From Pleurocapsa minor GSE-CHR-MK 17-07R (GTDB taxonomy: Bacteria; Chloroflexota; Anaerolineae; Aggregatilineales; Phototrophicaceae), in contig JAHHHY010000001.1 of NCBI GenBank assembly GCA_019359125.1, forward strand, positions 496,001 to 560,000: a DNA stretch of 64,000 bases, written 5' to 3'. A program made the translations under genes and the position numbers. The notes beneath the pieces were generated by a model. The model had not been told where the DNA came from. It ran no database searches and saw only the letters and a program-made list of their open reading frames with translations. The stretch's first letter is position 1. Each line of letters begins with the position of its first letter. Below are positions 1-64,000 of this stretch, piece after piece.

Positions 1-1
1 G

Positions 2-844
2 GCCCTCGAAGACTTCATCATTCGCCGCCTTCACAGATTTGGTGATTATGAAGATGCAATGACCACAGACAGTCTTGTGGTTTACCATTCCACTCTGTCA
101 ATCTATCTGAATATAGGGTTGCTTACGCCGCTTGAGGTGATCGATGCGGCAGTGCATGCGTACGAGCAAGGCCATGCCCCTCTAAACGCAGTGGAAGGCT
201 TTGTGCGTCAGGTGCTTGGCTGGCGCGAGTATATCTACTGGATGTACTGGCGCATGATGCCTGAACTGACGACAGCCAATGACTGGGAAGCCACTCGGCC
301 CATGCCGGCGATGTTCTGGACGGCACAGACGGATATGAATTGCATTCGGCATGTGACGCAGCGACTGCTCGATCACGGCTATTCGCACCATATCGAACGG
401 CTGATGATCGTGTGCAATTTTTGCCTGCTCGCGGGCATCAACCCGATAGACGTCAGCGAATGGTTTCTGTCGATGTACGCCGATGCATACGAATGGGTCG
501 TGCTGCCCAACGTCATTGGGATGGGTCTAAATGCCGATGGTGGCATGACAGCCACAAAGCCGTACATCGCCTCCGCAAACTACATCAGCAAGATGAGCAA
601 TTACTGTGCTGGCTGTTGCTACCATGCGAAACAGCGCACGGGTGACGACGCCTGTCCCTACAACTTCCTGTACTGGAACTTTATCATCAGCCATGAGCAG
701 CGCCTGCGCTCAAATCCGCGGTTTGGGCCAAGCGTGCTTGGGCTGAAACATCTTACTGCACAGGAGCGCAAGGAGGTGCAGCAGCAGGCATCGGCGTTCC
801 TCGACAAATTAGAATATTACGAGAGTCTGGCAGTACTTCACTAA
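2..844 (+). CDS. FeS-type photolyase / cryptochrome-related protein, C-terminal part
   Basis: The reading frame is open to the left edge, so the gene starts outside the window and only about 280 C-terminal residues are seen. The visible part matches the FAD-binding C-terminal half of the DPRP/FeS-BCP (PhrB-like) group of (6-4) photolyases and cryptochromes. Family landmarks include the tract RMMPELTTANDWEA, a Cys in LMIVCNFCLLAG, and the cluster NYCAGCCYHAK followed by DDACPYNFLYWNF. Together these supply the cysteines expected for the 4Fe-4S cluster. The likely role is light-driven DNA repair with FAD, although a sensory cryptochrome cannot be excluded. The ATG at position 59 is internal, because coding similarity continues upstream of it. 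Confidence 0.88.
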   Translation, partial: ALEDFIIRRLHRFGDYEDAMTTDSLVVYHSTLSIYLNIGLLTPLEVIDAAVHAYEQGHAPLNAVEGFVRQVLGWREYIYWMYWRMMPELTTANDWEATRPMPAMFWTAQTDMNCIRHVTQRLLDHGYSHHIERLMIVCNFCLLAGINPIDVSEWFLSMYADAYEWVVLPNVIGMGLNADGGMTATKPYIASANYISKMSNYCAGCCYHAKQRTGDDACPYNFLYWNFIISHEQRLRSNPRFGPSVLGLKHLTAQERKEVQQQASAFLDKLEYYESLAVLH

Positions 845-903
845 GTGCAGCACAATTGGCTTAGAATCATGAATAGTATCCGGGCTTTCCCATCAAGGAC
901 TCC

Positions 904-1566
904 ATGCGTAAGCTGCCGCTGTTTCCACTCAATACCGTGCTATTTCCAGGTATGCCACTCAGCCTGCATATTTTTGAAGAACGTTACAAGCAGATGATCT
1001 CGCGCTGTATCGACGAGAATATTCCATTTGGCGTGGTGCTGCTTGAAAAGGGTACGGCTGAAGAACGTCCCGGTCAGGAAATAGTGCCATTTGCCATTGG
1101 CTGTACAGCAGTCATTTCGCAGGTGCAGCATGTGGGCATGGGGCGCATGAATATCATCGCCGTTGGCACCGATCGTTTCCGCGTGCTCAGTTACGATACC
1201 AGTGAAGTGTATCTGCAAGCGGTTGTTGAGCAGCTTCCGTTTGAAGGTGCTGCTGATTTAGGCGCGCTGGATCGCCATACGGCTCCTCTGACGAACTGGA
1301 TCAGGCGCTATTTGAAGCTCTTGGGCCAGGCGGAAAATGTCACCTTTGAGGTAAATCAGCTTCCCTCTGATCCGCTAGCGCTGACCTTTCTGGCTGCCTC
1401 GCTACTCAAGTCCAGCACCGCAGAAAAGCAGGATTTGCTGCAGACAAGCAGCGTTGATACGCTGATAGATATGGTAAAGTCACTTTACAGGAAAGAGGTG
1501 ACACTGCTTTCGATTGCGCTCGAAAAGCCAAATACGGAAATGCAGTCTCCTTTTTCGGCGAATTAG
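904..1566 (+). CDS. LON substrate-binding-domain protein
   Basis: This 220-residue protein has the N-terminal substrate-binding domain of Lon protease (PF02190-like) and nothing else. It opens with LPLFPLNTVLFPGMPLSLHI, then FEERYKQMI, both family hallmarks, and carries the later pattern of ISQVQHVGMGRMNIIAVG and a helical C-terminal half. No ATPase or Ser-Lys protease domain is present, so it is not Lon itself. Such stand-alone proteins are common in bacteria and their exact role is not settled; substrate recognition or regulation of proteolysis is usually proposed. An AAGGA box sits just before the ATG. The amylosucrase gene follows 45 nt later on the same strand. Confidence 0.85.
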   Translation: MRKLPLFPLNTVLFPGMPLSLHIFEERYKQMISRCIDENIPFGVVLLEKGTAEERPGQEIVPFAIGCTAVISQVQHVGMGRMNIIAVGTDRFRVLSYDTSEVYLQAVVEQLPFEGAADLGALDRHTAPLTNWIRRYLKLLGQAENVTFEVNQLPSDPLALTFLAASLLKSSTAEKQDLLQTSSVDTLIDMVKSLYRKEVTLLSIALEKPNTEMQSPFSAN

Positions 1567-1611
1567 TCATTCCTTTGGGTCATCCGGCCCCTGCACACCC
1601 GAGAAAATCAT

Positions 1612-3546
1612 ATGGCATCGCATACCTTGTCAGAAATGGCCCACATTGCGCTGGAGCGTATCGAACTGCGGATCCAGCCCCTTTTTCATTCTCCAACCGA
1701 GCACCAACACTTCGTGAAGCGTCTGCGCGCTCATTTTGTTGATTTCTTCACCTATTTTCATATGTTGTACGGCCATGAATTTGATTTCTATTATCATCTC
1801 GAAGCAACCGTCCTGGTGGCAGCACAGTCGTATACAGCGCGACCGGCTGCCCTGAAGGCACTGGATGAGCACCGCGAAGCAAATCCTCGCTGGTTTGAAA
1901 GTGAACAAATGCTGGGCGCGGTGTGCTATGTCGATCTGTTTGCCGGAGACCTGAAGGGCCTGCGCGACAAGATTCCCTATTTTCAGGAACTGGGGCTGAC
2001 GTATCTGCATTTGATGCCGCTGTTCAAGTGCCCGGAGCCACGCAACGACGGGGGTTATGCTGTCAGCAGCTTCCGCGAAGTGAACCCGAAACTGGGCACT
2101 ATGGAGGAACTAAGGGAACTGGCCGATGCCTTGCGCGAATGTGGCATCAGCCTGGTCGTGGACTTTGTTTTTAACCATACATCAGATGAGCATGAGTGGG
2201 CGAAGCTGGCCCTGTCTGGCAGCGCGCGCTACCAACGGTACTACCGTATGTTTCCCGACCGCACACTGCCTGATCAGTACGAACCTCATTTGCGTGAGAT
2301 CTTCCCTGAACAGGCTCCCGGCAGCTTCACCTGGCGGGCAGACATCAGCAAGTGGGTCTGGACGACGTTCTACCCATTTCAGTGGGACCTGAACTACGCC
2401 AATCCTGAAGTGTTTACGGCGATGTTCGGCGAAATGTTGTTTCTGGCCAATCAGGGCGTCGAGGTGCTGCGCCTCGATGCAGTCCCCTTCATTTGGAAAG
2501 AACTGGGCACCAACTGCGAGAATCTTCCGCAGGCGCACTGGATCATACGTGGCCTGAATGCCATGATGCGTATTGCCGCGCCATCACTGCTGTTCAAGAG
2601 CGAAGCGATTGTGCATCCACGCGATGTACGCAGCTATATCAGCCCTGATGAATGCCAGCTCTCGTACAATCCCATCATGATGGTGTCGTTGTGGGAGGCT
2701 GCTGCCACGCGCAGTGTCCGTTTCATGACGCACACCATGCAAAAGCAGTTTACGCTCTCCCCCGGCACCTCGTGGATCAATTATCTGCGCTCTCATGATG
2801 ACATTGGCTGGGGTTTTGCGGATGAAGATGCGGGCGAGATGGGCGTCAATGGTTTCGATCATCGCTACTTTCTTAACCAATTTTATACTGGCCGGTTCGA
2901 TGGCAGCTTCGCCCGCGGCGTGCCATTTAACTATAACCCGCGCACCCAGGACATGCGGATTTCAGGGACCATGGCGTCGCTTGGTGGCCTGGAAGAGGCT
3001 GAGGAAAAGCGCGATGAACGGCTGACTGAAAATGCCGTGCGCAGATTACTGCTGATGTTTGGTGTCACCCTTGCCGCCGGTGGCATTCCACTGATCTATC
3101 TGGGTGACGAAGTGGGCACGCTGAATGACTACGACTACGTGAAGCAAGCGGGCAAAGCGGAAGACAGCCGCTGGATCCACCGGCCGCGTGCAGACGAGGT
3201 CAGATATGAGGCGCGCCTCGATGCAAAAACCCCTTCCGGGCAGTTGTATCAGGGCCTGCACAAGATGTTCGCGCTGCGGAAGTCACTTCATTATCTGGCT
3301 GGTGGCGAGACACAGTTTGTCTATAGTGGAAACGATCACGTGCTGGCGATTGTGCGTCACCATGCGGTCCTCGTGCTCGCCAATATGAGCGACCATGAGC
3401 AGATCATCTCTCTGTCAGAGACAGAGCGCTACTGGCATGCGCCAGAATATATCGATAACCTGATCACGGGAGAGCGACTGTGGTCCAAAGGCCAGGTGAC
3501 GCTGCCCCCGTATCATCAGGCATGGCTGGTGGCGGTGCGGGCCTAA
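1612..3546 (+). CDS. Amylosucrase (GH13, subfamily 4)
   Basis: This 644-residue protein is close to the length of Neisseria amylosucrase. It makes alpha-1,4-glucan from sucrose and releases fructose. An all-helical N-terminal domain precedes the TIM barrel. GH13 motifs are clear: VVDFVFNHTS, GVEVLRLDAVPFIWK with nucleophile Asp289, FKSEAIVHP with acid Glu331, and LRSHDDIGWGFADEDAGE with Asp396. The SHDDIGW block is typical of amylosucrases rather than ordinary amylases. A sucrose hydrolase or trehalose synthase-like enzyme is less likely. There is no signal peptide, so it is cytoplasmic. Its stop codon overlaps that of the convergent methyltransferase gene by 4 nt. Confidence 0.88.
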   Translation: MASHTLSEMAHIALERIELRIQPLFHSPTEHQHFVKRLRAHFVDFFTYFHMLYGHEFDFYYHLEATVLVAAQSYTARPAALKALDEHREANPRWFESEQMLGAVCYVDLFAGDLKGLRDKIPYFQELGLTYLHLMPLFKCPEPRNDGGYAVSSFREVNPKLGTMEELRELADALRECGISLVVDFVFNHTSDEHEWAKLALSGSARYQRYYRMFPDRTLPDQYEPHLREIFPEQAPGSFTWRADISKWVWTTFYPFQWDLNYANPEVFTAMFGEMLFLANQGVEVLRLDAVPFIWKELGTNCENLPQAHWIIRGLNAMMRIAAPSLLFKSEAIVHPRDVRSYISPDECQLSYNPIMMVSLWEAAATRSVRFMTHTMQKQFTLSPGTSWINYLRSHDDIGWGFADEDAGEMGVNGFDHRYFLNQFYTGRFDGSFARGVPFNYNPRTQDMRISGTMASLGGLEEAEEKRDERLTENAVRRLLLMFGVTLAAGGIPLIYLGDEVGTLNDYDYVKQAGKAEDSRWIHRPRADEVRYEARLDAKTPSGQLYQGLHKMFALRKSLHYLAGGETQFVYSGNDHVLAIVRHHAVLVLANMSDHEQIISLSETERYWHAPEYIDNLITGERLWSKGQVTLPPYHQAWLVAVRA

Positions 3547-4628
3547 CGCCGTTTCAGCACGTAAATGCGTGGATGCAGGCCGCGTTGCACAACCGGCAGA
3601 ACTTTGTCCGGAGACCAAAACGCGGCCTGCTGCTCCAGAATACTGTCGATCAGCGAGACTTCGTGCGTAATCAGCACGAATGTGCCGCCCGGCCGCAGCA
3701 GGCGCGCTGCTTCCAGCAGAAGCGGCTCATAGAGTGCCAGATTCACGCGATGACTGCCCACCTTATTGCCAAACGGCAGGTCTGCCAGTACGGCATCAAA
3801 CTGACTGTTTTCAAAACGTGTGTGTGTGGCGTCACCCTTTTCGAAGGTGATATTTACGCTGGCGGCCTGTGCATTTTCCTCGGCCAGACGCAGCACGGAT
3901 GAATCTTTATCCAGCGCATAGATCGCTTTATATCCGCCCAACAGTGCGCGTTCGATGGCGAGGGTGCCCGAACCGCAGCACAGATTGATGATAGCGTCGT
4001 CGGTAGTAGGCTGGGTGAGATAGCCCATGACTGCGGCGGCAGTGGCATTCAGCGCGCCTTCGAAATTCCGTACGCGCCACGCTCTGGTTGAGAGTGGCTT
4101 TGCACTCAGCCTGACGATCGTCTCCCATCCTTTGTCGTCTGGCCCTGGCACAATGCGCACCTGGATATCACCCACTTTCGCAGGCGTGACATTCAGGCGG
4201 GCAGCCAGGTCTGTTTTCAGGCGTATCATGACGGGTGATTCAGCGCCCGCAGCGGAGATATACAGGGATGTCATCGGTTCGCCGCTGGCGTGTATCGCAT
4301 CTTCAATCTGGGCAACAAGGCGCTTGAAATACTGGTCCCCCAACAGCGCTTTCGGACGTGGAACATCATGATGCTGGACCGAAAAAATAGCTTCACTGAA
4401 ACGCAGCTTGCGCCACACGCGTGGCGACAGCGGTGCGTATGTGACCAGGCGCACAGTGCCATGTTCCCGGCTGCCGCGCAGCATGCGCACGTCCGGAAGC
4501 AATCGGCGGATTTCCTTTGCGGCCAGTGGCTCCAGCCCTTCCATCACCTCACATTCGTACAGGAAAGATTCGCGAGGCTCTGAAGATTTTTCGTAGGCGG
4601 TGTGACCGCGGTGTCTGGAATGTGGCAT
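3543..4628 (-). CDS. THUMP-domain SAM-dependent RNA methyltransferase
   Basis: The protein has 361 residues. The N-terminal part looks like a THUMP RNA-binding domain (YECEVMEGLEPLAAKEI), and the C-terminal part is a Rossmann methyltransferase. Motif I is INLCCGSGTLAIERALLG and motif IV is LADLPFGNKVGS, the N2-guanine type seen in the Trm14/TrmN and RlmL families. The likely product is m2G in tRNA, or less likely in 23S rRNA. The start has an AGGAG box about 10 nt upstream, inside the end of the helicase gene. The gene lies 6 nt downstream of that helicase and is almost certainly co-transcribed with it, pointing to a joint RNA-related job. Confidence 0.85.
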   Translation of the reverse strand: MPHSRHRGHTAYEKSSEPRESFLYECEVMEGLEPLAAKEIRRLLPDVRMLRGSREHGTVRLVTYAPLSPRVWRKLRFSEAIFSVQHHDVPRPKALLGDQYFKRLVAQIEDAIHASGEPMTSLYISAAGAESPVMIRLKTDLAARLNVTPAKVGDIQVRIVPGPDDKGWETIVRLSAKPLSTRAWRVRNFEGALNATAAAVMGYLTQPTTDDAIINLCCGSGTLAIERALLGGYKAIYALDKDSSVLRLAEENAQAASVNITFEKGDATHTRFENSQFDAVLADLPFGNKVGSHRVNLALYEPLLLEAARLLRPGGTFVLITHEVSLIDSILEQQAAFWSPDKVLPVVQRGLHPRIYVLKRR

Positions 4629-4634
4629 GCGTGA

Positions 4635-7382
4635 TTACTCCTGCTGCAGGGTTGGACGGCGTACACGGACACGGCGTAGCAGCGCGGTATCTATGGCTTC
4701 TGACCATTCAGTACGCATCTCACGCACTTCATCAATATTGTGCGCATACTGCTCAAATTCACGGCGCTGGGACAGCCACAGATAGATATCTGCCCAGGCG
4801 ATGTACATTTCCAGCCGGTCGAGGTCGGTTCGGTCGGACACATGTGCTCCACTGACAGGCGGCAGCGGCAGTTCTTTGCCCTGCACAATGGCGCGAGCAC
4901 ACTGCTCCCAATAGGCACGACTGTTCTGGCGCGTTGGTGCATTCACCAGCTGATACGCGGCCGCCAGACCCAGCGCGGACTCATCTTCAGCAGTCAGCAT
5001 ACCCGCCAGTTGCACACGTTCTGCCAGCTGCGCTACTTCCAGCGCGCCGCGCAGCCCGTCCGGAATCGACTTGAGAATTGCCCACTCGGCCAGACGCTCT
5101 GCCAGTGAGCCTGGAATCATCTCAAGGTCGGCAACAGTAGGGGCGACACGGGCATGCGTGAGCGGTGCGGCAGCACCGTGAAAAAGCCGGCGCACCTGGG
5201 CCAGATCATCCCGACGGAGCGCGCCTATTTCACCGGCGGTGCTCAGGCCAAAACGCCCGGCACGGCCACCGATCTGCTGTACTTCACTGGGGCTAAGCAG
5301 TCGTACACCACGTCCGTCAAACTTGCGCACTTCGTAGAAGCATACATTGTCAGCGGGCAGATTAAGCCCCATACCTACTGCATCTGTGGCGATACAAATC
5401 TCTGTCTGGCCACTGGCAAATCGATCTGCCTGCTTGCGGCGAACTTCAGGAGGCAGATTGCCATACACCACGGAGACAGTGCGCTTGTTCGCTTCCAGTG
5501 CGGTTTTGAGCTCCAGCACAGCCTGGCGCGAGAAAGCAACCAGGATGGTGCGTGCTGGCAGGTCTTTGAGTTTCCATGGATGTTCGGCAACCTGAATTGG
5601 GGCCAGCCGTTCATGCTTGATCACGGTAATCGGTATCGCTGCTGCCTGCGCCATCTTCTCGACCAGCGAACGCGCTGTAGGGGGCGCCAGTACATGAATT
5701 TCCGGGGACTGGGCTTCCATCAGGGCACGTGTCCATGCCCATCCGCGATCCGCGTCAGACAGCATTTGCGCTTCGTCAATCACGACGCAGTCACCGCTTC
5801 GCATCGGGTTAAACATCTCGATTGTCGCGGCAGTGATGTTCGCACCGTCCACGGAGATACGTTCTTCGCCTGTGAGCAGATTGCAGCGCACGCCCATCTG
5901 GTTCAGTCGTTCGAATACTTCGAATGCCAGTAAACGCAGCGGTGCCAGATACCAGCCTGAAGTGACATTCGCGAGGGCGTTAAGTGCATCGTGCGTCTTG
6001 CCGCTGTTTGGGGGGCCAATGTGCAGGATAACCTGTTGTTCCGTCCTGCCCTGATGCTGCCACGTTGGAAAAGAAGCGACGAGGCGTTCACGCAGCTCAG
6101 TGCGGCGCTGGCGCTCGGACTCGAGCACTGCGCGCTCCTCGGCCCTCTTATTCTCCTTTTCGTCTTCGCGGCTCCGAATACGCGCCTGAAGCAGCTCCTG
6201 AAACTCGAGGAACGTCTGCGGAAGCTGCCATTTTCCGCGCACATCTTCCCACAGCACTTTTGCACGCTGCAGGCCATCTCGGCGCATCCGGCGAATCAGC
6301 CGCATGTATGGAACGTCCAGCACCATCGCGATATCACGGGCGCGCACGCTTTCGAGTCCATAGATCAGTTCGCGGCGTTCCGGGTCGGCCAGAATTGCTT
6401 CAAAATCCTGCACAGAAATGCGTTCCACTTGTTCGGGATCCATCAATACGTTGATGAGCCCTCGTGCTGATGCGCGTTCCAGGGTATCTCCCTCGACACG
6501 CATGCGCTTAGCAGCGCCATTCAGCGTATAGGAACATGCCAGCGCGGCGGCACGCCAGGTTTCGCCAGGTTTGGCACCTGGCCGCAGTGTAGACCCCATC
6601 AGATGCGCAAAGTGTTTCCATTCGTCTTCAGTCACTTGCACGGCCGCAAACGCGGCCTCCTGCGCGGCCGCTGCGTCGCCGTCTTTCCTGCGAATCCAGG
6701 TCATTGTGAAGGGTGGCATATTCAGAGGAATACTGAATCTGGAGAATCCACCGTGCATCAGCAGTTCTTTGACGACTTCATCGCCAAACATCGAGACGAT
6801 ATCTGCCTGAGGGGCAGTCTGACCATCGTGTGCATCCAGATATTCACGCAGTTGGTCGGCAGCATGGCTCACGCGCGCCTGACGAAGCAGTTCGGTAGAA
6901 GTGGCGTTGCTCAGGCGCAGAGGATCATAGGCGATCTGATGTGTCCGCTGCAGCCAGCCGCTCTGCTCCAGTGACTTTATCGCGGCAGCATCAAAGGTGA
7001 TGGTGGTCAGGTCTGTCCAGCCATCATTAGCAGCCATGGTGTCCACAATCAGCCGCTCAGTCTCGCTCAGATACTGGCGCTGTTCTTCACGGTAAGCGAT
7101 GGTGTTGGCGATGGTTTCGCCCCAGGCTGTGCTGTCTGACGAGACTTTAGGCAGTGCCGGGCGTGCCCAGCGCTTCAACTGATCGACCTGCTCAGGCGTA
7201 AGGCGTCCCGCATCAAAAATGAATTCCCCGTGAATCTGGACGTCTTCCGACAGGAATTCACGTATATTCTGAATCGACAGACCGCGGAAACGATGCACCA
7301 GCATCGACACGTGAATGAAGCCCTCAGGGACACGTGCAATGACATCTCGGAGGCCGGACTGAGTAATGGTGGGTCGTGCCAT
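4635..7382 (-). CDS. SUV3-like DEAD/DEAH-box RNA helicase
   Basis: This 915-residue superfamily 2 helicase is of the SUV3 type, best known as the mitochondrial degradosome helicase. The first ~440 residues match no domain I can name. The core follows: Walker A HIGPPNSGKTHDAL near residue 455, APLRLLAFEVFERL, the SUV3 signature NLLTGEERI, VVIDEAQMLSDADRGWAWTR (DEAQ box), then VYGNLPPEVRR and QQIGGRAGRFG (motif VI) near residue 700. The C-terminal ~200 residues are helical, like the SUV3 C-terminal domains. RNA unwinding during decay or processing is likely. It is the first gene of a two-gene operon with the THUMP methyltransferase. Confidence 0.88.
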   Translation of the reverse strand: MARPTITQSGLRDVIARVPEGFIHVSMLVHRFRGLSIQNIREFLSEDVQIHGEFIFDAGRLTPEQVDQLKRWARPALPKVSSDSTAWGETIANTIAYREEQRQYLSETERLIVDTMAANDGWTDLTTITFDAAAIKSLEQSGWLQRTHQIAYDPLRLSNATSTELLRQARVSHAADQLREYLDAHDGQTAPQADIVSMFGDEVVKELLMHGGFSRFSIPLNMPPFTMTWIRRKDGDAAAAQEAAFAAVQVTEDEWKHFAHLMGSTLRPGAKPGETWRAAALACSYTLNGAAKRMRVEGDTLERASARGLINVLMDPEQVERISVQDFEAILADPERRELIYGLESVRARDIAMVLDVPYMRLIRRMRRDGLQRAKVLWEDVRGKWQLPQTFLEFQELLQARIRSREDEKENKRAEERAVLESERQRRTELRERLVASFPTWQHQGRTEQQVILHIGPPNSGKTHDALNALANVTSGWYLAPLRLLAFEVFERLNQMGVRCNLLTGEERISVDGANITAATIEMFNPMRSGDCVVIDEAQMLSDADRGWAWTRALMEAQSPEIHVLAPPTARSLVEKMAQAAAIPITVIKHERLAPIQVAEHPWKLKDLPARTILVAFSRQAVLELKTALEANKRTVSVVYGNLPPEVRRKQADRFASGQTEICIATDAVGMGLNLPADNVCFYEVRKFDGRGVRLLSPSEVQQIGGRAGRFGLSTAGEIGALRRDDLAQVRRLFHGAAAPLTHARVAPTVADLEMIPGSLAERLAEWAILKSIPDGLRGALEVAQLAERVQLAGMLTAEDESALGLAAAYQLVNAPTRQNSRAYWEQCARAIVQGKELPLPPVSGAHVSDRTDLDRLEMYIAWADIYLWLSQRREFEQYAHNIDEVREMRTEWSEAIDTALLRRVRVRRPTLQQE

Positions 7383-7423
7383 GGGGTAAGCTCGCTAACC
7401 AATGAGGGAGATTTAGGGTATAA

Positions 7424-7452
7424 ACTATAGACAGACGACCGCTGCATCGTCC
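7424..7452 (-). promoter_or_regulatory. Weak promoter candidate for the SUV3 helicase operon
   Basis: On the minus strand, TATAGT (7429 to 7424) lies about 40 nt before the helicase ATG. The -35 position has only GGACGA at 17-nt spacing, so support is weak. It shares the 82-nt gap with the speD-side signals. Confidence 0.3.
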
Positions 7453-7508
7453 GATATCAGGAAGGTGATTCCCTGGTATTATCAACGAAAAATGGGTCGC
7501 TTTGCAGG

Positions 7509-7514
7509 TATAAT
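7509..7514 (+). promoter_or_regulatory. -10 box ahead of speD-like gene
   Basis: A perfect TATAAT sits 35 nt before the GTG at 7549. No good -35 hexamer is seen at 16-18 nt spacing. If used, transcription would begin near 7521, which rules out the ATGs at 7465 and 7519 as starts and favours GTG 7549. Confidence 0.4.
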
Positions 7515-7548
7515 CTGGATGGTTCGCCAAATACTATGGAATATTCAC

Positions 7549-7941
7549 GTGAATAACAGCTCAGAAGAGTTAACGTCTTCCACCACTACAACTCACCTGA
7601 TTCGCCATGTCGTGATCGAAGCGCACGAATGTCCATTTGAACCCCTCAATGATTATGCCTTGTCCGAGCAGCTATTGCAGGATATTGCTGTCATTCTCAA
7701 CACCGAAATCATGGCGCGTACGGGCTATCAGTTCGAACCACAGGGCATCACCTCTGTGGTCGTCGTCGGAGCCTCTCATCTGTCCGTGCACACATGGCCA
7801 GAGTATGGCTTTGCCACAGTCGACCTGGTTGTGTGCACGGATAATTTCTCAGTCGCCGATGTGCTTGATGTCGTAAAGGCGCGTTTTGAAGCCAAACAAG
7901 TCAGCTATCTTGAATTCCGAAGGGGATTGGTCAAAGTATAA
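7549..7941 (+). CDS. speD: SpeD-like pyruvoyl-dependent decarboxylase (AdoMet decarboxylase family)
   Basis: With the GTG start this is 130 residues, the normal size for prokaryotic AdoMet decarboxylase; the frame is open from 7465. The self-cleavage and active-site block is GASHLSVHTWPEYGFA followed by TVDLVVCT. Ser76 should become the pyruvoyl group, with His81 and Cys96 as the other key residues. Canonical class 1b enzymes have Glu before that Ser (ESHLTIHTWPE), whereas here it is Ala. No spermidine synthase gene is nearby. SpeD homologues that became arginine or ornithine decarboxylases are known, so the substrate is open. A GGAA precedes GTG by 8 nt. The next gene's ATG overlaps the stop. 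Confidence 0.83.
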   Translation: MNNSSEELTSSTTTTHLIRHVVIEAHECPFEPLNDYALSEQLLQDIAVILNTEIMARTGYQFEPQGITSVVVVGASHLSVHTWPEYGFATVDLVVCTDNFSVADVLDVVKARFEAKQVSYLEFRRGLVKV

Positions 7942-9539
7942 TGCGTCTTACTTCGCGCATTCAGTCTGGTGAGCACACCAGATTTTTCCTTCTGGCGTTC
8001 TTATTCTTTATCAATTCGATGGTGCTGGAATCCAATGAGGTGGTCGCCACCACTGGTTTCATCAGCAGCGTTGGTGTGCCGCAGATCGTCGTCGTGTGGG
8101 CCATTGACATGGCGATTGTGATCTTTACTTCGGGACTGTATTCGCTATTCGTCGATCGTACCAAGCGTGGTCGCCTGGCGATCATCCTCTACTTTGTATT
8201 CTGTGTTGTCTACATGGGGATGTTTGCCCTGTTCCAGCTGACCGAGTCTGATGCGGTATACGGACTGCTGTTGGTGGTGACGGACCAACAATGGCTGTTA
8301 TTTCCGCTGGTAATCTGGGCGCTGGCCAACGATGTTTTTTCTATTGCCGAGGCCAAGCGCTTGTTTCCCATCCTGGCGATTGCGGCCTTCTCGGGCGGCA
8401 TCGTTGGTAACGTGGTGGCTGCCAATATTTCGCGTTTTGTCACGGAGAGTTATCAGCTTCTGCTGTTCAATGCAGTCCTGATCCTGGTCGGTGGATTTGT
8501 GCTGGTATGGGCTGTTCCACGCCTGAAGATGGCCAATCGCGCCTCACACGAAGGGGAAAAACTGCTCGATTCACTGCGTGAAGGCATCGGCTTTATTCGC
8601 GAAGTGCCCATTTTTCGTTACCTCACACTGTCAATGGTGCTGCTGGGCATTGGTTTGAATGCCATCGAGTTCGACTTTCTGTATAACGTCAATACGGGCA
8701 TCACCAATCCGGCCGATGTGCAGGCATTCTACGGGGGCTTTAAAGTTGCCGTTGCGGTCTCCTTGTTTATCCTGCAGGGTTTGGTAGCTGGCTGGTTGCT
8801 GAATAAGCTGGGATTTCGCCATATCTTTACCAGTCTGCCCACCGCGATGATTACAGGTCTGTCACTGGCGTTGTTCTTCCCCAGCCTGATGGGTGTCGTG
8901 ATCGGCAACTTTGTTGTACGTATCATTAAAGTGGGCATTGATGAGCCTTCGATCAAAGCCTTTCAGGGCCTGGTGCCGGACGAGCGCCGTGGTCGGGTGA
9001 GTGCATTCCTCGATGGATATCTTTTTCCGTTTGGGTCAATTCTCAGCTGTGTCATGATCGGTGCGCTGATGATCGCCGTGGGCAATAACACCCTGCCCCA
9101 CAGCACTGCCCGTGCCACTTATCTGACTTTGGCGATTGTGGCCGCGGCGATTGCCTTGTTCTCGGCATCGCACATCGCATCCAGCTATGACAGCAGCATG
9201 CTGAACTGGCGTCTGAAGCGCAGAAAGCGCGATACCGCCGGTTCAATTGATTCGCCAGAAGGCACCCCGAATCAGCCACGCCGGACGACTAAATTGCTGG
9301 ATATTCTGATCGATGATAAGCCGCGCGAGAATATTCGCCAGGCAATTCAGGCTGCAGCGGTCCCGACCGAGCCGAAGGGAATGGAGCCACGCTCAACAGA
9401 AAGTGCGCCTGATGCCATTGACAGTCTGTTGTCTGCTGTGCCCGTAAAGAGAAAGAGAATCGATCCTCTGGGATCACTACTCGAAAATGACGACAAAACC
9501 GCTAAGCCGAACCCTTCAGCACCGCCGGATCGCGATTGA
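7941..9539 (+). CDS. Multi-pass transporter, ATP/ADP-translocase-like MFS relative
   Basis: The protein has 532 residues. About 410 form some 12 membrane segments, beginning FFLLAFLFFINSMVLE. The motif AKRLFPILAIAAFSGGIVGN resembles the NTT/Npt1 (ATP:ADP antiporter) branch of the MFS superfamily, as does RGRVSAFLDGYLFPFG. The last ~120 residues form a polar, charged cytoplasmic tail with repeated KRK tracts and IDSLLSAVPVKRK, which is unusual for the family. The substrate cannot be read from sequence. The start overlaps the speD stop (TAATG), so the two are translationally coupled. The 3' end overlaps the acetyltransferase gene by 53 nt. Confidence 0.7.
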   Translation: MRLTSRIQSGEHTRFFLLAFLFFINSMVLESNEVVATTGFISSVGVPQIVVVWAIDMAIVIFTSGLYSLFVDRTKRGRLAIILYFVFCVVYMGMFALFQLTESDAVYGLLLVVTDQQWLLFPLVIWALANDVFSIAEAKRLFPILAIAAFSGGIVGNVVAANISRFVTESYQLLLFNAVLILVGGFVLVWAVPRLKMANRASHEGEKLLDSLREGIGFIREVPIFRYLTLSMVLLGIGLNAIEFDFLYNVNTGITNPADVQAFYGGFKVAVAVSLFILQGLVAGWLLNKLGFRHIFTSLPTAMITGLSLALFFPSLMGVVIGNFVVRIIKVGIDEPSIKAFQGLVPDERRGRVSAFLDGYLFPFGSILSCVMIGALMIAVGNNTLPHSTARATYLTLAIVAAAIALFSASHIASSYDSSMLNWRLKRRKRDTAGSIDSPEGTPNQPRRTTKLLDILIDDKPRENIRQAIQAAAVPTEPKGMEPRSTESAPDAIDSLLSAVPVKRKRIDPLGSLLENDDKTAKPNPSAPPDRD

Positions 9540-10245
9540 TGCCTATTGGGCATCGTTTATCGGATGTGATGCTGCGCGAATTCATGATGCGTCGCCCACG
9601 CCGGTCATTGTGAACCCGGAGATCGACCGTCTGATCGCTTATTGTCCGCTCGATGCAGGTGCGACGGTTGCGGTTCAGGATGTCAGCCTGCTGGACCTTG
9701 GCAGGAAAGTGCAGCTGTTACTTCAGGATGGCGTCACGGGTCCGCAGGCTGTGCAGCACGAGCGGTCGCTGCGAGAGCTGTGCGCGTCCGAAGGTCTGTA
9801 CCATGTCTATGGCCCAGCGATGCTCCACTACCTAAAAGACGAATCGGTTCGGGAGATATCATCGTATCAGCCCGTGAGGCTGGGTGCTGCCGATAGCGGC
9901 TTATTGGATGAGTTTCTCTTCAGCCTGAATCTGGTGCGTGAGTATTCGCTGACTGATTCTGAAGTATTTCCGTATGCAGTCGGTATCTTTATGGATGACC
10001 AGATGGTGGCCTACGGCACGGTGCGTGTGTGGGCCGATACATTGGCCGAGATATTTCTGGATGTGCTGCAAAAATATCGTGGTCGCGGGATTGGGAAAAG
10101 CCTGGTCACGCATCTGACGAGCTGGGTTCTGGAAAATACGCCATGGATTCCCCAATACGACGCAGAAGTGACCAATGTGCATTCAATGTCATTGGCCAGC
10201 AGGTGCGGTTATAGCCCCTATGTGGTGGCGCTGTTCGCGTCTTAG
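9487..10245 (+). CDS. GNAT-family N-acetyltransferase
   Basis: The protein has 252 residues. The C-terminal half carries a GNAT fold, with the acetyl-CoA loop in KYRGRGIGKSLVTHL (R-x-x-G-x-G) and a closing strand VTNVHSMSLASRCGY. The N-terminal ~120 residues look like a degenerate partner domain, as in other two-lobed GNAT proteins. The acceptor substrate is unknown. The annotated start lies inside the end of the transporter gene (53-nt overlap in another frame), and no convincing ribosome site is seen, so a later start is possible. It is probably the last gene of the speD operon. Confidence 0.8.
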   Translation: MTTKPLSRTLQHRRIAIDAYWASFIGCDAARIHDASPTPVIVNPEIDRLIAYCPLDAGATVAVQDVSLLDLGRKVQLLLQDGVTGPQAVQHERSLRELCASEGLYHVYGPAMLHYLKDESVREISSYQPVRLGAADSGLLDEFLFSLNLVREYSLTDSEVFPYAVGIFMDDQMVAYGTVRVWADTLAEIFLDVLQKYRGRGIGKSLVTHLTSWVLENTPWIPQYDAEVTNVHSMSLASRCGYSPYVVALFAS

Positions 10246-10276
10246 GCGGAATATGACGGATTTAGGGTGAAATTTG

Positions 10277-10285
10277 TGCTATAGT
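10277..10285 (+). promoter_or_regulatory. Extended -10 promoter for the ECF-S/HAMP protein gene
   Basis: TGC directly precedes TATAGT (10280-10285), an extended -10 element 62 nt before the ATG at 10347. The -35 position is poor, as is common with extended -10 promoters. GGAG at 10333 serves as ribosome site. Confidence 0.5.
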
Positions 10286-10346
10286 CTAGCAAGGATCATT
10301 TTTCGGGAAGTCATCGGATCAGACAGAAACACATGGAGTCAACGAT

Positions 10347-11666
10347 ATGGCATTAGCAAGGCGTGACAACGCAAAGCTGGCATTGGGCCGGCGGGAACTG
10401 ATTGCGATGGTGGTTGGCATCGCTCTGTTTGCTGGATTGTCTTATGCCACGAATTATGCCAACCTGGCAGGCTCCATTGGTGTAGATATCCGTCCTGCCG
10501 TAGCCATTCCCATCTTCTTCGGGTTTGTTTTTGGGCCTGTGGTGGGTTTCGGTGTCGGGTTTGCGGGTAACATGCTGTTTGACCTCTCGGTTGGATACAT
10601 CCCATCTGGTGATTTGTCCGGTGGCATCATCTCTCAGTTCTATCTGAACTGGCAGGTTGGCAACGGCCTGAGTGGTTTGATTCCCGGCATTATGGCCATG
10701 TATCACCGCAAGTATCTGTCGGTTGGGGATCATCTGCACGCTGTCGTATATATGGTTCTCGGCGTCGCGATTGGCATGGGCTTCCCGTCATTTACCGACG
10801 TGCTGATCTATCCCGATTTTCCGCTTAGTTCAGCCCTGAATGACACATTCCTGCCTATTTTCGGCCACAACATGCTGAGCACGCTGCTGTTTGTGCCGCT
10901 CATGCTCTACAATTTCGAGCGCATTGATATCGAATACATCCGCTCTGGACAATGGCTGCGTTCCGGCCTGCTCAAGCGTCAATTGCTGATGATTGTTATC
11001 TCGGCTGCGCTTCCCACAGTGCTGCTCAGTTTCTTCCTGATTTCACAGGACAGTCAGGTGCAGCAGCTTAATCAGACCATCAGCACTCTGACAAGCTCAC
11101 TCGAAGATGCCCCAGCAGAAATTGCGACGCAATCAGAACTGACATACAAGCTGCTTATCGCCATCGGGTTTACGCTCACACTCACCCTTGTGAATGCGAC
11201 GCTGCTCTCGCAGAGCATCTCTCGCCCGCTGCTGAATCTGACCGACTCTGCCCGTGCCATGAAAGTCGGTAAGCTGACACTGGAACAGGCGACGGAGCTT
11301 AAGAATAGTACGGGCAGTGACGAAGTAGCGGAGTTGAGCAGTCAGTTTGGCGGCATGGCCCTGGAAGTCATCGCTCGTGAAGAGACGCTGAAGCGACAGG
11401 TCGAATCACTCCGGATTGAGGTCGACCTTGCAAAGCAACAGAAGCAGGTGTCTGAAATTACCGATTCCGAGTTTTTCCGTGATCTTCAGGGTAAGGCTCG
11501 TTCGCTGCGTATGCGTGAACAGCGTGCGGCCGCGGCAGCAGCAGTTGCAGAATCCACACCAGTTGCAATTCCTGAGTCCGCAGATCCTGAAGAAACGCGT
11601 CCGCCCACTAAATCTGATGCTCTGCTGGCTGCCATCGACGAGAGCGAATCCAAGTCTGCTGAGTAA
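10347..11666 (+). CDS. Membrane protein: ECF-S-like region fused to HAMP and coiled coil
   Basis: The protein has 439 residues. Residues ~12-210 form about six membrane segments resembling ECF transporter substrate-binding (S) components; note FGPVVGFGVGFAGNMLFD. A further segment, an extracytoplasmic stretch and another membrane helix follow, then a HAMP linker (SQSISRPLLNLTDSARAM). The tail contains EVDLAKQQKQVSEI and SEFFRDLQGKARSLRMRE, a coil motif I associate with HAMP-linked cyclases and phosphatases of cyanobacteria and Chloroflexota. No kinase, cyclase or methyl-accepting output domain is present. It may be a sensor that signals through a partner. It is transcribed from its own promoter, and P450 follows 24 nt later. 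Confidence 0.65.
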   Translation: MALARRDNAKLALGRRELIAMVVGIALFAGLSYATNYANLAGSIGVDIRPAVAIPIFFGFVFGPVVGFGVGFAGNMLFDLSVGYIPSGDLSGGIISQFYLNWQVGNGLSGLIPGIMAMYHRKYLSVGDHLHAVVYMVLGVAIGMGFPSFTDVLIYPDFPLSSALNDTFLPIFGHNMLSTLLFVPLMLYNFERIDIEYIRSGQWLRSGLLKRQLLMIVISAALPTVLLSFFLISQDSQVQQLNQTISTLTSSLEDAPAEIATQSELTYKLLIAIGFTLTLTLVNATLLSQSISRPLLNLTDSARAMKVGKLTLEQATELKNSTGSDEVAELSSQFGGMALEVIAREETLKRQVESLRIEVDLAKQQKQVSEITDSEFFRDLQGKARSLRMREQRAAAAAAVAESTPVAIPESADPEETRPPTKSDALLAAIDESESKSAE

Positions 11667-11690
11667 CGACGGCAGCAGTGAGTTAGTCTT

Positions 11691-13133
11691 ATGAAGTCAT
11701 TTGCTGATTTGCCCTCCCTGCCCCGCATCGCGGACAACTGGGAGGGCAATGCGCTGGCGTTTACGCGCGATCCCCTCACCTACATGAATCGCCTGGTATC
11801 TCTTGGCCCTGTATCTGCCCTGGTTGAAGGCGGAAACGGTGCGATTATGTATCCGGATACCGGATGCGCTGGCACCGTGTTCGTGTTTGGCCCGGAACTC
11901 AATCGCCAGGTGCTCACACAAACGGATGTGTTTCTCTCGGGTCCTATCATCGGGCCCGTGTTTGGTGAGTGGAAGCACGATCCCCGTATGAGCATGTTGC
12001 AACGCGTGGGCACTGGTTTGTTCAGCCTGAATGGCGCCGAACATCAGCGACAACGCCGGCTGATTCAGCCCGCGTTTCACCGCAAGCAAATTGACCAGTA
12101 TCACACAAGTATGGTCTCGATTGCCGAAGAAACGCTGCATACCTGGCATGCTGGTCAACGCATTGATTTCCAGCGAGAAATGTTTGCACATACGCTAACG
12201 GTTGCCGGGCGCACGTTGTTTGGACAGGACTTCTCCGGCGATGCAGACCACCTCGGCACAATCATCCAGCATTGGCTGGAGCTGATTCCGCTCGTTGCGG
12301 TCTCGCCTGCGGACAGCGATATGGAAGAATTCCTCGATCTCAGTCGGCAGATTGACGAGCAGATCCGCGCGTTGATCGCGTCCAAACGCACTGGGCAATC
12401 CGACGGTCATAATGTGCTGGGCGATTTGGTTACGATGACGGACGATGAGGGTGGGCAGCTTTCAGAGAACGAACTGATTGGCCATATCAATATTCTGCTC
12501 ACGGCCGGCCATGAGACGACGGCAAACGCGCTCTCTTGGACTATCTTCCTGCTCGCCCAGCATCCGCGAGTCATGCATGCGGTCATGGATGAGCTGGACC
12601 AGGTGTTGGGCGACAGCCTCCCCACGCTGGAGACTCTTGGCAGGCTGCACCTGCTAGATCGTGTCATCCGCGAAAGCATGCGACTAGTGCCGCCAGTGAC
12701 GATTGGCGCGCGCGTTATGGCAGCAGACGCCGTTGTCGGTGGCTACACCCTCACCCGTGGAACAGAGATTGTGTTTAGCCACTACCATACGCATCATGAC
12801 CCGACAATCTATCCCGAGCCAATGACTTTCCGGCCGGATCGCTGGCTGACGATTCAACCGGATGCTTACCAGTATCTGCCCTTCAGCGCAGGCACCAAGA
12901 TGTGCATTGGTGCGCCGTTTGCCCTGCTGGAAATTAAAACGACCCTCGCGATGATGCTCCAGCGATTCAGCTTCCGTGTGGAAGACAATGCAGTGATCGA
13001 TCGCTTGGTGTGGGTGCCCTTGCGCCCTGATAATATGCCAATCGTGCTGCATGAGCGGGATGCACGATTTGACCACCCGTCAGTTGTGTTCGGAAATATT
13101 CGCGATATGATCGCCATTCCCCGGCCGGATTAA
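11691..13133 (+). CDS. Cytochrome P450
   Basis: This 480-residue soluble P450 has every core motif: the I-helix oxygen-binding AGHETTANALSW (Glu275-Thr276), the K-helix ExxR pair (Glu328, Arg331) in ESMRLVPPV, the FRPDRW segment, and the heme loop FSAGTKMCIG with thiolate ligand Cys405. No reductase or ferredoxin is fused or adjacent, so electrons must come from elsewhere. The sequence looks most like the CYP110/CYP102-type group that acts on fatty acids or terpenoids, but I cannot assign a substrate. It may be co-transcribed with the ECF-S/HAMP gene upstream. Its stop overlaps that of the convergent oxidoreductase gene in TTAA. Confidence 0.93.
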   Translation: MKSFADLPSLPRIADNWEGNALAFTRDPLTYMNRLVSLGPVSALVEGGNGAIMYPDTGCAGTVFVFGPELNRQVLTQTDVFLSGPIIGPVFGEWKHDPRMSMLQRVGTGLFSLNGAEHQRQRRLIQPAFHRKQIDQYHTSMVSIAEETLHTWHAGQRIDFQREMFAHTLTVAGRTLFGQDFSGDADHLGTIIQHWLELIPLVAVSPADSDMEEFLDLSRQIDEQIRALIASKRTGQSDGHNVLGDLVTMTDDEGGQLSENELIGHINILLTAGHETTANALSWTIFLLAQHPRVMHAVMDELDQVLGDSLPTLETLGRLHLLDRVIRESMRLVPPVTIGARVMAADAVVGGYTLTRGTEIVFSHYHTHHDPTIYPEPMTFRPDRWLTIQPDAYQYLPFSAGTKMCIGAPFALLEIKTTLAMMLQRFSFRVEDNAVIDRLVWVPLRPDNMPIVLHERDARFDHPSVVFGNIRDMIAIPRPD

Positions 13134-14143
13134 GCCTGCATCGCCACCGGCTTCCCGGTGCGCGCCGACTCATAAGCCGCCTGTACGATGCGCACGGCCT
13201 GCAGCCCGTCTTCTCCGGTCACTTTCGGCGTCCGGTTCTCCATGATCGACGCGATGAATTCGTCCACCATCGCCTGATTTGCATCAGATCCCCATGAGGT
13301 TAAGGCTGCGCGTTGATTCTGATGGCTGTAAACCGTCAGTTTTTGTCGAAAGGCGTTCATACTGGCAAAACCGCCCTCCCCCACCCAATCAATCGTCAGG
13401 CCACCCCACGTTGGATAATACGCCGGCTTGCTCCAGCTGCAATCAATGGTGGCGAAGGTTCCGTTTGCGAATCGCAGACTGACCAGGGCGCCGGTCTCCA
13501 CATCAGGGGCTTCCTTGTTGTACAGGATGTGATTGGACTGAGCGTAGACCTCGGTGACCTCTGAATTCAGCGTCCAGCGCAGCACGTCGGCAACATGCAC
13601 GATGTGGTCCTGCATCGCGCCGCCACCGGCCAGTTCCGGATCGACAAACCAACTGCGATGATAATGTGGGCACTCTCCCTGATTGGTCGCATTGATCCCG
13701 AAGATTCGGCCCAGCTTGCCGTCCCTGACCAGCTGATGCATGGTCAGCATAGGCGCACTAAAGCGCATGGGAAATGCGGTCATCAGATGAACACCGGCCT
13801 GGGCGCAGGACGCCACCATGTGTTCAGCGTCCTGCACCGTGGTGGCAAGCGGCTTTTCGCACAACACATGTACACCCGCCGCTGCTGCTTCCACCACAGC
13901 AGATGTGTGGCGAGAATTTTCAGTACACACAATAACAGCATCCACGCCCGCCCGCAGTAGTTCGCTCAGCGTCGCGAATACCGGGACGCCGACCCTGCCT
14001 GCAAACCGTCGTGCACGCGCTGCATCATCGTCAGTGACCCCAACCAGCGTCACATTTGGATTCTTCAGCAGATTATTGAGATAGGATTCGGCGTGAATGT
14101 GTGCAAAACTGACCAGCCCCACCCGAACATCAGCGCTCATCAT
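13130..14143 (-). CDS. Gfo/Idh/MocA-family oxidoreductase (second copy in operon)
   Basis: This 337-residue NAD(P)-dependent oxidoreductase has an N-terminal Rossmann domain beginning VRVGLVSFAHIHAESYLNNL, the catalytic-lysine motif LCEKPLATT, and a C-terminal substrate domain with MQDHIVHVADVLRW (Asp/His pair). Family members oxidise or rearrange sugars, inositols and amino sugars. It is the last gene of the leftward sugar operon, and ATGA overlap with the preceding paralogue shows translational coupling. The paired paralogues may catalyse successive oxidation steps on the imported sugar. The exact substrate is not readable from sequence. Confidence 0.88.
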   Translation of the reverse strand: MMSADVRVGLVSFAHIHAESYLNNLLKNPNVTLVGVTDDDAARARRFAGRVGVPVFATLSELLRAGVDAVIVCTENSRHTSAVVEAAAAGVHVLCEKPLATTVQDAEHMVASCAQAGVHLMTAFPMRFSAPMLTMHQLVRDGKLGRIFGINATNQGECPHYHRSWFVDPELAGGGAMQDHIVHVADVLRWTLNSEVTEVYAQSNHILYNKEAPDVETGALVSLRFANGTFATIDCSWSKPAYYPTWGGLTIDWVGEGGFASMNAFRQKLTVYSHQNQRAALTSWGSDANQAMVDEFIASIMENRTPKVTGEDGLQAVRIVQAAYESARTGKPVAMQA

Positions 14144-15144
14144 ATGTCTCCGTTGGTAACCGGGGTAACTGGCTGGCCCGTTCGTGCGGATTCAATCGCC
14201 GCCATCCCGATAGCGAGTGCAGCCAAAGCATCTTCGGCCGTGACGCGAGGCGCTGCACCATGTTCCAGCACTTGTATAAAGTGCCTGATTTCTGCCGTAT
14301 ATGGATCTTCAAGCAGCGGGCTGGTGGGCACCGCAATATCAGCCTGTGCATCAGCCTTTTTGTGAAAATAAATCTCAAGTGGGGTCGAGCTTCCCGTAGG
14401 ATGCTCAATCAGGCCTTCGCTGCCGGCAATTTCCAGCGCCGTGCGGAACAGCGGCGCGGGGTATGCCCAGCTTCCTTCGACATTACTGAGCGCACCATTA
14501 CGATGCTTCAGTGTCACCAGCCCATAGTCCAGCGGTGCAGACGGATCCTTCCCGCTCACGCTCTGGGCATACACGCTTTCCACGTCCCCAGCGATCCAGC
14601 GCGCGTAGTCAAAGTCATGCACCATCAGGTCCAGCATCATGCCGCCAGATTTTTCTGCGTCGTGAAACCAGCTGTTGGGCTGATTTCCACCTGGCTTGAA
14701 GCTGCATCGTGTCAGCCGCATCACGGCAACGCGCCCAATGTCCCCGCGCTCGACAATCTCTTTAGCGCTGGCATACTCCGGGAAAAAGCGCACGACATGG
14801 GCGATAAGCAATTTCACCCCAGACTCGCGACACACGCGAATCATCTCGATGCCCTGCTGGATAGTCCGCGCCAGCGGCTTTTCGCAAATGATATGCTTGC
14901 CCTTGGCAGCGGCCGCCAGCACGTGCTCATGATGAAGGTAGGTGGGCGTACAAATGTCGATAACGTCCACATAATCTAGCAGCGCATCCAGTGTCGGATA
15001 TATCCGGGCATTTGCCTGGGCCGCCAGTCTTTCTGCTGACGGCGGATCGAGTGAAATCAGCCCGACCACTTGTGCGTCAGTGCGCAGCCAGGCGTTCAGG
15101 TGTACAGCAGCCATGAAGCCGCTTCCCACGATACCTACACGCAT
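14140..15144 (-). CDS. Gfo/Idh/MocA-family oxidoreductase (first copy in operon)
   Basis: The protein has 334 residues. It begins MRVGIVGSGFMAAVHLNAWL, a clear NAD(P)-binding start, with IICEKPLARTIQQG as the catalytic-lysine motif and MMLDLMVHDFDYARW as the Asp/His element of the C-terminal domain. It is only distantly like its downstream paralogue, so this is not a recent duplication. The start codon overlaps the permease stop by one base, placing it firmly in the transport operon. A role in converting the imported carbohydrate is inferred from that linkage. Confidence 0.88.
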   Translation of the reverse strand: MRVGIVGSGFMAAVHLNAWLRTDAQVVGLISLDPPSAERLAAQANARIYPTLDALLDYVDVIDICTPTYLHHEHVLAAAAKGKHIICEKPLARTIQQGIEMIRVCRESGVKLLIAHVVRFFPEYASAKEIVERGDIGRVAVMRLTRCSFKPGGNQPNSWFHDAEKSGGMMLDLMVHDFDYARWIAGDVESVYAQSVSGKDPSAPLDYGLVTLKHRNGALSNVEGSWAYPAPLFRTALEIAGSEGLIEHPTGSSTPLEIYFHKKADAQADIAVPTSPLLEDPYTAEIRHFIQVLEHGAAPRVTAEDALAALAIGMAAIESARTGQPVTPVTNGDI

Positions 15145-16034
15145 TACTTGATTGCTCCCGCTGTGAGTCCGCGAATAAGCTGTCTGGAAAACAAGATATA
15201 GAGCAGGACGATCGGGATCATTGACAATGTCAGTGATGCCAGCACCGCATTCCAGTCATTCAGGAATTGACCGAGGAAGGTTTGTGCGCCCAAAGTCACT
15301 GTCTTGACAGACTCTGCAGGTGCCAGAATGAGTGGAAACCAAAGGTCATTCCAGACCGGAATCATGTTGAAGATGAGCACCGTCCCCAGGGCCGGTCGCA
15401 CCAGCGGCAGGACCAGCAGAAAGATTCGATACTCGCTTGCGCCGTCTACACGGGCTGCATCTTTCAGATCGCTTGGCACCTGGCGCATAAAGTTTGACAG
15501 CACAAATACGGCTAATGGCAGGCCGGATGCTGTGTACACTAGGATCAGACCGATATGGGTATTGATAAGCCCAAGGTCCACGATCAGTCGCAGCAGGCTG
15601 ACCGTGCCAAGGCGAATAGGAATCATGATGCCCAGCGAGAAATACAGCCCAAGGATCGTATTTCCACGGAACTTGTATTCGGTCAGGGCGAACGCCACCA
15701 TCGCCCCCAGGACCATAATCAATACCAGTGTGCCCATCGTAATGACGAGGCTGTTGAAGAAGTAAAGCGGAAAATTACCCCTGCTGAAGACAGTCTCATA
15801 TCCGATGAAGCTAAATGTCTCTGCTGTAGGAAGCGCATAGGGATTCCTGAAAATGGCCTGTCGTGCCTTGAACGAATTCAGGATGACCAGGATGACCGGA
15901 AATACAGCCAGTGCGGTGTATAGAATCAGGATGATGTGGGTGGCAATGCGTTGAATTGTTCGGCCAAAGAACTGACCGAATCGGCGTGGCGCGAGTTTGC
16001 GCGCAGTCAGGGTCGTCATCGGCTTAGAACTCAT
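15144..16034 (-). CDS. Sugar ABC transporter permease, MalG/LacG type
   Basis: This 296-residue inner-membrane permease has six membrane segments. The EAA loop, which contacts the ATPase, reads KDAARVDGASEYRIF followed by LLVLPLVRP. An N-terminal basic stretch precedes the first helix, and the protein ends RQLIRGLTAGAIK, as usual for this family. It overlaps the upstream permease gene by 11 nt. The second Met (residue 6) is an alternative start. The ATP-binding subunit is not in the window, so a shared MsmK/UgpC-like ATPase is probably used. Confidence 0.92.
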   Translation of the reverse strand: MSSKPMTTLTARKLAPRRFGQFFGRTIQRIATHIILILYTALAVFPVILVILNSFKARQAIFRNPYALPTAETFSFIGYETVFSRGNFPLYFFNSLVITMGTLVLIMVLGAMVAFALTEYKFRGNTILGLYFSLGIMIPIRLGTVSLLRLIVDLGLINTHIGLILVYTASGLPLAVFVLSNFMRQVPSDLKDAARVDGASEYRIFLLVLPLVRPALGTVLIFNMIPVWNDLWFPLILAPAESVKTVTLGAQTFLGQFLNDWNAVLASLTLSMIPIVLLYILFSRQLIRGLTAGAIK

Positions 16035-16959
16035 ACTGCCGCAGACGTGCCTGTATGCCGAGGAGATACACCACGACGCCGGTCAGAATAATCATGAACA
16101 TGATGCCTGCCACGGCAGCGCCCATGGTTGGGCTGGGTGGTGTGAGCTGGAAACCAAAAAATGTGCGGTAGAACAGAGTGCCCAGCAGATCGGTAGAGAA
16201 ATTTGGCCCTGCCAGCGCGCCCTGCATGGTGTAAACAAGATCGAATGCGTTGAAATTGCCCACGAACGTGAGCACGCTGACGACGCCAACGGTCGGAAGA
16301 ATCAGCGGGAACTTGATGCGCCAGAAGACGCCCCACGACGTAGCGCCATCCACGCGCGCCGCTTCGATGACCTCTTCAGGGATGCCGATGATGGCCACGA
16401 GAAACAACATCATCGGGATACCGACAAACTGCCATACGCTGATCAGCCCCAGCGTGTTCAGGGCCGATTCTGGCAGCCCCATCCATGGCGCTGCATCCAG
16501 GCCCACCAGGCCAAGCACGTCATCGGCGATGCCCCATATAGGATTCAGGATGATCGACCATATAAACCCAACCAACACGAAACTGAGGACTGTTGGCGTG
16601 AAGATCAGCGTGCGGTAGATGGCCCCTGTCCGCCGTGCAACACCCGCAAGTAGCGTGGCCAGCAGTAGAGCAATCGGATTCTGCACGAGCATGTGAATCG
16701 CAAAAAAGCGCACGTTGTTCTGCAGCGCACCCTGCACCCGCGGGCCAGAGAACTCACTCGTCAGCAGGGTCTGATAATTCTGGAAACCGACAAAGGTTTC
16801 TTCCTGCGGGCTTTCAGGATCTGGCGCAAACAGGCTGAGGCGCAAAGAATCAAAAAGCGGATAGACCATAAAGACGGTATAAATCAAAAAGGCCGGAGCC
16901 AGAAAAACAATAATATGCGTCGGGAATTTACGACGCGGGCCTCGCGCTAGCACACGCAT
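16024..16959 (-). CDS. Sugar ABC transporter permease, MalF/LacF type
   Basis: I place the start at the ATG at 16959, giving 311 residues (MRVLARGPRRKFP...), because a GGTGGT ribosome site lies just upstream and the region further up is occupied by a stem-loop. The frame itself is open to an ATG at 17010. Six membrane segments are evident, and the EAA loop is IEAARVDGATSWGVFW followed by RIKFPLILP. It pairs with the MalG-type permease encoded next. Length is normal for the family, unlike the 656-residue permease of the rightward operon. Confidence 0.9.
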   Translation of the reverse strand: MRVLARGPRRKFPTHIIVFLAPAFLIYTVFMVYPLFDSLRLSLFAPDPESPQEETFVGFQNYQTLLTSEFSGPRVQGALQNNVRFFAIHMLVQNPIALLLATLLAGVARRTGAIYRTLIFTPTVLSFVLVGFIWSIILNPIWGIADDVLGLVGLDAAPWMGLPESALNTLGLISVWQFVGIPMMLFLVAIIGIPEEVIEAARVDGATSWGVFWRIKFPLILPTVGVVSVLTFVGNFNAFDLVYTMQGALAGPNFSTDLLGTLFYRTFFGFQLTPPSPTMGAAVAGIMFMIILTGVVVYLLGIQARLRQYEF

Positions 16960-17001
16960 AAGCACCACCCTGATTACGAAGACCTGAGGATTCTGGTGCG
17001 A

Positions 17002-17046
17002 GGAAGGCACCCCCGAAATTTAATCCCTTAGCCGGGAGTGCCTTCC
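17002..17046 (-). other. Stem-loop between binding-protein and permease genes
   Basis: GGAAGGCAC (17002-17010) pairs perfectly with GTGCCTTCC (17038-17046), with partial extension inward. It begins 13 nt after the binding-protein stop and has no U-tract. Such structures often protect the upstream mRNA or reduce read-through, giving more binding protein than permease. Confidence 0.65.
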
Positions 17047-17058
17047 ATTAGTTCAGAA

Positions 17059-18345
17059 TCAGCCGCCCTGCTGCGGCGCGTACCACGCTTCCAGACCAGC
17101 CTGAACCGTATCGGCTGCTTCCTGGGCCGTGATTTCCCCGTTCAGCAAACGCGCACTGTTGGTCCACAGGTCGGTTTCGTTATTGGGTTCACCGCGCGAC
17201 AGAATCTGGTAGGACGAGCGAATGGTGCTCTCGCACTCTCCACGCCAGTCCAGCATTTCCTGTGCCAGCGCGTTATCCAGCGTGACCGATGCGTTTGACA
17301 GCGAGAAGAAGCCGGGCAGCGCGTTGGAGTACAGCGAAGCGAACTCTTCTGACGCGACCCACGACAGGAAAGTGCGTGCTGCTTCAGCGCGTGCCGGGTC
17401 AGAGATGTTGCCGTTCAGGCCCATCGCGATGTCTGTGTGGTCGCTGATGTAGCACTGTTCCTGTCCATCCGGCACGGGCGGGCGGAAGGCGCCAATTTCA
17501 AAGTCGGCCTGAGCTTCAAAGCCCGAGATTTCCCACGAACCGGTCGGGTAAATCGCGCCAAGGCCAAGCGTGAACGCGCTCTGTGCGTCCGGGTAGGCGA
17601 TGCCTTGATAGTTATCGATCAGGTAAGGCGTCCAGCGCGACAGCGCCTCGAAAGCGGCCAGGAAGCCCCCTTCATTGTACTTGGCGGTGCCATCAATCAG
17701 GCCAAGTCGGCCTTCTTCACCCATCCAGTAATTCGGGCCGATATTCTGGAAACCCATGGTCGCGGATTCCCATTGATCAGCGGTGCCCATCACCAGCGGC
17801 GCATAAGTGCCATCAGCCTGAATGGCGTCGAGTACTGCATAGAACTCGGATTCCGTCGTCGGTTCTTCAAGGCCCAATGCGCTAAACGCATCGGTGTTGT
17901 AGAAGAACCCATGAATGACCGAGGCCATCGGTACGCAGAATACATCTGCGCCATCGTCGGTGATCCATGCGCTCTTTGCCACATCGCTGAAGTTTTCCAT
18001 GCCGGCCAGGTCATTCAGGGAAGCCAGATTGCCTGCCTGGAACAATCCGAGCGACACGTCGAAGGGACGGCAGGTGATCAGTTCACCGGCAGTGCCACCC
18101 TCCAGCTTGGCGTTTAGGGCAGCATTGTATTCGGCGGGTGCAGATGGCGCGAATACAACCGGAATATCCGGATACTGCGCGTTAAAGGCCGGAATCAGGA
18201 CATCCTGCCAGATGGTGATGTCGTCGTTACGCCAGGATTCGATGACGATGGGGTCCATTTGCGCCGAGGTAAGCGCAGCCGGGGCGAGGAGCAGGCCGAG
18301 TATGCCGCTGGCAGCGAGAAGCCCTGTGAGCTTGTTTTTTGTCAT
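17059..18345 (-). CDS. Extracellular sugar-binding protein of ABC transporter
   Basis: I start the protein at ATG 18345 (428 residues), where AAAGGAAT gives a good ribosome site and a signal peptide begins at once (MTKNKLTGLLAASGILGLLL, cleavage after TSAQ). Upstream Met codons to 18438 add a polar stretch that would bury the signal. The rest is a family 1 solute-binding protein: IVIESWRNDD, IPAFNAQYPDIPVVF, and TRAEAARTFLSWVASEEFAS near the C-terminus. No lipobox Cys is seen, so it may be free or anchored otherwise. It is the first gene of the leftward operon. Confidence 0.9.
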   Translation of the reverse strand: MTKNKLTGLLAASGILGLLLAPAALTSAQMDPIVIESWRNDDITIWQDVLIPAFNAQYPDIPVVFAPSAPAEYNAALNAKLEGGTAGELITCRPFDVSLGLFQAGNLASLNDLAGMENFSDVAKSAWITDDGADVFCVPMASVIHGFFYNTDAFSALGLEEPTTESEFYAVLDAIQADGTYAPLVMGTADQWESATMGFQNIGPNYWMGEEGRLGLIDGTAKYNEGGFLAAFEALSRWTPYLIDNYQGIAYPDAQSAFTLGLGAIYPTGSWEISGFEAQADFEIGAFRPPVPDGQEQCYISDHTDIAMGLNGNISDPARAEAARTFLSWVASEEFASLYSNALPGFFSLSNASVTLDNALAQEMLDWRGECESTIRSSYQILSRGEPNNETDLWTNSARLLNGEITAQEAADTVQAGLEAWYAPQQGG

Positions 18346-18451
18346 GATGGATTCCTTTAAGTAATTCATCTTGTCAGATTTAATTTGCAGCGATGGGTGG
18401 GGAGTGGGATCGCTAGCGATGCTCCTTTCGTCAGCCATGTGACTGAATCTT

Positions 18452-18480
18452 ACTATGAACTATCGGGCGGAATTATGCAA
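18452..18480 (-). promoter_or_regulatory. Promoter of the leftward sugar operon
   Basis: On the minus strand, TTGCAT (18480 to 18475) and CATAGT (18457 to 18452) are spaced by exactly 17 nt. Predicted initiation near 18445 leaves a leader of about 100 nt before ATG 18345. Confidence 0.5.
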
Positions 18481-18593
18481 CAGACCACACGGACTCCCCT
18501 CTCACTCTTTTGGTTAGTTTGAACAGGCGGGCTGGCATAGAGAGCTGTCATTGACCGTCCGTTGGCTGGGGGATTCATCCTGTGAGCAGATAG

Positions 18594-18622
18594 TTGACAA
18601 GCATCCGAATATCTCCTAAGAT
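18594..18622 (+). promoter_or_regulatory. Promoter of the rightward amino-sugar operon
   Basis: A consensus TTGACA (18594-18599) and TAAGAT (18617-18622) are separated by 17 nt. The predicted start near 18629 lies just before an inverted repeat, a classic arrangement for a repressor operator. Confidence 0.65.
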
Positions 18623-18633
18623 GAGGTCAAGGT

Positions 18634-18663
18634 GAGATAGTAAGTTTACTTAACTAACTATCT
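18634..18663 (+). promoter_or_regulatory. Candidate operator (inverted repeat) downstream of the promoter
   Basis: AGATAGT and ACTATCT form a perfect outer inverted repeat around TAAGT-TT-ACTTA, giving a nested imperfect palindrome with AACTAA half-site flavour. It sits at about +5 to +35 of the predicted transcript. The ROK-type repressor of the same operon is the natural candidate binder; this is inferred from position only. Confidence 0.5.
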
Positions 18664-18704
18664 TGCAGAGATCAGATGGCTTTTTTGATGGGAGAAATTA
18701 CGCA

Positions 18705-19952
18705 ATGAAACGTACGGCGCTTTTTGCATCTGCACTTGCGGCATTGACCGTCCTTGTCGCTCCCGCAGCGGCACAGGATCAAACGCTGGAGGTCTACATC
18801 ACAGGCCTCACCGAAGACACGCTGGCATGGTTCAACACCGAAGCAGCCCCGGCATTTGAAGCGGCCCACGAGGGCGTCAATGTTGAGGTCATTACTGGCG
18901 GATGGGGTGACTTCGACGCGACCGTCGCTGGCTGGATTACCACTGGTGATGGCCCTGAAATCGTCTACCTTGGCTCTGAATATGCGGCCACTTACGGACG
19001 CCTGCTGGCTGATATCTCCTCGTATGTGACCGAAGAAGATCTGTCTGCATTTCTGCCGATTGCGGTCGAAACTGCCAGCTGGGATGGTGCGCTGCGCGGC
19101 TTCCCTCTGCTGATGAGCCCCCGCCCCACCTTCTACCGCACCGACCTGGCTGCGGATCCTGCCGCTGTTCCCCCTCTGACCTTTGCTGATGCGCTGTCGT
19201 TTGTGGCCGCCAACAGCAACGTGGTCGACGGCGCCATGACTCAGATGGGCTTCATGGACATCGGGAGTGGCCTGTTCGATGCTCAGGAATTCGTTGCATA
19301 CATCTGGTCTGCTGGTGGCGAGCTGTATAACGAAGATGGCAGTAGCGCATTCGACAGCGCCGCCACTGCCGAAGCCCTGCAGTTCATGTACGATCGTCGC
19401 CGCATCATGATGCCGAATGAGAATACCGCTGGCCTGCCGCCGTTCGAAGGCACGCCGATTGCATCCAATCTCGTTGTCAGCGGTATCTTCCCGATGTGGA
19501 ACATGCCAGCAACCAGCGATCCGCTGTGGGAAAATATCGCGATTGCCCCCTACCCCGCAGGCGCAAATGGTGAGCCAGTTGTGCAGGTGTTCATCGACTG
19601 GCTGTCAGTGCCTGCCTATGTGGAAGATCCGGCTACGGCGGTCGAATTCCTGAAGTTCATCACCAATCAGGAAAATGCAGTCGCGCTGAGCACTGTTGCA
19701 GGCTTCACGCCTACCCGCACAGATGCCTGGGAAGACCTGCGTGCGAGCAACGCGGTGTGGGACCAGCTGCTGGAAGTCGCCGTGGAATATGGTCGTCCGT
19801 TCTCGGACATCCGCGCCAGTGCCGAGCTGCGCCCCCTGATTACCGAGCAGGTCACGCTGTTCCTGACCGACCAGCAGAGCCTGGAAACCACCCAGCAGAA
19901 TCTGAAAGACGAGTACGACGCGATTCTGGAAGATAACGGTTACCTCGGCTAG
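18705..19952 (+). CDS. Extracellular sugar-binding protein, rightward operon
   Basis: The ATG at 18705 follows a GGGAGA box and starts a signal peptide (MKRTALFASALAALTVLVA, then PAAAQ), giving 415 residues. The mature part is a family 1 solute-binding protein: PAFEAAHEGVNVEVITGGWG, VYLGSEYAATYGRLLADIS, and the C-terminal helix VTLFLTDQQSLETTQQNL. It is the first gene of the operon whose later genes encode N-acetylhexosaminidase and NagB-II, so an amino sugar or its oligomer is the inferred ligand. A strong stem-loop follows the stop codon. Confidence 0.9.
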   Translation: MKRTALFASALAALTVLVAPAAAQDQTLEVYITGLTEDTLAWFNTEAAPAFEAAHEGVNVEVITGGWGDFDATVAGWITTGDGPEIVYLGSEYAATYGRLLADISSYVTEEDLSAFLPIAVETASWDGALRGFPLLMSPRPTFYRTDLAADPAAVPPLTFADALSFVAANSNVVDGAMTQMGFMDIGSGLFDAQEFVAYIWSAGGELYNEDGSSAFDSAATAEALQFMYDRRRIMMPNENTAGLPPFEGTPIASNLVVSGIFPMWNMPATSDPLWENIAIAPYPAGANGEPVVQVFIDWLSVPAYVEDPATAVEFLKFITNQENAVALSTVAGFTPTRTDAWEDLRASNAVWDQLLEVAVEYGRPFSDIRASAELRPLITEQVTLFLTDQQSLETTQQNLKDEYDAILEDNGYLG

Positions 19953-19969
19953 CGCAATCCCTATATGAC

Positions 19970-20003
19970 ACACAGGCAGGTTCCATTAGGAACCTGCCTG
20001 TGT
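19970..20003 (+). other. Strong stem-loop after the binding-protein gene
   Basis: ACACAGGCAGGTTCC (19970-19984) and its exact complement (19989-20003) make a 15-bp perfect stem with an ATTA loop. No T-run follows, so this is more likely an mRNA-stabilising or partial-attenuation hairpin than a full terminator. It mirrors the hairpin behind the leftward binding-protein gene. Confidence 0.75.
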
Positions 20004-20070
20004 CGCAGCATACGCTTCACTCAACGCCCGTTTTCATCACACTTCAGAACACACAAAGGGACGGGACATT

Positions 20071-22041
20071 ATGGATGTCGCCGCGCAGGCTCGCCTTGAT
20101 AATCTGCTGTGGGCAGCAGCTACCGTAATTTTCATCGCTGCTGGCAGTGTGCTGCTGGGGCTTCTGGCCCGCGGCGGGGCACGTCTGGCCCGGCTCAGCG
20201 ATGCCGAGGGGCGCAAAATCTTCTGGGGCGTCTTCTTCGCATCTCCCTGGATTATTGGCTTCTTCATTTTCGTCGTCGGCCCTGCCCTGGCCTCTTTGCT
20301 GTACAGCTTCACTGACTACAAGCTGGGCGATTCGATGAATTTCGTCGGCCTGGATAATTATCGTGAGCTGCTGCTGGGCGAAGGCGCACACGGTCGTCGT
20401 TTCGCAGGGGCCATGTACAACTCTTTTTACTACGCAATTATCGGCGTTCCCCTGCAAATCCTGACCGCGCTGGCGATGGCTTTGCTGCTGAATCAGGCAC
20501 TGCGCGGCGTCAGGTTCTTCCGTCTCATTTTCTACCTGCCCGTCATCCTGGCTGGCGGCCCGGCGATTCTGCTGGCCTGGCGCTACATGCTCGCTTCCAA
20601 TGGCGGTTTTATCAACGAAGCCATGTCCGCCGCTGGCAATGCTTTTTTTCTGTTCGACTGGCTGAAACGCACGTTTATATTTCTGGTCGAAGGCTTCAAC
20701 GGCTTTTATTCCGGCATTGTGCGCGGCGATCCGATTGGTCCGCTGAAATATTTCATTCCAGCACTGATCGCAGTGCTTTTCCTCTCGACGATGCTGCGCG
20801 GTGAATGGTCTGATAGTCGACGCAGCCGCCTGCTGCGGGTGTCTGAAATCGTAGGTGCTGTGCTGGGCATGGTGCTGGTCGCGCGCGGCCTGATTGCCCT
20901 GCCCATCGACCCCTTCCTGATCGTAGGTATCGGATTGATTTTGGCCGCTGGGGCGCTGTCAGCCCACCGTAATGCCAGCCCTCGCGCTGCAACGGCTTAT
21001 CTGGTCAGCGGTATCGTACTGAGCGTTGGCGCCGCGCTGATGGCGATTGCCACCCCATCCGCCGAAGATGGCAGCGCATTCTCCGCCCTGCCCTATTTGC
21101 TGGCTTCTGCACTGGTTGCAGCTGTATTTGCAGGCGCACTGGTAGCAAGTCAGGCCCGCCGCGCGAGTGTTCTGCTCATTGGTCTGGCCGCAGGAAGTCT
21201 TGCTGTGCTGGTCCATCTGTCTGCCGGACAGTTTGATCAGGGCCAGCTGGGACTGATCTTTCAATACCTCACGTTCCAGTCGGCAATTGCCCAGCCCGGA
21301 GACCTGGCCTACCTGCAGGAGACATTCCCGCAGGCCAGCCTGTCAGCCTTCTGGATCTGGGGCGGCATGATCGCCTTTTTCGGGGTATTGATTGCACTGA
21401 ACGGAGGCAATGCAAAGCTCCAACGTTGGTTGATCGTCGGAGGCACGGTCGTATTTGCGCTGCTGGCAGTGAACTCGCTGCTGGATACCCTCCGTTATTT
21501 CTCCGCGTTCAATGACGTGGCCGCTGCTGCCGGTGTGCAGAATTACCATTTCTCGCTCTTCAGGCAGGCGACGCAGGTCTTTCCTGATTCGCAGCGCGTT
21601 CCGTTGTGGATGTCCAGCGAATTATGGTCGAAGCCTTCGCTCATCCTCATTACCATGTGGAGTTCCGGCGCCGGGATGCTGATTTTCCTGGCCGCGTTAA
21701 AGGGCATTCCGCGTGTGTTCTACGAGGCGGCCGATGTCGACGGGGCCAGCCGCGTGCAGCAGTTCTTCAAGATCACGCTGCCGCTGATCTCACCAGCTAT
21801 GTTTTACAACATCGTCATTGGCGTCATCGCCGCGTTGCAGACGTTTGAATCGATCTACATCCTGCAAACGCCCACGACCCAGGACAGTCTCGCTTCTGCT
21901 GCTTATTTTCTGTTTGTGCGCACCTTCCGCCAGCTTGCGATTGGCGAAGGTGCAGCTGTGTCGTGGATTCTGGCAGCCATCATCGTGTTCCTCACGGTTC
22001 TGCAATTTCGTTACAGCCGCTGGGTCAATTATGAATCGTAA
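20071..22041 (+). CDS. MalF-type sugar permease with a large polytopic insertion
   Basis: The protein has 656 residues, about twice the usual ~300. The outer parts are a normal MalF-like permease: WGVFFASPWIIGFFIFVVGP, MYNSFYYAIIGVPLQI, FFRLIFYLPVILAGGPAILL, then WMSSELWSKPSLILITMW, and the EAA loop YEAADVDGASRVQQFF followed by KITLPLISP. Between residues ~185 and ~510 lies an extra block with roughly eight hydrophobic segments that typical homologues lack. It replaces the short loop after GGFINEAM. An even number of added helices would keep the topology. A short extra N-terminal helix is also present. No frameshift is visible and the frame is intact. Confidence 0.85.
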   Translation: MDVAAQARLDNLLWAAATVIFIAAGSVLLGLLARGGARLARLSDAEGRKIFWGVFFASPWIIGFFIFVVGPALASLLYSFTDYKLGDSMNFVGLDNYRELLLGEGAHGRRFAGAMYNSFYYAIIGVPLQILTALAMALLLNQALRGVRFFRLIFYLPVILAGGPAILLAWRYMLASNGGFINEAMSAAGNAFFLFDWLKRTFIFLVEGFNGFYSGIVRGDPIGPLKYFIPALIAVLFLSTMLRGEWSDSRRSRLLRVSEIVGAVLGMVLVARGLIALPIDPFLIVGIGLILAAGALSAHRNASPRAATAYLVSGIVLSVGAALMAIATPSAEDGSAFSALPYLLASALVAAVFAGALVASQARRASVLLIGLAAGSLAVLVHLSAGQFDQGQLGLIFQYLTFQSAIAQPGDLAYLQETFPQASLSAFWIWGGMIAFFGVLIALNGGNAKLQRWLIVGGTVVFALLAVNSLLDTLRYFSAFNDVAAAAGVQNYHFSLFRQATQVFPDSQRVPLWMSSELWSKPSLILITMWSSGAGMLIFLAALKGIPRVFYEAADVDGASRVQQFFKITLPLISPAMFYNIVIGVIAALQTFESIYILQTPTTQDSLASAAYFLFVRTFRQLAIGEGAAVSWILAAIIVFLTVLQFRYSRWVNYES

Positions 22042-22092
22042 TGCCGTCCTGTCAGCATCGATTCGCCTCCGTGGCTATGAAAGGAAATACTG

Positions 22093-22998
22093 ATGAGCAC
22101 TCTACAGCACACGCCCGATCTGAGCGTCAATGTCAGGCCCGGCAGGCGTGCGCGCTATCGCCTGAACCTGGATGCCCGCTCTATCGTGTTCTATGCCATT
22201 CTGATCGCCTTCTCGCTGTTTTTTCTGTTTCCGCTGGTGTGGATGGCGGGCACATCGCTGAAATCCATTGAAGAAGTGGGCCGCCCGCAGCTCAGCCTGC
22301 TGCCAGAGGTGCCGCAGTGGTCCAACTATGGCAACCTGTTTGCTGACCCCAGCTTTTATCGCGCCTACGTGAACAGCATTTTCGTAGTGGTGGTGACCCT
22401 GGTGGGCACCGTCGGATCCATCAGCTTTGTCGCTTATGCATTTGCGCGGCTGGAGTGGCGGGGACGTAATCTGGTCTTCGCGCTCATGCTCGGCACGCTG
22501 ATGCTGCCCGCCCAGGCGACGCTCGTGCCGCAGTATGTGCTGTTCTATAACCTCGGCTGGATTCGAACGTTTAATCCCATCACCATTCCCGGATTTTTCG
22601 CAGGCGGCGCAGCGATGATTTTCCTGCTGCGTCAGTTTATGGTCGGCATCCCGAAAGAGCTCGATGAAGCCGCGATGATCGACGGCGCGAATCCGTTACA
22701 GACCTGGTGGTACATCATTCTGCCGCTCTCCCGTCCTGCCATCGCCACGATTACCGTGTTTCTGTTTGTCGGCCTGTGGAACAATCTGATTAACCCGCTG
22801 CTGTATCTGCAGAAGGCGGAGCTGTTTACCATGCCTGTCTTTGTGGCTGGCAAGTTCAACTTGCAGGAATCGCCCATTCCCTGGCAAACCATCATGGCGG
22901 CCAGCGTCACTTTTGTGCTGCCTGTGCTGGTGATCTTCATGTTTACGCAGCGCTTTTTTGTGCAGGGTATTGCAGCCACTGGCGGCAAAGAGGGATAA
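22093..22998 (+). CDS. Sugar ABC transporter permease, MalG type
   Basis: This 301-residue inner-membrane permease has six membrane segments. The first is IVFYAILIAFSLFFLFPLVW and the EAA loop is DEAAMIDGANPLQTWW followed by YIILPLSRP. It ends TQRFFVQGIAATGGKEG, the standard family terminus. It follows the long MalF-type partner by 51 nt and precedes the GH3 gene by 5 nt. No ATPase gene is adjacent. Confidence 0.92.
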   Translation: MSTLQHTPDLSVNVRPGRRARYRLNLDARSIVFYAILIAFSLFFLFPLVWMAGTSLKSIEEVGRPQLSLLPEVPQWSNYGNLFADPSFYRAYVNSIFVVVVTLVGTVGSISFVAYAFARLEWRGRNLVFALMLGTLMLPAQATLVPQYVLFYNLGWIRTFNPITIPGFFAGGAAMIFLLRQFMVGIPKELDEAAMIDGANPLQTWWYIILPLSRPAIATITVFLFVGLWNNLINPLLYLQKAELFTMPVFVAGKFNLQESPIPWQTIMAASVTFVLPVLVIFMFTQRFFVQGIAATGGKEG

Positions 22999-23003
22999 CC
23001 ATC

Positions 23004-24527
23004 ATGCTGCAACTGATGCACACCTTTCCGGGGACAACTGCGCCCGCCGAGATTCTGGCAGCGGTACGCGCCGGCCGTATTGGTGCATTCTGCCTGTTCA
23101 ATTTTAACGTTTCGTCACCCAAACAACTGCGTGAACTGACGCACAGCCTGATGTCAGCCGCGGCTGAAGGTGGCCAGCCAGCGCCCATTATCGGGATCGA
23201 CCAGGAAGGTGGCCAGTTGATGGCCATCACCCACGGCGCAACCGCGCTGCCGGGCAACATGGCGCTGGGCGCGACACGCAGGCCAGACCTGGCCGAGAAG
23301 GCCGGTCGTGTGCTCGGTCGCGAACTGCTGGCGATGGGTGTCAATCTGAACTTTGCGCCGTCGGTGGATGTGAACAGTAACCCGCTAAATCCCGTCATCG
23401 GAATTCGTGCCTTCAGCGATGATCCGGCATTGGTGGGCGCACTGGGCACAGCCCTGATTGCGGGGCTGCAGGCCGAACGTGTCATCGCCACTGCGAAGCA
23501 CTTTCCCGGCCATGGCGATACTGGGACCGATACGCACTATTCTGTGCCCGTAGTTTCTCGTGGGCGGGATCAACTGGACGTGACGGAGCTACGCCCGTTT
23601 CGCGATGCTATTCAGTCTGGCGTTGGTGCAATTCTCTCCGCTCATGTGGTGTTCACAGTCCTTGATGATCAGCAGCCGGCGACGCTGTCGAAAAAAATTA
23701 TGACCGATCTGCTGCGCACTGAGATGGGCTTCACTGGCCTGACCATCACCGACGCCATGGACATGTATGCGGTATCGCGACATGGCCTGCAAAGCCTGCG
23801 AGATGCGATCAGCGCTGGCATTGACCTGGTTTTGCTGGGCCACTTGCCCAATCAGTTCGATCTGATGGATGCCCTTGATATGAAAGCATCCGCAGAATCG
23901 GATGTGCGTATCCTGAACGCAAGGCGTGCCTTGCCTCGTGATCTGCCTTCCCTGAGCGATGTCGGCTGCGCAGAACATCAGGCCATCGCCCAGCAGATTG
24001 CGGACGCAGCCGTGACTGCCGTGCGTGCCTCCGATCAGCTGCCTTTGCAGCCCGGATCTGACCAGAGCCTTCTGCTGATCGTGCCAGAGCTGGTTGATCT
24101 GACCCCTGCGGATACCAGCTCTGGCGTTGAGCTGTCACTCGCGGATGCGCTTCGACAGCGTGGGATGCAGATAACGACATTCGAACTGCCACACGAGGCC
24201 CAGGCAAACCATGTGGCGGAGGCGGTGGCGCTGGCTGATAGCGCGGACCTGGTCATCGTCGGTACCATTGCCGCCGATCGGCATAAGATGCAGGCTGAAC
24301 TGGTGAATGCATTGATTGATCTTGGCCATAGGCCGATTGTGATAGCTATGCGCACGCCTTTTGATATTGTCGCTTTTCCGCGTGTGGAGACCTATCTGTG
24401 CACGTATGGCGTGCGTGCGCCTAATCTTGAAGCTGCTGCCAGAGTCCTGTTTGGCGAGATTCAGGCGACGGGCGTGCTGCCATGCGCAATTCCGGGCATG
24501 GCACTGCCCAATCAGGTGACATTATGA
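23004..24527 (+). CDS. GH3 beta-N-acetylhexosaminidase, NagZ-like
   Basis: This 507-residue protein has the NagZ-type GH3 barrel. Landmarks are IGIDQEGGQLMAI, the signature KHFPGHGDTGTDTHYSVP (Lys165-His166; general acid/base His178 in the Asp-x-His loop), and nucleophile Asp250 in ITDAMDM. About 190 further residues form a GH3 C-terminal-like domain (VIVGTIAADRHKMQAELVNA) that short NagZ proteins lack. There is no signal peptide, so it acts in the cytoplasm. It would split GlcNAc from imported peptidoglycan or chitin fragments. It is 5 nt after the permease gene, and its stop overlaps the GH18 start. Confidence 0.88.
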   Translation: MLQLMHTFPGTTAPAEILAAVRAGRIGAFCLFNFNVSSPKQLRELTHSLMSAAAEGGQPAPIIGIDQEGGQLMAITHGATALPGNMALGATRRPDLAEKAGRVLGRELLAMGVNLNFAPSVDVNSNPLNPVIGIRAFSDDPALVGALGTALIAGLQAERVIATAKHFPGHGDTGTDTHYSVPVVSRGRDQLDVTELRPFRDAIQSGVGAILSAHVVFTVLDDQQPATLSKKIMTDLLRTEMGFTGLTITDAMDMYAVSRHGLQSLRDAISAGIDLVLLGHLPNQFDLMDALDMKASAESDVRILNARRALPRDLPSLSDVGCAEHQAIAQQIADAAVTAVRASDQLPLQPGSDQSLLLIVPELVDLTPADTSSGVELSLADALRQRGMQITTFELPHEAQANHVAEAVALADSADLVIVGTIAADRHKMQAELVNALIDLGHRPIVIAMRTPFDIVAFPRVETYLCTYGVRAPNLEAAARVLFGEIQATGVLPCAIPGMALPNQVTL

Positions 24528-25576
24528 AGCTGACGGGTTTGTATCGCGCTGTATTTGTCGGGCTGATAGCACTCAGCTCCGGCGTCGTCGTGGCTCAGGA
24601 GACACCGTCCGGTTGGTGCACCAGCGTGTGGTATCCGTCATCCACTGAGCCTGACGGACTGGACAGTATTCGCGCCCATGTGGACGCGATCGACATTGTC
24701 CATCCGTTCTGGTATTCGCCGCTGCCTGATGGTGGCCTGCAACGCCATGATGGCGCTGAAGACCCGGACATCCTGGCGCTGCTGCGTGAGGCGAATATTC
24801 TGGTGATTCCCAGTATTTTCGCCAGCGTCCCCACCATGCTTGCATCCGATGAAGCCATGATGACCCACATAGAGGTCATTACCTCGCTCGTAGAGCTTAT
24901 GGATTATGACGGCATCGATATCGATTATGAAGGTTTCCCGGCCAGCAACCGTGATGCCTTCAGTCTGTTTATCGAGCGGCTGGCAGACGCCCTGCATGCC
25001 AACGGCCGTCTGATTACGATTGCCCTGCATGCGAAAACGGATGATCAGGGCACCTGGGAGGGCCCGCGCGGCCAGGACTGGTCCAGAATCCTTCCCGTGG
25101 TCGATATCGCCAATCTGATGACGTACGACTACACCAGCAGGAACCAGCCGCCTGGCCCGATTGCACCCTCTCAGTGGATGGCTGACGTTGTAGGGTATGC
25201 CTCGCAGTTCACATCGCTGGACAAAATTCGGCTTGGCATGCCGTTTTATGGCTACTCATGGATGCGCGGCTCACCTCCGGCCACCACTATCTCGTATCGC
25301 AGTGTGATGCGCTGGGTGGACTCGTTCAATCTCGATACCTCGAATCGACATCAGCAGTCGCATGAGCTGCTGATTGAGCTGAGGGTGACTGGCCTGCCCC
25401 GCCAGAATATTGTGCTGAACGACGCTGCCTCCGTCGCCGATAAACTGGAGACGGTCATGAGTGCATATGCCGGGCTGGGCGGCGTGGCAATCTGGGGCAT
25501 AGGTGGTGAAGATCCCTCTACCTGGGATATCCTTTCGCGATATCATACGGGCATGTGCGCCTTACGAGATCGTTGA
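24524..25576 (+). CDS. Secreted GH18 glycosidase (chitinase / cortical-lytic type)
   Basis: The ATG at 24524 overlaps the GH3 stop (ATGA) and begins a signal peptide (MKLTGLYRAVFVGLIALSSG, cleavage near VVAQ), giving 350 residues. The mature part is a GH18 barrel: the catalytic motif YDGIDIDYEGF with acid Glu136, then ITIALHAKTDD, VDIANLMTYDY, and GGVAIWGIGGEDPSTW near the end. It resembles the YaaH/SleL branch of GlcNAc-specific hydrolases. It is exported and could generate the oligosaccharides that the neighbouring ABC system imports and the GH3 enzyme finishes. Confidence 0.87.
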   Translation: MKLTGLYRAVFVGLIALSSGVVVAQETPSGWCTSVWYPSSTEPDGLDSIRAHVDAIDIVHPFWYSPLPDGGLQRHDGAEDPDILALLREANILVIPSIFASVPTMLASDEAMMTHIEVITSLVELMDYDGIDIDYEGFPASNRDAFSLFIERLADALHANGRLITIALHAKTDDQGTWEGPRGQDWSRILPVVDIANLMTYDYTSRNQPPGPIAPSQWMADVVGYASQFTSLDKIRLGMPFYGYSWMRGSPPATTISYRSVMRWVDSFNLDTSNRHQQSHELLIELRVTGLPRQNIVLNDAASVADKLETVMSAYAGLGGVAIWGIGGEDPSTWDILSRYHTGMCALRDR

Positions 25577-25583
25577 ATGCTGC

Positions 25584-26744
25584 ATGAAATCATTTAAAGC
25601 CACTCGCGAAGGCCTGAAGCGTCATAACCGCCAGCTGGTGCTGCGCGCTGTTTACGAAGACGCCGCCAACAATCGCGCCGCACTGGCTGCTATTACCGGG
25701 CTGGCCAAGCCTACGGTTTCGGATATTGTCAGTGAGCTGATCGAGGAAGGCCTGCTGACCGAATCTGGATTCGGTGAGTCGGGCGATACGGGCGGCAAGC
25801 GCCCTACCCTGCTGCGCTTTGTGCCAGATGCGCGCCAGGTCATTGGTATCTCTGTGGAAGAACATCGTATATTTGGCGTGCTGTCGGACCTGACGGGATA
25901 TGTCAGCGTGCAGCACGTCATCGAACGTGACCAGTTTCAGCCCACAGAAATCATTGACCTGATCGAGGCCACCATCAACGGACTGGTGTCGCAGTTGTCG
26001 TCGCCCCTGCTGTGCATCGGTATAGGCGTTCCTGGCATCCTGTCTGAGACCCGTCAGTACCTTATTCAAAGCCCGTTACAGCAATTGGTCGAGTTTGCGC
26101 TGCCCCCTTATTTTGCTGACATGTACGGACGACCCGTTTACATCGGCAACAACAGTGAACTGGCCGCCTTGGCGCAGTTCTCGTTTGGCGTCACCGACAC
26201 TGATGACGCTGAAAGCCTCGCGTGCCTGATGCTGAACGAAAGTGTTGAGATCGGCATCGCATTTAATACGGCGGACTTTCATTACCATCAGGGGGGTGCA
26301 ATCGGCCGCCTTAAAATGGGCCTTCCTCACGAGATGCAGCCGCTGGAATCGCTGCTGGGCTGGAAGGCTGTGCGTCAGCACGTGCTGGAGCTGCGCGCAC
26401 GAATCGGGGAATCACAGCTTCCGGAGCATTTCACCTATATGCACCTGCGCTACGCGGCCCGGCGGGGTGATTTACTGGCGACGATGGCCGTCAACTGGCA
26501 TATGGAGCATCTGGCCCAGGTGCTGGCATGGGTGGTCAGCCTGTGGCAGCCCAGCCATGTCTCGCTTGCTGGTAAAGTTGTTGACCTGGGCGAGGAATTC
26601 CTGTCTGCCCTGATTGAGCTGGCGGCCCGCTATACTGACCATACGCTGCTTGCGCGCACCCGCTTTTCACTGGCCTATTCAAAAGACCTGAGTGCGCTGG
26701 GTGCGGTGGCCCTTGCCCTGCAAAATGAGCTGGATATCCTGTGA
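25584..26744 (+). CDS. ROK-family transcriptional regulator, degenerate
   Basis: The start chosen is ATG 25584 (MKSFKATREGLKRHNRQLVL), 386 residues; the frame reaches back to 25503 inside the GH18 gene. An N-terminal winged helix-turn-helix (RAALAAITGLAKPTVSDIVS) is followed by a ROK domain with GIGVPGILSETRQY. The ATP-binding signature D-x-G-G-T is absent (VIGISVEEHRIFG stands there), and the zinc motif C-x-C-G-x-x-G-C is missing. It is therefore a repressor rather than a kinase, and its ligand mode may differ from NagC or Mlc. It likely controls this operon. It overlaps the LacI-type sensor gene by 4 nt. Confidence 0.83.
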   Translation: MKSFKATREGLKRHNRQLVLRAVYEDAANNRAALAAITGLAKPTVSDIVSELIEEGLLTESGFGESGDTGGKRPTLLRFVPDARQVIGISVEEHRIFGVLSDLTGYVSVQHVIERDQFQPTEIIDLIEATINGLVSQLSSPLLCIGIGVPGILSETRQYLIQSPLQQLVEFALPPYFADMYGRPVYIGNNSELAALAQFSFGVTDTDDAESLACLMLNESVEIGIAFNTADFHYHQGGAIGRLKMGLPHEMQPLESLLGWKAVRQHVLELRARIGESQLPEHFTYMHLRYAARRGDLLATMAVNWHMEHLAQVLAWVVSLWQPSHVSLAGKVVDLGEEFLSALIELAARYTDHTLLARTRFSLAYSKDLSALGAVALALQNELDIL

Positions 26745-27595
26745 ACATACGGCCAATCGCCCTGCTTACCAATGATCCGGATGAGGTCTTTCAGCGCGGC
26801 GTGATCGCGGGCGCACTGGCCGCTGCACACATGCGCGGCTATGCGGTGCAGGTTTACACAATCCACGACCCTGTGCGTGATATAGATGCCATCGAGCAGG
26901 ATCTGAGAGCGTGTAGCGGCGCGCTGGTGCTGACGAATGTACTGCCCGATCCCCTGCTGCGCAGGCTGCGCGATACCCTGCGTCTGCCGGTATCGCTGGT
27001 AGCCCACATCGTGCCTGAACTCGATATCCCGGGCATCGCGTCAAACAACCGCCAGGGCATGGCGATCCTGATGGAGCATATCGTGGTCGCATGCCAGCGC
27101 ACCCGTCCTGTGTTTATCTGCGGTGATCTGAATCAGAATGATGGACGGGCACGTCGATTGGGGTTCGAGCTGGAAATGATGCGTTATGATCTGGATCTGG
27201 ATCAGCGCTATTTTATCCCTGGAGAATTCATCCCTTCAGTGGCCGCCGATGCGATGCAGCAGTTTCTGGAACTTCAGATTCCTTTTGACTCGGTGGTGGC
27301 GTCGGACTATCAGATGGGAATCGCTGCTTTAGCGGTGCTGCGCGAACGCGGCATTTCAGTGCCTGACGAGGTTGCCGTCATCGGCTTCGGTGACGGAATA
27401 GATGCCATTTCTGCCGGCCTGACCACGCTGGCCGCCGATATTGTGGATGTGGGAAAGCGTGGTATGTATCAGCTTTTCGGACAACTGGAAGGCCTTACGA
27501 TTCGCGGTTTAACTGTCCTGAATACGCATTTGATCGTGCGCGACACGACCATTCTTCGATCAGCAAAGGAGAGTCCCAATGCCCTCTCATCTTGA
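26741..27595 (+). CDS. Stand-alone LacI-type ligand-binding protein (no DNA-binding domain)
   Basis: The protein has 284 residues. The whole length matches the periplasmic-binding-like effector domain of LacI/GalR regulators: IRPIALLTNDPDEVFQRGVI, GIASNNRQGMAILMEH, RPVFICGDLNQNDGRARRLG, FDSVVASDYQMGIAALAVLR, and GISVPDEVAVIGFGDG. There is no helix-turn-helix in front of it and no signal peptide. The gene starts inside the stop of the ROK gene. I infer that it works in the cytoplasm as a sensor, perhaps acting on the ROK repressor. Being a remnant of a full LacI gene is the alternative. Confidence 0.75.
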   Translation: MNIRPIALLTNDPDEVFQRGVIAGALAAAHMRGYAVQVYTIHDPVRDIDAIEQDLRACSGALVLTNVLPDPLLRRLRDTLRLPVSLVAHIVPELDIPGIASNNRQGMAILMEHIVVACQRTRPVFICGDLNQNDGRARRLGFELEMMRYDLDLDQRYFIPGEFIPSVAADAMQQFLELQIPFDSVVASDYQMGIAALAVLRERGISVPDEVAVIGFGDGIDAISAGLTTLAADIVDVGKRGMYQLFGQLEGLTIRGLTVLNTHLIVRDTTILRSAKESPNALSS

Positions 27596-28613
27596 GACTG
27601 AAATCTATGCTCAGCCAGAGATCATTCAGCACCTGTTAGGTGCAGAGGCAGATAACATTGCCGCGATTGCCCGTGCGGTAAAGGCCTTTGACCCGGCCTT
27701 TGTCAGCATTGCTGCCCGCGGCACGTCAGATAATGCTGCTCGATATGCACAGTACGCGCTTGGTATTCATGTTGGCATGGCGGTCGCGCTTGCCACCCCG
27801 TCCGTCCACACGCTGTATGACACCTCGCCAAAGTTATCGCGTGCGCTGGTCATCGGCATCTCCCAATCCGGCATGTCGATGGATGTGCTGAGGGTTATCA
27901 CCGATGCCCGCCAGCAGGGCGCCCTGACAGTGACGATCACCAATAATCCCGATTCGCCGATGGCAAAGGCTGCGCATCATCATATTGCCCTGCATACCGG
28001 CGAAGAAATCAGCGTGGCAGCCACCAAAACCTATACCGCCCAGCTGACGGCCGTCGCAATGCTGGTGGCCGCGCTCTCGCCTAATGCTGCGCTTCAGCAC
28101 GACCTGGTAGCCCTGCCCAACTATATTGCGCGCACACTCGAGGCCTCTGGCCCGGTGGCCACATGGGCGGCAAATCACGCCGATCTGGCCAGTTTTGCTG
28201 CGCTGGGGCGTGCCTATAACTACTGCACTGCTATCGAAACATGCCTGAAAGTGCAGGAGTTATGTTCCATTCTTGGGCAGGGCTACAGTGAAGCAGATTT
28301 CCTGCATGGCCCGATCGCCATCGTCAATCCAAATTTCCCCGTCATCGTGTTTGCGCCAAAAGGCCCGGGCAGCAGCCAGATGCCAATCGTGCTGGCTCGG
28401 CTGAAAGAGCGCCAGGCCGAAGCTCTGATTATCACCAATGATGATGCCCTGACGGATGCGCCGTGGGTGCGCCTGCCTGATGCCCTGCCAGAATGGCTCT
28501 CGCCTATTGCCAGCATTATCCCGGGACAGCTGCTGGGCATGCATCTGGCCGTGGCGAAGGGCAAGCCCATCGACAAGCCGGTTGGCCTGAGCAAGGTCAC
28601 CATGACGATGTAG
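27579..28613 (+). CDS. SIS-domain amino-sugar isomerase/deaminase, NagB-II/AgaS type
   Basis: This 344-residue protein has two SIS domains like the isomerase half of GlmS, but no glutaminase domain. Motifs are AARGTSDNAARYAQYALG, VIGISQSGMSMDVL, SVAATKTYTAQLTAVAML and the C-terminal PVGLSKVTMTM, equivalent to the GlmS tail. Such proteins deaminate glucosamine-6-phosphate to fructose-6-phosphate (NagB-II) or act on related sugars. AAGGAGAG lies 5 nt before ATG. The start is 17 nt inside the preceding gene. It is the last gene of the amino-sugar operon and gives the route into glycolysis. Confidence 0.87.
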   Translation: MPSHLETEIYAQPEIIQHLLGAEADNIAAIARAVKAFDPAFVSIAARGTSDNAARYAQYALGIHVGMAVALATPSVHTLYDTSPKLSRALVIGISQSGMSMDVLRVITDARQQGALTVTITNNPDSPMAKAAHHHIALHTGEEISVAATKTYTAQLTAVAMLVAALSPNAALQHDLVALPNYIARTLEASGPVATWAANHADLASFAALGRAYNYCTAIETCLKVQELCSILGQGYSEADFLHGPIAIVNPNFPVIVFAPKGPGSSQMPIVLARLKERQAEALIITNDDALTDAPWVRLPDALPEWLSPIASIIPGQLLGMHLAVAKGKPIDKPVGLSKVTMTM

Positions 28614-28651
28614 TGTCTCAGGGGAAAATAATGGGAGGCTGGCGCGATAAT

Positions 28652-30112
28652 CTATGTAAACAGGCGCGCGCCCGCTTTCCGGTCTGGCTTTCCAATGCCA
28701 ATCATCGGGAGCGTCGATGCAAAGAGCCAGCGGCGCGGACATTTATACCCGGCCAGGGAAGCCCGGCACCAGTCGCTCAGGATTCGTTCTGTGATGAGTG
28801 CGCCTTCAGCGGGCACCACAATGGCCGCGACTGTCTGCCCCCACACAGGATCTGGAATACCGACCACCAATACGTCGCGCACATCAGGGTGCTGGCGCAG
28901 TCGTGCTTCCACCTCGGCCGGATAGACATTTTCACCACCTGTGACGATCAGGTCAGTGCGCCGCTGGAGCAGCCACAGGTTACCATCGTGATCCAGATAC
29001 CCGATATCCCCCGTGAACAGCTCACCATTTCGCAGCGCGCGATCTTCAGGCTGCTGATAATAGCCCTTCATGACTGTTGGGCCGCTGACCACTACTTCGC
29101 CGGGCTGTCCGGCAGATACAGATGCCCCCGCCTCATCAGCAATGCGTACTGAGGTGAACATCACCGGTCTTCCCACACTGCCTGGATGATGGGCTGTGCG
29201 CCCCGGCAGCGTCGTCGCCACCTGCGAACAAGCCTCCGTCAGGCCATAGGTCGTCGCGGTAGGTATACCCAGTTTCACACAGCGCGCCAGCAGCTTGTCA
29301 TCAGCCGCAGCACCACCCAGCAGCACTGTGCGCACACGTGGGTGAAATGGCGTATCATCACGGGCATCCAGCAGGCGCGCCAGCATGGTCGGCACCAGTG
29401 AAACCAGTGTAATTTCGCCGCTATCCAGCCGACTGTTGATCTCGTCCACATCAAATCTCTGATGCAGATCAACAGCCGTGCCATACAGCACGCTTCGAAA
29501 AATGACGCCCATCCCGCCAACATGATACAGCGGCAGCACAGACAACCACACATCATCCGGAGTGACGCCCAGGCGCCATGAAGATGCCGTCGCGCTCCAG
29601 AAATGATTTCCCCAGGTGATTTGCGCGCCTTTCGGCTGGCCGCTGGTGCCGCTGGTGAACATAATCGCCTGGATGTCATCGAGCGTAATCAGGGGGACAG
29701 CTGTCGAATCAATACCTGCGGAGGCGTACTCTTCGATGTGCCTCAGCGGGATATGGTGGGTCTCTGGTGCTGCCAGCATAGCCTGTTCTGCATGTGACGG
29801 GTCGAACACGATCGCGTGGCAGTTCGCATGCCGAATCTGCCACGCCATTTCCTCGACAGTCAGCCGAAGATTCAGCGGCACAGCCACCGCACCGAGTCGC
29901 CCGAGAGCAAAAATCAGCGCGACCAGCGATGCGCCTGGGCTGGCCAGCAGTGCGACATGATGCCCGCGCTGAACGCCTTGTGTACGTAGGCTGTCAGTCA
30001 AACCCTGCGCGATGTCATGCATTGACTCAAACGATTGCATGCCGCCTGATGCATATAGAAATGGCTTGCTGCCGTTGGCGGCGGCGCTGGCAGCAAGCCA
30101 ATCGTTCATCAC
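28652..30112 (-). CDS. menE: o-Succinylbenzoate-CoA ligase
   Basis: This 486-residue acyl-adenylate ligase has the P-loop-like [16 protein letters not shown], the AMP-binding [30 protein letters not shown] and the late [19 protein letters not shown]. It activates o-succinylbenzoate with ATP and CoA in menaquinone synthesis. Assignment within the broad ligase family rests on its place: the ATG overlaps the menB stop (ATGA), and menD and menF are upstream. It is the last gene of the operon. Confidence 0.9.
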
Positions 30113-30939
30113 GGCCGCCAGGGATACTTGCCGTAGTCAGGTTTGCGCTTCTGCTGGTAGGCATTGCGGCCTTCCTGACCTTCTTCCGTCATATAGAAAA
30201 GCAGCGTGGCGTCACCCGCAAGCTGCTGAATACCGGTTTGTCCGTCGACATCGGCATTCATGCTCGCCTTTAGCAGGCGGATCGCCAGCGGGCTGTGATG
30301 CAGGATGGTCTGCGCCCATTCCACGCCCTCGGCCTCAAGCTGGTCAATCGGCACGACCTTGTTGACCAGGCCCATGTCCAGTGCTTCCTGAGCGTTATAC
30401 TGCCGGCACAGGTACCAGATTTCACGCGCCTTCTTCTGCCCGACGATACGCGCCAGGTAACTGCTGCCATAGCCGCCGTCAAAGCTGCCCACGCGCGGAC
30501 CAGTCTGGCCGAAAATGGCATTGTCGGCTGCAATCGAGAGATCGCAGATGACGTGCAACACATGTCCGCCGCCAATAGCATAGCCAGGCACCAGCGCAAT
30601 CACCGGCTTGGGAATGGTGCGGATGATCCGCTGAAGCTGAAGCACGTTCAGACGTTCGACGCCATCGCCGCCCTTGTAGCCAGCGTCTCCACGAATCTTC
30701 TGGTCACCGCCACTGCAAAAGGCATACTTGCCATCTTTTGCGGGGCCGTTGCCCGTGAGCAGGATGACACCTACCGACGGATCATCCCACACGTTCATAA
30801 ACGCTTCGATCATTTCCTGAATCGTATCGGGGCGGAAAGCATTCCGCACTTCCGGGCGGTTGAAGGCGATACGCGCCATGCCATCCGCCTTATGAAACGT
30901 AATATCGTTGTACTGCTTGACTTCAACCCAATCGGTCAC
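30109..30939 (-). CDS. menB: 1,4-Dihydroxy-2-naphthoyl-CoA synthase
   Basis: I place the start at GTG 30939 (276 residues, beginning with the sequence [16 protein letters not shown]), because an ideal AAGGAGAGG lies just upstream and the menD stop is one base away. The open frame runs further to 30993 inside menD. Crotonase-fold motifs match Men[21 protein letters not shown] and [20 protein letters not shown]. The enzyme closes the second ring of the naphthoate. Length and motifs are typical. Confidence 0.95.
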
Positions 30940-30940
30940 G

Positions 30941-32698
30941 TTACGCCTCTCCTTGCGTAAAATACTCTCGCTGCATAATTCCAGTCTCGACAACCTGCAT
31001 CACCGCTTGGCGCGCTGCCAGGTCTTGTACGATATCTGTGGGCACTTCGATTAGCCAGTTCTGGTCGCTGGCATGGCTGTCCTTAAACATCTGCTCAAAG
31101 GTCGCGGCATCGTTTGCCAGTGCGTATCGGAAGCCGAACATCTGCGCCGCCCCAGCGAAGTTCAGGCCGTGTGGCGTCACAAACAGCTCGTGATAAGGCG
31201 GATCAAATTGTGCGATCGGCAGGCGCTGGAAAATGCCACCACCGTCGTTGTTCACGACCACCAGGGTGCAGGCCGTGTGTGTGCGACCAAATGCCATCAG
31301 CCCATTCAGATCATGAATAGCCGCCAGGTCTCCGGCCAGCAGTGTCACCCGTTCCTCGCTTGCCTTGCCCACCCCAGCAGCCGTCGACAGTGTGCCGTCG
31401 ATGCCGCTGGCTCCCCGGTTGGCATACACCGTCAGATGGGTGCCGTCGCGCAGGCTGAACTGGTCAAAATGACGCACGCTCAAGCTGCTGGCCAGCACCA
31501 GGGGCGCACCGTAAGGCAGTAGATGTGAGATATTGCGCGCCACTGCGCCATCAAACCAGTGTGTTTGCAGTGTTTCATCCAGCAGGCGCGATACATCATG
31601 TTCAGCCTGCTGCCACTGCTTCAGCCAGGCATCATCGCGCTGAATGGTTTGCATGTAGTCGCACAGGCGCGCCGCTTCGGCAATGATCAGCAGGTCAGAC
31701 TGATGATGCGGATCCTGCCAGCGCCCTTCCCGCTGCACATTCACCCGTGTCGCATTGGCAGACGACAGATACTCATCAAGCGCCTGCGACGTCACTGGCC
31801 CGCCAAACTGAAGGATGAAGTCCGGCGGCGGCACGCTGGCAGCGTTGAGAATCGTTTCATAGGTGCTGATGATCACGCCGTGCCGATCCACACTAAAGCG
31901 AACGCCCGAAAGTGCATCGGCCAGCACAGGTGCGCCAATGCGCAGCGCCAGCGCCTTCACAGCCAGCGGAAATTCATCGCGTTCACAGCGCGGCCCACAA
32001 ACGATCACCGGCCGTTCAGCCGCGACCAGTTCTGCTTCCAGCCAGTCCAGCGCCACAAAGTCAGGATGCAGCTCTGGCGGCACAATCTGTGTAAACGGAA
32101 GCATATCGGGCCTGCCCGTATCGTCCTCGTGCAGATCCGCCTCGACCGCGGTCGGCTCGAGCGGCTTGCGGAATGGGAAGTTAAGATGTACAGGGCCACG
32201 CGTCAGACCGGTGGACAGCGCGACAGAGCGTGCGGCCAGCGTGCGCAGATTGCGCCGGGCCAGTGCCGGGGGCTGGCTTTCAGGCAGTGCCGCGTCATAT
32301 GCCCACAGGACATGGCTGCCAAACAGTTTCACCTGGTCAATCGTCTGATTCGCGCCACTGTCGCGCAGCTCGTGTGAACGGTCCGCTGTGACGACAATCA
32401 ACGGCACACCCGACAGCTTCGCTTCGATGACCGCCGGATAGAAATTGGCTGCCGCTGTGCCACTGGTGCACAGCACGACCGCCGGAATCCCGGTGACAAG
32501 CCCCATCCCCAGTGCGAAAAACGCGGCTCCACGCTCATCGATAATCGAATGCACGCGCAGCAGCGGATGTTCTGATGCAGCAAAAACCAGCGGCGTTGAG
32601 CGTGATCCGGGTGCGACGATCACATCTCTGACCCCGCAGCGGGCCAGCTCATCCATGAAAATTGTGGCCCACAGCAGATTTCGATTTGGTGCTGTCAT
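30941..32698 (-). CDS. menD: 2-Succinyl-5-enolpyruvyl-6-hydroxy-3-cyclohexene-1-carboxylate synthase
   Basis: Starting at ATG 32698, which overlaps the menF stop (ATGA), the protein has 585 residues. This is a ThDP enzyme: [15 protein letters not shown] near the N-terminus, [35 protein letters not shown], and [16 protein letters not shown] with [15 protein letters not shown] plus [12 protein letters not shown] in the cofactor domain. All are MenD hallmarks. It joins isochorismate and 2-oxoglutarate. Confidence 0.95.
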
Positions 32699-34062
32699 GT
32701 ATCTAACCCCAGTGCGGTGTACAGCGGACGAAGTTTCAGGCTTGTTTCCGCCCATTCCGCATCAGGGTCGCTGGCATCGACGATGCCAGCTCCCGCATAC
32801 AGGCGGACGATTTTTCCGGCACTTACGCCGCTTCTGATCGCCACAGCAAACATACCATTTCCATGGCGGTCAATCATACCCACAGGCGCTGCGTACCAGC
32901 CGCGTGCAGTAGGCTCCAGACGGCGCAGTGCTTCGAGTGCCATTTCACGAGGCGTGCCACCGAGCGCGGGCGTTGGGTGCAGCAGTTCCACCAGCTCCAC
33001 CACATGCGTCTCGCCAGAGAGCGTGCCGGTAATCGGTGTATGCAGATGCTGGATGTTCTTCAGCTTCAGGATACCCGGTGTTTGTGGCATATTCACCGAG
33101 GTGGAAAGTGCGCCCACGCGCCGCTCAATTTCCTCCACGACAAAAGCATGTTCACGCCGATCTTTATCGCTGGCCAGTAATTCTCGCGCAGCACGTGCGT
33201 CATCCTCGTCCGACTTGCCCCGCTTGCGTGACCCGGCGAGTGCCGCAGTTTCGAACTGCTTGCCCTGCTTGCGCACCAGCACTTCCGGCGTTGCGCCGAA
33301 GAATGCGTTACCGGGAGATGGTTCCATCATGAAGACCACGCAGTCGTTATACTGATCCTGCAGGCTGTCCACGGCAGAGGCTGGCTCAAGGCGCAGCGGA
33401 TAATGCAGCTCGACTGCGCGGGCAAGCACGACTTTTTCCATCTGCCCGGCGCGGATTTCCCGCACCGCTGACGTCACCATCTGGTTCCAGGTCGGCTGAT
33501 CAGCCAGCAGGGAAAGTGTGTTTGCATACGGGCGCATGGGCATCGTCTCGCCTGCTTCACGCGCCTGCGCAAGGGTATCCTCAATCAAGGTTTGCAGCGT
33601 ATCAGGCGCACTGCCGTACTGGGCGGCGGTCAGCCACGCCCCATCCGGCGAAATTGTGAACGTCAGGCGCGGAATATGAAAATGCGCCGCTGGAAACACA
33701 TCCCACAGCGGATCAGACGTGCGTGCACTGACATCATCAAAGGCGAATCCGCCCCAGAGTCGTGGCTCAATGCCGGATTCAGACCCACTCAATTCCATTC
33801 CCGCAAACAGCTTTTCCGCCTGTTCGCGAATGAATGCGAACCGCTCGGGTCCCCGGGCATCGATGGCAGCAGCCGTTCCCAGGCCCAGTGTAATCGTCTG
33901 GGTCGTGGGATCGCTCCAGTACACGCGGTTCAGGTGCGCATACAGCACTGCCACAGGCAGCAGAAAAGATGGCTCGATGGCGACCGTCCGGGCTGTCAGG
34001 CGTGGGCGTCTTCCCGGCAGATCACGATCCGGAATCAGTTGGGTATCACGAGGCGAGCTCAT
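32695..34062 (-). CDS. menF: Isochorismate synthase
   Basis: This 455-residue chorismate-binding enzyme shows KVVLARAVELHYP, MEPSPGNAFFGATPEVLVRK, ALAGSRKRGKSDEDD and the C-terminal ARGWYAAPVGMIDRHGNGMF, followed by LYAGAGIVDASDPDAEW. This order is that of MenF/EntC isochorismate synthases. Given the men operon, the menaquinone form is meant. It starts 3 nt after the tetR stop, so it is co-transcribed with that regulator. Confidence 0.93.
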   Translation of the reverse strand: MSSPRDTQLIPDRDLPGRRPRLTARTVAIEPSFLLPVAVLYAHLNRVYWSDPTTQTITLGLGTAAAIDARGPERFAFIREQAEKLFAGMELSGSESGIEPRLWGGFAFDDVSARTSDPLWDVFPAAHFHIPRLTFTISPDGAWLTAAQYGSAPDTLQTLIEDTLAQAREAGETMPMRPYANTLSLLADQPTWNQMVTSAVREIRAGQMEKVVLARAVELHYPLRLEPASAVDSLQDQYNDCVVFMMEPSPGNAFFGATPEVLVRKQGKQFETAALAGSRKRGKSDEDDARAARELLASDKDRREHAFVVEEIERRVGALSTSVNMPQTPGILKLKNIQHLHTPITGTLSGETHVVELVELLHPTPALGGTPREMALEALRRLEPTARGWYAAPVGMIDRHGNGMFAVAIRSGVSAGKIVRLYAGAGIVDASDPDAEWAETSLKLRPLYTALGLDT

Positions 34063-34065
34063 GAG

Positions 34066-34686
34066 CTATGCATGTTCCTTTACGCCCACACTGCGCAGCA
34101 GCATCGGGCGCAGCGTGGTCATGATACGTTCCGGTGTGGGCTCGCCGGAATAAACCCAATGAATGACATTTTCGTTAATGGCGCCCATCCAGGCGCGCGA
34201 TACCACCCCGGTATCGATTGGCTCGATATCCCCGGTGGCGATGGCCTCGTCGAGATAAATCTTGATCAGGTTCGAGAAGCGCGTGTGCACTTCCATCATC
34301 TTCTGCTCAAAGATAGCACCAAGTCCCATCGCCTGCACCAGCATCACTTTTGCCAGCGGGCGATACTGATTAAAGGTTTGCAGCGTGGTTGTCAGGGCAA
34401 TATCCACCCGGGAGATACCTTCACTCTCACCCTCGATCGCTTCTTTCACCCGGCGCTCCAGCAGGTCTGCGAATTTGTCGACCAGCGCCAGAAACAGCGT
34501 CTGTTTGCTGGGAAAGTGAAAATAGACTGAGCCCTTGGACGTGCTCGACTGCTCTACGATTTCATCCACGCTGGCGTCATGAAAGCCCTTGTTTGAAAAT
34601 ACATTCAGGGCAGCGTCCAGAATGCGGCCACGTGTGCTTTCCGGGTCTTTTGCGGTGGCCCCGCGCTTGTCTGCGTCATTTGCCAT
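34066..34686 (-). CDS. TetR/AcrR-family regulator heading the men operon
   Basis: The protein has 206 residues. The N-terminal helix-turn-helix is TRGRILDAALNVFSNKGFHD, then ASVDEIVEQSSTSKGSVYFH and FPSKQTLFLALVDKFADLLE. The C-terminal ligand domain is helical and not assignable. It is the first gene of tetR-menF-menD-menB-menE, an uncommon arrangement. A palindrome-like site lies between its own promoter elements, so autoregulation and control of menaquinone synthesis are likely but inferred. TetR members of this shape often sense acyl-CoA or quinone-like molecules. Confidence 0.88.
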   Translation of the reverse strand: MANDADKRGATAKDPESTRGRILDAALNVFSNKGFHDASVDEIVEQSSTSKGSVYFHFPSKQTLFLALVDKFADLLERRVKEAIEGESEGISRVDIALTTTLQTFNQYRPLAKVMLVQAMGLGAIFEQKMMEVHTRFSNLIKIYLDEAIATGDIEPIDTGVVSRAWMGAINENVIHWVYSGEPTPERIMTTLRPMLLRSVGVKEHA

Positions 34687-34699
34687 AAGGTTTCATCTC

Positions 34700-34720
34700 A
34701 CTCTAAACCGACTGGTCAGT
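34700..34720 (-). promoter_or_regulatory. TetR-type operator overlapping the men operon promoter
   Basis: ACCGACTGGTCAGT (34707-34720) matches its own reverse complement at 10 of 14 positions, typical of TetR-family operators. On the minus strand it lies directly upstream of a TAGAGT -10 box (34705 to 34700), so binding there would block the tetR-men promoter. The divergent menH could be affected too. Confidence 0.55.
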
Positions 34721-34795
34721 CTATTCGAATGATAGCGTAGAATGTGCCATAGTTGTATGAATAATTGTTTAGCAGCAGGGGCAACGGGCCCGAAT

Positions 34796-35635
34796 ATGGC
34801 TGATGTGAAAGATTTCGTTTGGGAAGCTGCAAACGGCGCGTTATATGCCTGTAGCAGTGTGGGTGTTGGCACGCCAGTCGTGCTGCTGCACGGGTTCACC
34901 GGCAGTCAGGCCAACTGGCATGAGAGCATGCAGGCGCTTGCGTCGGATTACCACCTGCTGGCGGTCGACCTGCCTGGCCACGGACGCACACGTGTGCGCG
35001 CTGCTCCAGAGTGTTATGACGTCACCAGGGTCGCCCACGACCTGAACGCGCTGGTCAACGCATATTTCGGCCCTGCCCTGCCCCCCCACCTTGTCGGCTA
35101 TTCCATGGGTGGCAGGCATGCGCTGGCGTGCGCGTTGGCGTCTCCTCGTCAATACACGTCGCTGGTGCTGGAAAGCGCTTCTCCAGGACTGAAAAGTGTT
35201 GAGGAGCGAACAGTTCGCCGGTCCAACGACGACGCACTGGCGGATGCCATTCTCAGGAACGGCCTAGAATGGTTCGTCGCCTATTGGGAGAAACTGCCGC
35301 TGTTTGCCAGCCAGCAGCGCGTGCCCCCTGAGAAACGGGGTTGGCTGCGTGATCAGCGGCTGGCAAACGACCTTTTCGGGCTTGCCCTTAGCTTGCGCGG
35401 TGCCGGGACGGGCGCTCAGCCGTCTTTCTGGGACGACTTGCCTGCGCTGAACGCATTGCCCGTGATGCTGCTCACCGGGGCCGAAGATGTAAAGTTCAAT
35501 GCCATCAATGATGAGATGGCCAGCCTGATGCCGCATGGACGCCGAATGATCATCACAGATGCCGGTCACGCGTCACACTTCGAGCAACCTGCCGCATATA
35601 GCCACGCATTACGGTCGTTTTTCGAGACAGTTTGA
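34796..35635 (+). CDS. menH: MenH-like alpha/beta hydrolase
   Basis: I choose ATG 34796 (MADVKDFVWEAANGALYACS), giving 279 residues; in-frame ATGs at 34742 and 34757 are alternatives. The fold is alpha/beta hydrolase: VVLLHGFTGSQANWHESM, the elbow VGYSMGGRHALACAL with Ser nucleophile, VMLLTGAEDVKFNAIN with Asp, and ITDAGHASHFEQP with His. HGFTGS, GYSMGGR and the DxKF element match MenH, which eliminates pyruvate from the MenD product. It stands divergent from the men operon across a 55-110 nt shared control region. Confidence 0.8.
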   Translation: MADVKDFVWEAANGALYACSSVGVGTPVVLLHGFTGSQANWHESMQALASDYHLLAVDLPGHGRTRVRAAPECYDVTRVAHDLNALVNAYFGPALPPHLVGYSMGGRHALACALASPRQYTSLVLESASPGLKSVEERTVRRSNDDALADAILRNGLEWFVAYWEKLPLFASQQRVPPEKRGWLRDQRLANDLFGLALSLRGAGTGAQPSFWDDLPALNALPVMLLTGAEDVKFNAINDEMASLMPHGRRMIITDAGHASHFEQPAAYSHALRSFFETV

Positions 35636-35647
35636 GGGAGGGCATGC

Positions 35648-36223
35648 GTGGATAAGGCAAGATGCGGATGGGTGGCGCCGGACGATGCGCTGTATACCCG
35701 CTATCACGATGTGGAATGGGGCGTGCCCGTGAAAGAAGACCATGCCTTGTTCGAGCGCATCACGCTGGAGGGCGCACAGGCTGGTTTGAGCTGGATCACC
35801 GTGCTGCGCAAACGTGAACGCTATCGACAGGTGTTTGCCGGATTTGATCCGGTGAAAGTGGCTGAGTTCGATGATGCCAAAGTGGCTGAGTTGATGGCCG
35901 ATCCTGGCATTATCCGTAACCGCGCCAAGATCATGGCAACCATCAATAACGCGGCCCGTTTCCGTGACATACAGGCCCGTTATGGCACATTCTCATCGTT
36001 CCTGTGGGAATTTGTGGATGGCAAAACCGTCCATAATTCATGGCGCAGCCTGGGCGAACTTCCCGCTGAAACAGAAACGTCTCGCCGGATGAGCAAAACC
36101 TTGCTCAAAGCGGGCTTTAAATTCGTCGGCCCCACCATCTGCTACGCCATGATGCAGGCCTGTGGCCTGGTCAATGACCATACAATCGACTGCTTCCGTT
36201 ATGCCGAACTGAAAGATGGCTAA
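35648..36223 (+). CDS. tag: DNA-3-methyladenine glycosylase I
   Basis: The protein has 191 residues, starting at GTG 35648 behind a GGGAGGG box. Tag motifs are KARCGWVAPDDALYTRYHDV, EWGVPVKEDHALFERITLEG with the catalytic Glu, AQAGLSWITVLRKRERYRQV, and NDHTIDCFRY. Cys and His residues at both ends would bind the structural zinc. It removes 3-methyladenine from alkylated DNA. It follows menH by 12 nt on the same strand, although the functions are unrelated. Its stop overlaps the convergent alcohol dehydrogenase gene in CTAA. Confidence 0.94.
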   Translation: MDKARCGWVAPDDALYTRYHDVEWGVPVKEDHALFERITLEGAQAGLSWITVLRKRERYRQVFAGFDPVKVAEFDDAKVAELMADPGIIRNRAKIMATINNAARFRDIQARYGTFSSFLWEFVDGKTVHNSWRSLGELPAETETSRRMSKTLLKAGFKFVGPTICYAMMQACGLVNDHTIDCFRYAELKDG

Positions 36224-37371
36224 CGGGCAGCCTTCAGGATCGCGACCAGTTCCTCGTGCGTCAGCTTGACAGGGTTCCCCTGCATCGAGCTGGCGCCGGC
36301 AGATTTTTGGGCGATCACTTCGATGTCAGTTTCCTGCACATTGAACTCGCGCAGCGGCGGGATATCCAGCCTGCGCGTCAGCTCATGTACCCACTGCGCC
36401 CCGTCTTGTGCCACAGCGGCTGAATCACCGGTCACGAGGCGCGCAATTTCGCCATAGCGTGACAACTTGTCTGACTGTGGCTCGCGGGCTTGCAGCGCAG
36501 AAATATTCGCCACCATTACATGGGGCAGCAGACAGGCGCAGATGGCCCCATGCGGTGCCTCAAACATGCCGCCGATCACCGCTGCGAAGCCATGAACGGC
36601 GCCCAACTTTGCATTGGCCAGCGACAGGCCGCCAAACAGTGCCGCCAGCGACATATCTTCACGCGCCTGTTCGTTCGCTCCATTGGCGAATGCCGCCTCA
36701 AGCGATCGTGAGGCGCGCACGATGCCTTCTCTGGCAATCGCGTCGGTCAGCGGATTCGCCTTGTTTGAAACGTACGGCTCGATACACTGCGTGAGGGCAT
36801 CCATTCCCGTGTATGCCGTGATATTCGGGGGCATCTCCACGGTGAGCAGCGGATCGACAATCGCGGCGCGCGGCAGCATACTGGCGCTGCGCAGGCTCAC
36901 CTTGACGCGGTTTTCTGCCGATGACAGCACCGCATTTGCGGTCACCTCACTGCCTGTGCCGCTGGTGGTGGGTACTGCAATGACGGGCAGCGAAGGCTTC
37001 GTAAGCGGTTTCCCCCGTCCAATGACCTCAAGATAGTCCAGCGCCACCCCATCGTGCACCGCCAGCGCGCCAATTGCCTTGGCCAGGTCGAGCGCACTTC
37101 CTCCACCCACGCCAACTACAACCTCGATGCCCGCTTCTCTGGCGCGCGCTGAGGCCGATTCAGCGGCCTCTATCGTTGGCTCACCGGACGAAAGCTGCAC
37201 CGTCACCTTCAACCCGGCGCTTTCCAGCAGCGTCGTCATCGGGGCGGCGCGCTTTGCGCTCCCTGCAACGAGCATGACATTCGTGCCGAACGACGCGGCA
37301 ATCTTGCCCAGTTCTGACGCGGCGCCAGCACCAAAATAGATACGCGTCGCGGTCGCAAACTCAAAGCGCAT
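36220..37371 (-). CDS. Iron-containing alcohol dehydrogenase
   Basis: The protein has 383 residues of the group III (Fe-ADH) family. The NAD(P) motif GVGGGSALDLAKAIGAL is followed by VIAVPTTSGTGSEVTANAV. Metal ligands lie in KLGAVHGFAAVIGG and EAPHGAICACLLPHVM, plus the Asp of IVDPLLTVEMPP. The real substrate (alcohol, lactaldehyde, maleylacetate or other) cannot be fixed from motifs. It is followed by an unrelated small monooxygenase-like gene upstream on the same strand (17-nt gap), so the three minus-strand genes 36220-38185 probably form one transcript. Confidence 0.9.
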   Translation of the reverse strand: MRFEFATATRIYFGAGAASELGKIAASFGTNVMLVAGSAKRAAPMTTLLESAGLKVTVQLSSGEPTIEAAESASARAREAGIEVVVGVGGGSALDLAKAIGALAVHDGVALDYLEVIGRGKPLTKPSLPVIAVPTTSGTGSEVTANAVLSSAENRVKVSLRSASMLPRAAIVDPLLTVEMPPNITAYTGMDALTQCIEPYVSNKANPLTDAIAREGIVRASRSLEAAFANGANEQAREDMSLAALFGGLSLANAKLGAVHGFAAVIGGMFEAPHGAICACLLPHVMVANISALQAREPQSDKLSRYGEIARLVTGDSAAVAQDGAQWVHELTRRLDIPPLREFNVQETDIEVIAQKSAGASSMQGNPVKLTHEELVAILKAAR

Positions 37372-37388
37372 GCTGTCTTTCCTCTGGG

Positions 37389-37694
37389 CTATTCGGGTGG
37401 ATTCAGTAAATCGAATTTAGTCGGTGTCCGTGGGCCAGCCATCATCGGTTCCACACGCTCGCGCCAGGCCAGATAGTGCGCGGTTTCGCGGTGCTGAAGC
37501 TGGGCCTCCGGTGAACGATATATTTCGTACAGGGTGAACTGCGAGGGATCCTGCTGATCGCGCAGCAGGTCAAACTGTGCGATGCCTGGTTCCAGTATGC
37601 TGTTACGCGCATTCTCAAGCGTGGCTTCAATAAAGGCATCTGCAAATTCGGGAATCACGGAGATTTTGATAATGACAGCAAACATAAGCCTCAT
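37389..37694 (-). CDS. Antibiotic biosynthesis monooxygenase (ABM) domain protein
   Basis: The protein has 101 residues, a single dimeric ferredoxin-like ABM/YgiN domain: FAVIIKISVIPEFADAFIEA, PGIAQFDLLRDQQDPSQFTL, YEIYRSPEAQLQHRETAHYL and W. Relatives are cofactor-free monooxygenases or LsrG-like isomerases acting on small carbonyl or quinone compounds. The ATG at 37694 overlaps the receiver gene's stop (ATGA). ATG 37685, preceded by GAGG, is an alternative that removes three residues. Confidence 0.8.
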   Translation of the reverse strand: MRLMFAVIIKISVIPEFADAFIEATLENARNSILEPGIAQFDLLRDQQDPSQFTLYEIYRSPEAQLQHRETAHYLAWRERVEPMMAGPRTPTKFDLLNPPE

Positions 37695-38185
37695 CTTTTC
37701 TGTGAATATCTGGGTGTCCGGGTCTTTGCTGGTTTGTTGCCGTCAGCGAGGGTATACAGCAGTCTGAATAGTTCGTCGATCCTGGGCAGTGGCTTCGGCA
37801 GGAACAAATTTGCCCCTGTAATCAGCTTCATTTCTTCAAGCTCATCGTGCTTCACCACATACGCGCTCATCATGGCAATCGGGATTGACCCCAGCACTTT
37901 TGAGCTGCGAATCCAGCGCCCCACATCGACACCGCTGTATTCGCTGCCAGGCGGCATCTGCACATCGAGCAGCGCCAGCTCTGGCATGGGATCAGCAAAG
38001 CCGACTTTGTTGGCCGATTCGATCCAGTTTAACGCCTCATAGGCATCTTTGAGAAACAGAGGCTGTATGTTGCGAAACGCAAATAAATCACCCAGAACGA
38101 GCCTGAGTCCCTCTGTGTCTTCCAATACCAGCCACGTAGGCATAGCCATTTTCCCTGGAACGGATCGCTCCGTATCACCCGACAT
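37691..38185 (-). CDS. Single-domain response-regulator receiver
   Basis: The protein has 164 residues, one CheY-like receiver with no output domain. The acid pocket is LVLEDTEG (Glu22, Asp23), the phospho-acceptor is Asp74 in LALLDVQMPPG, the switch Ser107 sits in IAMMSAYV, and Lys131 lies in LFLPKPLPR. An insertion around SEYSGVDVGRW follows the phosphorylation site. No kinase is adjacent. ATGs at residues 13 and 15 are possible later starts. It is the first gene of the minus-strand group with the ABM protein and Fe-ADH. Confidence 0.85.
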   Translation of the reverse strand: MSGDTERSVPGKMAMPTWLVLEDTEGLRLVLGDLFAFRNIQPLFLKDAYEALNWIESANKVGFADPMPELALLDVQMPPGSEYSGVDVGRWIRSSKVLGSIPIAMMSAYVVKHDELEEMKLITGANLFLPKPLPRIDELFRLLYTLADGNKPAKTRTPRYSQKR

Positions 38186-38533
38186 ATTGCTTTCTGGTCA
38201 AAAAATCGCAGTCCCGACACGAAAGATTAACAGCCTGCTATGGGAACGTATACCCCAACACAGCCTTAACACTATCGTACTCGCTTACGGTCTGTCTGCA
38301 ACAATGGTTTCCTTTAGAAGTCCAAACAGTTTGTCGACTGTGTGAGACGGAAAGTTTCGATGTAAGGAAAGCTTATCAGCCTTTAATGAGATCTGGCCCA
38401 TGTTCTGTGAAGAGATTGCATCAGATATCGCTGAGAATTATTGAAAACTTCCCCTCTTTTTAGATGAGAATGTACGATAACCACACGCACCACCCTGTGG
38501 TACACTGTTGCGACAGCCATACTCTGTTTGTAC
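38186..38533 (+). other. Intergenic region between divergent receiver and C26 hydrolase genes
   Basis: This 348-nt gap is more AT-rich than the genes around it. It holds the minus-strand promoter listed separately. On the plus side I see an AT-rich tract around 38440-38475 and a small inverted repeat ACCAC-CCT-GTGGT near 38490, but no convincing -35/-10 pair for the rightward operon. No RNA gene or riboswitch fold was recognised. Confidence 0.5.
38274..38301 (-). promoter_or_regulatory. Promoter of the receiver-ABM-ADH genes
   Basis: On the minus strand, TTGCAG (38301 to 38296) and TACGAT (38279 to 38274) are spaced by 16 nt. The predicted leader is about 80 nt. Confidence 0.45.
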
Positions 38534-39271
38534 ATGCAAAGGTGGTGCGCTATCAGACCGCTGATCGGAATCCCAACCTTCCACGACACCTCACTGCCCG
38601 AGAAGCTGCCCGAGCGCTTTGGCATGAGCCGTCCGTATATCACTGCGCTTGATGCTGCCGGTGCGGCACCTGTACTGCTGCCGCTTGCTCTTGGGGCCGA
38701 TGCCCTGCGTGCCATTTTTGACCGCCTGGATGGTGTATTCTTTGCCGGCGGCGGTGATGTCAACCCTGCCTGCTACAGCCAGGTTCCACATGAGAAAACC
38801 GAAGGCATCGACAGACTGCGCGACGACACCGAGCAGCTATTGGCCAAATGGGCTCTTGAAACGCGCAAGCCCGTGCTTGGCGTTTGCCGTGGCGTTCAGA
38901 CCCTGAATGTGGCTGCTGGCGGGACATTGATTCAGGATGTCAACATTCAGGTTCCCCAGGCCATTCGCCATCAGTATTTCCCTGACAAGCCGCGTGACTT
39001 TGTCGCGCATGAGATCAGCACAATCACCGGGACATCCCTGAGCACCATTTTGGGTCTTCAGGCGAGGGTGAACAGCTTTCACCATCAGGCGGTCGACCGC
39101 GTGGCTAACGGATTCACGGTCAGTGCGATTGCCCCGGATGGTGTTGTGGAGGCGATTGAAGGCAGCGATACCAGTCGCTTCCTGATCGGTGTGCAGTGGC
39201 ATCCCGAGAGCCTGATCACCTTCGATGACAGCATGCTGAATCTGTTCAAGACCTTTGTGAACGCAGCATAA
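38534..39271 (+). CDS. Peptidase C26 gamma-glutamyl hydrolase, PuuD-like
   Basis: With ATG 38534 the protein has 245 residues; a TTG at 38528 is also in frame. It is a class I glutamine-amidotransferase-like hydrolase: IRPLIGIPTFHDTSLPEKLP, VFFAGGGDVNPACYSQ, nucleophile Cys118 in LGVCRGVQTLNVAAGG, NSFHHQAVDRVANGF, and His223/Glu225 in GVQWHPES. PuuD-type enzymes cleave gamma-glutamyl amide bonds. The usual Shine-Dalgarno position is poor. It heads a tight five-gene set with a subtilase, an esterase and two ATP-grasp ligases, so it may trim or recycle a gamma-linked product rather than serve putrescine breakdown. Confidence 0.88.
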   Translation: MQRWCAIRPLIGIPTFHDTSLPEKLPERFGMSRPYITALDAAGAAPVLLPLALGADALRAIFDRLDGVFFAGGGDVNPACYSQVPHEKTEGIDRLRDDTEQLLAKWALETRKPVLGVCRGVQTLNVAAGGTLIQDVNIQVPQAIRHQYFPDKPRDFVAHEISTITGTSLSTILGLQARVNSFHHQAVDRVANGFTVSAIAPDGVVEAIEGSDTSRFLIGVQWHPESLITFDDSMLNLFKTFVNAA

Positions 39272-39300
39272 CCCTGAATGCATTTCATGAAACAGGCGTG

Positions 39301-40446
39301 ATGCTTCAGCGCCCGTATCGACTTCACGTGCACACCCCTGCCCTGCTGCCGTTGTCCGAGCGTATGTCTGCGGACCATGCTGCAACAGGTGCAGGGGTTA
39401 CGATTGCATTCATCGATTCCGGTTTCTACCCACATCCGGATATTCGAGGACGTGTTCGTCTGCATGTGGATGCCACCGATGAAATTCCCAAAATCAGCAA
39501 TGCCAGATTTGGCCGACCAGCCTGGTATGCGTGGCATGGCCAGATGACCAGTGTGATTGCCTGTGGCAATGGGTCACTGTCGTCCGGGCGCTTCAGCGGA
39601 CTAGCCTCTCGTGCCTCGATGGTGCTGGTGAAAGTCAGCACGCGTACGCGCCAGATCAAAGAGCCGGATATCCTGCGCGGCCTGCGCTGGATCAGCGAGA
39701 ATGCAAAAGCGGCCAACATTCGCATCGTCAATGTCAGCGTGGGCGGCGATTTCCCTTCAGACGACCCGGAGCATCCACTCTACGTCCAGATGCGGCAGCT
39801 GGAAGCACAAGGGGTGCTGGTGGTGTGTGCTGGCGGGAATGGTGGTCGCGAACACCTCGTGCCACCGGCCAGTGCATCGACTGCGCTGACAGTTGGCGGC
39901 TATGACGACCTCAATTCGCCCAATCCTGGAATCTGGCAGCCGTATCATCACGATTTTGGCCGGGATGTGGCCGGGGCACAGAAGCCGGATATACTTGGCT
40001 CGGCGCGCTGGATCGTGTCTCCGTTTCTGCCTGGTACCACGGCCGCCAGCGAGGCTGTTGTGCTGGCCAGCATGCTGGATGCCGTCGATTCCGGCGACGA
40101 ACGGGCCGCGCAGGCGGTGTTGACCGCGCATCATGCTATGTTTGGCCTGCCCGAAGCGGCGCAATTGCACGATCCGGAGGTCATCGCCGTGCTTCAGGCG
40201 ACCATTGACCGACTGAAACTGGTCGATAGCGCCCATCAGTTCGTTGACGGCACCTCCGTCAGTGCGGCGATTGTGTCATCCATCGCGGCTCAGATGCTTG
40301 AAGTTAATTCCGGTTTGTCTCTTGCCGAGATTCGCTATGTGCTCAGGCAAACCGCGGTGCGTTTCCCGGATTACCCGCATGAGCGACAAGGCGCGGGCTG
40401 TATTGCAGGTGCTGCCGCAGTGGCAGCCGTAAGGAAATCAGGATGA
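39301..40446 (+). CDS. S8 subtilisin-like serine protease without signal peptide
   Basis: The protein has 381 residues from ATG 39301 (a GTG precedes it directly). The triad is complete: Asp39 in GVTIAFIDSGFYPHPD, His79 in YAWHGQMTSVIACGNG, and Ser319 in DGTSVSAAIVSSIAAQ, with the oxyanion Asn in VVCAGGNGGREHL. The protein starts directly with the mature-like fold. There is no secretion signal and no recognisable I9 propeptide, so it should be cytoplasmic. About 60 residues are inserted between the oxyanion and Ser regions. It lies 29 nt after the C26 gene and overlaps the esterase start by 4 nt. Confidence 0.88.
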   Translation: MLQRPYRLHVHTPALLPLSERMSADHAATGAGVTIAFIDSGFYPHPDIRGRVRLHVDATDEIPKISNARFGRPAWYAWHGQMTSVIACGNGSLSSGRFSGLASRASMVLVKVSTRTRQIKEPDILRGLRWISENAKAANIRIVNVSVGGDFPSDDPEHPLYVQMRQLEAQGVLVVCAGGNGGREHLVPPASASTALTVGGYDDLNSPNPGIWQPYHHDFGRDVAGAQKPDILGSARWIVSPFLPGTTAASEAVVLASMLDAVDSGDERAAQAVLTAHHAMFGLPEAAQLHDPEVIAVLQATIDRLKLVDSAHQFVDGTSVSAAIVSSIAAQMLEVNSGLSLAEIRYVLRQTAVRFPDYPHERQGAGCIAGAAAVAAVRKSG

Positions 40447-41162
40447 GACGCGAGTATCACCGCTGGCAAAGCCCTTCACTTGGGCGCGATATGGAAATGC
40501 TGGTCTTTGGCCATGCGGGTGCCCGTGTGCTGGTCTTCCCCACCAGCAAAGGGCGTTTTTTTGAATGGGAAGACCGCGGTATGGTCCATGCACTTGGGCC
40601 GGCGATAGATGACGGCCATTTGCAGTTATTTTGTGTCGATAGTGTGGATGCTGAAAGCTGGTACTGCTACTGGGCTCATCCGGCGGGCCGCGCCAATCGC
40701 CATCAGCAGTATGACGCCTATTTGATACAGGAAGTCATGGCTTTGATGGACAAGGTCAATCCGAATCCCTATACGATCTCTCTGGGGGCCAGCTTTGGCG
40801 CCTATCATGCCATGAATTTTGGCCTGCGCCACCCGGAGCGCGTGCAGCGAATCCTGGCATTCAGCGGTCTGTATGACATTCGGCGCTTTGTTCACGGCCA
40901 CTACGACGACAATGTGTATTTTAACAATCCCATCGATTTTGTTGCGGGAGAAACGGATGAGCGCAGGCTGGCTTTGCTGCGTCAGCTCGATATCATCATG
41001 GCGACCGGCAAGGAAGACTCGCTGATGCCCAGCGCGCGCGCGTTGTCAGCCGCTTTATGGGCAAAAGGTATCGGCAATGCCCTGCGCGAATGGGATGGCT
41101 GGGCTCACGACTGGCCATTCTGGCAAAAAATGTTGTTACTCTATATTGGCGGTCATGATTAA
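40443..41162 (+). CDS. Esterase-family alpha/beta hydrolase
   Basis: The protein has 239 residues of the FrmB/antigen-85-like esterase group. The nucleophile elbow is SLGASFGAYHAMNFGLRHPE (Ser117), and a His at 222 lies in EWDGWAHDWPFW. An early strand reads VFGHAGARVLVFPTSKGRFF. There is no signal peptide. The ATG overlaps the subtilase stop (ATGA), and an ATP-grasp gene follows 29 nt later with a GGGAG box. In this context it may transfer or release an acyl or peptidyl ester, but no substrate can be named. Confidence 0.83.
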   Translation: MRREYHRWQSPSLGRDMEMLVFGHAGARVLVFPTSKGRFFEWEDRGMVHALGPAIDDGHLQLFCVDSVDAESWYCYWAHPAGRANRHQQYDAYLIQEVMALMDKVNPNPYTISLGASFGAYHAMNFGLRHPERVQRILAFSGLYDIRRFVHGHYDDNVYFNNPIDFVAGETDERRLALLRQLDIIMATGKEDSLMPSARALSAALWAKGIGNALREWDGWAHDWPFWQKMLLLYIGGHD

Positions 41163-41191
41163 TTCGCACACTGTGGCTGTGGGAGCGTGCA

Positions 41192-42172
41192 ATGGCTAAA
41201 AAGACTCAGGAACCCCTGAAGGTAGGCATTATTGTTGGCCGTGAGTGGTCTTTCCCTCCGGCTTTCATCAATGAGGTAAACAGCCGTGACCAGGGCGTGG
41301 TGGCTGAATATGTCCGGCTGGGTGGCACCGCCATGGAAGAACCCATCCCGTATCGGGTGATTGTGGACCGTATTTCGCATGAAGTGCCCTACTATCGCAC
41401 CTACCTGAAGCACGCCGCCTTGCAGGGTGTCAAGGTCGTCAACGATCCCTTCATGTGGACCGCTGACGATAAATTCTTCGGCGCTGGCCTGGCCACCAAA
41501 CTGGGAGTGGCATCTCCGCGCACGCTGGTGCTGCCCAATAAAGAGTATGTCCCTGGCATCGTGCCGACTGAAAGCCTGCGCAACCTGATTTTTCCGCTCG
41601 ACTGGCAGTATGTGGCGCAGTATGTGGGCATGCCCTGCATCCTGAAAGATGCACATGGTGGCGGCTGGCGTGATGTGTATGTGATTCACAGTATCGATGA
41701 GCTGATCTGGCGCTATGACCAGTGCGGCCAGCTCACCATGATTGTGCAGGAATTCATTGAGTGGGAAAACTATGCCCGCTGCATGGTGCTGGGTCAGGAA
41801 GAAGTCCACGTGATGAAGTATGACCCCAAGCAGCGCAAGTACTATGACGAACATGACTTCTCACCAGCGCTCTATCAGCGTATCTACGCAGATGCATTGA
41901 CGCTGTGCAAGGCGTTTGGTTACGACATGAACACTGTGGAATTTGCAGTGCGCGAGGGTATCCCCTACGCGATCGACTTTATGAATCCGGCGCCGGACAT
42001 GGATGTGAACTCCCTCGGTCATATGCATTTCCAGTGGATGGTCAAGCATATGGCTGATATGGTGATTCGGCTGGCAAAGTCTGATGCAGGCACGCGCGAC
42101 CGCTACCAGTGGGCGCAGATGCTGCCGAAGCCAGAAGGCAAAACCGCACGAAAACGCGCAAAGTCTGAGTAA
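41192..42172 (+). CDS. ATP-grasp amide/peptide ligase (RimK-like)
   Basis: The protein has 326 residues. An N-terminal pre-ATP-grasp domain (KVGIIVGREWSFPPAFINEV) is followed by the ATP-grasp core: MPCILKDAHGGGWRDVYVI with the phosphate-gripping Lys and glycine loop, MIVQEFIEWENYARCMVLG, VEFAVREGIPYAIDFMNPAP with the metal-binding Asp and Asn. The tail is rich in Lys and Arg. ATP-grasp enzymes join a carboxylate to an amine through an acyl phosphate. It precedes a second, permuted ATP-grasp gene by 9 nt. Two ligases in tandem suggest successive additions to one product. Confidence 0.85.
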   Translation: MAKKTQEPLKVGIIVGREWSFPPAFINEVNSRDQGVVAEYVRLGGTAMEEPIPYRVIVDRISHEVPYYRTYLKHAALQGVKVVNDPFMWTADDKFFGAGLATKLGVASPRTLVLPNKEYVPGIVPTESLRNLIFPLDWQYVAQYVGMPCILKDAHGGGWRDVYVIHSIDELIWRYDQCGQLTMIVQEFIEWENYARCMVLGQEEVHVMKYDPKQRKYYDEHDFSPALYQRIYADALTLCKAFGYDMNTVEFAVREGIPYAIDFMNPAPDMDVNSLGHMHFQWMVKHMADMVIRLAKSDAGTRDRYQWAQMLPKPEGKTARKRAKSE

Positions 42173-42181
42173 GGATGCTTC

Positions 42182-43534
42182 ATGAAGCGGGATGTCGTCG
42201 ATTTCTATCACAGCCTCATCAATGACCAGACTGCTGCCCTTGCGCGCGAGCAGATGAATGAAGGTCTGCGTCGGCGCAAATGTTATTTCGGCGATCGTCC
42301 GCTGTGCACAGTGCTGCGCCCCAATTTCTATACGCCGGAACAGTGGGCCTATCTGAAATACGAGACTGAGATCGTCCTTGGTGCATTCCGCAAGGCACAT
42401 GCCGCATGCTTCCATAATCCGATTATGCGTGCCCAGCTTGATCTGGAGGCCTATGAGGAAGCGTTGTTCAGCCTCGATATTGGCTTTGACGTGCCGTGGA
42501 CGACGTCGCGCCTCGATTCGTTCTTTACCCTGGACGACATGAAGCTCAAGTTTGTGGAGTACAACGCGGAGACGCCGGCCGGTATCGCATACGATGATGC
42601 TGTGTCAGATGTATTCCTGGAGCTTGACCTGTTCAAAACGTTCAATGAGGCATACCACACGCGCACTTTCCCTGTGCGCCAGGGGCTGTTTCAGTCTCTT
42701 GCAGAGGTCTATCGCCAGTGGGGTGGCGTCGGCATCCCAAACATCGCCATTGTTGACTGGGCCGATGTGCCGACGCTGAATGAGCACGAACTGTGCAAAA
42801 TACATTTCGAGTCTGAAGGCGCGCGCGTCGTGCTGGCCGATCCCCGCGAGCTTGAGTACCGGGGGGGGCGTCTGTATGCGGGGGATTTCGCCATTGACCT
42901 GATCTACAAGCGCGTGCTGTGCAGCGAGCTGATTGAGCGCATGGGGCTTGAGAATCCAATTGTGCACGCCCTGCGCGACCATAATGTGGTCATGTCGAAT
43001 GCCTTCAGCGCCAAGCTGATGGCCAAGAAAGCAAGTTTTGCCTTTCTCAGCGATGAGCGCAATCATTTCCTGTTCAATGCCGACGAGGTGCAGGCCATCG
43101 GGGAACATATTCCCTGGACGCGTCGTGTGGAAGAGCGCGTGACCCAGTTTCATGATCAGCGGATCGATCTGGTTGAATACGTCGCCGATCACCGCGACCA
43201 GTTTGTGCTGAAACCAAACGATGAATATGGCGGCAAGGGCGTCGTCATGGGCTGGGAAGTCACCGATGAGGTATGGGCAGAGACGCTGCGCACAGCACTG
43301 ACAACACCCTTCGTGGTGCAGGAAAAGGTACGCGTGGCCTATGAAGATTACCCGTCTCTGATCGATGATCAGATTGACATCAGTCCCCGGCTCGTGGATG
43401 CCGATCCATTTGTCTTTTTCGGACGCACCACCAGCGGCTGCATGACACGTCTGTCCTCTTCTTCCCTGCTGAATGTGACCGCGGGCGGCGGTTCGATTGT
43501 GCCATCGTTCATCATCTACAAACGAGACGCATAA
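42182..43534 (+). CDS. Circularly permuted ATP-grasp ligase
   Basis: The protein has 450 residues of the circularly permuted type 2 ATP-grasp group. KLKFVEYNAETPAGIAYDDA carries the Glu-x-Asn metal site early in the chain, and the nucleotide lobe comes late: FVLKPNDEYGGKGVVMGWEV, VVQEKVRVAYEDYP, FGRTTSGCMTRLSSSSLLNV, and TAGGGSIVPSFII. Relatives include DUF404/407 and glutathionylspermidine-synthase-like proteins that make amide bonds. AAGGATG serves as ribosome site. It is the last gene of the five-gene operon and is followed by a strong terminator. Confidence 0.85.
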   Translation: MKRDVVDFYHSLINDQTAALAREQMNEGLRRRKCYFGDRPLCTVLRPNFYTPEQWAYLKYETEIVLGAFRKAHAACFHNPIMRAQLDLEAYEEALFSLDIGFDVPWTTSRLDSFFTLDDMKLKFVEYNAETPAGIAYDDAVSDVFLELDLFKTFNEAYHTRTFPVRQGLFQSLAEVYRQWGGVGIPNIAIVDWADVPTLNEHELCKIHFESEGARVVLADPRELEYRGGRLYAGDFAIDLIYKRVLCSELIERMGLENPIVHALRDHNVVMSNAFSAKLMAKKASFAFLSDERNHFLFNADEVQAIGEHIPWTRRVEERVTQFHDQRIDLVEYVADHRDQFVLKPNDEYGGKGVVMGWEVTDEVWAETLRTALTTPFVVQEKVRVAYEDYPSLIDDQIDISPRLVDADPFVFFGRTTSGCMTRLSSSSLLNVTAGGGSIVPSFIIYKRDA

Positions 43535-43559
43535 CGCATTGCGCTGTGGTCAGATAAAA

Positions 43560-43606
43560 GAGAGAGGCGCCCGAAACTTCAACCGGGCGCCTCTCTCTTC
43601 TTGTTG
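43560..43606 (+). terminator. Bidirectional rho-independent terminator
   Basis: A perfect 14-bp GC-rich stem (GAGAGAGGCGCCCG, 43560-43573, with 43584-43597) and a 10-nt loop are followed by TTCTTGTTGT on the plus strand. On the minus strand the same stem is followed by TTTTATCTG, so it can also end the PKD/WD40 gene that converges from the right. Confidence 0.88.
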
Positions 43607-43666
43607 TCTCAGGCAGGAGGGATTGGCCGGTAGTAACCGACCCTGCCCTCCCGCTGCCTTACCGGT

Positions 43667-46600
43667 TTACGGCTGCCACACCAGCACGGTGTTATTCGCG
43701 CTGGCCGTGCCGAAGTACGCGCTGTCTGCGCTCCAGGCGACGTCGTTCAACGCGACACCGACGGTGTAGTTGGTCGGCAGTGCTTCACCCGACGATGGCG
43801 TATACAGGATGACGGTGCCGTCGCTGCTGGCAGTCGCCAGGATGGTGCCGCCGCCATTGTATGCCACCGACGTGATCGGGCCGGTATGGCCGGTCATGAC
43901 GATGCTGGGCGACCACATCACCGTGTCGAACAGCGTGATTGAACCATCCGCGAAGCCTGCCGCCAGACGCTCTCCATCCGGGCTGTAGCTCAGCGCTGTC
44001 ACAGCGCCGCCGGCGTTGAACTCGAAGAAGGCGACGTTGTTCACCAGGTCATAGATGTAGACCGTGCCGCTGCTGGATGCGTAGGCCAGCTGCTGCCCGT
44101 CCGGGCGGAATGACAGGCCGCTGATGCCGGCGTTTGCCTGCAGCTGCGTGATGATCGTTTGCGCGCCGCTGTCCCACAGCGTCACCAGGCCGCTGGTGTC
44201 ACCAACAGCGATGATGGTGCCGGCAGGATTCACGCCGACCTTCACCAGCGTGCCACCCGTAGCCAGCGTCGCGACTGCTGCGCCAGTTGCGCTGTCCCAC
44301 AGGATGACGTTGCCATCACTGCCTGCGGTGACCGGTTGGCCGCTGATGGTGTTCCATGCGACCGCATTGACAGAGCCGGTATGCCCGCTCAGCGTCGCCA
44401 GCACGGACTGACTGCCCACATCCCACACCTGGGCAATGTTGGCATTTCCGTATGCTGCTGCCAGGCGTCCACCTGTTGGGCTGAACGCGATGGCCGATGC
44501 AGCGCCGCTGCCTGTCAGCGTGAAGGATGGAGCTGCTGGCGGTACTGCGGTCGGCTGCTGTGCGGCAATGTCGACCGATGTGCTGGCCGTCGCCGTGGAG
44601 ACCAGATCTGAACCTGTCACCGTCAGATTCACCGTGAAGGTGCCGCTGCTGGTATACGTGTAGGTCGGATTCGCTTCGGTACTCGTGCCGCCATCGCCGA
44701 AATCCCACGCATATGTCGCGCCCGGATCACTGACCGTTGACGTGAAGTTAATGGTGGCCGGATCCATCTGCGACGGTGTCGCAGCCACAGAGGCGGTCAG
44801 CGGTACAGATGTCGCGGTCGGCTCGACTGTAGGCTCGGCCGTCGGCTGAGGCGCCACCACGCTCACGACCTGTGCAAATGGCGTGCTTATCTGTCCATCC
44901 GAGCCAGTGACGGTTAGCGAGACGTTATAGTCGCCGCCCACCGTATACAGCTTGACTGGATTGACATCAGGTGACTGTGTGCCATCGCCGAAGTCCCACT
45001 GATAGCTGATGACCGGGCCGGTCACACTGCTCAGGAAATTGATGCTCAGCGTGTTATTCGGATCCGCGCTGAAGGTAAAGCTTGCAGTGACCGGTTCCGG
45101 TGTCGCTGTTGGCGGTACTGCCGTCGGGCTGACCACGCTCACCGTCTGCTGGGCAAAGTTGGTCTGGCCGCCCGATCCGGTGACCGTCAGGGTGACGGTA
45201 TAGTCACCACCCAGGGCGTACAGCTTGACCGGGTTGAGATCAGCAGACTGCGTGCCGTCGCCGAAGTCCCACAGGTAGCTGGTGACCGGGCCGGTCACGC
45301 TGCTCTGGAAATTCACACTCAACGCGTTATTCGGATCTGTCGCGAAGCTGAAATTCGCACTGACAGGCTCGACGGTTGGCGTCGCTGTCGGCGGTACTGC
45401 CGTCGGGCTGGCCACACTTACGATCTGTTGCGCGACTGCGGTCTGGCCACTCGAACCGGTGACCGTGAGCGTGACGGTATAGTCACCGCCCAGGGCATAC
45501 TGCTTGACCGTATTGATATCTCCAGACTGCGTGCCGTCGCCGAAGTCCCACAGGTAGCTGGTGACCGGGCCGGTCACGCTGCTCTGGAAGTTCACAATCA
45601 GCGTGTTATTCGGGTCAGCCGCGAAGCTGAAGTTTGCGCCAACAGCCTCCACAGTTGCTGTCGCGGTCGGCGGAATTGCCGTCGGCTCGAAAACCGGGAC
45701 AACCTGCACCGCCGGGGCACTGCCCTGCCCGCCTGCACCGGTGACGGTCAGCGTGACGGTGTAATTGCCACCGCCCACATACAGCTTGACCGGATTGGCT
45801 TCTGTCGATTGGGTCAGGTCACCGAAATCCCACAGGTAGCTGGTGACCGGGCCGGTCACACTGCTCTGGAAGCTGATGCTTAACGGATTGTTCGAGTCCG
45901 CGACATAGTTGAAATTCGCAGTGACCGGCTCCAGTGTCGCGGTCGACGGGATCAATGTCTCCGTAGGCGGAACCTGCGTCGAAGTTAACGTCGGCGTTAC
46001 CGGCGTCTCTGTCGCAGGAATCAGCGTCGGTGTCAGGGTTGGCGTCACCGGCGTCTCTGTTGGAGGCACCTGCGTCGACGTATTCGTTGGCACCACCACA
46101 ATTTCCTGCGTATTGGTCGCGGTGGCCGTGGCCGTCGCCGTTACAGAGGACGTCGTGGTTGGTGTCGCGGTCGCCGTCAGGGTCTCTGTGGATACAGGGA
46201 TTGAGGTGTTGGTCGCCGTATTGGTGGGCGTGAGCGTGACGGTGGGTACTGGTGCCGCCACCACAATCGTTGTTTGCACCGAGCTGGTACCACCCGGTCC
46301 GCTGACAACCAGCGTGACGGTATACGCGCCAGGTACGATAAACGTGTGCTGCGGATCTTCTTCACTGCTGATGTTGCCATCGCCGAAGTTCCACGAGTAG
46401 GCGTTAATCTGGCCGGTCGAGCGGTTCAGGAACTGCACGTTTAGAGGCGCGACACCCTGCACCGGGTTCGACGTGAAAGCGGCCTGCGGCGCAGGAATCT
46501 GCGGGCTGGACACAACGATCTGTCCGGATGTAATCGCCACACCACCAGGCCCTGAGACTGTGAGGAACACATTAAAGGTGCCCACCGTCTGGAAGACCTT

Positions 46601-47593
46601 CTGCGGATTCACGGCTGTGCTCGTGCTGCCATCACCGAAGTTCCAGAAGTAGCTAGTGATCTGGCCGGTCGATTGATTGGCGAATTGCACCGTCAGTGGC
46701 GCATTGCCACTCACAGGCGAAGCTGTAAATGCCGCACGCGGGGCACTGGGCGAACTGACCAGCACCTGACTGCTGACGTTGGAGGAACCACCAGGTCCCG
46801 AGACGGTCAGTGAGACGGTGAAAAGGCCTGCACGCGTATAGATCTTGACTGGATTCTGCTCGGTGCTCGTCGTATTGTCACCGAAATTCCAGTTGTAGCT
46901 GTTGATCTGGCCGCTGGACAAGCTGGTAAAGCGAACCGTCAACGGCGCTTCGCCGGTTGTGGCGGACTGGGTAAAGGCGGCCAGCGGACGCGGCACGGAA
47001 GGCGTCTGCGTCGGGACGGGCGTCGGGCGTGAGTTACGCACCTGAATGCCACCCGTTACCGTCGAGAGGGTCGTGCCGTCACGCAGGAACAGACGCAGGC
47101 GCAGCTGATATTCGCCATCGTTGATTGCGCCTGTGGACCAGGTTCCCAGCAGACCATCAAGCAATGGTGTGGAAATCACCCCACTGACCGGATACCACAG
47201 GTTCTGCGGATTCACTGACGGGCCGTATTCAAGCTGATATTGCAGGAACTGCGGATGCAGCGCCGAGCCCAGCACGGATACGTTGCCGGAAACGATACTG
47301 CCCGGTCCCGGAGAGAAAATCGCAATCCGGATAGGCGTCGTGACAATCTGCGTCGGAAAAGGTGTAGGCAGAATGACGACGGAAGTTCTGATAATAGACG
47401 TTGGAAGAATGACCACGCCAGGGGATGGCAGTGCCGTGGGAATGGTGATCGTTGGCGTCACCGACACGGTCGTCGATGGTGTCCTCGATGGTGTGAGGGT
47501 TGCTGTCGCCTGCTCTGCGGCACCCAGGTTACAGGCACTCAGCAGCAATGCTGATAACAGCATCAGTAAGATGAACAAAGGTTGTCGTTTCAT
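43667..47593 (-). CDS. Giant lipoprotein: eight PKD domains and a seven-bladed WD40 propeller
   Basis: The protein has 1308 residues. A lipoprotein signal (MKRQPLFILLMLLSALLLSA then Cys21) predicts anchoring at the cell surface. A Thr/Pro-rich stretch follows, then an Ig-like region, three PKD domains (each with NWNFGD-type or WNFGDG cores), a long Thr/Pro/Val linker, five more PKD domains (WDFGDGTQS cores), and finally seven WD40-like repeats ending VLVWQP. Four of the last five PKD units are near-identical. No catalytic domain is present. A role in adhesion, surface scaffolding or binding of polymers or proteins is inferred. Its own promoter lies just upstream. Confidence 0.9.
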   Translation of the reverse strand: MKRQPLFILLMLLSALLLSACNLGAAEQATATLTPSRTPSTTVSVTPTITIPTALPSPGVVILPTSIIRTSVVILPTPFPTQIVTTPIRIAIFSPGPGSIVSGNVSVLGSALHPQFLQYQLEYGPSVNPQNLWYPVSGVISTPLLDGLLGTWSTGAINDGEYQLRLRLFLRDGTTLSTVTGGIQVRNSRPTPVPTQTPSVPRPLAAFTQSATTGEAPLTVRFTSLSSGQINSYNWNFGDNTTSTEQNPVKIYTRAGLFTVSLTVSGPGGSSNVSSQVLVSSPSAPRAAFTASPVSGNAPLTVQFANQSTGQITSYFWNFGDGSTSTAVNPQKVFQTVGTFNVFLTVSGPGGVAITSGQIVVSSPQIPAPQAAFTSNPVQGVAPLNVQFLNRSTGQINAYSWNFGDGNISSEEDPQHTFIVPGAYTVTLVVSGPGGTSSVQTTIVVAAPVPTVTLTPTNTATNTSIPVSTETLTATATPTTTSSVTATATATATNTQEIVVVPTNTSTQVPPTETPVTPTLTPTLIPATETPVTPTLTSTQVPPTETLIPSTATLEPVTANFNYVADSNNPLSISFQSSVTGPVTSYLWDFGDLTQSTEANPVKLYVGGGNYTVTLTVTGAGGQGSAPAVQVVPVFEPTAIPPTATATVEAVGANFSFAADPNNTLIVNFQSSVTGPVTSYLWDFGDGTQSGDINTVKQYALGGDYTVTLTVTGSSGQTAVAQQIVSVASPTAVPPTATPTVEPVSANFSFATDPNNALSVNFQSSVTGPVTSYLWDFGDGTQSADLNPVKLYALGGDYTVTLTVTGSGGQTNFAQQTVSVVSPTAVPPTATPEPVTASFTFSADPNNTLSINFLSSVTGPVISYQWDFGDGTQSPDVNPVKLYTVGGDYNVSLTVTGSDGQISTPFAQVVSVVAPQPTAEPTVEPTATSVPLTASVAATPSQMDPATINFTSTVSDPGATYAWDFGDGGTSTEANPTYTYTSSGTFTVNLTVTGSDLVSTATASTSVDIAAQQPTAVPPAAPSFTLTGSGAASAIAFSPTGGRLAAAYGNANIAQVWDVGSQSVLATLSGHTGSVNAVAWNTISGQPVTAGSDGNVILWDSATGAAVATLATGGTLVKVGVNPAGTIIAVGDTSGLVTLWDSGAQTIITQLQANAGISGLSFRPDGQQLAYASSSGTVYIYDLVNNVAFFEFNAGGAVTALSYSPDGERLAAGFADGSITLFDTVMWSPSIVMTGHTGPITSVAYNGGGTILATASSDGTVILYTPSSGEALPTNYTVGVALNDVAWSADSAYFGTASANNTVLVWQP
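44880..45925 (-). repeat. Tandem DNA repeats encoding PKD domains 4-7
   Basis: Four units of about 273-282 nt recur. For example, ACAGGTAGCTGGTGACCGGG appears at the same place in units near 45271, 45550 and 45831, and a variant copy lies near 45000. Similarity at silent sites as well as in protein indicates recent duplication or gene conversion. Confidence 0.8.
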
Positions 47594-47642
47594 GAGTCAA
47601 CTCCAATTGCGGGCGCCAAGAAACGCCAGGGTGTCATATGAC

Positions 47643-47672
47643 TTGTTACTCTATTATCACTCATATTGTCAA
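47643..47672 (-). promoter_or_regulatory. Promoter of the PKD/WD40 lipoprotein gene
   Basis: On the minus strand, TTGACA (47672 to 47667) and TAACAA (47648 to 47643) are 18 nt apart, about 50 nt before the ATG. The -35 is perfect and the -10 is moderate. The divergent LOV kinase gene shares this 184-nt gap; no clear promoter for it was found. Confidence 0.45.
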
Positions 47673-47777
47673 TCGTGGCCCCCTACTTTCACGGTGGTAG
47701 ACGAAAGCGTAGTTCAATGGTATTGTTTCCATAGGTAAACGGGTCTTTGATGCGGCGGACGTACTCGTGTTCACGGC

Positions 47778-49067
47778 ATGACAGGGGTTCGCTTGAACGA
47801 CGACACATTCAGCCAGATTTCGGCCTCGCTTGAAACGGCCTACGCGTTGCATCAGCGTGCCATGGACGCCAGCATCAGCGGCATCACCATCGCCGATACT
47901 TCCCTCGAGGGCATGCCCCTCACATACATCAATCAGGCGTTTGCACACATTACCGGCTATGACGTGGATGCCGTTCTGGGTAGAAACTGTCGCTTTTTGC
48001 AGGGTGAGGACCGCCTGCAGCCCGAGCTCGATGTGCTGCGTGAGGCATTGAATGCTGGCCGCAGCTGCCGCGTGACGCTGCGCAACTATCGCCGTGACGG
48101 CACATTGTTCATCAACGAGCTGTCTATGTCCCCGATCTATGGACGGGACGGGCAGCTCACACATTTTGTGGGCATTCAGAACGATGTGACGGAACTGCAT
48201 CAGGCGCGCCAGGCGCTTATACAAAAACAGATCGTGCTTGAAAGCACAGTGCGTGAACTGCGTGAAACCCAGATGATGCTGGTACATGCCGAGAGGATGA
48301 ATGCCCTGGGCCAGATGGTGGCCGGCATCGCCCACGAGATCAATAATCCGCTCAGCTTTGTCACCAGCAATCTCCACAGTCTGAATGATATTCTGCGCAA
48401 TGTGTTCAGTGCCTACGACGAGCTGGAATCGCTCGTGCGTCAGTCCCCCTACCCTGAGACGAAGCAGCGCGCTGGTGACCTGCGCGTGCAGTCTGAAATC
48501 GACTACGCGGTCAGCGATATCGATGACCTGGTCAGGGCATCCATTGAAGGTCTTCAGCGTATGAAGGGTATTGTCCAGGGATTACGCACCTTCGCGCGTT
48601 TGGACGAGGCAGAGTTTAAAGTGGCCAGCATCCGCGAATGTGTGACCAGCGCCCTGATGATCGCCGGTGGTGAGCTGGGTGGCCGCATCACGGTCAATCT
48701 GGACATCGATGATGTTCCGCCCATTTACTGCTGCCCGGCAGAGCTGAATCAGGTATTTCTCAATCTGATTGTCAATGCAGCTCAGTCGATGCCAGAGCGC
48801 GGCACTATTGACATACTCGCGGAAGACAGCGACAGTCGTATTGTCATCTCTGTGAAGGATTCAGGGCTGGGAATGCCCCCTCACGTCCTGACGAATTTGT
48901 TCACTCCGTTCTTCACAACCAAGCCTGCGGGTGTAGGCGTCGGTTTGGGGCTGGCAATTGCCCATAAAATCATCACAGAACGACACAAAGGTACAATACA
49001 GGTACAATCTGAACTCGGGAAAGGCACTGTGTTTCAGATCACACTACCGAAAGATATCCGACGATGA
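47778..49067 (+). CDS. LOV-domain (blue-light) sensor histidine kinase
   Basis: The protein has 429 residues. Residues ~30-140 form a PAS/LOV domain with the flavin-adduct motif GRNCRFLQG, in which Cys71 is the photoactive residue; VGIQNDVTELHQARQAL leads to a coiled linker. The kinase core has MVAGIAHEINNPLSFVTSNL with phospho-acceptor His186, then an ATP-binding domain with FLNLIVNAAQSMPERG and a GVGVGLGLAIAHKI lid. There is no membrane segment, so it is a soluble photoreceptor. The stop overlaps the start of the receiver-kinase gene (ATGA). Confidence 0.93.
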   Translation: MTGVRLNDDTFSQISASLETAYALHQRAMDASISGITIADTSLEGMPLTYINQAFAHITGYDVDAVLGRNCRFLQGEDRLQPELDVLREALNAGRSCRVTLRNYRRDGTLFINELSMSPIYGRDGQLTHFVGIQNDVTELHQARQALIQKQIVLESTVRELRETQMMLVHAERMNALGQMVAGIAHEINNPLSFVTSNLHSLNDILRNVFSAYDELESLVRQSPYPETKQRAGDLRVQSEIDYAVSDIDDLVRASIEGLQRMKGIVQGLRTFARLDEAEFKVASIRECVTSALMIAGGELGGRITVNLDIDDVPPIYCCPAELNQVFLNLIVNAAQSMPERGTIDILAEDSDSRIVISVKDSGLGMPPHVLTNLFTPFFTTKPAGVGVGLGLAIAHKIITERHKGTIQVQSELGKGTVFQITLPKDIRR

Positions 49068-50284
49068 GTGAGCAGTACGAAGCCATCAATACCGATGAGA
49101 TGATGGCTGGCAGAGGCCAGCTGCTGATTGTCGATGATGAGGAAGAAATCCTGAAGTCTTTGCGGCGGCAGTTCAGGCGTGACTACGACGTGTATACAGC
49201 ACGCAGTGCCGAGGAAGCATACCGCATCCTGCTGGAGCATCCGATTCAGGTCATCATCTCGGATCAGCGGATGCCAGAGGTAAATGGCAGTGAATTCTTC
49301 TCGCGCATGAAGGATGAATTCCCGGATGCCGTTCGCTTGCTGCTGACCGGGTATGCAGATATCCAGGCTGTCATCTCGGCCATCAATGACGGGCAGATCT
49401 TTCGCTACATTACCAAGCCGTGGGACCCGCAGGAACTGAACACCATCGTGCGTGAGGCATTTCATCGCTTCAGCCTGGTGATGCAAAGCCGCCGCCTGTA
49501 CAACGAATTGCGCGAGGCCAATGCGCTGCTGGAGGAACGTGTAAAGGAGCGTACCACCCGCCTGGAAGAACTGGCCGAGCGCCTGCGTACCCTGGTGGAA
49601 CAGCGCGACTCCTTCATTGGCATGGCAGCGCATGACCTGCGCACGCCTATTCAGGTGGTTCAGGGCTTCACCGACCTGCTGCTGCATCCCAAAACAGACC
49701 CAACCGAGTATCGTAACTTCGTGCTCATCATTCAGGAAACAATGCACGATATGCTCAACCTGCTCAATAATCTGCTGGACATCACAGCGATTGAATCAGG
49801 GAAAATACAGTTAAACCGCAATCTCGTTCGCATCGATACATTTGTAGAGCGCGTTGCCCGCGATAATCGTATGCTGTCTGATAAAAAAGGCATCTTTCTC
49901 GATGTCGTGCTGGAAAAAGACCTGCCCCAGTTCCGGTTTGATGCCCAGCGCATCGAACAGGTGCTGAACAACTTCCTCAGCAATGCCTTCAAATTCAGCG
50001 AGAGCGGTTCTACGGTAACTATTTCAGTGCGCAGGCTGGATGGCGAAGTGGAATTTCGTGTCATAGATCAGGGGATGGGCATTCGTCCGGATGAAATCAC
50101 CCGGATTTTCAATGAGTTTCAGCGCACCAGCAATAAACCGACTGGCAGCGAGAGCAGCACCGGGCTTGGGCTGTCGATTGCACGTAAACTGGTCGAGCTG
50201 CACGAGGGGCGTATCGGGGTGAAAAGCCAGGTCGGCAAGGGAAGCAGTTTCTACTTCACCTTGCCGACAAATGATGTGGACTAA
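49064..50284 (+). CDS. Receiver-histidine kinase, partner of the LOV kinase
   Basis: The protein has 406 residues. An N-terminal receiver (LLIVDDEEEILKSLRRQFRR, phospho-acceptor Asp67 in VIISDQRMPEVNG, Lys in YITKPWD) has the RpfG-like VRLLLTGYAD element. A coiled coil (residues ~140-180) leads to a histidine kinase core with SFIGMAAHDLRTPIQVVQGF (His190) and an ATP-binding domain ending GSESSTGLGLSIARKLVELH. It is translationally coupled to the LOV kinase, which probably phosphorylates its receiver to alter the second kinase's activity. The final target is not encoded nearby. Confidence 0.92.
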   Translation: MSEQYEAINTDEMMAGRGQLLIVDDEEEILKSLRRQFRRDYDVYTARSAEEAYRILLEHPIQVIISDQRMPEVNGSEFFSRMKDEFPDAVRLLLTGYADIQAVISAINDGQIFRYITKPWDPQELNTIVREAFHRFSLVMQSRRLYNELREANALLEERVKERTTRLEELAERLRTLVEQRDSFIGMAAHDLRTPIQVVQGFTDLLLHPKTDPTEYRNFVLIIQETMHDMLNLLNNLLDITAIESGKIQLNRNLVRIDTFVERVARDNRMLSDKKGIFLDVVLEKDLPQFRFDAQRIEQVLNNFLSNAFKFSESGSTVTISVRRLDGEVEFRVIDQGMGIRPDEITRIFNEFQRTSNKPTGSESSTGLGLSIARKLVELHEGRIGVKSQVGKGSSFYFTLPTNDVD

Positions 50285-51648
50285 CCCAGCTGCGCCAGCG
50301 CAGTCAGAATTGTAGGCAGCAGCTGTTTCTTGCGCGAAACCACACCGGGGGCATCCAGTGTGCCGTCATCCAGTCGGGCATACGGCAGTGCGCCGATAAA
50401 CTTTTGTTGTCCCACGGCGATCAGTCGGCTGTTTCCGCGCACCACATCGGTGACCATCAGCACAGCCATAGCCAGTTTTTCTTTGCTCACCTGCTCATGC
50501 AGCGCATCGATTAGTTCATGCAACCGGCTTGCCAGCTCCGAGAAGTTTGTGACTTCCACCTGCGAAATGCCGACCTGCTCTCCGGCAGCCTCGTAAAATT
50601 TCACGTCGCTCGTCACGATTTCTGCCACAGGGCGTGACCCTAAGCCGGCACCTGCCGCCAGCAGGTCGTTGCCCAGGTCGTGAATGGCCGCCATCAAGGC
50701 GTCTTTTGTGGGTTCGGCGCCGTCCTTCACCAGTCGTGCCATCTTGGCCAGCGCCAGCGCGGCAGCCTTATCACGCTCGGTCGCGGTTGGCGAACGGAAA
50801 ATAAGCGTATCGCTCAGGATGCCGCACAGCAGGATACCCGCGATCGGCGCCGGAAATTCGCGATTCAGGTCCAGGCATTCTTCAGTGATCAACGTGGAGC
50901 AGCTTCCCACTGGCTCAATCTGGAAACGGATAGGCACCTGGGTGGGAATCGTGCTCAGGCGGTGATGGTCGACCACTTCCACTACTTCAGCTTCTTCCAG
51001 CCCGGGGACAGACTGCTGCAATTCGTTATGGTCCACCATCACAACCGAGCGTTTAGGTGGCGACAGCACGGCTGATTTTCGGCACAGACCGGCATAGCGG
51101 CCATCCGCATCCACCACCAGGAAATCGTCGTGGTCATTGCGCATCACCTGCGGAATGATGTCCTGCACAAAGTCCTCGGCAGACAGCGTCAGTGAATCGG
51201 TATCGAGCGCTGTGTTGGCCTTGCGATCGAATTCTTTTGCCAGCGCGAGCACCGAGGTGGAGCTCAGTGCATCTGCAAATGTCGCAAACAGCCCTGCCCC
51301 ATTCAACAGGCCAATTGGCTTTCCCTCCTGGTCCAGCACCGGCGCAGGTCGCCGTGTGCGCGCAATAAGCTGGCAGGCTTCCAGCAGCGTCTGGTTTTCG
51401 TTCAGCGAGGCGATGTTCGCCATGATGTCATTCACGCGCGCACGGACATCCGCGATCAGCAGGGGCGCGCTGATGCCAAATCGCTCCAGCGCAAAAGCGG
51501 TTTGCTTGTTCACGCCACCGCAGCGGCCAGCGACATACTCCTGATCGCGCGTCTGATTCAGCAGCCACGCATAGCCCATGGCAGATGCGATGGCATCCAT
51601 GTCGGGATTGCGATGCCCAATGACAATAATCGGATCCGTTGCCTTCAT
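50281..51648 (-). CDS. ppaC: Manganese-dependent (family II) inorganic pyrophosphatase with CBS domains
   Basis: Starting at ATG 51648 the protein has 455 residues; ATG 51663 and 51687 are also in frame. The DHH catalytic domain is split by an insert: IIVIGHRNPDMDAIASA (His12, Asp16, Asp18) comes first, then two CBS domains (~residues 65-230), then VVMVDHNELQQSVPG, VEVVDHHRL and the C-terminal SRKKQLLPTI substrate motif. CBS pairs let adenine nucleotides regulate the enzyme. The DRTGG domain seen in some clostridial relatives is missing. It removes pyrophosphate made in biosynthesis. Confidence 0.92.
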   Translation of the reverse strand: MKATDPIIVIGHRNPDMDAIASAMGYAWLLNQTRDQEYVAGRCGGVNKQTAFALERFGISAPLLIADVRARVNDIMANIASLNENQTLLEACQLIARTRRPAPVLDQEGKPIGLLNGAGLFATFADALSSTSVLALAKEFDRKANTALDTDSLTLSAEDFVQDIIPQVMRNDHDDFLVVDADGRYAGLCRKSAVLSPPKRSVVMVDHNELQQSVPGLEEAEVVEVVDHHRLSTIPTQVPIRFQIEPVGSCSTLITEECLDLNREFPAPIAGILLCGILSDTLIFRSPTATERDKAAALALAKMARLVKDGAEPTKDALMAAIHDLGNDLLAAGAGLGSRPVAEIVTSDVKFYEAAGEQVGISQVEVTNFSELASRLHELIDALHEQVSKEKLAMAVLMVTDVVRGNSRLIAVGQQKFIGALPYARLDDGTLDAPGVVSRKKQLLPTILTALAQLG

Positions 51649-51768
51649 AGGTTGTTCTTTCATCTTCAGGTGACAATGACCGCCCAATGATACAACTCAA
51701 ATGGGCACATTAACACGGTGTGGCCTGGGTGGACTGCGTAACCAACCTCATGCAGAAATTGTTCTATA

Positions 51769-51777
51769 TGTTAGAAT
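51769..51777 (+). promoter_or_regulatory. Extended -10 promoter of the aldolase operon
   Basis: TGT directly precedes TAGAAT (51772-51777), 38 nt before the aldolase ATG. The -35 position is weak (CATGCA). Confidence 0.4.
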
Positions 51778-51815
51778 CAGCTTAATCCTCAGCGCATCTA
51801 CGAAAGCCAAATCTC

Positions 51816-52532
51816 ATGCCACTACCATACGCTCCGGCTGTCCTCACCGTGTCTGACGCAAGGGTTACCGCTATGCGCGAGAAAGTGGCCCGCTTTGGCC
51901 GCATTTTTTACGAGCGCAAGCTGACGGACGGTGCTGGTGGCAATATCTCTTCGCGCGTTGAAAACCTGGTGTGCATTTCTCCCCGTTATGCAGGCAGCAA
52001 GCGTCAGTGGCAGCTGTCCGCGGAAGACATCCTGGTGGTAGACCTTGATGGCAATGTACTTGACGGGGCTGGTGAGCTGTCGCGTGAATCCAAGGCGCAT
52101 TTCAAGCTGCATCGTGAGCTTGGCCATCTGGGGACCGGTGTGATTCATGCTCATGCGCGCAATGTGCTTGTGTTTGCAGCACAGGCGCGTCCGATTCCCC
52201 CGGTACTCGAGTCAACGCGCAAGTTTGGTGAAATCGGCGTCACTCGCTATGCCCCGGCGCATGGCCAGTATCTGGCGGATTATGTCTTTGAAGTGATTGA
52301 ACGTGAACAGCACCGCATCACCAAGCAGGCGGCGGCGGCGATTGCCCCTTACCACGGCCTGTTTGTGATGGGAAAAGACATCGATGCTGCTCTGGATGCC
52401 GTCGAGCGCATCGACAACAACGCCTATTGCATCCTGATGGGCAGCCTGCTTGCCTCCAGTGATGCGTTGCAGGCCGCGCGCGATACGATGGAACAGACAA
52501 TGGCTGATTATGAGGCGGGCGAAAACAAGTGA
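51816..52532 (+). CDS. Class II aldolase/adducin-family protein (FucA-like)
   Basis: The protein has 238 residues. Motifs are TDGAGGNISSRV, SRESKAHFKLHRE (acidic residue of the site), VIHAHARNVLVFA with the zinc-binding His pair, and APYHGLFVMGKD with the third His. Family members cleave L-fuculose-1-P, L-rhamnulose-1-P, L-ribulose-5-P and similar, or act as epimerases. The adjacent PfkB kinase would supply a phosphorylated sugar. The gene is coupled to that kinase by a GTGA overlap. The exact sugar is unknown. Confidence 0.85.
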   Translation: MPLPYAPAVLTVSDARVTAMREKVARFGRIFYERKLTDGAGGNISSRVENLVCISPRYAGSKRQWQLSAEDILVVDLDGNVLDGAGELSRESKAHFKLHRELGHLGTGVIHAHARNVLVFAAQARPIPPVLESTRKFGEIGVTRYAPAHGQYLADYVFEVIEREQHRITKQAAAAIAPYHGLFVMGKDIDAALDAVERIDNNAYCILMGSLLASSDALQAARDTMEQTMADYEAGENK

Positions 52533-53467
52533 TTGTCACCTTTACCGCAAATTCCACGATCGACCTGACCGTTTATATCCCTGCCTTGCTGCCGGATGCG
52601 ACGATTCGCGCCACCAAAGCGGTCGTCAGCCTCGGGGGGAAGCCAACGGATTGCTCATTCATTCTGGGCGAGATGGGAATTCCCAGTCTTGCGCTTGGCT
52701 TTATCGCAGGCACGACTGGCGAGCGTGTTATTTCGTTGCTTGAGCCCAAAGGTGTCACCACTGGCTTTGTGCAGGTAGAGGGTGAAACCCGCACCAACAT
52801 CGTGATCGTGCCCGAAGACAATACTGGCGCTACTACCATCACGACGACCACGATGTCGGTCACGCCTGAGCAGTTGGAAGCGGGGATCCAGGTCTTGCAG
52901 TCAGCACTCGGACGCGCTTCAGTGCTGGTGACCGGCGGCACACTGCCATTTGGCCTGCAACCCGACTTCTACCAACGTATGATCAGGATGGCGAAGTCGG
53001 CCAATGTACCCGTGATTTTTGACGCTGCGCAGCAGAATCTTGAGGCTGGCCTTGAGGCATCGCCCGATTTTGTCAAGCCGAACCGCGATGAGCTGTCAGG
53101 TCTGGTTGGTTTTACAGTGCGCACGTTGAATGAAGCCTATCGCGCTGGGCGTTATATTGTCGATAAATTCGGCACACAGCCGATCATTACGCTGGGTGGC
53201 GATGGTGCTCTGGCTGTGCTGCGTGATCGCGCCATCTATGCGCATGCTTTGCCTGTAACTGTTGTGAGTGCGGCTGGTGCAGGCGATGCCATGCTGGCGG
53301 GCATTGCAGCATCGATTGAACAGGGGCTGACTCTCGAAGATGGGATGCGCCTGGGTACGGCAGCGGCAGCAGCCGTCTGCCTTCAGCCCGGAACTGCTCA
53401 GTGTAATCGTGAGGACATTGAACGTTTTCTGACACAGGTCGTTATTGAGCCGTATACACCTGCCTGA
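52529..53467 (+). CDS. PfkB-family sugar kinase (1-phosphofructokinase/tagatose-6-P kinase type)
   Basis: The protein has 312 residues from GTG 52529, inside the aldolase stop. The start FTANSTIDLTVYIPAL, the loop GGKPTDCSFILGEMG, the FVKPNRDELSGLVG region and the catalytic VVSAAGAGDAMLAGIAA (Asp base, anion hole) mark the FruK/LacC group. It phosphorylates a ketose phosphate or sugar for the neighbouring aldolase. FruK-type and LacC-type specificity cannot be told apart here. Confidence 0.88.
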   Translation: MIVTFTANSTIDLTVYIPALLPDATIRATKAVVSLGGKPTDCSFILGEMGIPSLALGFIAGTTGERVISLLEPKGVTTGFVQVEGETRTNIVIVPEDNTGATTITTTTMSVTPEQLEAGIQVLQSALGRASVLVTGGTLPFGLQPDFYQRMIRMAKSANVPVIFDAAQQNLEAGLEASPDFVKPNRDELSGLVGFTVRTLNEAYRAGRYIVDKFGTQPIITLGGDGALAVLRDRAIYAHALPVTVVSAAGAGDAMLAGIAASIEQGLTLEDGMRLGTAAAAAVCLQPGTAQCNREDIERFLTQVVIEPYTPA

Positions 53468-53478
53468 GTGATACCTTG

Positions 53479-54570
53479 ATGCATCCTGCCGAACGTTTGC
53501 TTGCTACGATGTTTGATCGAGAGTATGCGGCGCTGGCAGGTCGTGCCAGTTCAGCTATCTGTGCCCTTCTCACCGCTCTCGACCGTAAAGGGAGTATTGT
53601 GCTGTTGCCAGCCAATACCTGCTTTATCGTGTTGTGGGCGGTGATTGCTTCCGGATACCGCGCACAGCTTGTCGATATCGATTTGCAAACCGGCGGGATT
53701 GATCCTCGACTGCTGGCCTCAATAGATACCCACGATGTTTCTGTTATCATCACGCATCATTTTGGCGGAATTCCCTCCGATATACAGTCCTTGATGGTAT
53801 GGGCGCGTGCGCACAATGTTTTTGTGATTGAAGACTGCGCGATTGCTTTTGGAGCGAAGATACTATCAGTGCCGTTGGGTTCTTTTGGTGATGCCGCTGT
53901 CTTTAGTTTTGGTGTTGATAAGATTGTTGATTTTCGTGGTGGTGGCTTAGTTGCTGTTTCTTCTTTTGATTTGTTTAAAGAAGTGGTGGTTTTGGCTAAT
54001 GACTACGCGAAGTACTCACGTACAACGCAACATCTTGAGCGCGAGTGGGATGATGTCTATTGGGGTCTGCACCGTCACGAAGGCACCGCCCGCAGGCTGG
54101 AAGCGCACTATCCCACCTTGTTTCAGGCCTATCAGTCCATCATGAAGTCGCGCGCGCAGGAAAACCTGGCGGACCGCCTGCTCGATCTCCTGCCCCACAT
54201 TCCGGAGTTACTGCAAGCCCGACGCGAACGCGAAAGCATCCTGATGGGCACCCTGCCGACAGACGAGCTGGTGCTTCCCCGAAACGAATACGCGAATCCA
54301 CTGTGGAAATTTTCATTCCTTGTGCATCACGATCTGCGCGATGATGTACTGGCCGCACTGTGGGAAATGAATGTCATCCACACCACCTGCTGGTATCCAT
54401 CCCTGGTGCCAATGGCAAACGTGCTGCAACCGGAGTTTCCGCAGCAACCGATGCCCAATGCGACCCTGTGGGGCGCCTCAATCATCAACCTGCCGCTGGA
54501 TGACAAAATGACGCCTCTGCTGGCAAAACGCGCAGATGTGGCGATCCGCAATGTGCTGGGAATAAGCTAG
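53479..54570 (+). CDS. DegT/DnrJ/EryC1/StrS-family PLP aminotransferase
   Basis: The protein has 363 residues from ATG 53479 (a TTG precedes it). The fold is type I PLP: GRASSAICALLTALD, LLPANTCFIVLWAVIASGY, VFVIEDCAIAFGAK with the PLP-binding Asp, and SFGVDKIVDFRGGGLVAV with the likely Schiff-base Lys148. The usual GEGG after the Lys reads RGGG. Such enzymes aminate nucleotide-linked keto-sugars, but some members act on other substrates. The stretch ~53860-54000 is strikingly T-rich compared with the flanks. It probably ends the aldolase-PfkB operon. Its stop overlaps the MFS gene stop in CTAG. Confidence 0.82.
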   Translation: MHPAERLLATMFDREYAALAGRASSAICALLTALDRKGSIVLLPANTCFIVLWAVIASGYRAQLVDIDLQTGGIDPRLLASIDTHDVSVIITHHFGGIPSDIQSLMVWARAHNVFVIEDCAIAFGAKILSVPLGSFGDAAVFSFGVDKIVDFRGGGLVAVSSFDLFKEVVVLANDYAKYSRTTQHLEREWDDVYWGLHRHEGTARRLEAHYPTLFQAYQSIMKSRAQENLADRLLDLLPHIPELLQARRERESILMGTLPTDELVLPRNEYANPLWKFSFLVHHDLRDDVLAALWEMNVIHTTCWYPSLVPMANVLQPEFPQQPMPNATLWGASIINLPLDDKMTPLLAKRADVAIRNVLGIS

Positions 54571-55781
54571 TCTCCCCCCAGACGGACCCTCTCGGCTGTG
54601 GCCGCAATATGGGATACCGATGCGCGCTGAAGGAACTCGTTCAGCACGAACAGAATGACCGTCATCAGCAGCAGGAAAGGCAGGATGCTCTCAAGCGAGG
54701 TCTGCCCGATGACGCCTGCAATGCTGGGGCCTATGGCTGCGCCAAATCCAGCGCCAGCCACCTGGAAGCCAATCGCAAATGATGCGCGCTGTGCGCCGAG
54801 CACATGGGGCGTATCCAGCACAAACAGCGGGAACAGCGGCGCCTGCATAAAAGCGAGGAACACGAAGCCTATCAGACCGGTATTTGCCGGGTTGATCCAC
54901 AGCCATGCCGCCCCAAACACCATCGCCAGAATACACACGCGCTGCAAAACCGTAGTCTTGAACCTGGGCGTGATAAATCCAAAGAAAATACGCCCAACGG
55001 TGAACGTGCCCCAATAGATGCTTACCAGCGTGCCTGCTGTAGGCTGATCGACACCGCGCACCTGCGTGAAGATATCAAAGCCCCACTGGCCGGGAATCAC
55101 CTCGGCACTCGCATAAATCATGAACATCAGAATGCTCAGCCACACCAGCGGACTGCGTAGCGTCGCCATAATGGCAGCACGCCGCTGCGGTGCTGAAACG
55201 GATGAGCTGGCGCTCACGGGGGGCTCCCATGAGACCAGCATCAGCACCAGTACACCCACCAGCACGACAAAGAAAGTCGCAATGCCCAGGTATCCCCAGC
55301 GCCAGCCCGGGCCTTCTGCCGTGGCAGTCATCACCAGCGGCGCAATCGTCACGCCGATGCCAAAGCAGGCATGCAGCCAGTTCATCGTTCGGGCACCGTG
55401 ATACGCGGCCACATAGGCGTTCAGTCCGCCATCGATAAAGCCGTTGCCAATGCCTGTTATCAGCGCTACCAGAATCATCACGCCCCACGACTGCGCCGTG
55501 GCATAACCAAGGATGCCGATCAGCATCAACCCGACCGCCAGCAGAAACATCCTGCCGTTGCCGAGGCGCGACGCGATCACGCCGCTGAGAAAGCTGGAGG
55601 TCAGATAGCCGACCATACTGGCGGTCAGCAAAATCCCCACGGCTTCAAGCGGCTGGCCAAATTCCACACGCATGTACGCCCAGCTCACACCCAGGTGGCC
55701 AGAGACCAAACCAATGCCAACAAACGACAGAAACGCAACGAGAATGCGTACCACAGGGCGCTTCAAAGCAGGATGAGTCAT
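54567..55781 (-). CDS. Major facilitator superfamily transporter
   Basis: The protein has 404 residues in 12 predicted membrane segments. The first half shows SFLSGVIASRLGNGRMFLLA (loop 2-3 motif) and ITGIGNGFIDGGLNAYVAAY, which resembles the FucP/hexose and BC-type sugar branch. The second half shows VSIYWGTFTVGRIFFGFITP and FKTTVLQRVCI. It is an inner-membrane secondary transporter, and a sugar or organic substrate is plausible from the neighbouring operon. It converges with the aminotransferase gene and has its own promoter upstream. Confidence 0.88.
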   Translation of the reverse strand: MTHPALKRPVVRILVAFLSFVGIGLVSGHLGVSWAYMRVEFGQPLEAVGILLTASMVGYLTSSFLSGVIASRLGNGRMFLLAVGLMLIGILGYATAQSWGVMILVALITGIGNGFIDGGLNAYVAAYHGARTMNWLHACFGIGVTIAPLVMTATAEGPGWRWGYLGIATFFVVLVGVLVLMLVSWEPPVSASSSVSAPQRRAAIMATLRSPLVWLSILMFMIYASAEVIPGQWGFDIFTQVRGVDQPTAGTLVSIYWGTFTVGRIFFGFITPRFKTTVLQRVCILAMVFGAAWLWINPANTGLIGFVFLAFMQAPLFPLFVLDTPHVLGAQRASFAIGFQVAGAGFGAAIGPSIAGVIGQTSLESILPFLLLMTVILFVLNEFLQRASVSHIAATAERVRLGGD

Positions 55782-55830
55782 ACAGGGCTTTCTAAAGGGT
55801 CGCGGCTGAACATTGGGTTAATTAGAAGTC

Positions 55831-55836
55831 ATTATA
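55831..55836 (-). promoter_or_regulatory. -10 box of the MFS gene
   Basis: A perfect TATAAT on the minus strand (55836 to 55831) lies 50 nt before the ATG at 55781. No good -35 hexamer is seen. Confidence 0.4.
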
Positions 55837-55900
55837 CTCATGTCCGAACAAACCAAATAACCATATCCTTCCGGAGTGGACTTACCGCCAGACTCATGTG

Positions 55901-55930
55901 TTGACAACGGCGCAAAACCTGTGCTATTCT
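55901..55930 (+). promoter_or_regulatory. Strong promoter ahead of small ORF and RIO1 kinase
   Basis: A consensus TTGACA (55901-55906) and TATTCT (55925-55930) are spaced by 18 nt, and TGC directly before the -10 adds an extended element. Initiation is expected near 55937. Confidence 0.7.
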
Positions 55931-55965
55931 GACCGCAGTAACGTGTTATGACCCTTTGGAGGCGT

Positions 55966-56025
55966 ATGATGGCTGTCAACACCGTAACCCCTGCCCATGA
56001 TGTGCGCCTGGCAACCACCCTCTAA
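55966..56025 (+). CDS. 19-codon small ORF (possible leader peptide)
   Basis: A short frame encodes MMAVNTVTPAHDVRLATTL. It has a near-ideal ribosome site (TTTGGAGG, 5 nt before ATG) and lies about 30 nt downstream of a strong promoter. It ends 116 nt before the GTG start of the RIO1 kinase gene. The quality of the signals makes translation plausible. A leader-peptide role in controlling the kinase gene is inference. I see no run of one regulatory amino acid and no clear terminator/antiterminator pair. Confidence 0.5.
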   Translation: MMAVNTVTPAHDVRLATTL

Positions 56026-56141
56026 GAACCACCCTGCCCTACCCTCTTAGTCAGGCTGTCAGCGCACACAACTTCCGAACGTAGCTTTCGGTATGTTTTG
56101 CTGTGTATTTGCTTTGACGAACAGAGGAAACCATCAACATC

Positions 56142-57182
56142 GTGTCCACATTCCTATACGACGACACCTTCGATGAATACGAAGACGCATTCAATGCGCG
56201 TCAGATCCGCCGTGCCGAGCGCCGGCCCAAAAAACTCAAGCCAGACAAGCGCGCGCATGACAAGCCTGTCAAGGACATTATCGGCGGCCTGTCTGACGAT
56301 CCGTCAGATACAACCGGCTTTTCGATGACCTATCAGCCCAGCCAGTTTGAGGCCGTGTGGCTGAAAGACTCGCTGCATCCGCTCTTTGACAAGGCGATCA
56401 TCATGGACGTACTGGCCTCCATCAAAGGCGGCAAGGAAGCCAGTGTCTACCGCTGTGAGGCCCATCCTGCGACAGGGGCACATCTGGTCGCGGCCAAGGT
56501 TTATCGTCCGCGCATGTTTCGCAACCTGCGCAACGACGCCATGTATAAAGAAGGCCGTGCCATGCTGAACAGCAGTGGCAAGCTCATTAAAGAGAGTGAC
56601 ATGCGCGTCATGAAGGCGCTGGCCCAGAAATCGACCTACGGTGACCAGGTCGCGCACACCAGCTGGCTGATGCACGAGATGAACACGCTGAATCTGCTCT
56701 ATGAAGACGGTGCGCGCGTGCCCCGGCCGTATGGCACGGCCCTCAACGCCATCGCCATGGACTACATCGGTGATGAACACACGGCGGCCCCGCCCCTGTC
56801 GCATGTAACGCTGGACAGCCACGAGCGCACCGGCTTGTTTGTCGATGTCATGCGTACCGTCGACACCATGCTCAAACACCGCCTGGTACACGGTGACCTG
56901 AGCGCGTTCAATATCCTGTACTGGCGCGGCCAGATTACGGTCATCGACTTTCCGCAGGTGGTCAGCATCGACAGCAACAGCGTCGCGCTGAAGATCCTCG
57001 AACGAGACGTACAGCGCGTATGCGAGTACTTTGCGGACCAGGGCGTGACGGGCACGTCGGCCTATCCCTGTGACCCCGTCGCATTGATGGACGGCTTTCG
57101 CCGCCGCCACTTCCGCCGCCTGTCGCGCTACCGTGAGGCGGATTTCTCGCGTGCCACGCTGCCTGAAGACGTCGAAGATTAA
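56142..57182 (+). CDS. RIO1-family serine/threonine protein kinase
   Basis: The protein has 346 residues from GTG 56142. Kinase landmarks are ASIKGGKEASVYRCEAHP (RIO nucleotide loop), LVAAKVYRPRMFRNL with the catalytic Lys, the hallmark VHGDLSAFNILYW, and ITVIDFPQVVSIDS with the metal Asp. STYGDQVAHTSWLMHEMNTL is the RIO linker region. The N-terminal ~80 residues are charged and unassigned. RIO1 kinases/ATPases act in small ribosomal subunit maturation in archaea and eukaryotes; bacterial roles are less clear. A GAGGAAA lies somewhat far (about 14 nt) from the start. Confidence 0.92.
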   Translation: MSTFLYDDTFDEYEDAFNARQIRRAERRPKKLKPDKRAHDKPVKDIIGGLSDDPSDTTGFSMTYQPSQFEAVWLKDSLHPLFDKAIIMDVLASIKGGKEASVYRCEAHPATGAHLVAAKVYRPRMFRNLRNDAMYKEGRAMLNSSGKLIKESDMRVMKALAQKSTYGDQVAHTSWLMHEMNTLNLLYEDGARVPRPYGTALNAIAMDYIGDEHTAAPPLSHVTLDSHERTGLFVDVMRTVDTMLKHRLVHGDLSAFNILYWRGQITVIDFPQVVSIDSNSVALKILERDVQRVCEYFADQGVTGTSAYPCDPVALMDGFRRRHFRRLSRYREADFSRATLPEDVED

Positions 57183-57260
57183 CCTCATCTCCGGCTTGAA
57201 CATCCCCGTGCTGCGCGTTAGTATCGCGTGACAGCGCGGGGATTCTCACACAGGCCACAC

Positions 57261-58211
57261 ATGACAATTTCTGATACACCAGCCGTGATTGGCGTCGACA
57301 TCGGCGGCACCAAAATTGCAGTCGTTTCCAGCCGTAAAGACGGTGTCGTGCTGGCCGACGCTACGCGTCCGACACAGGCTGCATCGCACCCCGACACCAT
57401 CCCCCAGCGCATCGCCGAGGCCATTCGTGATGTCATCAGCCGCACCCCCGCAGACATTGCCGGGATTGGCATCGCTTGCCCCGGCCCGGTGGACGCCATC
57501 GCAGGCGTCGCGCTTAATGCCGTCAACCTGGGCTGGAAGCAAATGCCCATCCGGCAAACGCTGAACGAAGCGCTTGGATCCTCCGCGCCACCCATTTTCC
57601 TGCAGAATGATGTCAACGCGCTGGCCGTCGGTGAACACGTCTTCGGGGCTGGCTCAGACGGTGCCGACTTCGTGCTCATGGCGATGGGCACCGGATTGGG
57701 CGGTGGCGCGTTCACCAATGGCCTATTGGTGAATGGCGCGCGCGGTTGCGCCATGGAGGTTGGGCACATCGTGCTGCATCCCAATGGGCGGCCGTGTAAC
57801 TGTGGGCTGCTGGGGTGCGCGGAACGCTATGCCAGCGGCATTGGCCTGGCAGATGGCGCGATTGCCCACGGGCTTGTCAATGATGATGGCACCGCTGTTT
57901 CCACCCGCACGCTGGTAGACATGGCGCGGCGCGGAAGTGCTCAGGCACTGGCGGTGATCGATGATGCTGCCGATGCGCTGGGCCAGGTCATGGCATGGAC
58001 AGCCGTCGCCTACGACCCGGCGCGCATCATCATCGGCGGCGGGCTGGGCACTGCCATTTTCGACCTGATAGCCCCCCGGGCGACACGCGCCATGCAAGGC
58101 CGGCTCATGCATGACATCGGTCAATCGATGCAGGTGGTGCCTGCACAGGTTTCAGCGACCGCGCTCGGCGCTGCTGCACTCGCCTTCTATGGCCTGGAGC
58201 AGCGCTCATGA
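57261..58211 (+). CDS. ROK-family sugar kinase (glucokinase-like)
   Basis: From ATG 57261 the protein has 316 residues; the frame opens at GTG 57228. Motifs are VIGVDIGGTKIAVVSSR (ATP phosphate loop), IAGIGIACPGPVDAIAG, FLQNDVNALAVGEHVFG with the catalytic Asp, MEVGHIVLHPNGRPCNCG and LLGCAERYASG (His plus zinc cysteines). It phosphorylates glucose or a related hexose, possibly GlcNAc or ManNAc. The stop overlaps the amine oxidase start by 4 nt. It keeps every motif that the degenerate ROK regulator at 25584 has lost. Confidence 0.9.
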   Translation: MTISDTPAVIGVDIGGTKIAVVSSRKDGVVLADATRPTQAASHPDTIPQRIAEAIRDVISRTPADIAGIGIACPGPVDAIAGVALNAVNLGWKQMPIRQTLNEALGSSAPPIFLQNDVNALAVGEHVFGAGSDGADFVLMAMGTGLGGGAFTNGLLVNGARGCAMEVGHIVLHPNGRPCNCGLLGCAERYASGIGLADGAIAHGLVNDDGTAVSTRTLVDMARRGSAQALAVIDDAADALGQVMAWTAVAYDPARIIIGGGLGTAIFDLIAPRATRAMQGRLMHDIGQSMQVVPAQVSATALGAAALAFYGLEQRS

Positions 58212-59482
58212 GCGCACAGCATGTGGATGTGGTTGTCGCAGGTGCTGGTGTGGCCGGGCTTCAGGCCGCCAACACGCTGGCCGAGCACGGGCTTTCGGTC
58301 ACTGTGGTCGAGGCTTCTGATCGCGTCGGCGGCAGGATTCACACAGCCTATACCGCCTCTGGCGAGCCTGTTGAGCTGGGTGCAGAGTTTGTACACGGCC
58401 GTCAGCCGCGCACGCTGGCCTGGCTGGAACGCGCCAGCCTGTCGCTGGTGCAGGCAGACGACCGCATCGTCTGGCTGGCCGGTGGGCAGCCTCAGCCGCT
58501 CGACGCCGTGCTTGAGGGATATGGCATTATTGAAGGCATCAGCGCGTATGAGGGTGCAGACGTCCCGGCTTCTGACTACCTTGATGCGCTGGCGACACAA
58601 TACAGCCCGGCAGCTATCCAGTTTGCACGGCGCTACATCGAGGGTTTTAACGCGGCCAGGCAGGAAAAAATCAGCACGCTCTGGGTAGCAAAGACTGAGG
58701 CCGAGCTGGACGCCAACGGAGGTGAACACAACTATCGCGTCATGCAGGGATACGAACGACTGCCCCGGTTCATGGCAGAGGAAGCCCGCCGTCTTGGGGT
58801 TACCTTTCGCCTGGGCCAGTCTGTCAGCACGATTCTGCTCACCGGTGATGGCATTGAAGTACACACAGCCGCAGGAGACATCCTAACTGCCTCAGCCTGC
58901 GTGGTCGCGCTGCCGCTGGCCACAATCCAAAAACACCAGTCACGCCTGCTGCCGCATGCGCATATGCTCACGGACGCACTGGCCAGCCTTGAGCCTGGTT
59001 TCACCTACAAGGTATCGCTTGAATTTCAGGTCCCGCACTGGCCAGCCGATGTCGGCTATATCTTCAGCAGCCCACCGGATATTCAGACCTGGTGGACGCG
59101 CCCCGGATCTTCCGTCATCACCGCGTGGTTTCCGCCTGAACCGGCCGAACAGACCCCATTCACCATCCCACAACTGCGCGAAAAAACGCTGGCGTCTCTG
59201 GCCTCAGTGCTGGGTATCGCACGACATACACTGGAAAGCACGCTGGTAGCGATGCATCAGAAGGTCTGGCACGGTGCAGATGAATTTGGGCTGGCCTACA
59301 GCTACGTACGCGTGCATCAACTGGCTGCCCCTGCCAGGCTGGCAGCGCTCAACCTGCCCGGCATCTATTTCGCCGGCGAACACTGCGCACCAGGCTATGC
59401 ACAGGGCACGGTTCATGGCGCGCTGGCCAGTGGCGAAGCCGCCGCAGAGCGCGTGATACACCGTCTGGGCGGCACTCATTAA
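58208..59482 (+). CDS. Flavin-containing amine oxidase family protein
   Basis: The protein has 424 residues. The FAD-binding start VDVVVAGAGVAGLQAANTLA is followed by LSVTVVEASDRVGGRIHT, and GEPVELGAEFVHG and the C-terminal GIYFAGEHCAPGYAQGTVHG with ALASGEAAAERV complete the GMC-like amine oxidase (MAO/polyamine oxidase) pattern. Substrates in the family include monoamines, polyamines and amino acids; none can be fixed here. There is no signal peptide. It is translationally coupled to the ROK kinase gene. Confidence 0.88.
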   Translation: MSAQHVDVVVAGAGVAGLQAANTLAEHGLSVTVVEASDRVGGRIHTAYTASGEPVELGAEFVHGRQPRTLAWLERASLSLVQADDRIVWLAGGQPQPLDAVLEGYGIIEGISAYEGADVPASDYLDALATQYSPAAIQFARRYIEGFNAARQEKISTLWVAKTEAELDANGGEHNYRVMQGYERLPRFMAEEARRLGVTFRLGQSVSTILLTGDGIEVHTAAGDILTASACVVALPLATIQKHQSRLLPHAHMLTDALASLEPGFTYKVSLEFQVPHWPADVGYIFSSPPDIQTWWTRPGSSVITAWFPPEPAEQTPFTIPQLREKTLASLASVLGIARHTLESTLVAMHQKVWHGADEFGLAYSYVRVHQLAAPARLAALNLPGIYFAGEHCAPGYAQGTVHGALASGEAAAERVIHRLGGTH

Positions 59483-59488
59483 ACGCAA

Positions 59489-59932
59489 TTACAGCAGGCT
59501 GACGATTCGGCCATCCCGGTTAAAAAAGCCCTCGGTATCCACCTGAAGCACCCCGTCATAGCGGGCAAACAGGCTGTCGATCAGCGGGCTCATCAGCGTA
59601 TCATATTGTTCATGGCCGCCGCGCAGCACATGAATCACCAGCATCCCGCTGGCCTCTTCCAGCCACGCGCTGACCTGCACCGCGGCCGGATCATCCTGCT
59701 TGTTCAGCTCATCCAGCAGGTCCTCCAGATCCCCATCAAACAGATCGTCGCCCGGCCTGTTGACTTCCAGCTCGCCCAGCAGCACTTCACCAAAGTAAAG
59801 CTCGGCAGAATTCTCGTCAATGGGGTCCGCCAGCAGCAGATACTCCTCATGAACCTCCAGGAACAGCGCACCCAGCTCAGGCAGAGACGCCATCTCCGTG
59901 CCGCTGATAAAGTAACGCATGAATGTGCTCAT
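59489..59932 (-). CDS. Acidic hypothetical protein
   Basis: I do not recognise this 147-residue protein. It is strongly acidic, with a Leu/Asp/Glu-rich middle (DDLFDGDLEDLLDELNKQDD), no membrane segment and no signal peptide. The alternating strand and helix appearance suggests a small cytoplasmic domain. Its ATG overlaps the stop of the DUF4432 gene (ATGA), so the two are made together. The convergent amine oxidase gene ends 6 nt away. Confidence 0.7.
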   Translation of the reverse strand: MSTFMRYFISGTEMASLPELGALFLEVHEEYLLLADPIDENSAELYFGEVLLGELEVNRPGDDLFDGDLEDLLDELNKQDDPAAVQVSAWLEEASGMLVIHVLRGGHEQYDTLMSPLIDSLFARYDGVLQVDTEGFFNRDGRIVSLL

Positions 59933-60981
59933 GGGGCCTCTTGGATGATCCGCATCGTCAGATGAAAGGTGTCGGTTTCACCCGGCGGCAGCATGCGCAG
60001 GGTGCCATTTTCTCGTGCCGCCACCCGTCCCACAGGTGAGCAGTTGCCCGGCTCGATGCCCAGCGTGTAGTCGCCAAAGCCCATCTGCTTCCACTCGGTC
60101 AGGTTGTTCAGCTCCTGTGGATTAAAATCGAGCGCCATGCCGATATTCAGCCGGTGATTGAAGACGGCTGCTGACGCCTGTGTCGCGCTCTTGTCCAGAT
60201 GATGCCAGTACACCTGTTCAGCAAATCCGGGCACCGGCTCGATCATCTGCTGCCAGCTGTCCAGCCCGACAGCGGCGATGTCGTCGCGCGGCACCACCTG
60301 CACAGCAGGACTAGTCATGGTGGAGTCCGGAGAAACGACCGGGTAGCCAAAATTACAGTGATACAGCACCATCAGTGGGGCCGGTGTGCCTCCAAAATTA
60401 CGGACGCGATCCGTGATCGACAATTTTGCTTCCCCTGCCCTCACTTCAATCGTACGGTCCAGCCTCAGCTTGTAGCCAAACAGGGACACTTCATCCAGCG
60501 AGCCGTGCAGCCGCAGCACAAAATCGTTATCTGACACAAGGCGCTCGATGCGAATGTCATACGCCGGAATATTGCCTGCACGGCCATGCAGCCCCAGCGC
60601 CTCGTTCCTGTATTCGGTATCAATCATCTTGCCAGGTGTGAATCCAGCATTGGTGATACCGCACAGCGCCAGCAGGCCACCATGAAAAGAGCGCAGCCAG
60701 CCCAGATCCTCCGGCTCATAGCGATGCGGATGCACAGCGCCTGTGCCAGACTGCCAGGCCAGCGGAATGCCCTGGTAAGTCGCCGTGCCGATGTCCATCG
60801 CACGATCAAGCAGCACCGTAAAGTCAAACCCGCTGCCCGTCCGCACTTCAGCAGCACGCACGCCGCGTTCCTGCCCGTCGTCCAGCGTGACCAGACGAAT
60901 GTCGGCAACCTGCCTCAGGTCGCTCATATAGCTTTCCAGGCTGCGCCGGTTATGGGACTGCCCAAATAATTGCATACTCAC
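59929..60981 (-). CDS. DUF4432 / aldose-1-epimerase-like protein
   Basis: The protein has 350 residues. It resembles the DUF4432 branch of galactose-mutarotase-like beta-sandwich proteins: FDFTVLLDRAMDIGTATYQG, WLRSFHGGLLALCGITNAG, EALGLHGRAGNIPAYDI with the conserved His, and VLYHCNFGYPVVSPDS. It may epimerise or isomerise sugars (YihR/YphB-like). GTG 60981 has the better spacing to AAAGG; ATG 60975 is the alternative. It forms a two-gene unit with the acidic protein. Confidence 0.83.
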   Translation of the reverse strand: MSMQLFGQSHNRRSLESYMSDLRQVADIRLVTLDDGQERGVRAAEVRTGSGFDFTVLLDRAMDIGTATYQGIPLAWQSGTGAVHPHRYEPEDLGWLRSFHGGLLALCGITNAGFTPGKMIDTEYRNEALGLHGRAGNIPAYDIRIERLVSDNDFVLRLHGSLDEVSLFGYKLRLDRTIEVRAGEAKLSITDRVRNFGGTPAPLMVLYHCNFGYPVVSPDSTMTSPAVQVVPRDDIAAVGLDSWQQMIEPVPGFAEQVYWHHLDKSATQASAAVFNHRLNIGMALDFNPQELNNLTEWKQMGFGDYTLGIEPGNCSPVGRVAARENGTLRMLPPGETDTFHLTMRIIQEAP

Positions 60982-61075
60982 AGCAAACCTTTCTGAAAAA
61001 CGAATCTACACTATGCCTATACGCTACCACTGCGCCATGTCGTAGGCAAGACGTCAGGCGTAAGCTGCGAATTAA

Positions 61076-61084
61076 TGTTACACT
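61076..61084 (+). promoter_or_regulatory. Extended -10 promoter of the L,D-transpeptidase gene
   Basis: TGT precedes TACACT (61079-61084), 44 nt before the ATG at 61128. No strong -35 is visible. The 146-nt gap also holds the start region of the divergent DUF4432 gene. Confidence 0.4.
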
Positions 61085-61127
61085 TTACCAATCATTCTAA
61101 CGTTTACATGCGCCACGCCGGAATCAC

Positions 61128-62324
61128 ATGACCACGAATCGCCCTGCCCCCACACGCACACCACCAGTTCGTTCATCCTCCCAGCGTCCGCCTGACCGGC
61201 GCACGAAGCCCACGCCGGTTAATCGCACCCTGATCATCACCGGGATTGTTGGCATTGGCGTGCTGGCGATTGCATTCGCGGGGGCGCTGCTGCTCATCGT
61301 CATCGTGCTCAACAGTGCTGGTCGCATCCCTGAGGGCGTCACTGTCGGCGGCGCTGCGCTGGGCCGTCTGTCGCTGGAAGATGCCCGCCGGGCCCTCGTC
61401 GAGCTGGGCAATCGCCCGCTGGAGATAACAGACGGCGCACAAACAACCACTGCCTCATTGCAGTCACTGGGCATTCAGCTCGATATCGACTATACATTGG
61501 CAGCCGCGCGGGCATCGCAGGCCGATGCATCACTCACGCCCTGGTACACCGTCAATCTGGAGACCGCCCAGCAGGGATTGGTCACCCTGGCCGAAAATGC
61601 CTACGTCGAAGCAACCTCTGAACGCCCGGGGCGCGCGGTAGATATCCCGGTCGTGCTCGATCGCCTGCGCGTCGACATCAACACCGAGATTGCGGACGGG
61701 ACCCTGGACTTGTCGGTCATTGAACTGCCGCAGCTCGCTGCATCCACCGTCACGCCAGTTAACTACTCAGGCCCGCGCACAACGCACATCGTGCGCTCTG
61801 GAGAGGAACTCGGCCTGATAGCGCGCTTGTATGGTGTCGATCTCGACGCCATCGTCTCGCTCAACGGGTTGTCTGACCCAGACCTGATCTTCACCGGCCA
61901 GGAGCTCATCATTCCCGCAGCGGGGGTCTACGAGCCAACAGCGGCTGATGCGCCGGCTCCTCCCACGAATACAGGGCGTGCGCTGGTCGTCAGCATCAGC
62001 CAGCAGCGCTTGTTTGCCTACGAAAACGGCCAGCTTGTACATTCACACCTGGTCAGCACCGGCCTGCCTGAAACGCCAACGCTCCTGGGCGACTACGCCG
62101 TATATGTGAAATATGCCGCGACCGATATGAGCGGTCCTGGCTACTATCTGCCCCAGGTTCCCTGGACGATGTATTACTATCAGGGCTATGGCATCCACGG
62201 CACCTACTGGCACAACAATTTTGGGCGGCCGATGAGCCACGGATGCGTGAATCTGCCCACAGACCAGGCGCAGTGGTTCTTCAATTTTGCCTCAGTGGGC
62301 ACGCCCGTACGCGTGGTCGCCTGA
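61128..62324 (+). CDS. L,D-transpeptidase with VanW-type N-terminal domain and LysM
   Basis: The protein has 398 residues. A Pro/Arg-rich cytoplasmic start is followed by one membrane helix (IITGIVGIGVLAIAFAGALL), a VanW/PG_binding_4-like domain (VTVGGAALGRLSLEDARRAL), a LysM repeat (HIVRSGEELGLIARLYGVDL) and a YkuD catalytic domain. The active site is YGIHGTYWHNNFGRP and SHGCVNLPTDQAQ with nucleophile Cys373. The enzyme would form 3-3 cross-links or attach proteins to peptidoglycan outside the membrane. The domain set is typical of Gram-positive-like and Chloroflexota walls. Confidence 0.92.
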   Translation: MTTNRPAPTRTPPVRSSSQRPPDRRTKPTPVNRTLIITGIVGIGVLAIAFAGALLLIVIVLNSAGRIPEGVTVGGAALGRLSLEDARRALVELGNRPLEITDGAQTTTASLQSLGIQLDIDYTLAAARASQADASLTPWYTVNLETAQQGLVTLAENAYVEATSERPGRAVDIPVVLDRLRVDINTEIADGTLDLSVIELPQLAASTVTPVNYSGPRTTHIVRSGEELGLIARLYGVDLDAIVSLNGLSDPDLIFTGQELIIPAAGVYEPTAADAPAPPTNTGRALVVSISQQRLFAYENGQLVHSHLVSTGLPETPTLLGDYAVYVKYAATDMSGPGYYLPQVPWTMYYYQGYGIHGTYWHNNFGRPMSHGCVNLPTDQAQWFFNFASVGTPVRVVA

Positions 62325-62400
62325 TGGTGATGCTGGCATGGCGCGGGTCGCTTCGCTAAGATAGGGACAGGTTCAGATTTGTCCCATTTTGGAGCAGCCC

Positions 62401-62952
62401 ATGCAGCCCACCGCGCCCCATATTCGTCCTGTATCCGGCATTGACGGAGCCTGGTTAGCAGATATCAGGGCCTTCGCTGACGACCGGGGCGCATTTATGG
62501 AAAGCTTCCATCGCGACTGGTTCCCATGGATCAACTGGGACAACATGCAGGCGAACTGTTCGCGCAGCAAAGCCAACGTGTTGCGCGGCCTGCACTTTCA
62601 TCACCGCCAGATAGACTACTGGTTTGTGGTCTCAGGGGAAATGCGTGTGGGTATGGCAGACCTGCGTCCGTCCTCGCCGACTTTCAAGCAATCCGTCGCG
62701 CTGTCGCTCTCAGCAGACAAGCCGACCGGCCTGTTCATCCCTGTCGGTGTCGCTCACGGCTTCGTCGCACTCACCGATGTCACGCTGACCTATCTGGTCA
62801 ACAACTACTACGATGGCACCGACGAGCATGGCGTGGCCTGGAATGACCCGGAGCTGGCCGTCCCCTGGAATGTGAGTAACCCACTGATTTCCGGCCGCGA
62901 CGCCGCAAACCCCGTATTCAGCGCACTGCCAGAGGTATCGCGCCCACGCTAG
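62401..62952 (+). CDS. RmlC-like dTDP-sugar 3,5-epimerase family protein
   Basis: From ATG 62401, with GGAG six bases upstream, the protein has 183 residues, the usual RmlC size. The cupin motifs are DDRGAFMESFHRDWF, KANVLRGLHFHHRQIDYWFV (catalytic His region), and FIPVGVAHGFVALTD with LTYLVNNYYDGTDEHGVAWN. A 3,5-epimerase acting on dTDP-4-keto-6-deoxyglucose is the best guess. LRGLHFHH differs from the usual LRGLHYQ, so another keto-sugar or no epimerase activity is possible. No other rhamnose gene is present. Its stop overlaps the J-domain gene stop in CTAG. Confidence 0.82.
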   Translation: MQPTAPHIRPVSGIDGAWLADIRAFADDRGAFMESFHRDWFPWINWDNMQANCSRSKANVLRGLHFHHRQIDYWFVVSGEMRVGMADLRPSSPTFKQSVALSLSADKPTGLFIPVGVAHGFVALTDVTLTYLVNNYYDGTDEHGVAWNDPELAVPWNVSNPLISGRDAANPVFSALPEVSRPR

Positions 62953-63890
62953 GTTGCCTTATCGGTTTTGTTCTGTTTGCTCAGGGCATCAAACGCAGCG
63001 TTGATGTCTGCCATCCGGCGCGTATATTTCTCTTTCTCGTTCGGGTGCATATCAGGATGATTTTCGCGTGCCATACGTTTGTAGGCGCGGCGCACCTCAT
63101 CCGGGCTGGCTTCCTTACCCAGTCCCAGCGTCGCGTAATGCTTCAACAGTAATGACTGCACACGTCTCGGCGCCCCTCGTGATTGCTGCTGGCTGTGATA
63201 TCCCTGCCGGTACTGCTGCTGTTCCTTGGCGCCCATGTCCCCGTAATGACGTTCAAATTCTTCCCACGGGTTACTACTCGCAGGCGTCTCGTAGTCGGTC
63301 TGGCTCTGTGTCCGCCGGCGCCCGCCAAACGACCAGTTGCGCCAGTTGTTCTGATATTCGGCCTCCTGCATCGGGCTGGTCTGCTTCCAGAACTGCCCTT
63401 CCCCGAAGAAGCCCGCTGCATAGCGGCCCGTCAGCAGCTTGGACGTGTAAGACGAAGTCTCCACGTTCAGCTTAGCGACATCCACTGCGTCCCCATAGGA
63501 CACGCCATACTCGCTGCCGCCCCAGCGCCAGTGCAGATGGACCGGCCGGATTGTCGTGTGCGAGCCAGAGCACCAGTAGCCATACAGGCGGCCATGTGCC
63601 AGCGCATGCAGCGTCGACATCCACGGCGCGGGTACGATATCCTGCTCGTCTCCGGGCATCATGCGGCCGTCGAGGATATACAGTGTCCCAATATGCTGGC
63701 GCGTGTTACGTTCAATCTGTGCGCTGATTTCTGGCACACGAATGGCCCGATTCACCACGTAAATGGCCACACGCCTGCCGCCTGGCACCTCCAGGAGCAA
63801 ATCAGCGGCAGTTGTTTCACGGGAAACCACACTCACACGGGTGGTATTTCGTGACTGTTGTTCAAGATGATCGAGGACAAACTGCTTCAA
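62949..63890 (-). CDS. J-domain protein with unassigned N-terminal region
   Basis: The protein has 313 residues. A C-terminal J-domain (~residues 248-305) carries LKHYATLGLGKEASPDEVRR and the essential HPD in ARENHPDMHPNEKEK, so it should stimulate an Hsp70. The first ~170 residues (VAIYVVNRAIRVPEISAQIE and LYILDGRMMPGDEQDIV) fit no domain I know but look folded, followed by a Gln/Ser/Arg-rich linker. There is no zinc finger or client domain of classical DnaJ. J-domains at the C-terminus are less common in bacteria. Confidence 0.8.
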   Translation of the reverse strand: MKQFVLDHLEQQSRNTTRVSVVSRETTAADLLLEVPGGRRVAIYVVNRAIRVPEISAQIERNTRQHIGTLYILDGRMMPGDEQDIVPAPWMSTLHALAHGRLYGYWCSGSHTTIRPVHLHWRWGGSEYGVSYGDAVDVAKLNVETSSYTSKLLTGRYAAGFFGEGQFWKQTSPMQEAEYQNNWRNWSFGGRRRTQSQTDYETPASSNPWEEFERHYGDMGAKEQQQYRQGYHSQQQSRGAPRRVQSLLLKHYATLGLGKEASPDEVRRAYKRMARENHPDMHPNEKEKYTRRMADINAAFDALSKQNKTDKAT

Positions 63891-63932
63891 ACGAACCCTC
63901 GCTGAATGATCTAGGAATACAAGCGCTGACGG

Positions 63933-64000
63933 TTACGGTCTTTCAGCGGCACGCTTCAGCAGTGTGACCGCCGCATCTGCCAGCAGAGCTGTGCCCATCG
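63933..64000 (-). CDS. C-terminal end of an unidentified gene (partial)
   Basis: On the minus strand an open frame enters from the right edge and stops with TAA at 63935-63933. The last residues read MGTALLADAAVTLLKRAAERP. This looks like a helical C-terminus, but it is too short to name. A start codon inside the window is not required. Confidence 0.4.
   Translation of the reverse strand, partial: MGTALLADAAVTLLKRAAERP

Follow-up and report, generated by a model that had tools for sequence, protein, structure and literature searches.

A recurrent variant of the MalF-type sugar permease with an internally duplicated, polytopic membrane insert

The insert-bearing permease

The window (the whole stretch of 64,000 nucleotides analyzed here) encodes, at 20071–22041 on the forward strand, a MalF-type (CUT1) permease with an eight-helix insert. 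The variant is real and recurs, and it differs from the known permease type by a polytopic insert that is internally duplicated. The frame begins with ATG, encodes 656 amino acids and has no internal stops. In a search of the whole genome (4.85 Mb in 23 contigs), the 656-codon frame matched itself, stop-free, as the single copy of an insert-bearing permease.

The family assignment is based on Pfam, NCBIfam and PDB-sequence matches. BPD_transp_1 (PF00528) was found on the C-terminal half of the protein with 32.9 bits, above its cut-off of 26.4. The NCBIfam UgpA, GlcT and MalF models matched two stretches each, far below their equivalog cut-offs (80.5 of 335 bits for UgpA and 39.1 of 392 for MalF, among the best models), so that the protein is not placed in a named equivalog. 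The sequence relatives found in the PDB are CUT1 permeases, namely an “ABC sugar transporter permease” (7cad), SugA, AlgM1 and MalF. With CUT1 permeases of the MalF/UgpA/SugA type it shares six core helices, an EAA loop, a MalG partner, dependence on a substrate-binding protein (SBP) and an ATPase encoded elsewhere. The difference lies in the loop between core helices 3 and 4, which has 30–33 residues in three ordinary paralogues shown from the same genome (a fourth, L005, has more than 60), but 348 residues and eight helices in the window. There are 58 places in the genome that match the permease; where the two halves of a paralogue were matched separately, the DNA gap between them was at most about 300 bases (from a table read by eye), and none of these paralogues had a comparable insert.

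The protein can be divided into core and inserted parts, all on the forward strand. Core part 1 (residues 1–172; 20071–20586) consists of an extra N-terminal helix and core helices 1–3, as seen by alignment; the own-genome paralogues align at residues ≈46–189. It is followed by the first half of a periplasmic extension (residues 173–219; 20587–20727, with a modelled helix at residues 193–217), the insertion proper (≈residues 220–492; 20728–21546) and the second half of the extension (residues 493–522; 21547–21636). Core part 2 (residues 523–656; 21637–22038) contains core helix 4, the EAA loop and helices 5 and 6, and is covered by BPD_transp_1 (residues 497–646) and by the UgpA and MalF models. 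The sequence of the EAA loop is EAADVDGA, and the intact core halves and EAA loop and the continuous frame described in the first-pass annotation were thus borne out.

Topology and models of the inserted block

A hydropathy scan of the block gave eight segments, at residues 224–242, 254–272, 274–292, 309–327, 340–358, 367–385, 425–443 and 453–471. At the same threshold, eight segments were found in the long forms L025 and L029, seven in L015 and L032, and four in each of the shorter, four-helix forms L024 and L036. AlphaFold2, run on the block alone with 15 sequences, gave a model with pLDDT 80.6 and pTM 0.69, in which eight long helices (residues 225–239, 248–275, 282–300, 304–327, 340–358, 361–384, 426–442 and 448–487) occupy places that match the hydropathy segments. 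The last of them, 448–487, extends well past the membrane. Both methods thus agree with the eight hydrophobic segments that had been proposed between the core halves from the sequence. In the model of the full-length protein the overall pLDDT was 61.7 and the core was poor, with values below 50 at residues 110–185 and 514–656, we think because the alignment was shallow.

The positive charges are distributed very unevenly. Lys and Arg account for 30.8% of the residues in the putative cytosolic loops and for 6.6% of those in the outside stretches, with fractions of 0.28–0.36 in the four inside loops and 0.02–0.10 in the five outside stretches, and the inside value exceeded the outside value in all 20 non-redundant long forms. 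Judged by sequence, this is the pattern of a genuine membrane insert whose two ends are predicted to lie outside.

Borders of the insertion

To find relatives that lack the helices, the loop of one helix-free form served as the query against 298 genomes of the class. Of these genomes, 18 were positive: seven in the order of the window (Aggregatilineales), which had insert forms, and 11 outside the order, which had helix-free forms with open frames of 383–434 amino acids. The core helix 3–4 loop has 75–76 residues in all 11 helix-free relatives, compared with 241–251 in two four-helix forms shown. Because the helix-free forms resemble the window permease on either side of the insert, its borders can be set at ≈residues 220–492. 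This alignment against close sugar permeases revises the extent of ≈185–510 given in the first-pass annotation: the position between the core halves stands, while the borders move inwards, because residues ≈185–219 and ≈493–520 belong to the periplasmic extension that is also present in helix-free relatives. The helix-free forms adjoin an SBP gene in ten of the 11 cases (in the remaining one the contig ends), a MalG gene in all 11 (in L090, MalG is in two frames) and a GH3 gene in six, and they are likely to be the orthologues of the window permease in other Anaerolineae.

Escherichia coli MalF, likewise of the MalF type, also has one periplasmic loop enlarged by a long insertion, and it had been suggested that its soluble insertion lies in this area. 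However, the part of the published description that we drew on places this insertion, MalF-P2, at residues 91–271 (PMC3150292), between core helices 1 and 2, whereas the loop of the window permease aligns to MalF residues ≈354–359, between core helices 3 and 4. The comparison thus concerned the wrong loop, and the P2 insertion is soluble where that of the window is polytopic.

Tandem duplication within the block

The block was divided into unit 1 (helices a–d, residues 218–330; 20722–21060) and unit 2 (helices e–h, residues 331–476; 21061–21498), and profiles of the two units from 18 sequences were compared with hhalign. The comparison gave a probability of 91% and a score of 42.2 over 101 columns. 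The highest score among 114 decoy windows of MalF core and MalG was 18.2; 60 block-permuted profiles reached at most 22.9, and reversed profiles 15.2 and 15.8. When single hairpins were compared, those in register (ab with ef and cd with gh) matched at 82% each, the out-of-register pairs at 2–34%, and pairs with a control hairpin at no more than 2.8%. At E ≤ 1e-3, the HMM of unit 1 found the other unit in 11 of 29 single sequences and that of unit 2 in 12 of 29; under the same threshold there were no hits among 29 reversed, 45 MalG and 50 core sequences. Self-similarity measured against simple residue shuffling was uneven (z from 0.0 to 5.7 in 20 sequences). The profile comparison with decoys was used because the shuffling control loses the hydrophobic pattern. 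By these comparisons the block is, as far as sequence can tell, a tandem duplication of a four-helix unit.

Occurrence of the insert

A scan of genome contigs yielded 14 loci from named assemblies, 12 from Chloroflexota and two from Deinococcota, all of which have the insert: the eight-helix form in the 12 and the four-helix form in the two. Within the order, insert forms were present in 29 of 154 genomes including that of the window, a count that takes in some fragments and one four-helix genome (G042). The sequences are not all distinct, as some loci and genomes are identical (e.g., L025 and L010). Among 400 genomes of the phylum, an alignment search gave matches in two, one of them by the flanks only, with five candidates per genome scored among the matches listed, which makes this result a weak guide to absence. 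In a further genome (G499; locus L095), the permease is split over two overlapping frames of 469 and 293 amino acids on a contig of 3.6 kb, which may reflect a frameshift or an assembly error.

The insert could in principle be an artefact of assembly or annotation, given that it occurs as a single copy in the window's genome, in an assembly of 23 contigs. The chance of this is negligible: the 14 loci come from differently named isolates, many other genomes have the insert at the same site, and dN/dS (see below) is far less than 1. The recurrence of the insert in the order and in every locus of the contig scan refutes the misassembly that the first-pass annotation had allowed for. The same annotation had also considered that the block might be a known variant shared by most relatives. 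The block is indeed common to relatives in the order, but an open-access literature search found no description of such an insert.

Four-helix forms and history

In the four-helix forms, helices c–f, which amount to one unit, are missing; in the window these inner helices correspond to residues 274–385 (20890–21225, forward strand) and are the least conserved part of the block. The four-helix carriers are the two Deinococcota loci and the one genome of the order, G042 (locus L093), in which a remnant of the b–c linker of repeat 1 (ending in APITGSWV) joins the f–g linker directly. In the sequence, this junction looks like a deletion scar.

A tree was calculated from the core MalF and MalG columns, excluding the insert, with 50 rows (45 of them different). 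The five outgroups were included without MalG, and the program warned of long branches among them. The eight- and four-helix forms made up one clade (support 100/99), with the 11 helix-free forms as its sister (91/73). The four-helix forms nest at two places within the eight-helix group, although several inner branches are weak, and they therefore look like deletions of one unit. Without the outgroups, constraining all 31 eight-helix rows to one clade was rejected (p-AU 0.003), whereas constraining the three four-helix rows together was not rejected (p-AU 0.18); the groups in these tests were defined by the trait, and the tests were run after the first tree had been seen. On this phylogenetic footing, loss of one unit, once or twice, is the best account of the four-helix forms. 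The four-helix permease of the Deinococcota loci L036 and L037 sits within the Chloroflexota group on the tree, and these copies are likely to have been acquired by lateral transfer.

Conservation and selection

Among 20 eight-helix sequences, the mean pairwise identity was 72–82% in the core, 57–60% in the periplasmic flanks, 42–43% in the outer helices, 41% in the f–g outside loop and 28% in the inner block. The dN/dS values from ten close pairs, several of which share members, were 0.005–0.057 for the core, 0.05–0.18 for the outer helices and loops, and 0.09–0.36 for the inner block (nine of the ten pairs; one could not be computed). Values from distant pairs were set aside due to saturation of synonymous sites. 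The block is under purifying selection, yet it changes more quickly than the core. At a threshold of 85% of the 20 long forms, the inserted helices hold no conserved charged, His or Asn/Gln position; when proline is included, the only positions within the helices as bounded that reach this level are prolines 224, 230 and 281.

Search for relatives of the block

The block of the window had no match in Pfam, and in NCBIfam there were two weak matches under the cut-off (0.008 and 0.034). Among 15 members of the block, Pfam gave Acyl_transf_3 in three (best 0.0014) and TgpA_N in two (0.0018), which we took as chance matches among hydrophobic proteins. A search against PDB sequences returned one weak match (0.78). 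A designed coiled coil matched a unit profile (3.3e-5 over 31 columns) and was likewise rejected, as a match of composition. No relative of the block was found on plasmids or phages, and no standalone copy among the matches in 61 genomes, in some of which only part of the initial candidates was scored. The model of the block gave no match at E ≤ 0.001 with Foldseek against the PDB. VIA-align reached at best a Z of 9.6, to generic helical bundles that covered mainly helices c–f. The search of the insertion alone against other membrane families thus produced no trusted family or fold match, and by sequence profile and model comparison the block appears to have no recognizable relative.

The gene cluster and the probable substrate

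The permease gene lies in a cluster read on the forward strand. Upstream, at 18663–19952, is the SBP gene (Pfam SBP_bac_8, 8.3e-20), which is also upstream of MalF in the relatives. Its true start is probably the Met at 18705, and the N-terminus has a plain Sec signal ending in APAAA-Q, with no lipobox. Downstream, at 22093–22998, follows a MalG-type permease of ordinary size (301 amino acids; BPD_transp_1, 2e-14, with the UgpE and MalG models under their cut-offs), so that both partners of a CUT1 permease, SBP and MalG, are present in the window. Every NCBIfam match in the cluster is under its curated cut-off. A NagZ-like GH3 β-N-acetylhexosaminidase (23004–24527; Glyco_hydro_3, 2.8e-74; NF003740, 194.6 bits against a cut-off of 207) has no visible signal peptide and is presumably cytosolic. 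It is followed by a GH18 glycosidase (24524–25576; Glyco_hydro_18, 2.5e-23) whose N-terminus reads as a signal and which is presumably secreted, and by a NagC-like ROK-family regulator (25587–26744; ROK, 4e-15; NagC model, 1.7e-22). Directly after it is a gene for a LacI-type sugar-binding domain (26741–27595; Peripla_BP_3, 1.6e-18), an arrangement that is the same in ten of the 14 relative loci. Pfam recognized no HTH or other DNA-binding domain in this protein, which is possibly a split or partner sensor. The next gene (27579–28613) encodes a SIS protein resembling the glucosamine-6-phosphate deaminase NagB-II (SIS, 1.9e-27; NF046059, 1.4e-63, 215 bits against a cut-off of 430).

The order SBP, MalF, MalG, GH3, GH18, ROK and LacI-like is complete in ten of the 14 loci, and GH3 adjoins MalG in 13 of the 14 as well as in the window. 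L026, L027 and L037 are cut off within the cluster by the end of the contig. The sequence of L032 starts at MalF, and the 2.4 kb available after GH18 contain neither a ROK nor a LacI-like gene. The four-helix genome G042 has SBP, MalG, GH3 and SIS genes, with no GH18, ROK or LacI-like gene within 14 kb, and in L096 no GH18 was seen. The cluster is also present in the Deinococcota loci L036 and L037 (one of them named Trueperaceae), where SBP and MalG are 70–72% identical to those of the window. No ATPase gene was seen in the window's cluster. The best ATPase of the PRK11650.1 family, which we take to be UgpC, is located 6.5 kb beyond the window (C22:566527–567615). Further upstream, at 16024–18438 on the reverse strand, there are a second SBP, also without a lipobox, and an ordinary MalF-type permease.

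The Streptomyces DasABC–DasD system, working with MsiK, imports (GlcNAc)2, which is then hydrolyzed inside the cell (PMC6167110). As far as the consulted part of that description goes, the two systems are alike in having an SBP, two permeases and a β-N-acetylglucosaminidase in one cluster and the ATPase elsewhere; in the window, the GH3 gene next to MalG takes the corresponding place. They differ in that the Das system is actinobacterial and has the regulator DasR instead of ROK, and the same part of the source mentions no membrane insert. By analogy of gene context, the substrate of the window importer is probably a GlcNAc-containing disaccharide, either chitobiose or a peptidoglycan fragment.

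Lipidation of the binding proteins

One role for the block would be to substitute for a lipid anchor and keep the SBP at the membrane. At the locus itself the contrast is striking: helix-free relatives pair with lipoprotein SBPs in all eight readable N-termini (of the ten SBP frames found, one is truncated and that of L042 has no signal at its start). The SBPs that go with eight- and four-helix forms are non-lipidated in all 15 readable cases (31 were found, the 16 others being cut or unclear). However, the contrast turned out to be genome-wide. Among the best 30 of the 35 SBP hits that the window's genome gave, a plain signal is present in 29, one has no signal and no lipobox occurs, while in three genomes with helix-free forms, 30 of 34 SBP hits divide into 24 with a lipobox, two with a plain signal and four with neither. 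In this survey, signals and lipoboxes were called by a simple rule of our own instead of a signal-peptide program. Ordinary permeases in the window's genome work with non-lipidated SBPs without any such block, and the lipobox contrast probably represents a single evolutionary event. The idea thereby loses most of its force, and we now regard it as improbable. Lgt was found in 61 of 61 genomes and LspA in 59, both being present in the window's genome; missing lipidation machinery is therefore not the reason there. The plain signals of the window's genome (L111–L140, 29 of 30) end before a Gln as judged by eye, nearly always as A-Q.

Role of the inserted block

We lean towards a reading in which the block is an accessory, non-translocating membrane domain of an importer for a GlcNAc-containing disaccharide, although we infer its role and position as well as the substrate; the helices, borders, duplication, ancestry, selection and gene context have computational support. 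On this reading, the importer is of the CUT1 type, depends on a binding protein and has the window permease as its MalF subunit. The first step, common to relatives throughout the Anaerolineae, would have been growth of the periplasmic stretch that joins core helices 3 and 4, from ≈30 to ≈75 residues; a four-helix membrane unit, now present as two tandem copies, would then have been acquired by the ancestor of the group to which the window belongs. The core, with its EAA loop for the ATPase encoded elsewhere and its MalG and SBP partners, would transport as usual. The inserted helices would lie beside it. There they would probably support the conserved periplasmic extension, or hold it in position, at the mouth facing the SBP, and also steady the complex in the membrane. 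ABC exporters such as TAPL have an ABC core with an additional membrane domain of an accessory kind, TMD0, which in TAPL is reported to be responsible for localization and partner binding (PMC6199259). This is an analogy only, since TMD0 is N-terminal and belongs to an exporter, whereas the block lies within a loop of an importer subunit. More tentatively, and with less than even likelihood, the block might regulate or dock a partner on the SBP-facing side, a mode that we have not met in descriptions of sugar importers.

The first-pass annotation had proposed that the block might serve in translocation, ligand sensing or as a scaffold. An added polytopic module fits the data, and the scaffold or accessory role is favored over a second path, because none of the charged positions is conserved and some relatives lack half of the block. 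Eight helices would suffice for a channel or a sensor, and the f–g outside loop keeps 41% mean identity; on the other hand, the inserted helices hold no charged position that reaches 85% conservation, the block has no trusted family or fold match, and the four-helix forms do without half of it, which makes a translocation or sensing module improbable. Rather less improbable, but still unlikely in our estimation, is a largely neutral growth, in which a duplication tolerated in a permissive periplasmic loop was kept for folding and brought no new function. Such growth would fit the low conservation of the inner helices (mean identity 28%, dN/dS up to 0.36), the absence of these four helices from three relatives inside the long-form group, and the lack of any such block in own-genome paralogues with readable halves. 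It is less easily reconciled with the fairly good conservation of the outer helices and periplasmic flanks, or with the finding that a query able to detect helix-free forms recovered insert forms in seven of seven cases in the order. The accessory reading, which we prefer, is in part a default, no family or fold having been recognized and the second structural comparison having covered mainly helices c–f; the loss of half of the block could mean that its role is specialized and not needed everywhere.

The core of MalF-type permeases, which are textbook transporters, is fixed, and the window permease shows a membrane module added to an ABC importer. It also appears to illustrate clearly how a membrane domain can grow through tandem duplication within a loop. 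The relatives provide a natural series with zero, four and eight extra helices, each beside the corresponding SBP and MalG genes, so that the effect of the membrane module could be tested by swaps.
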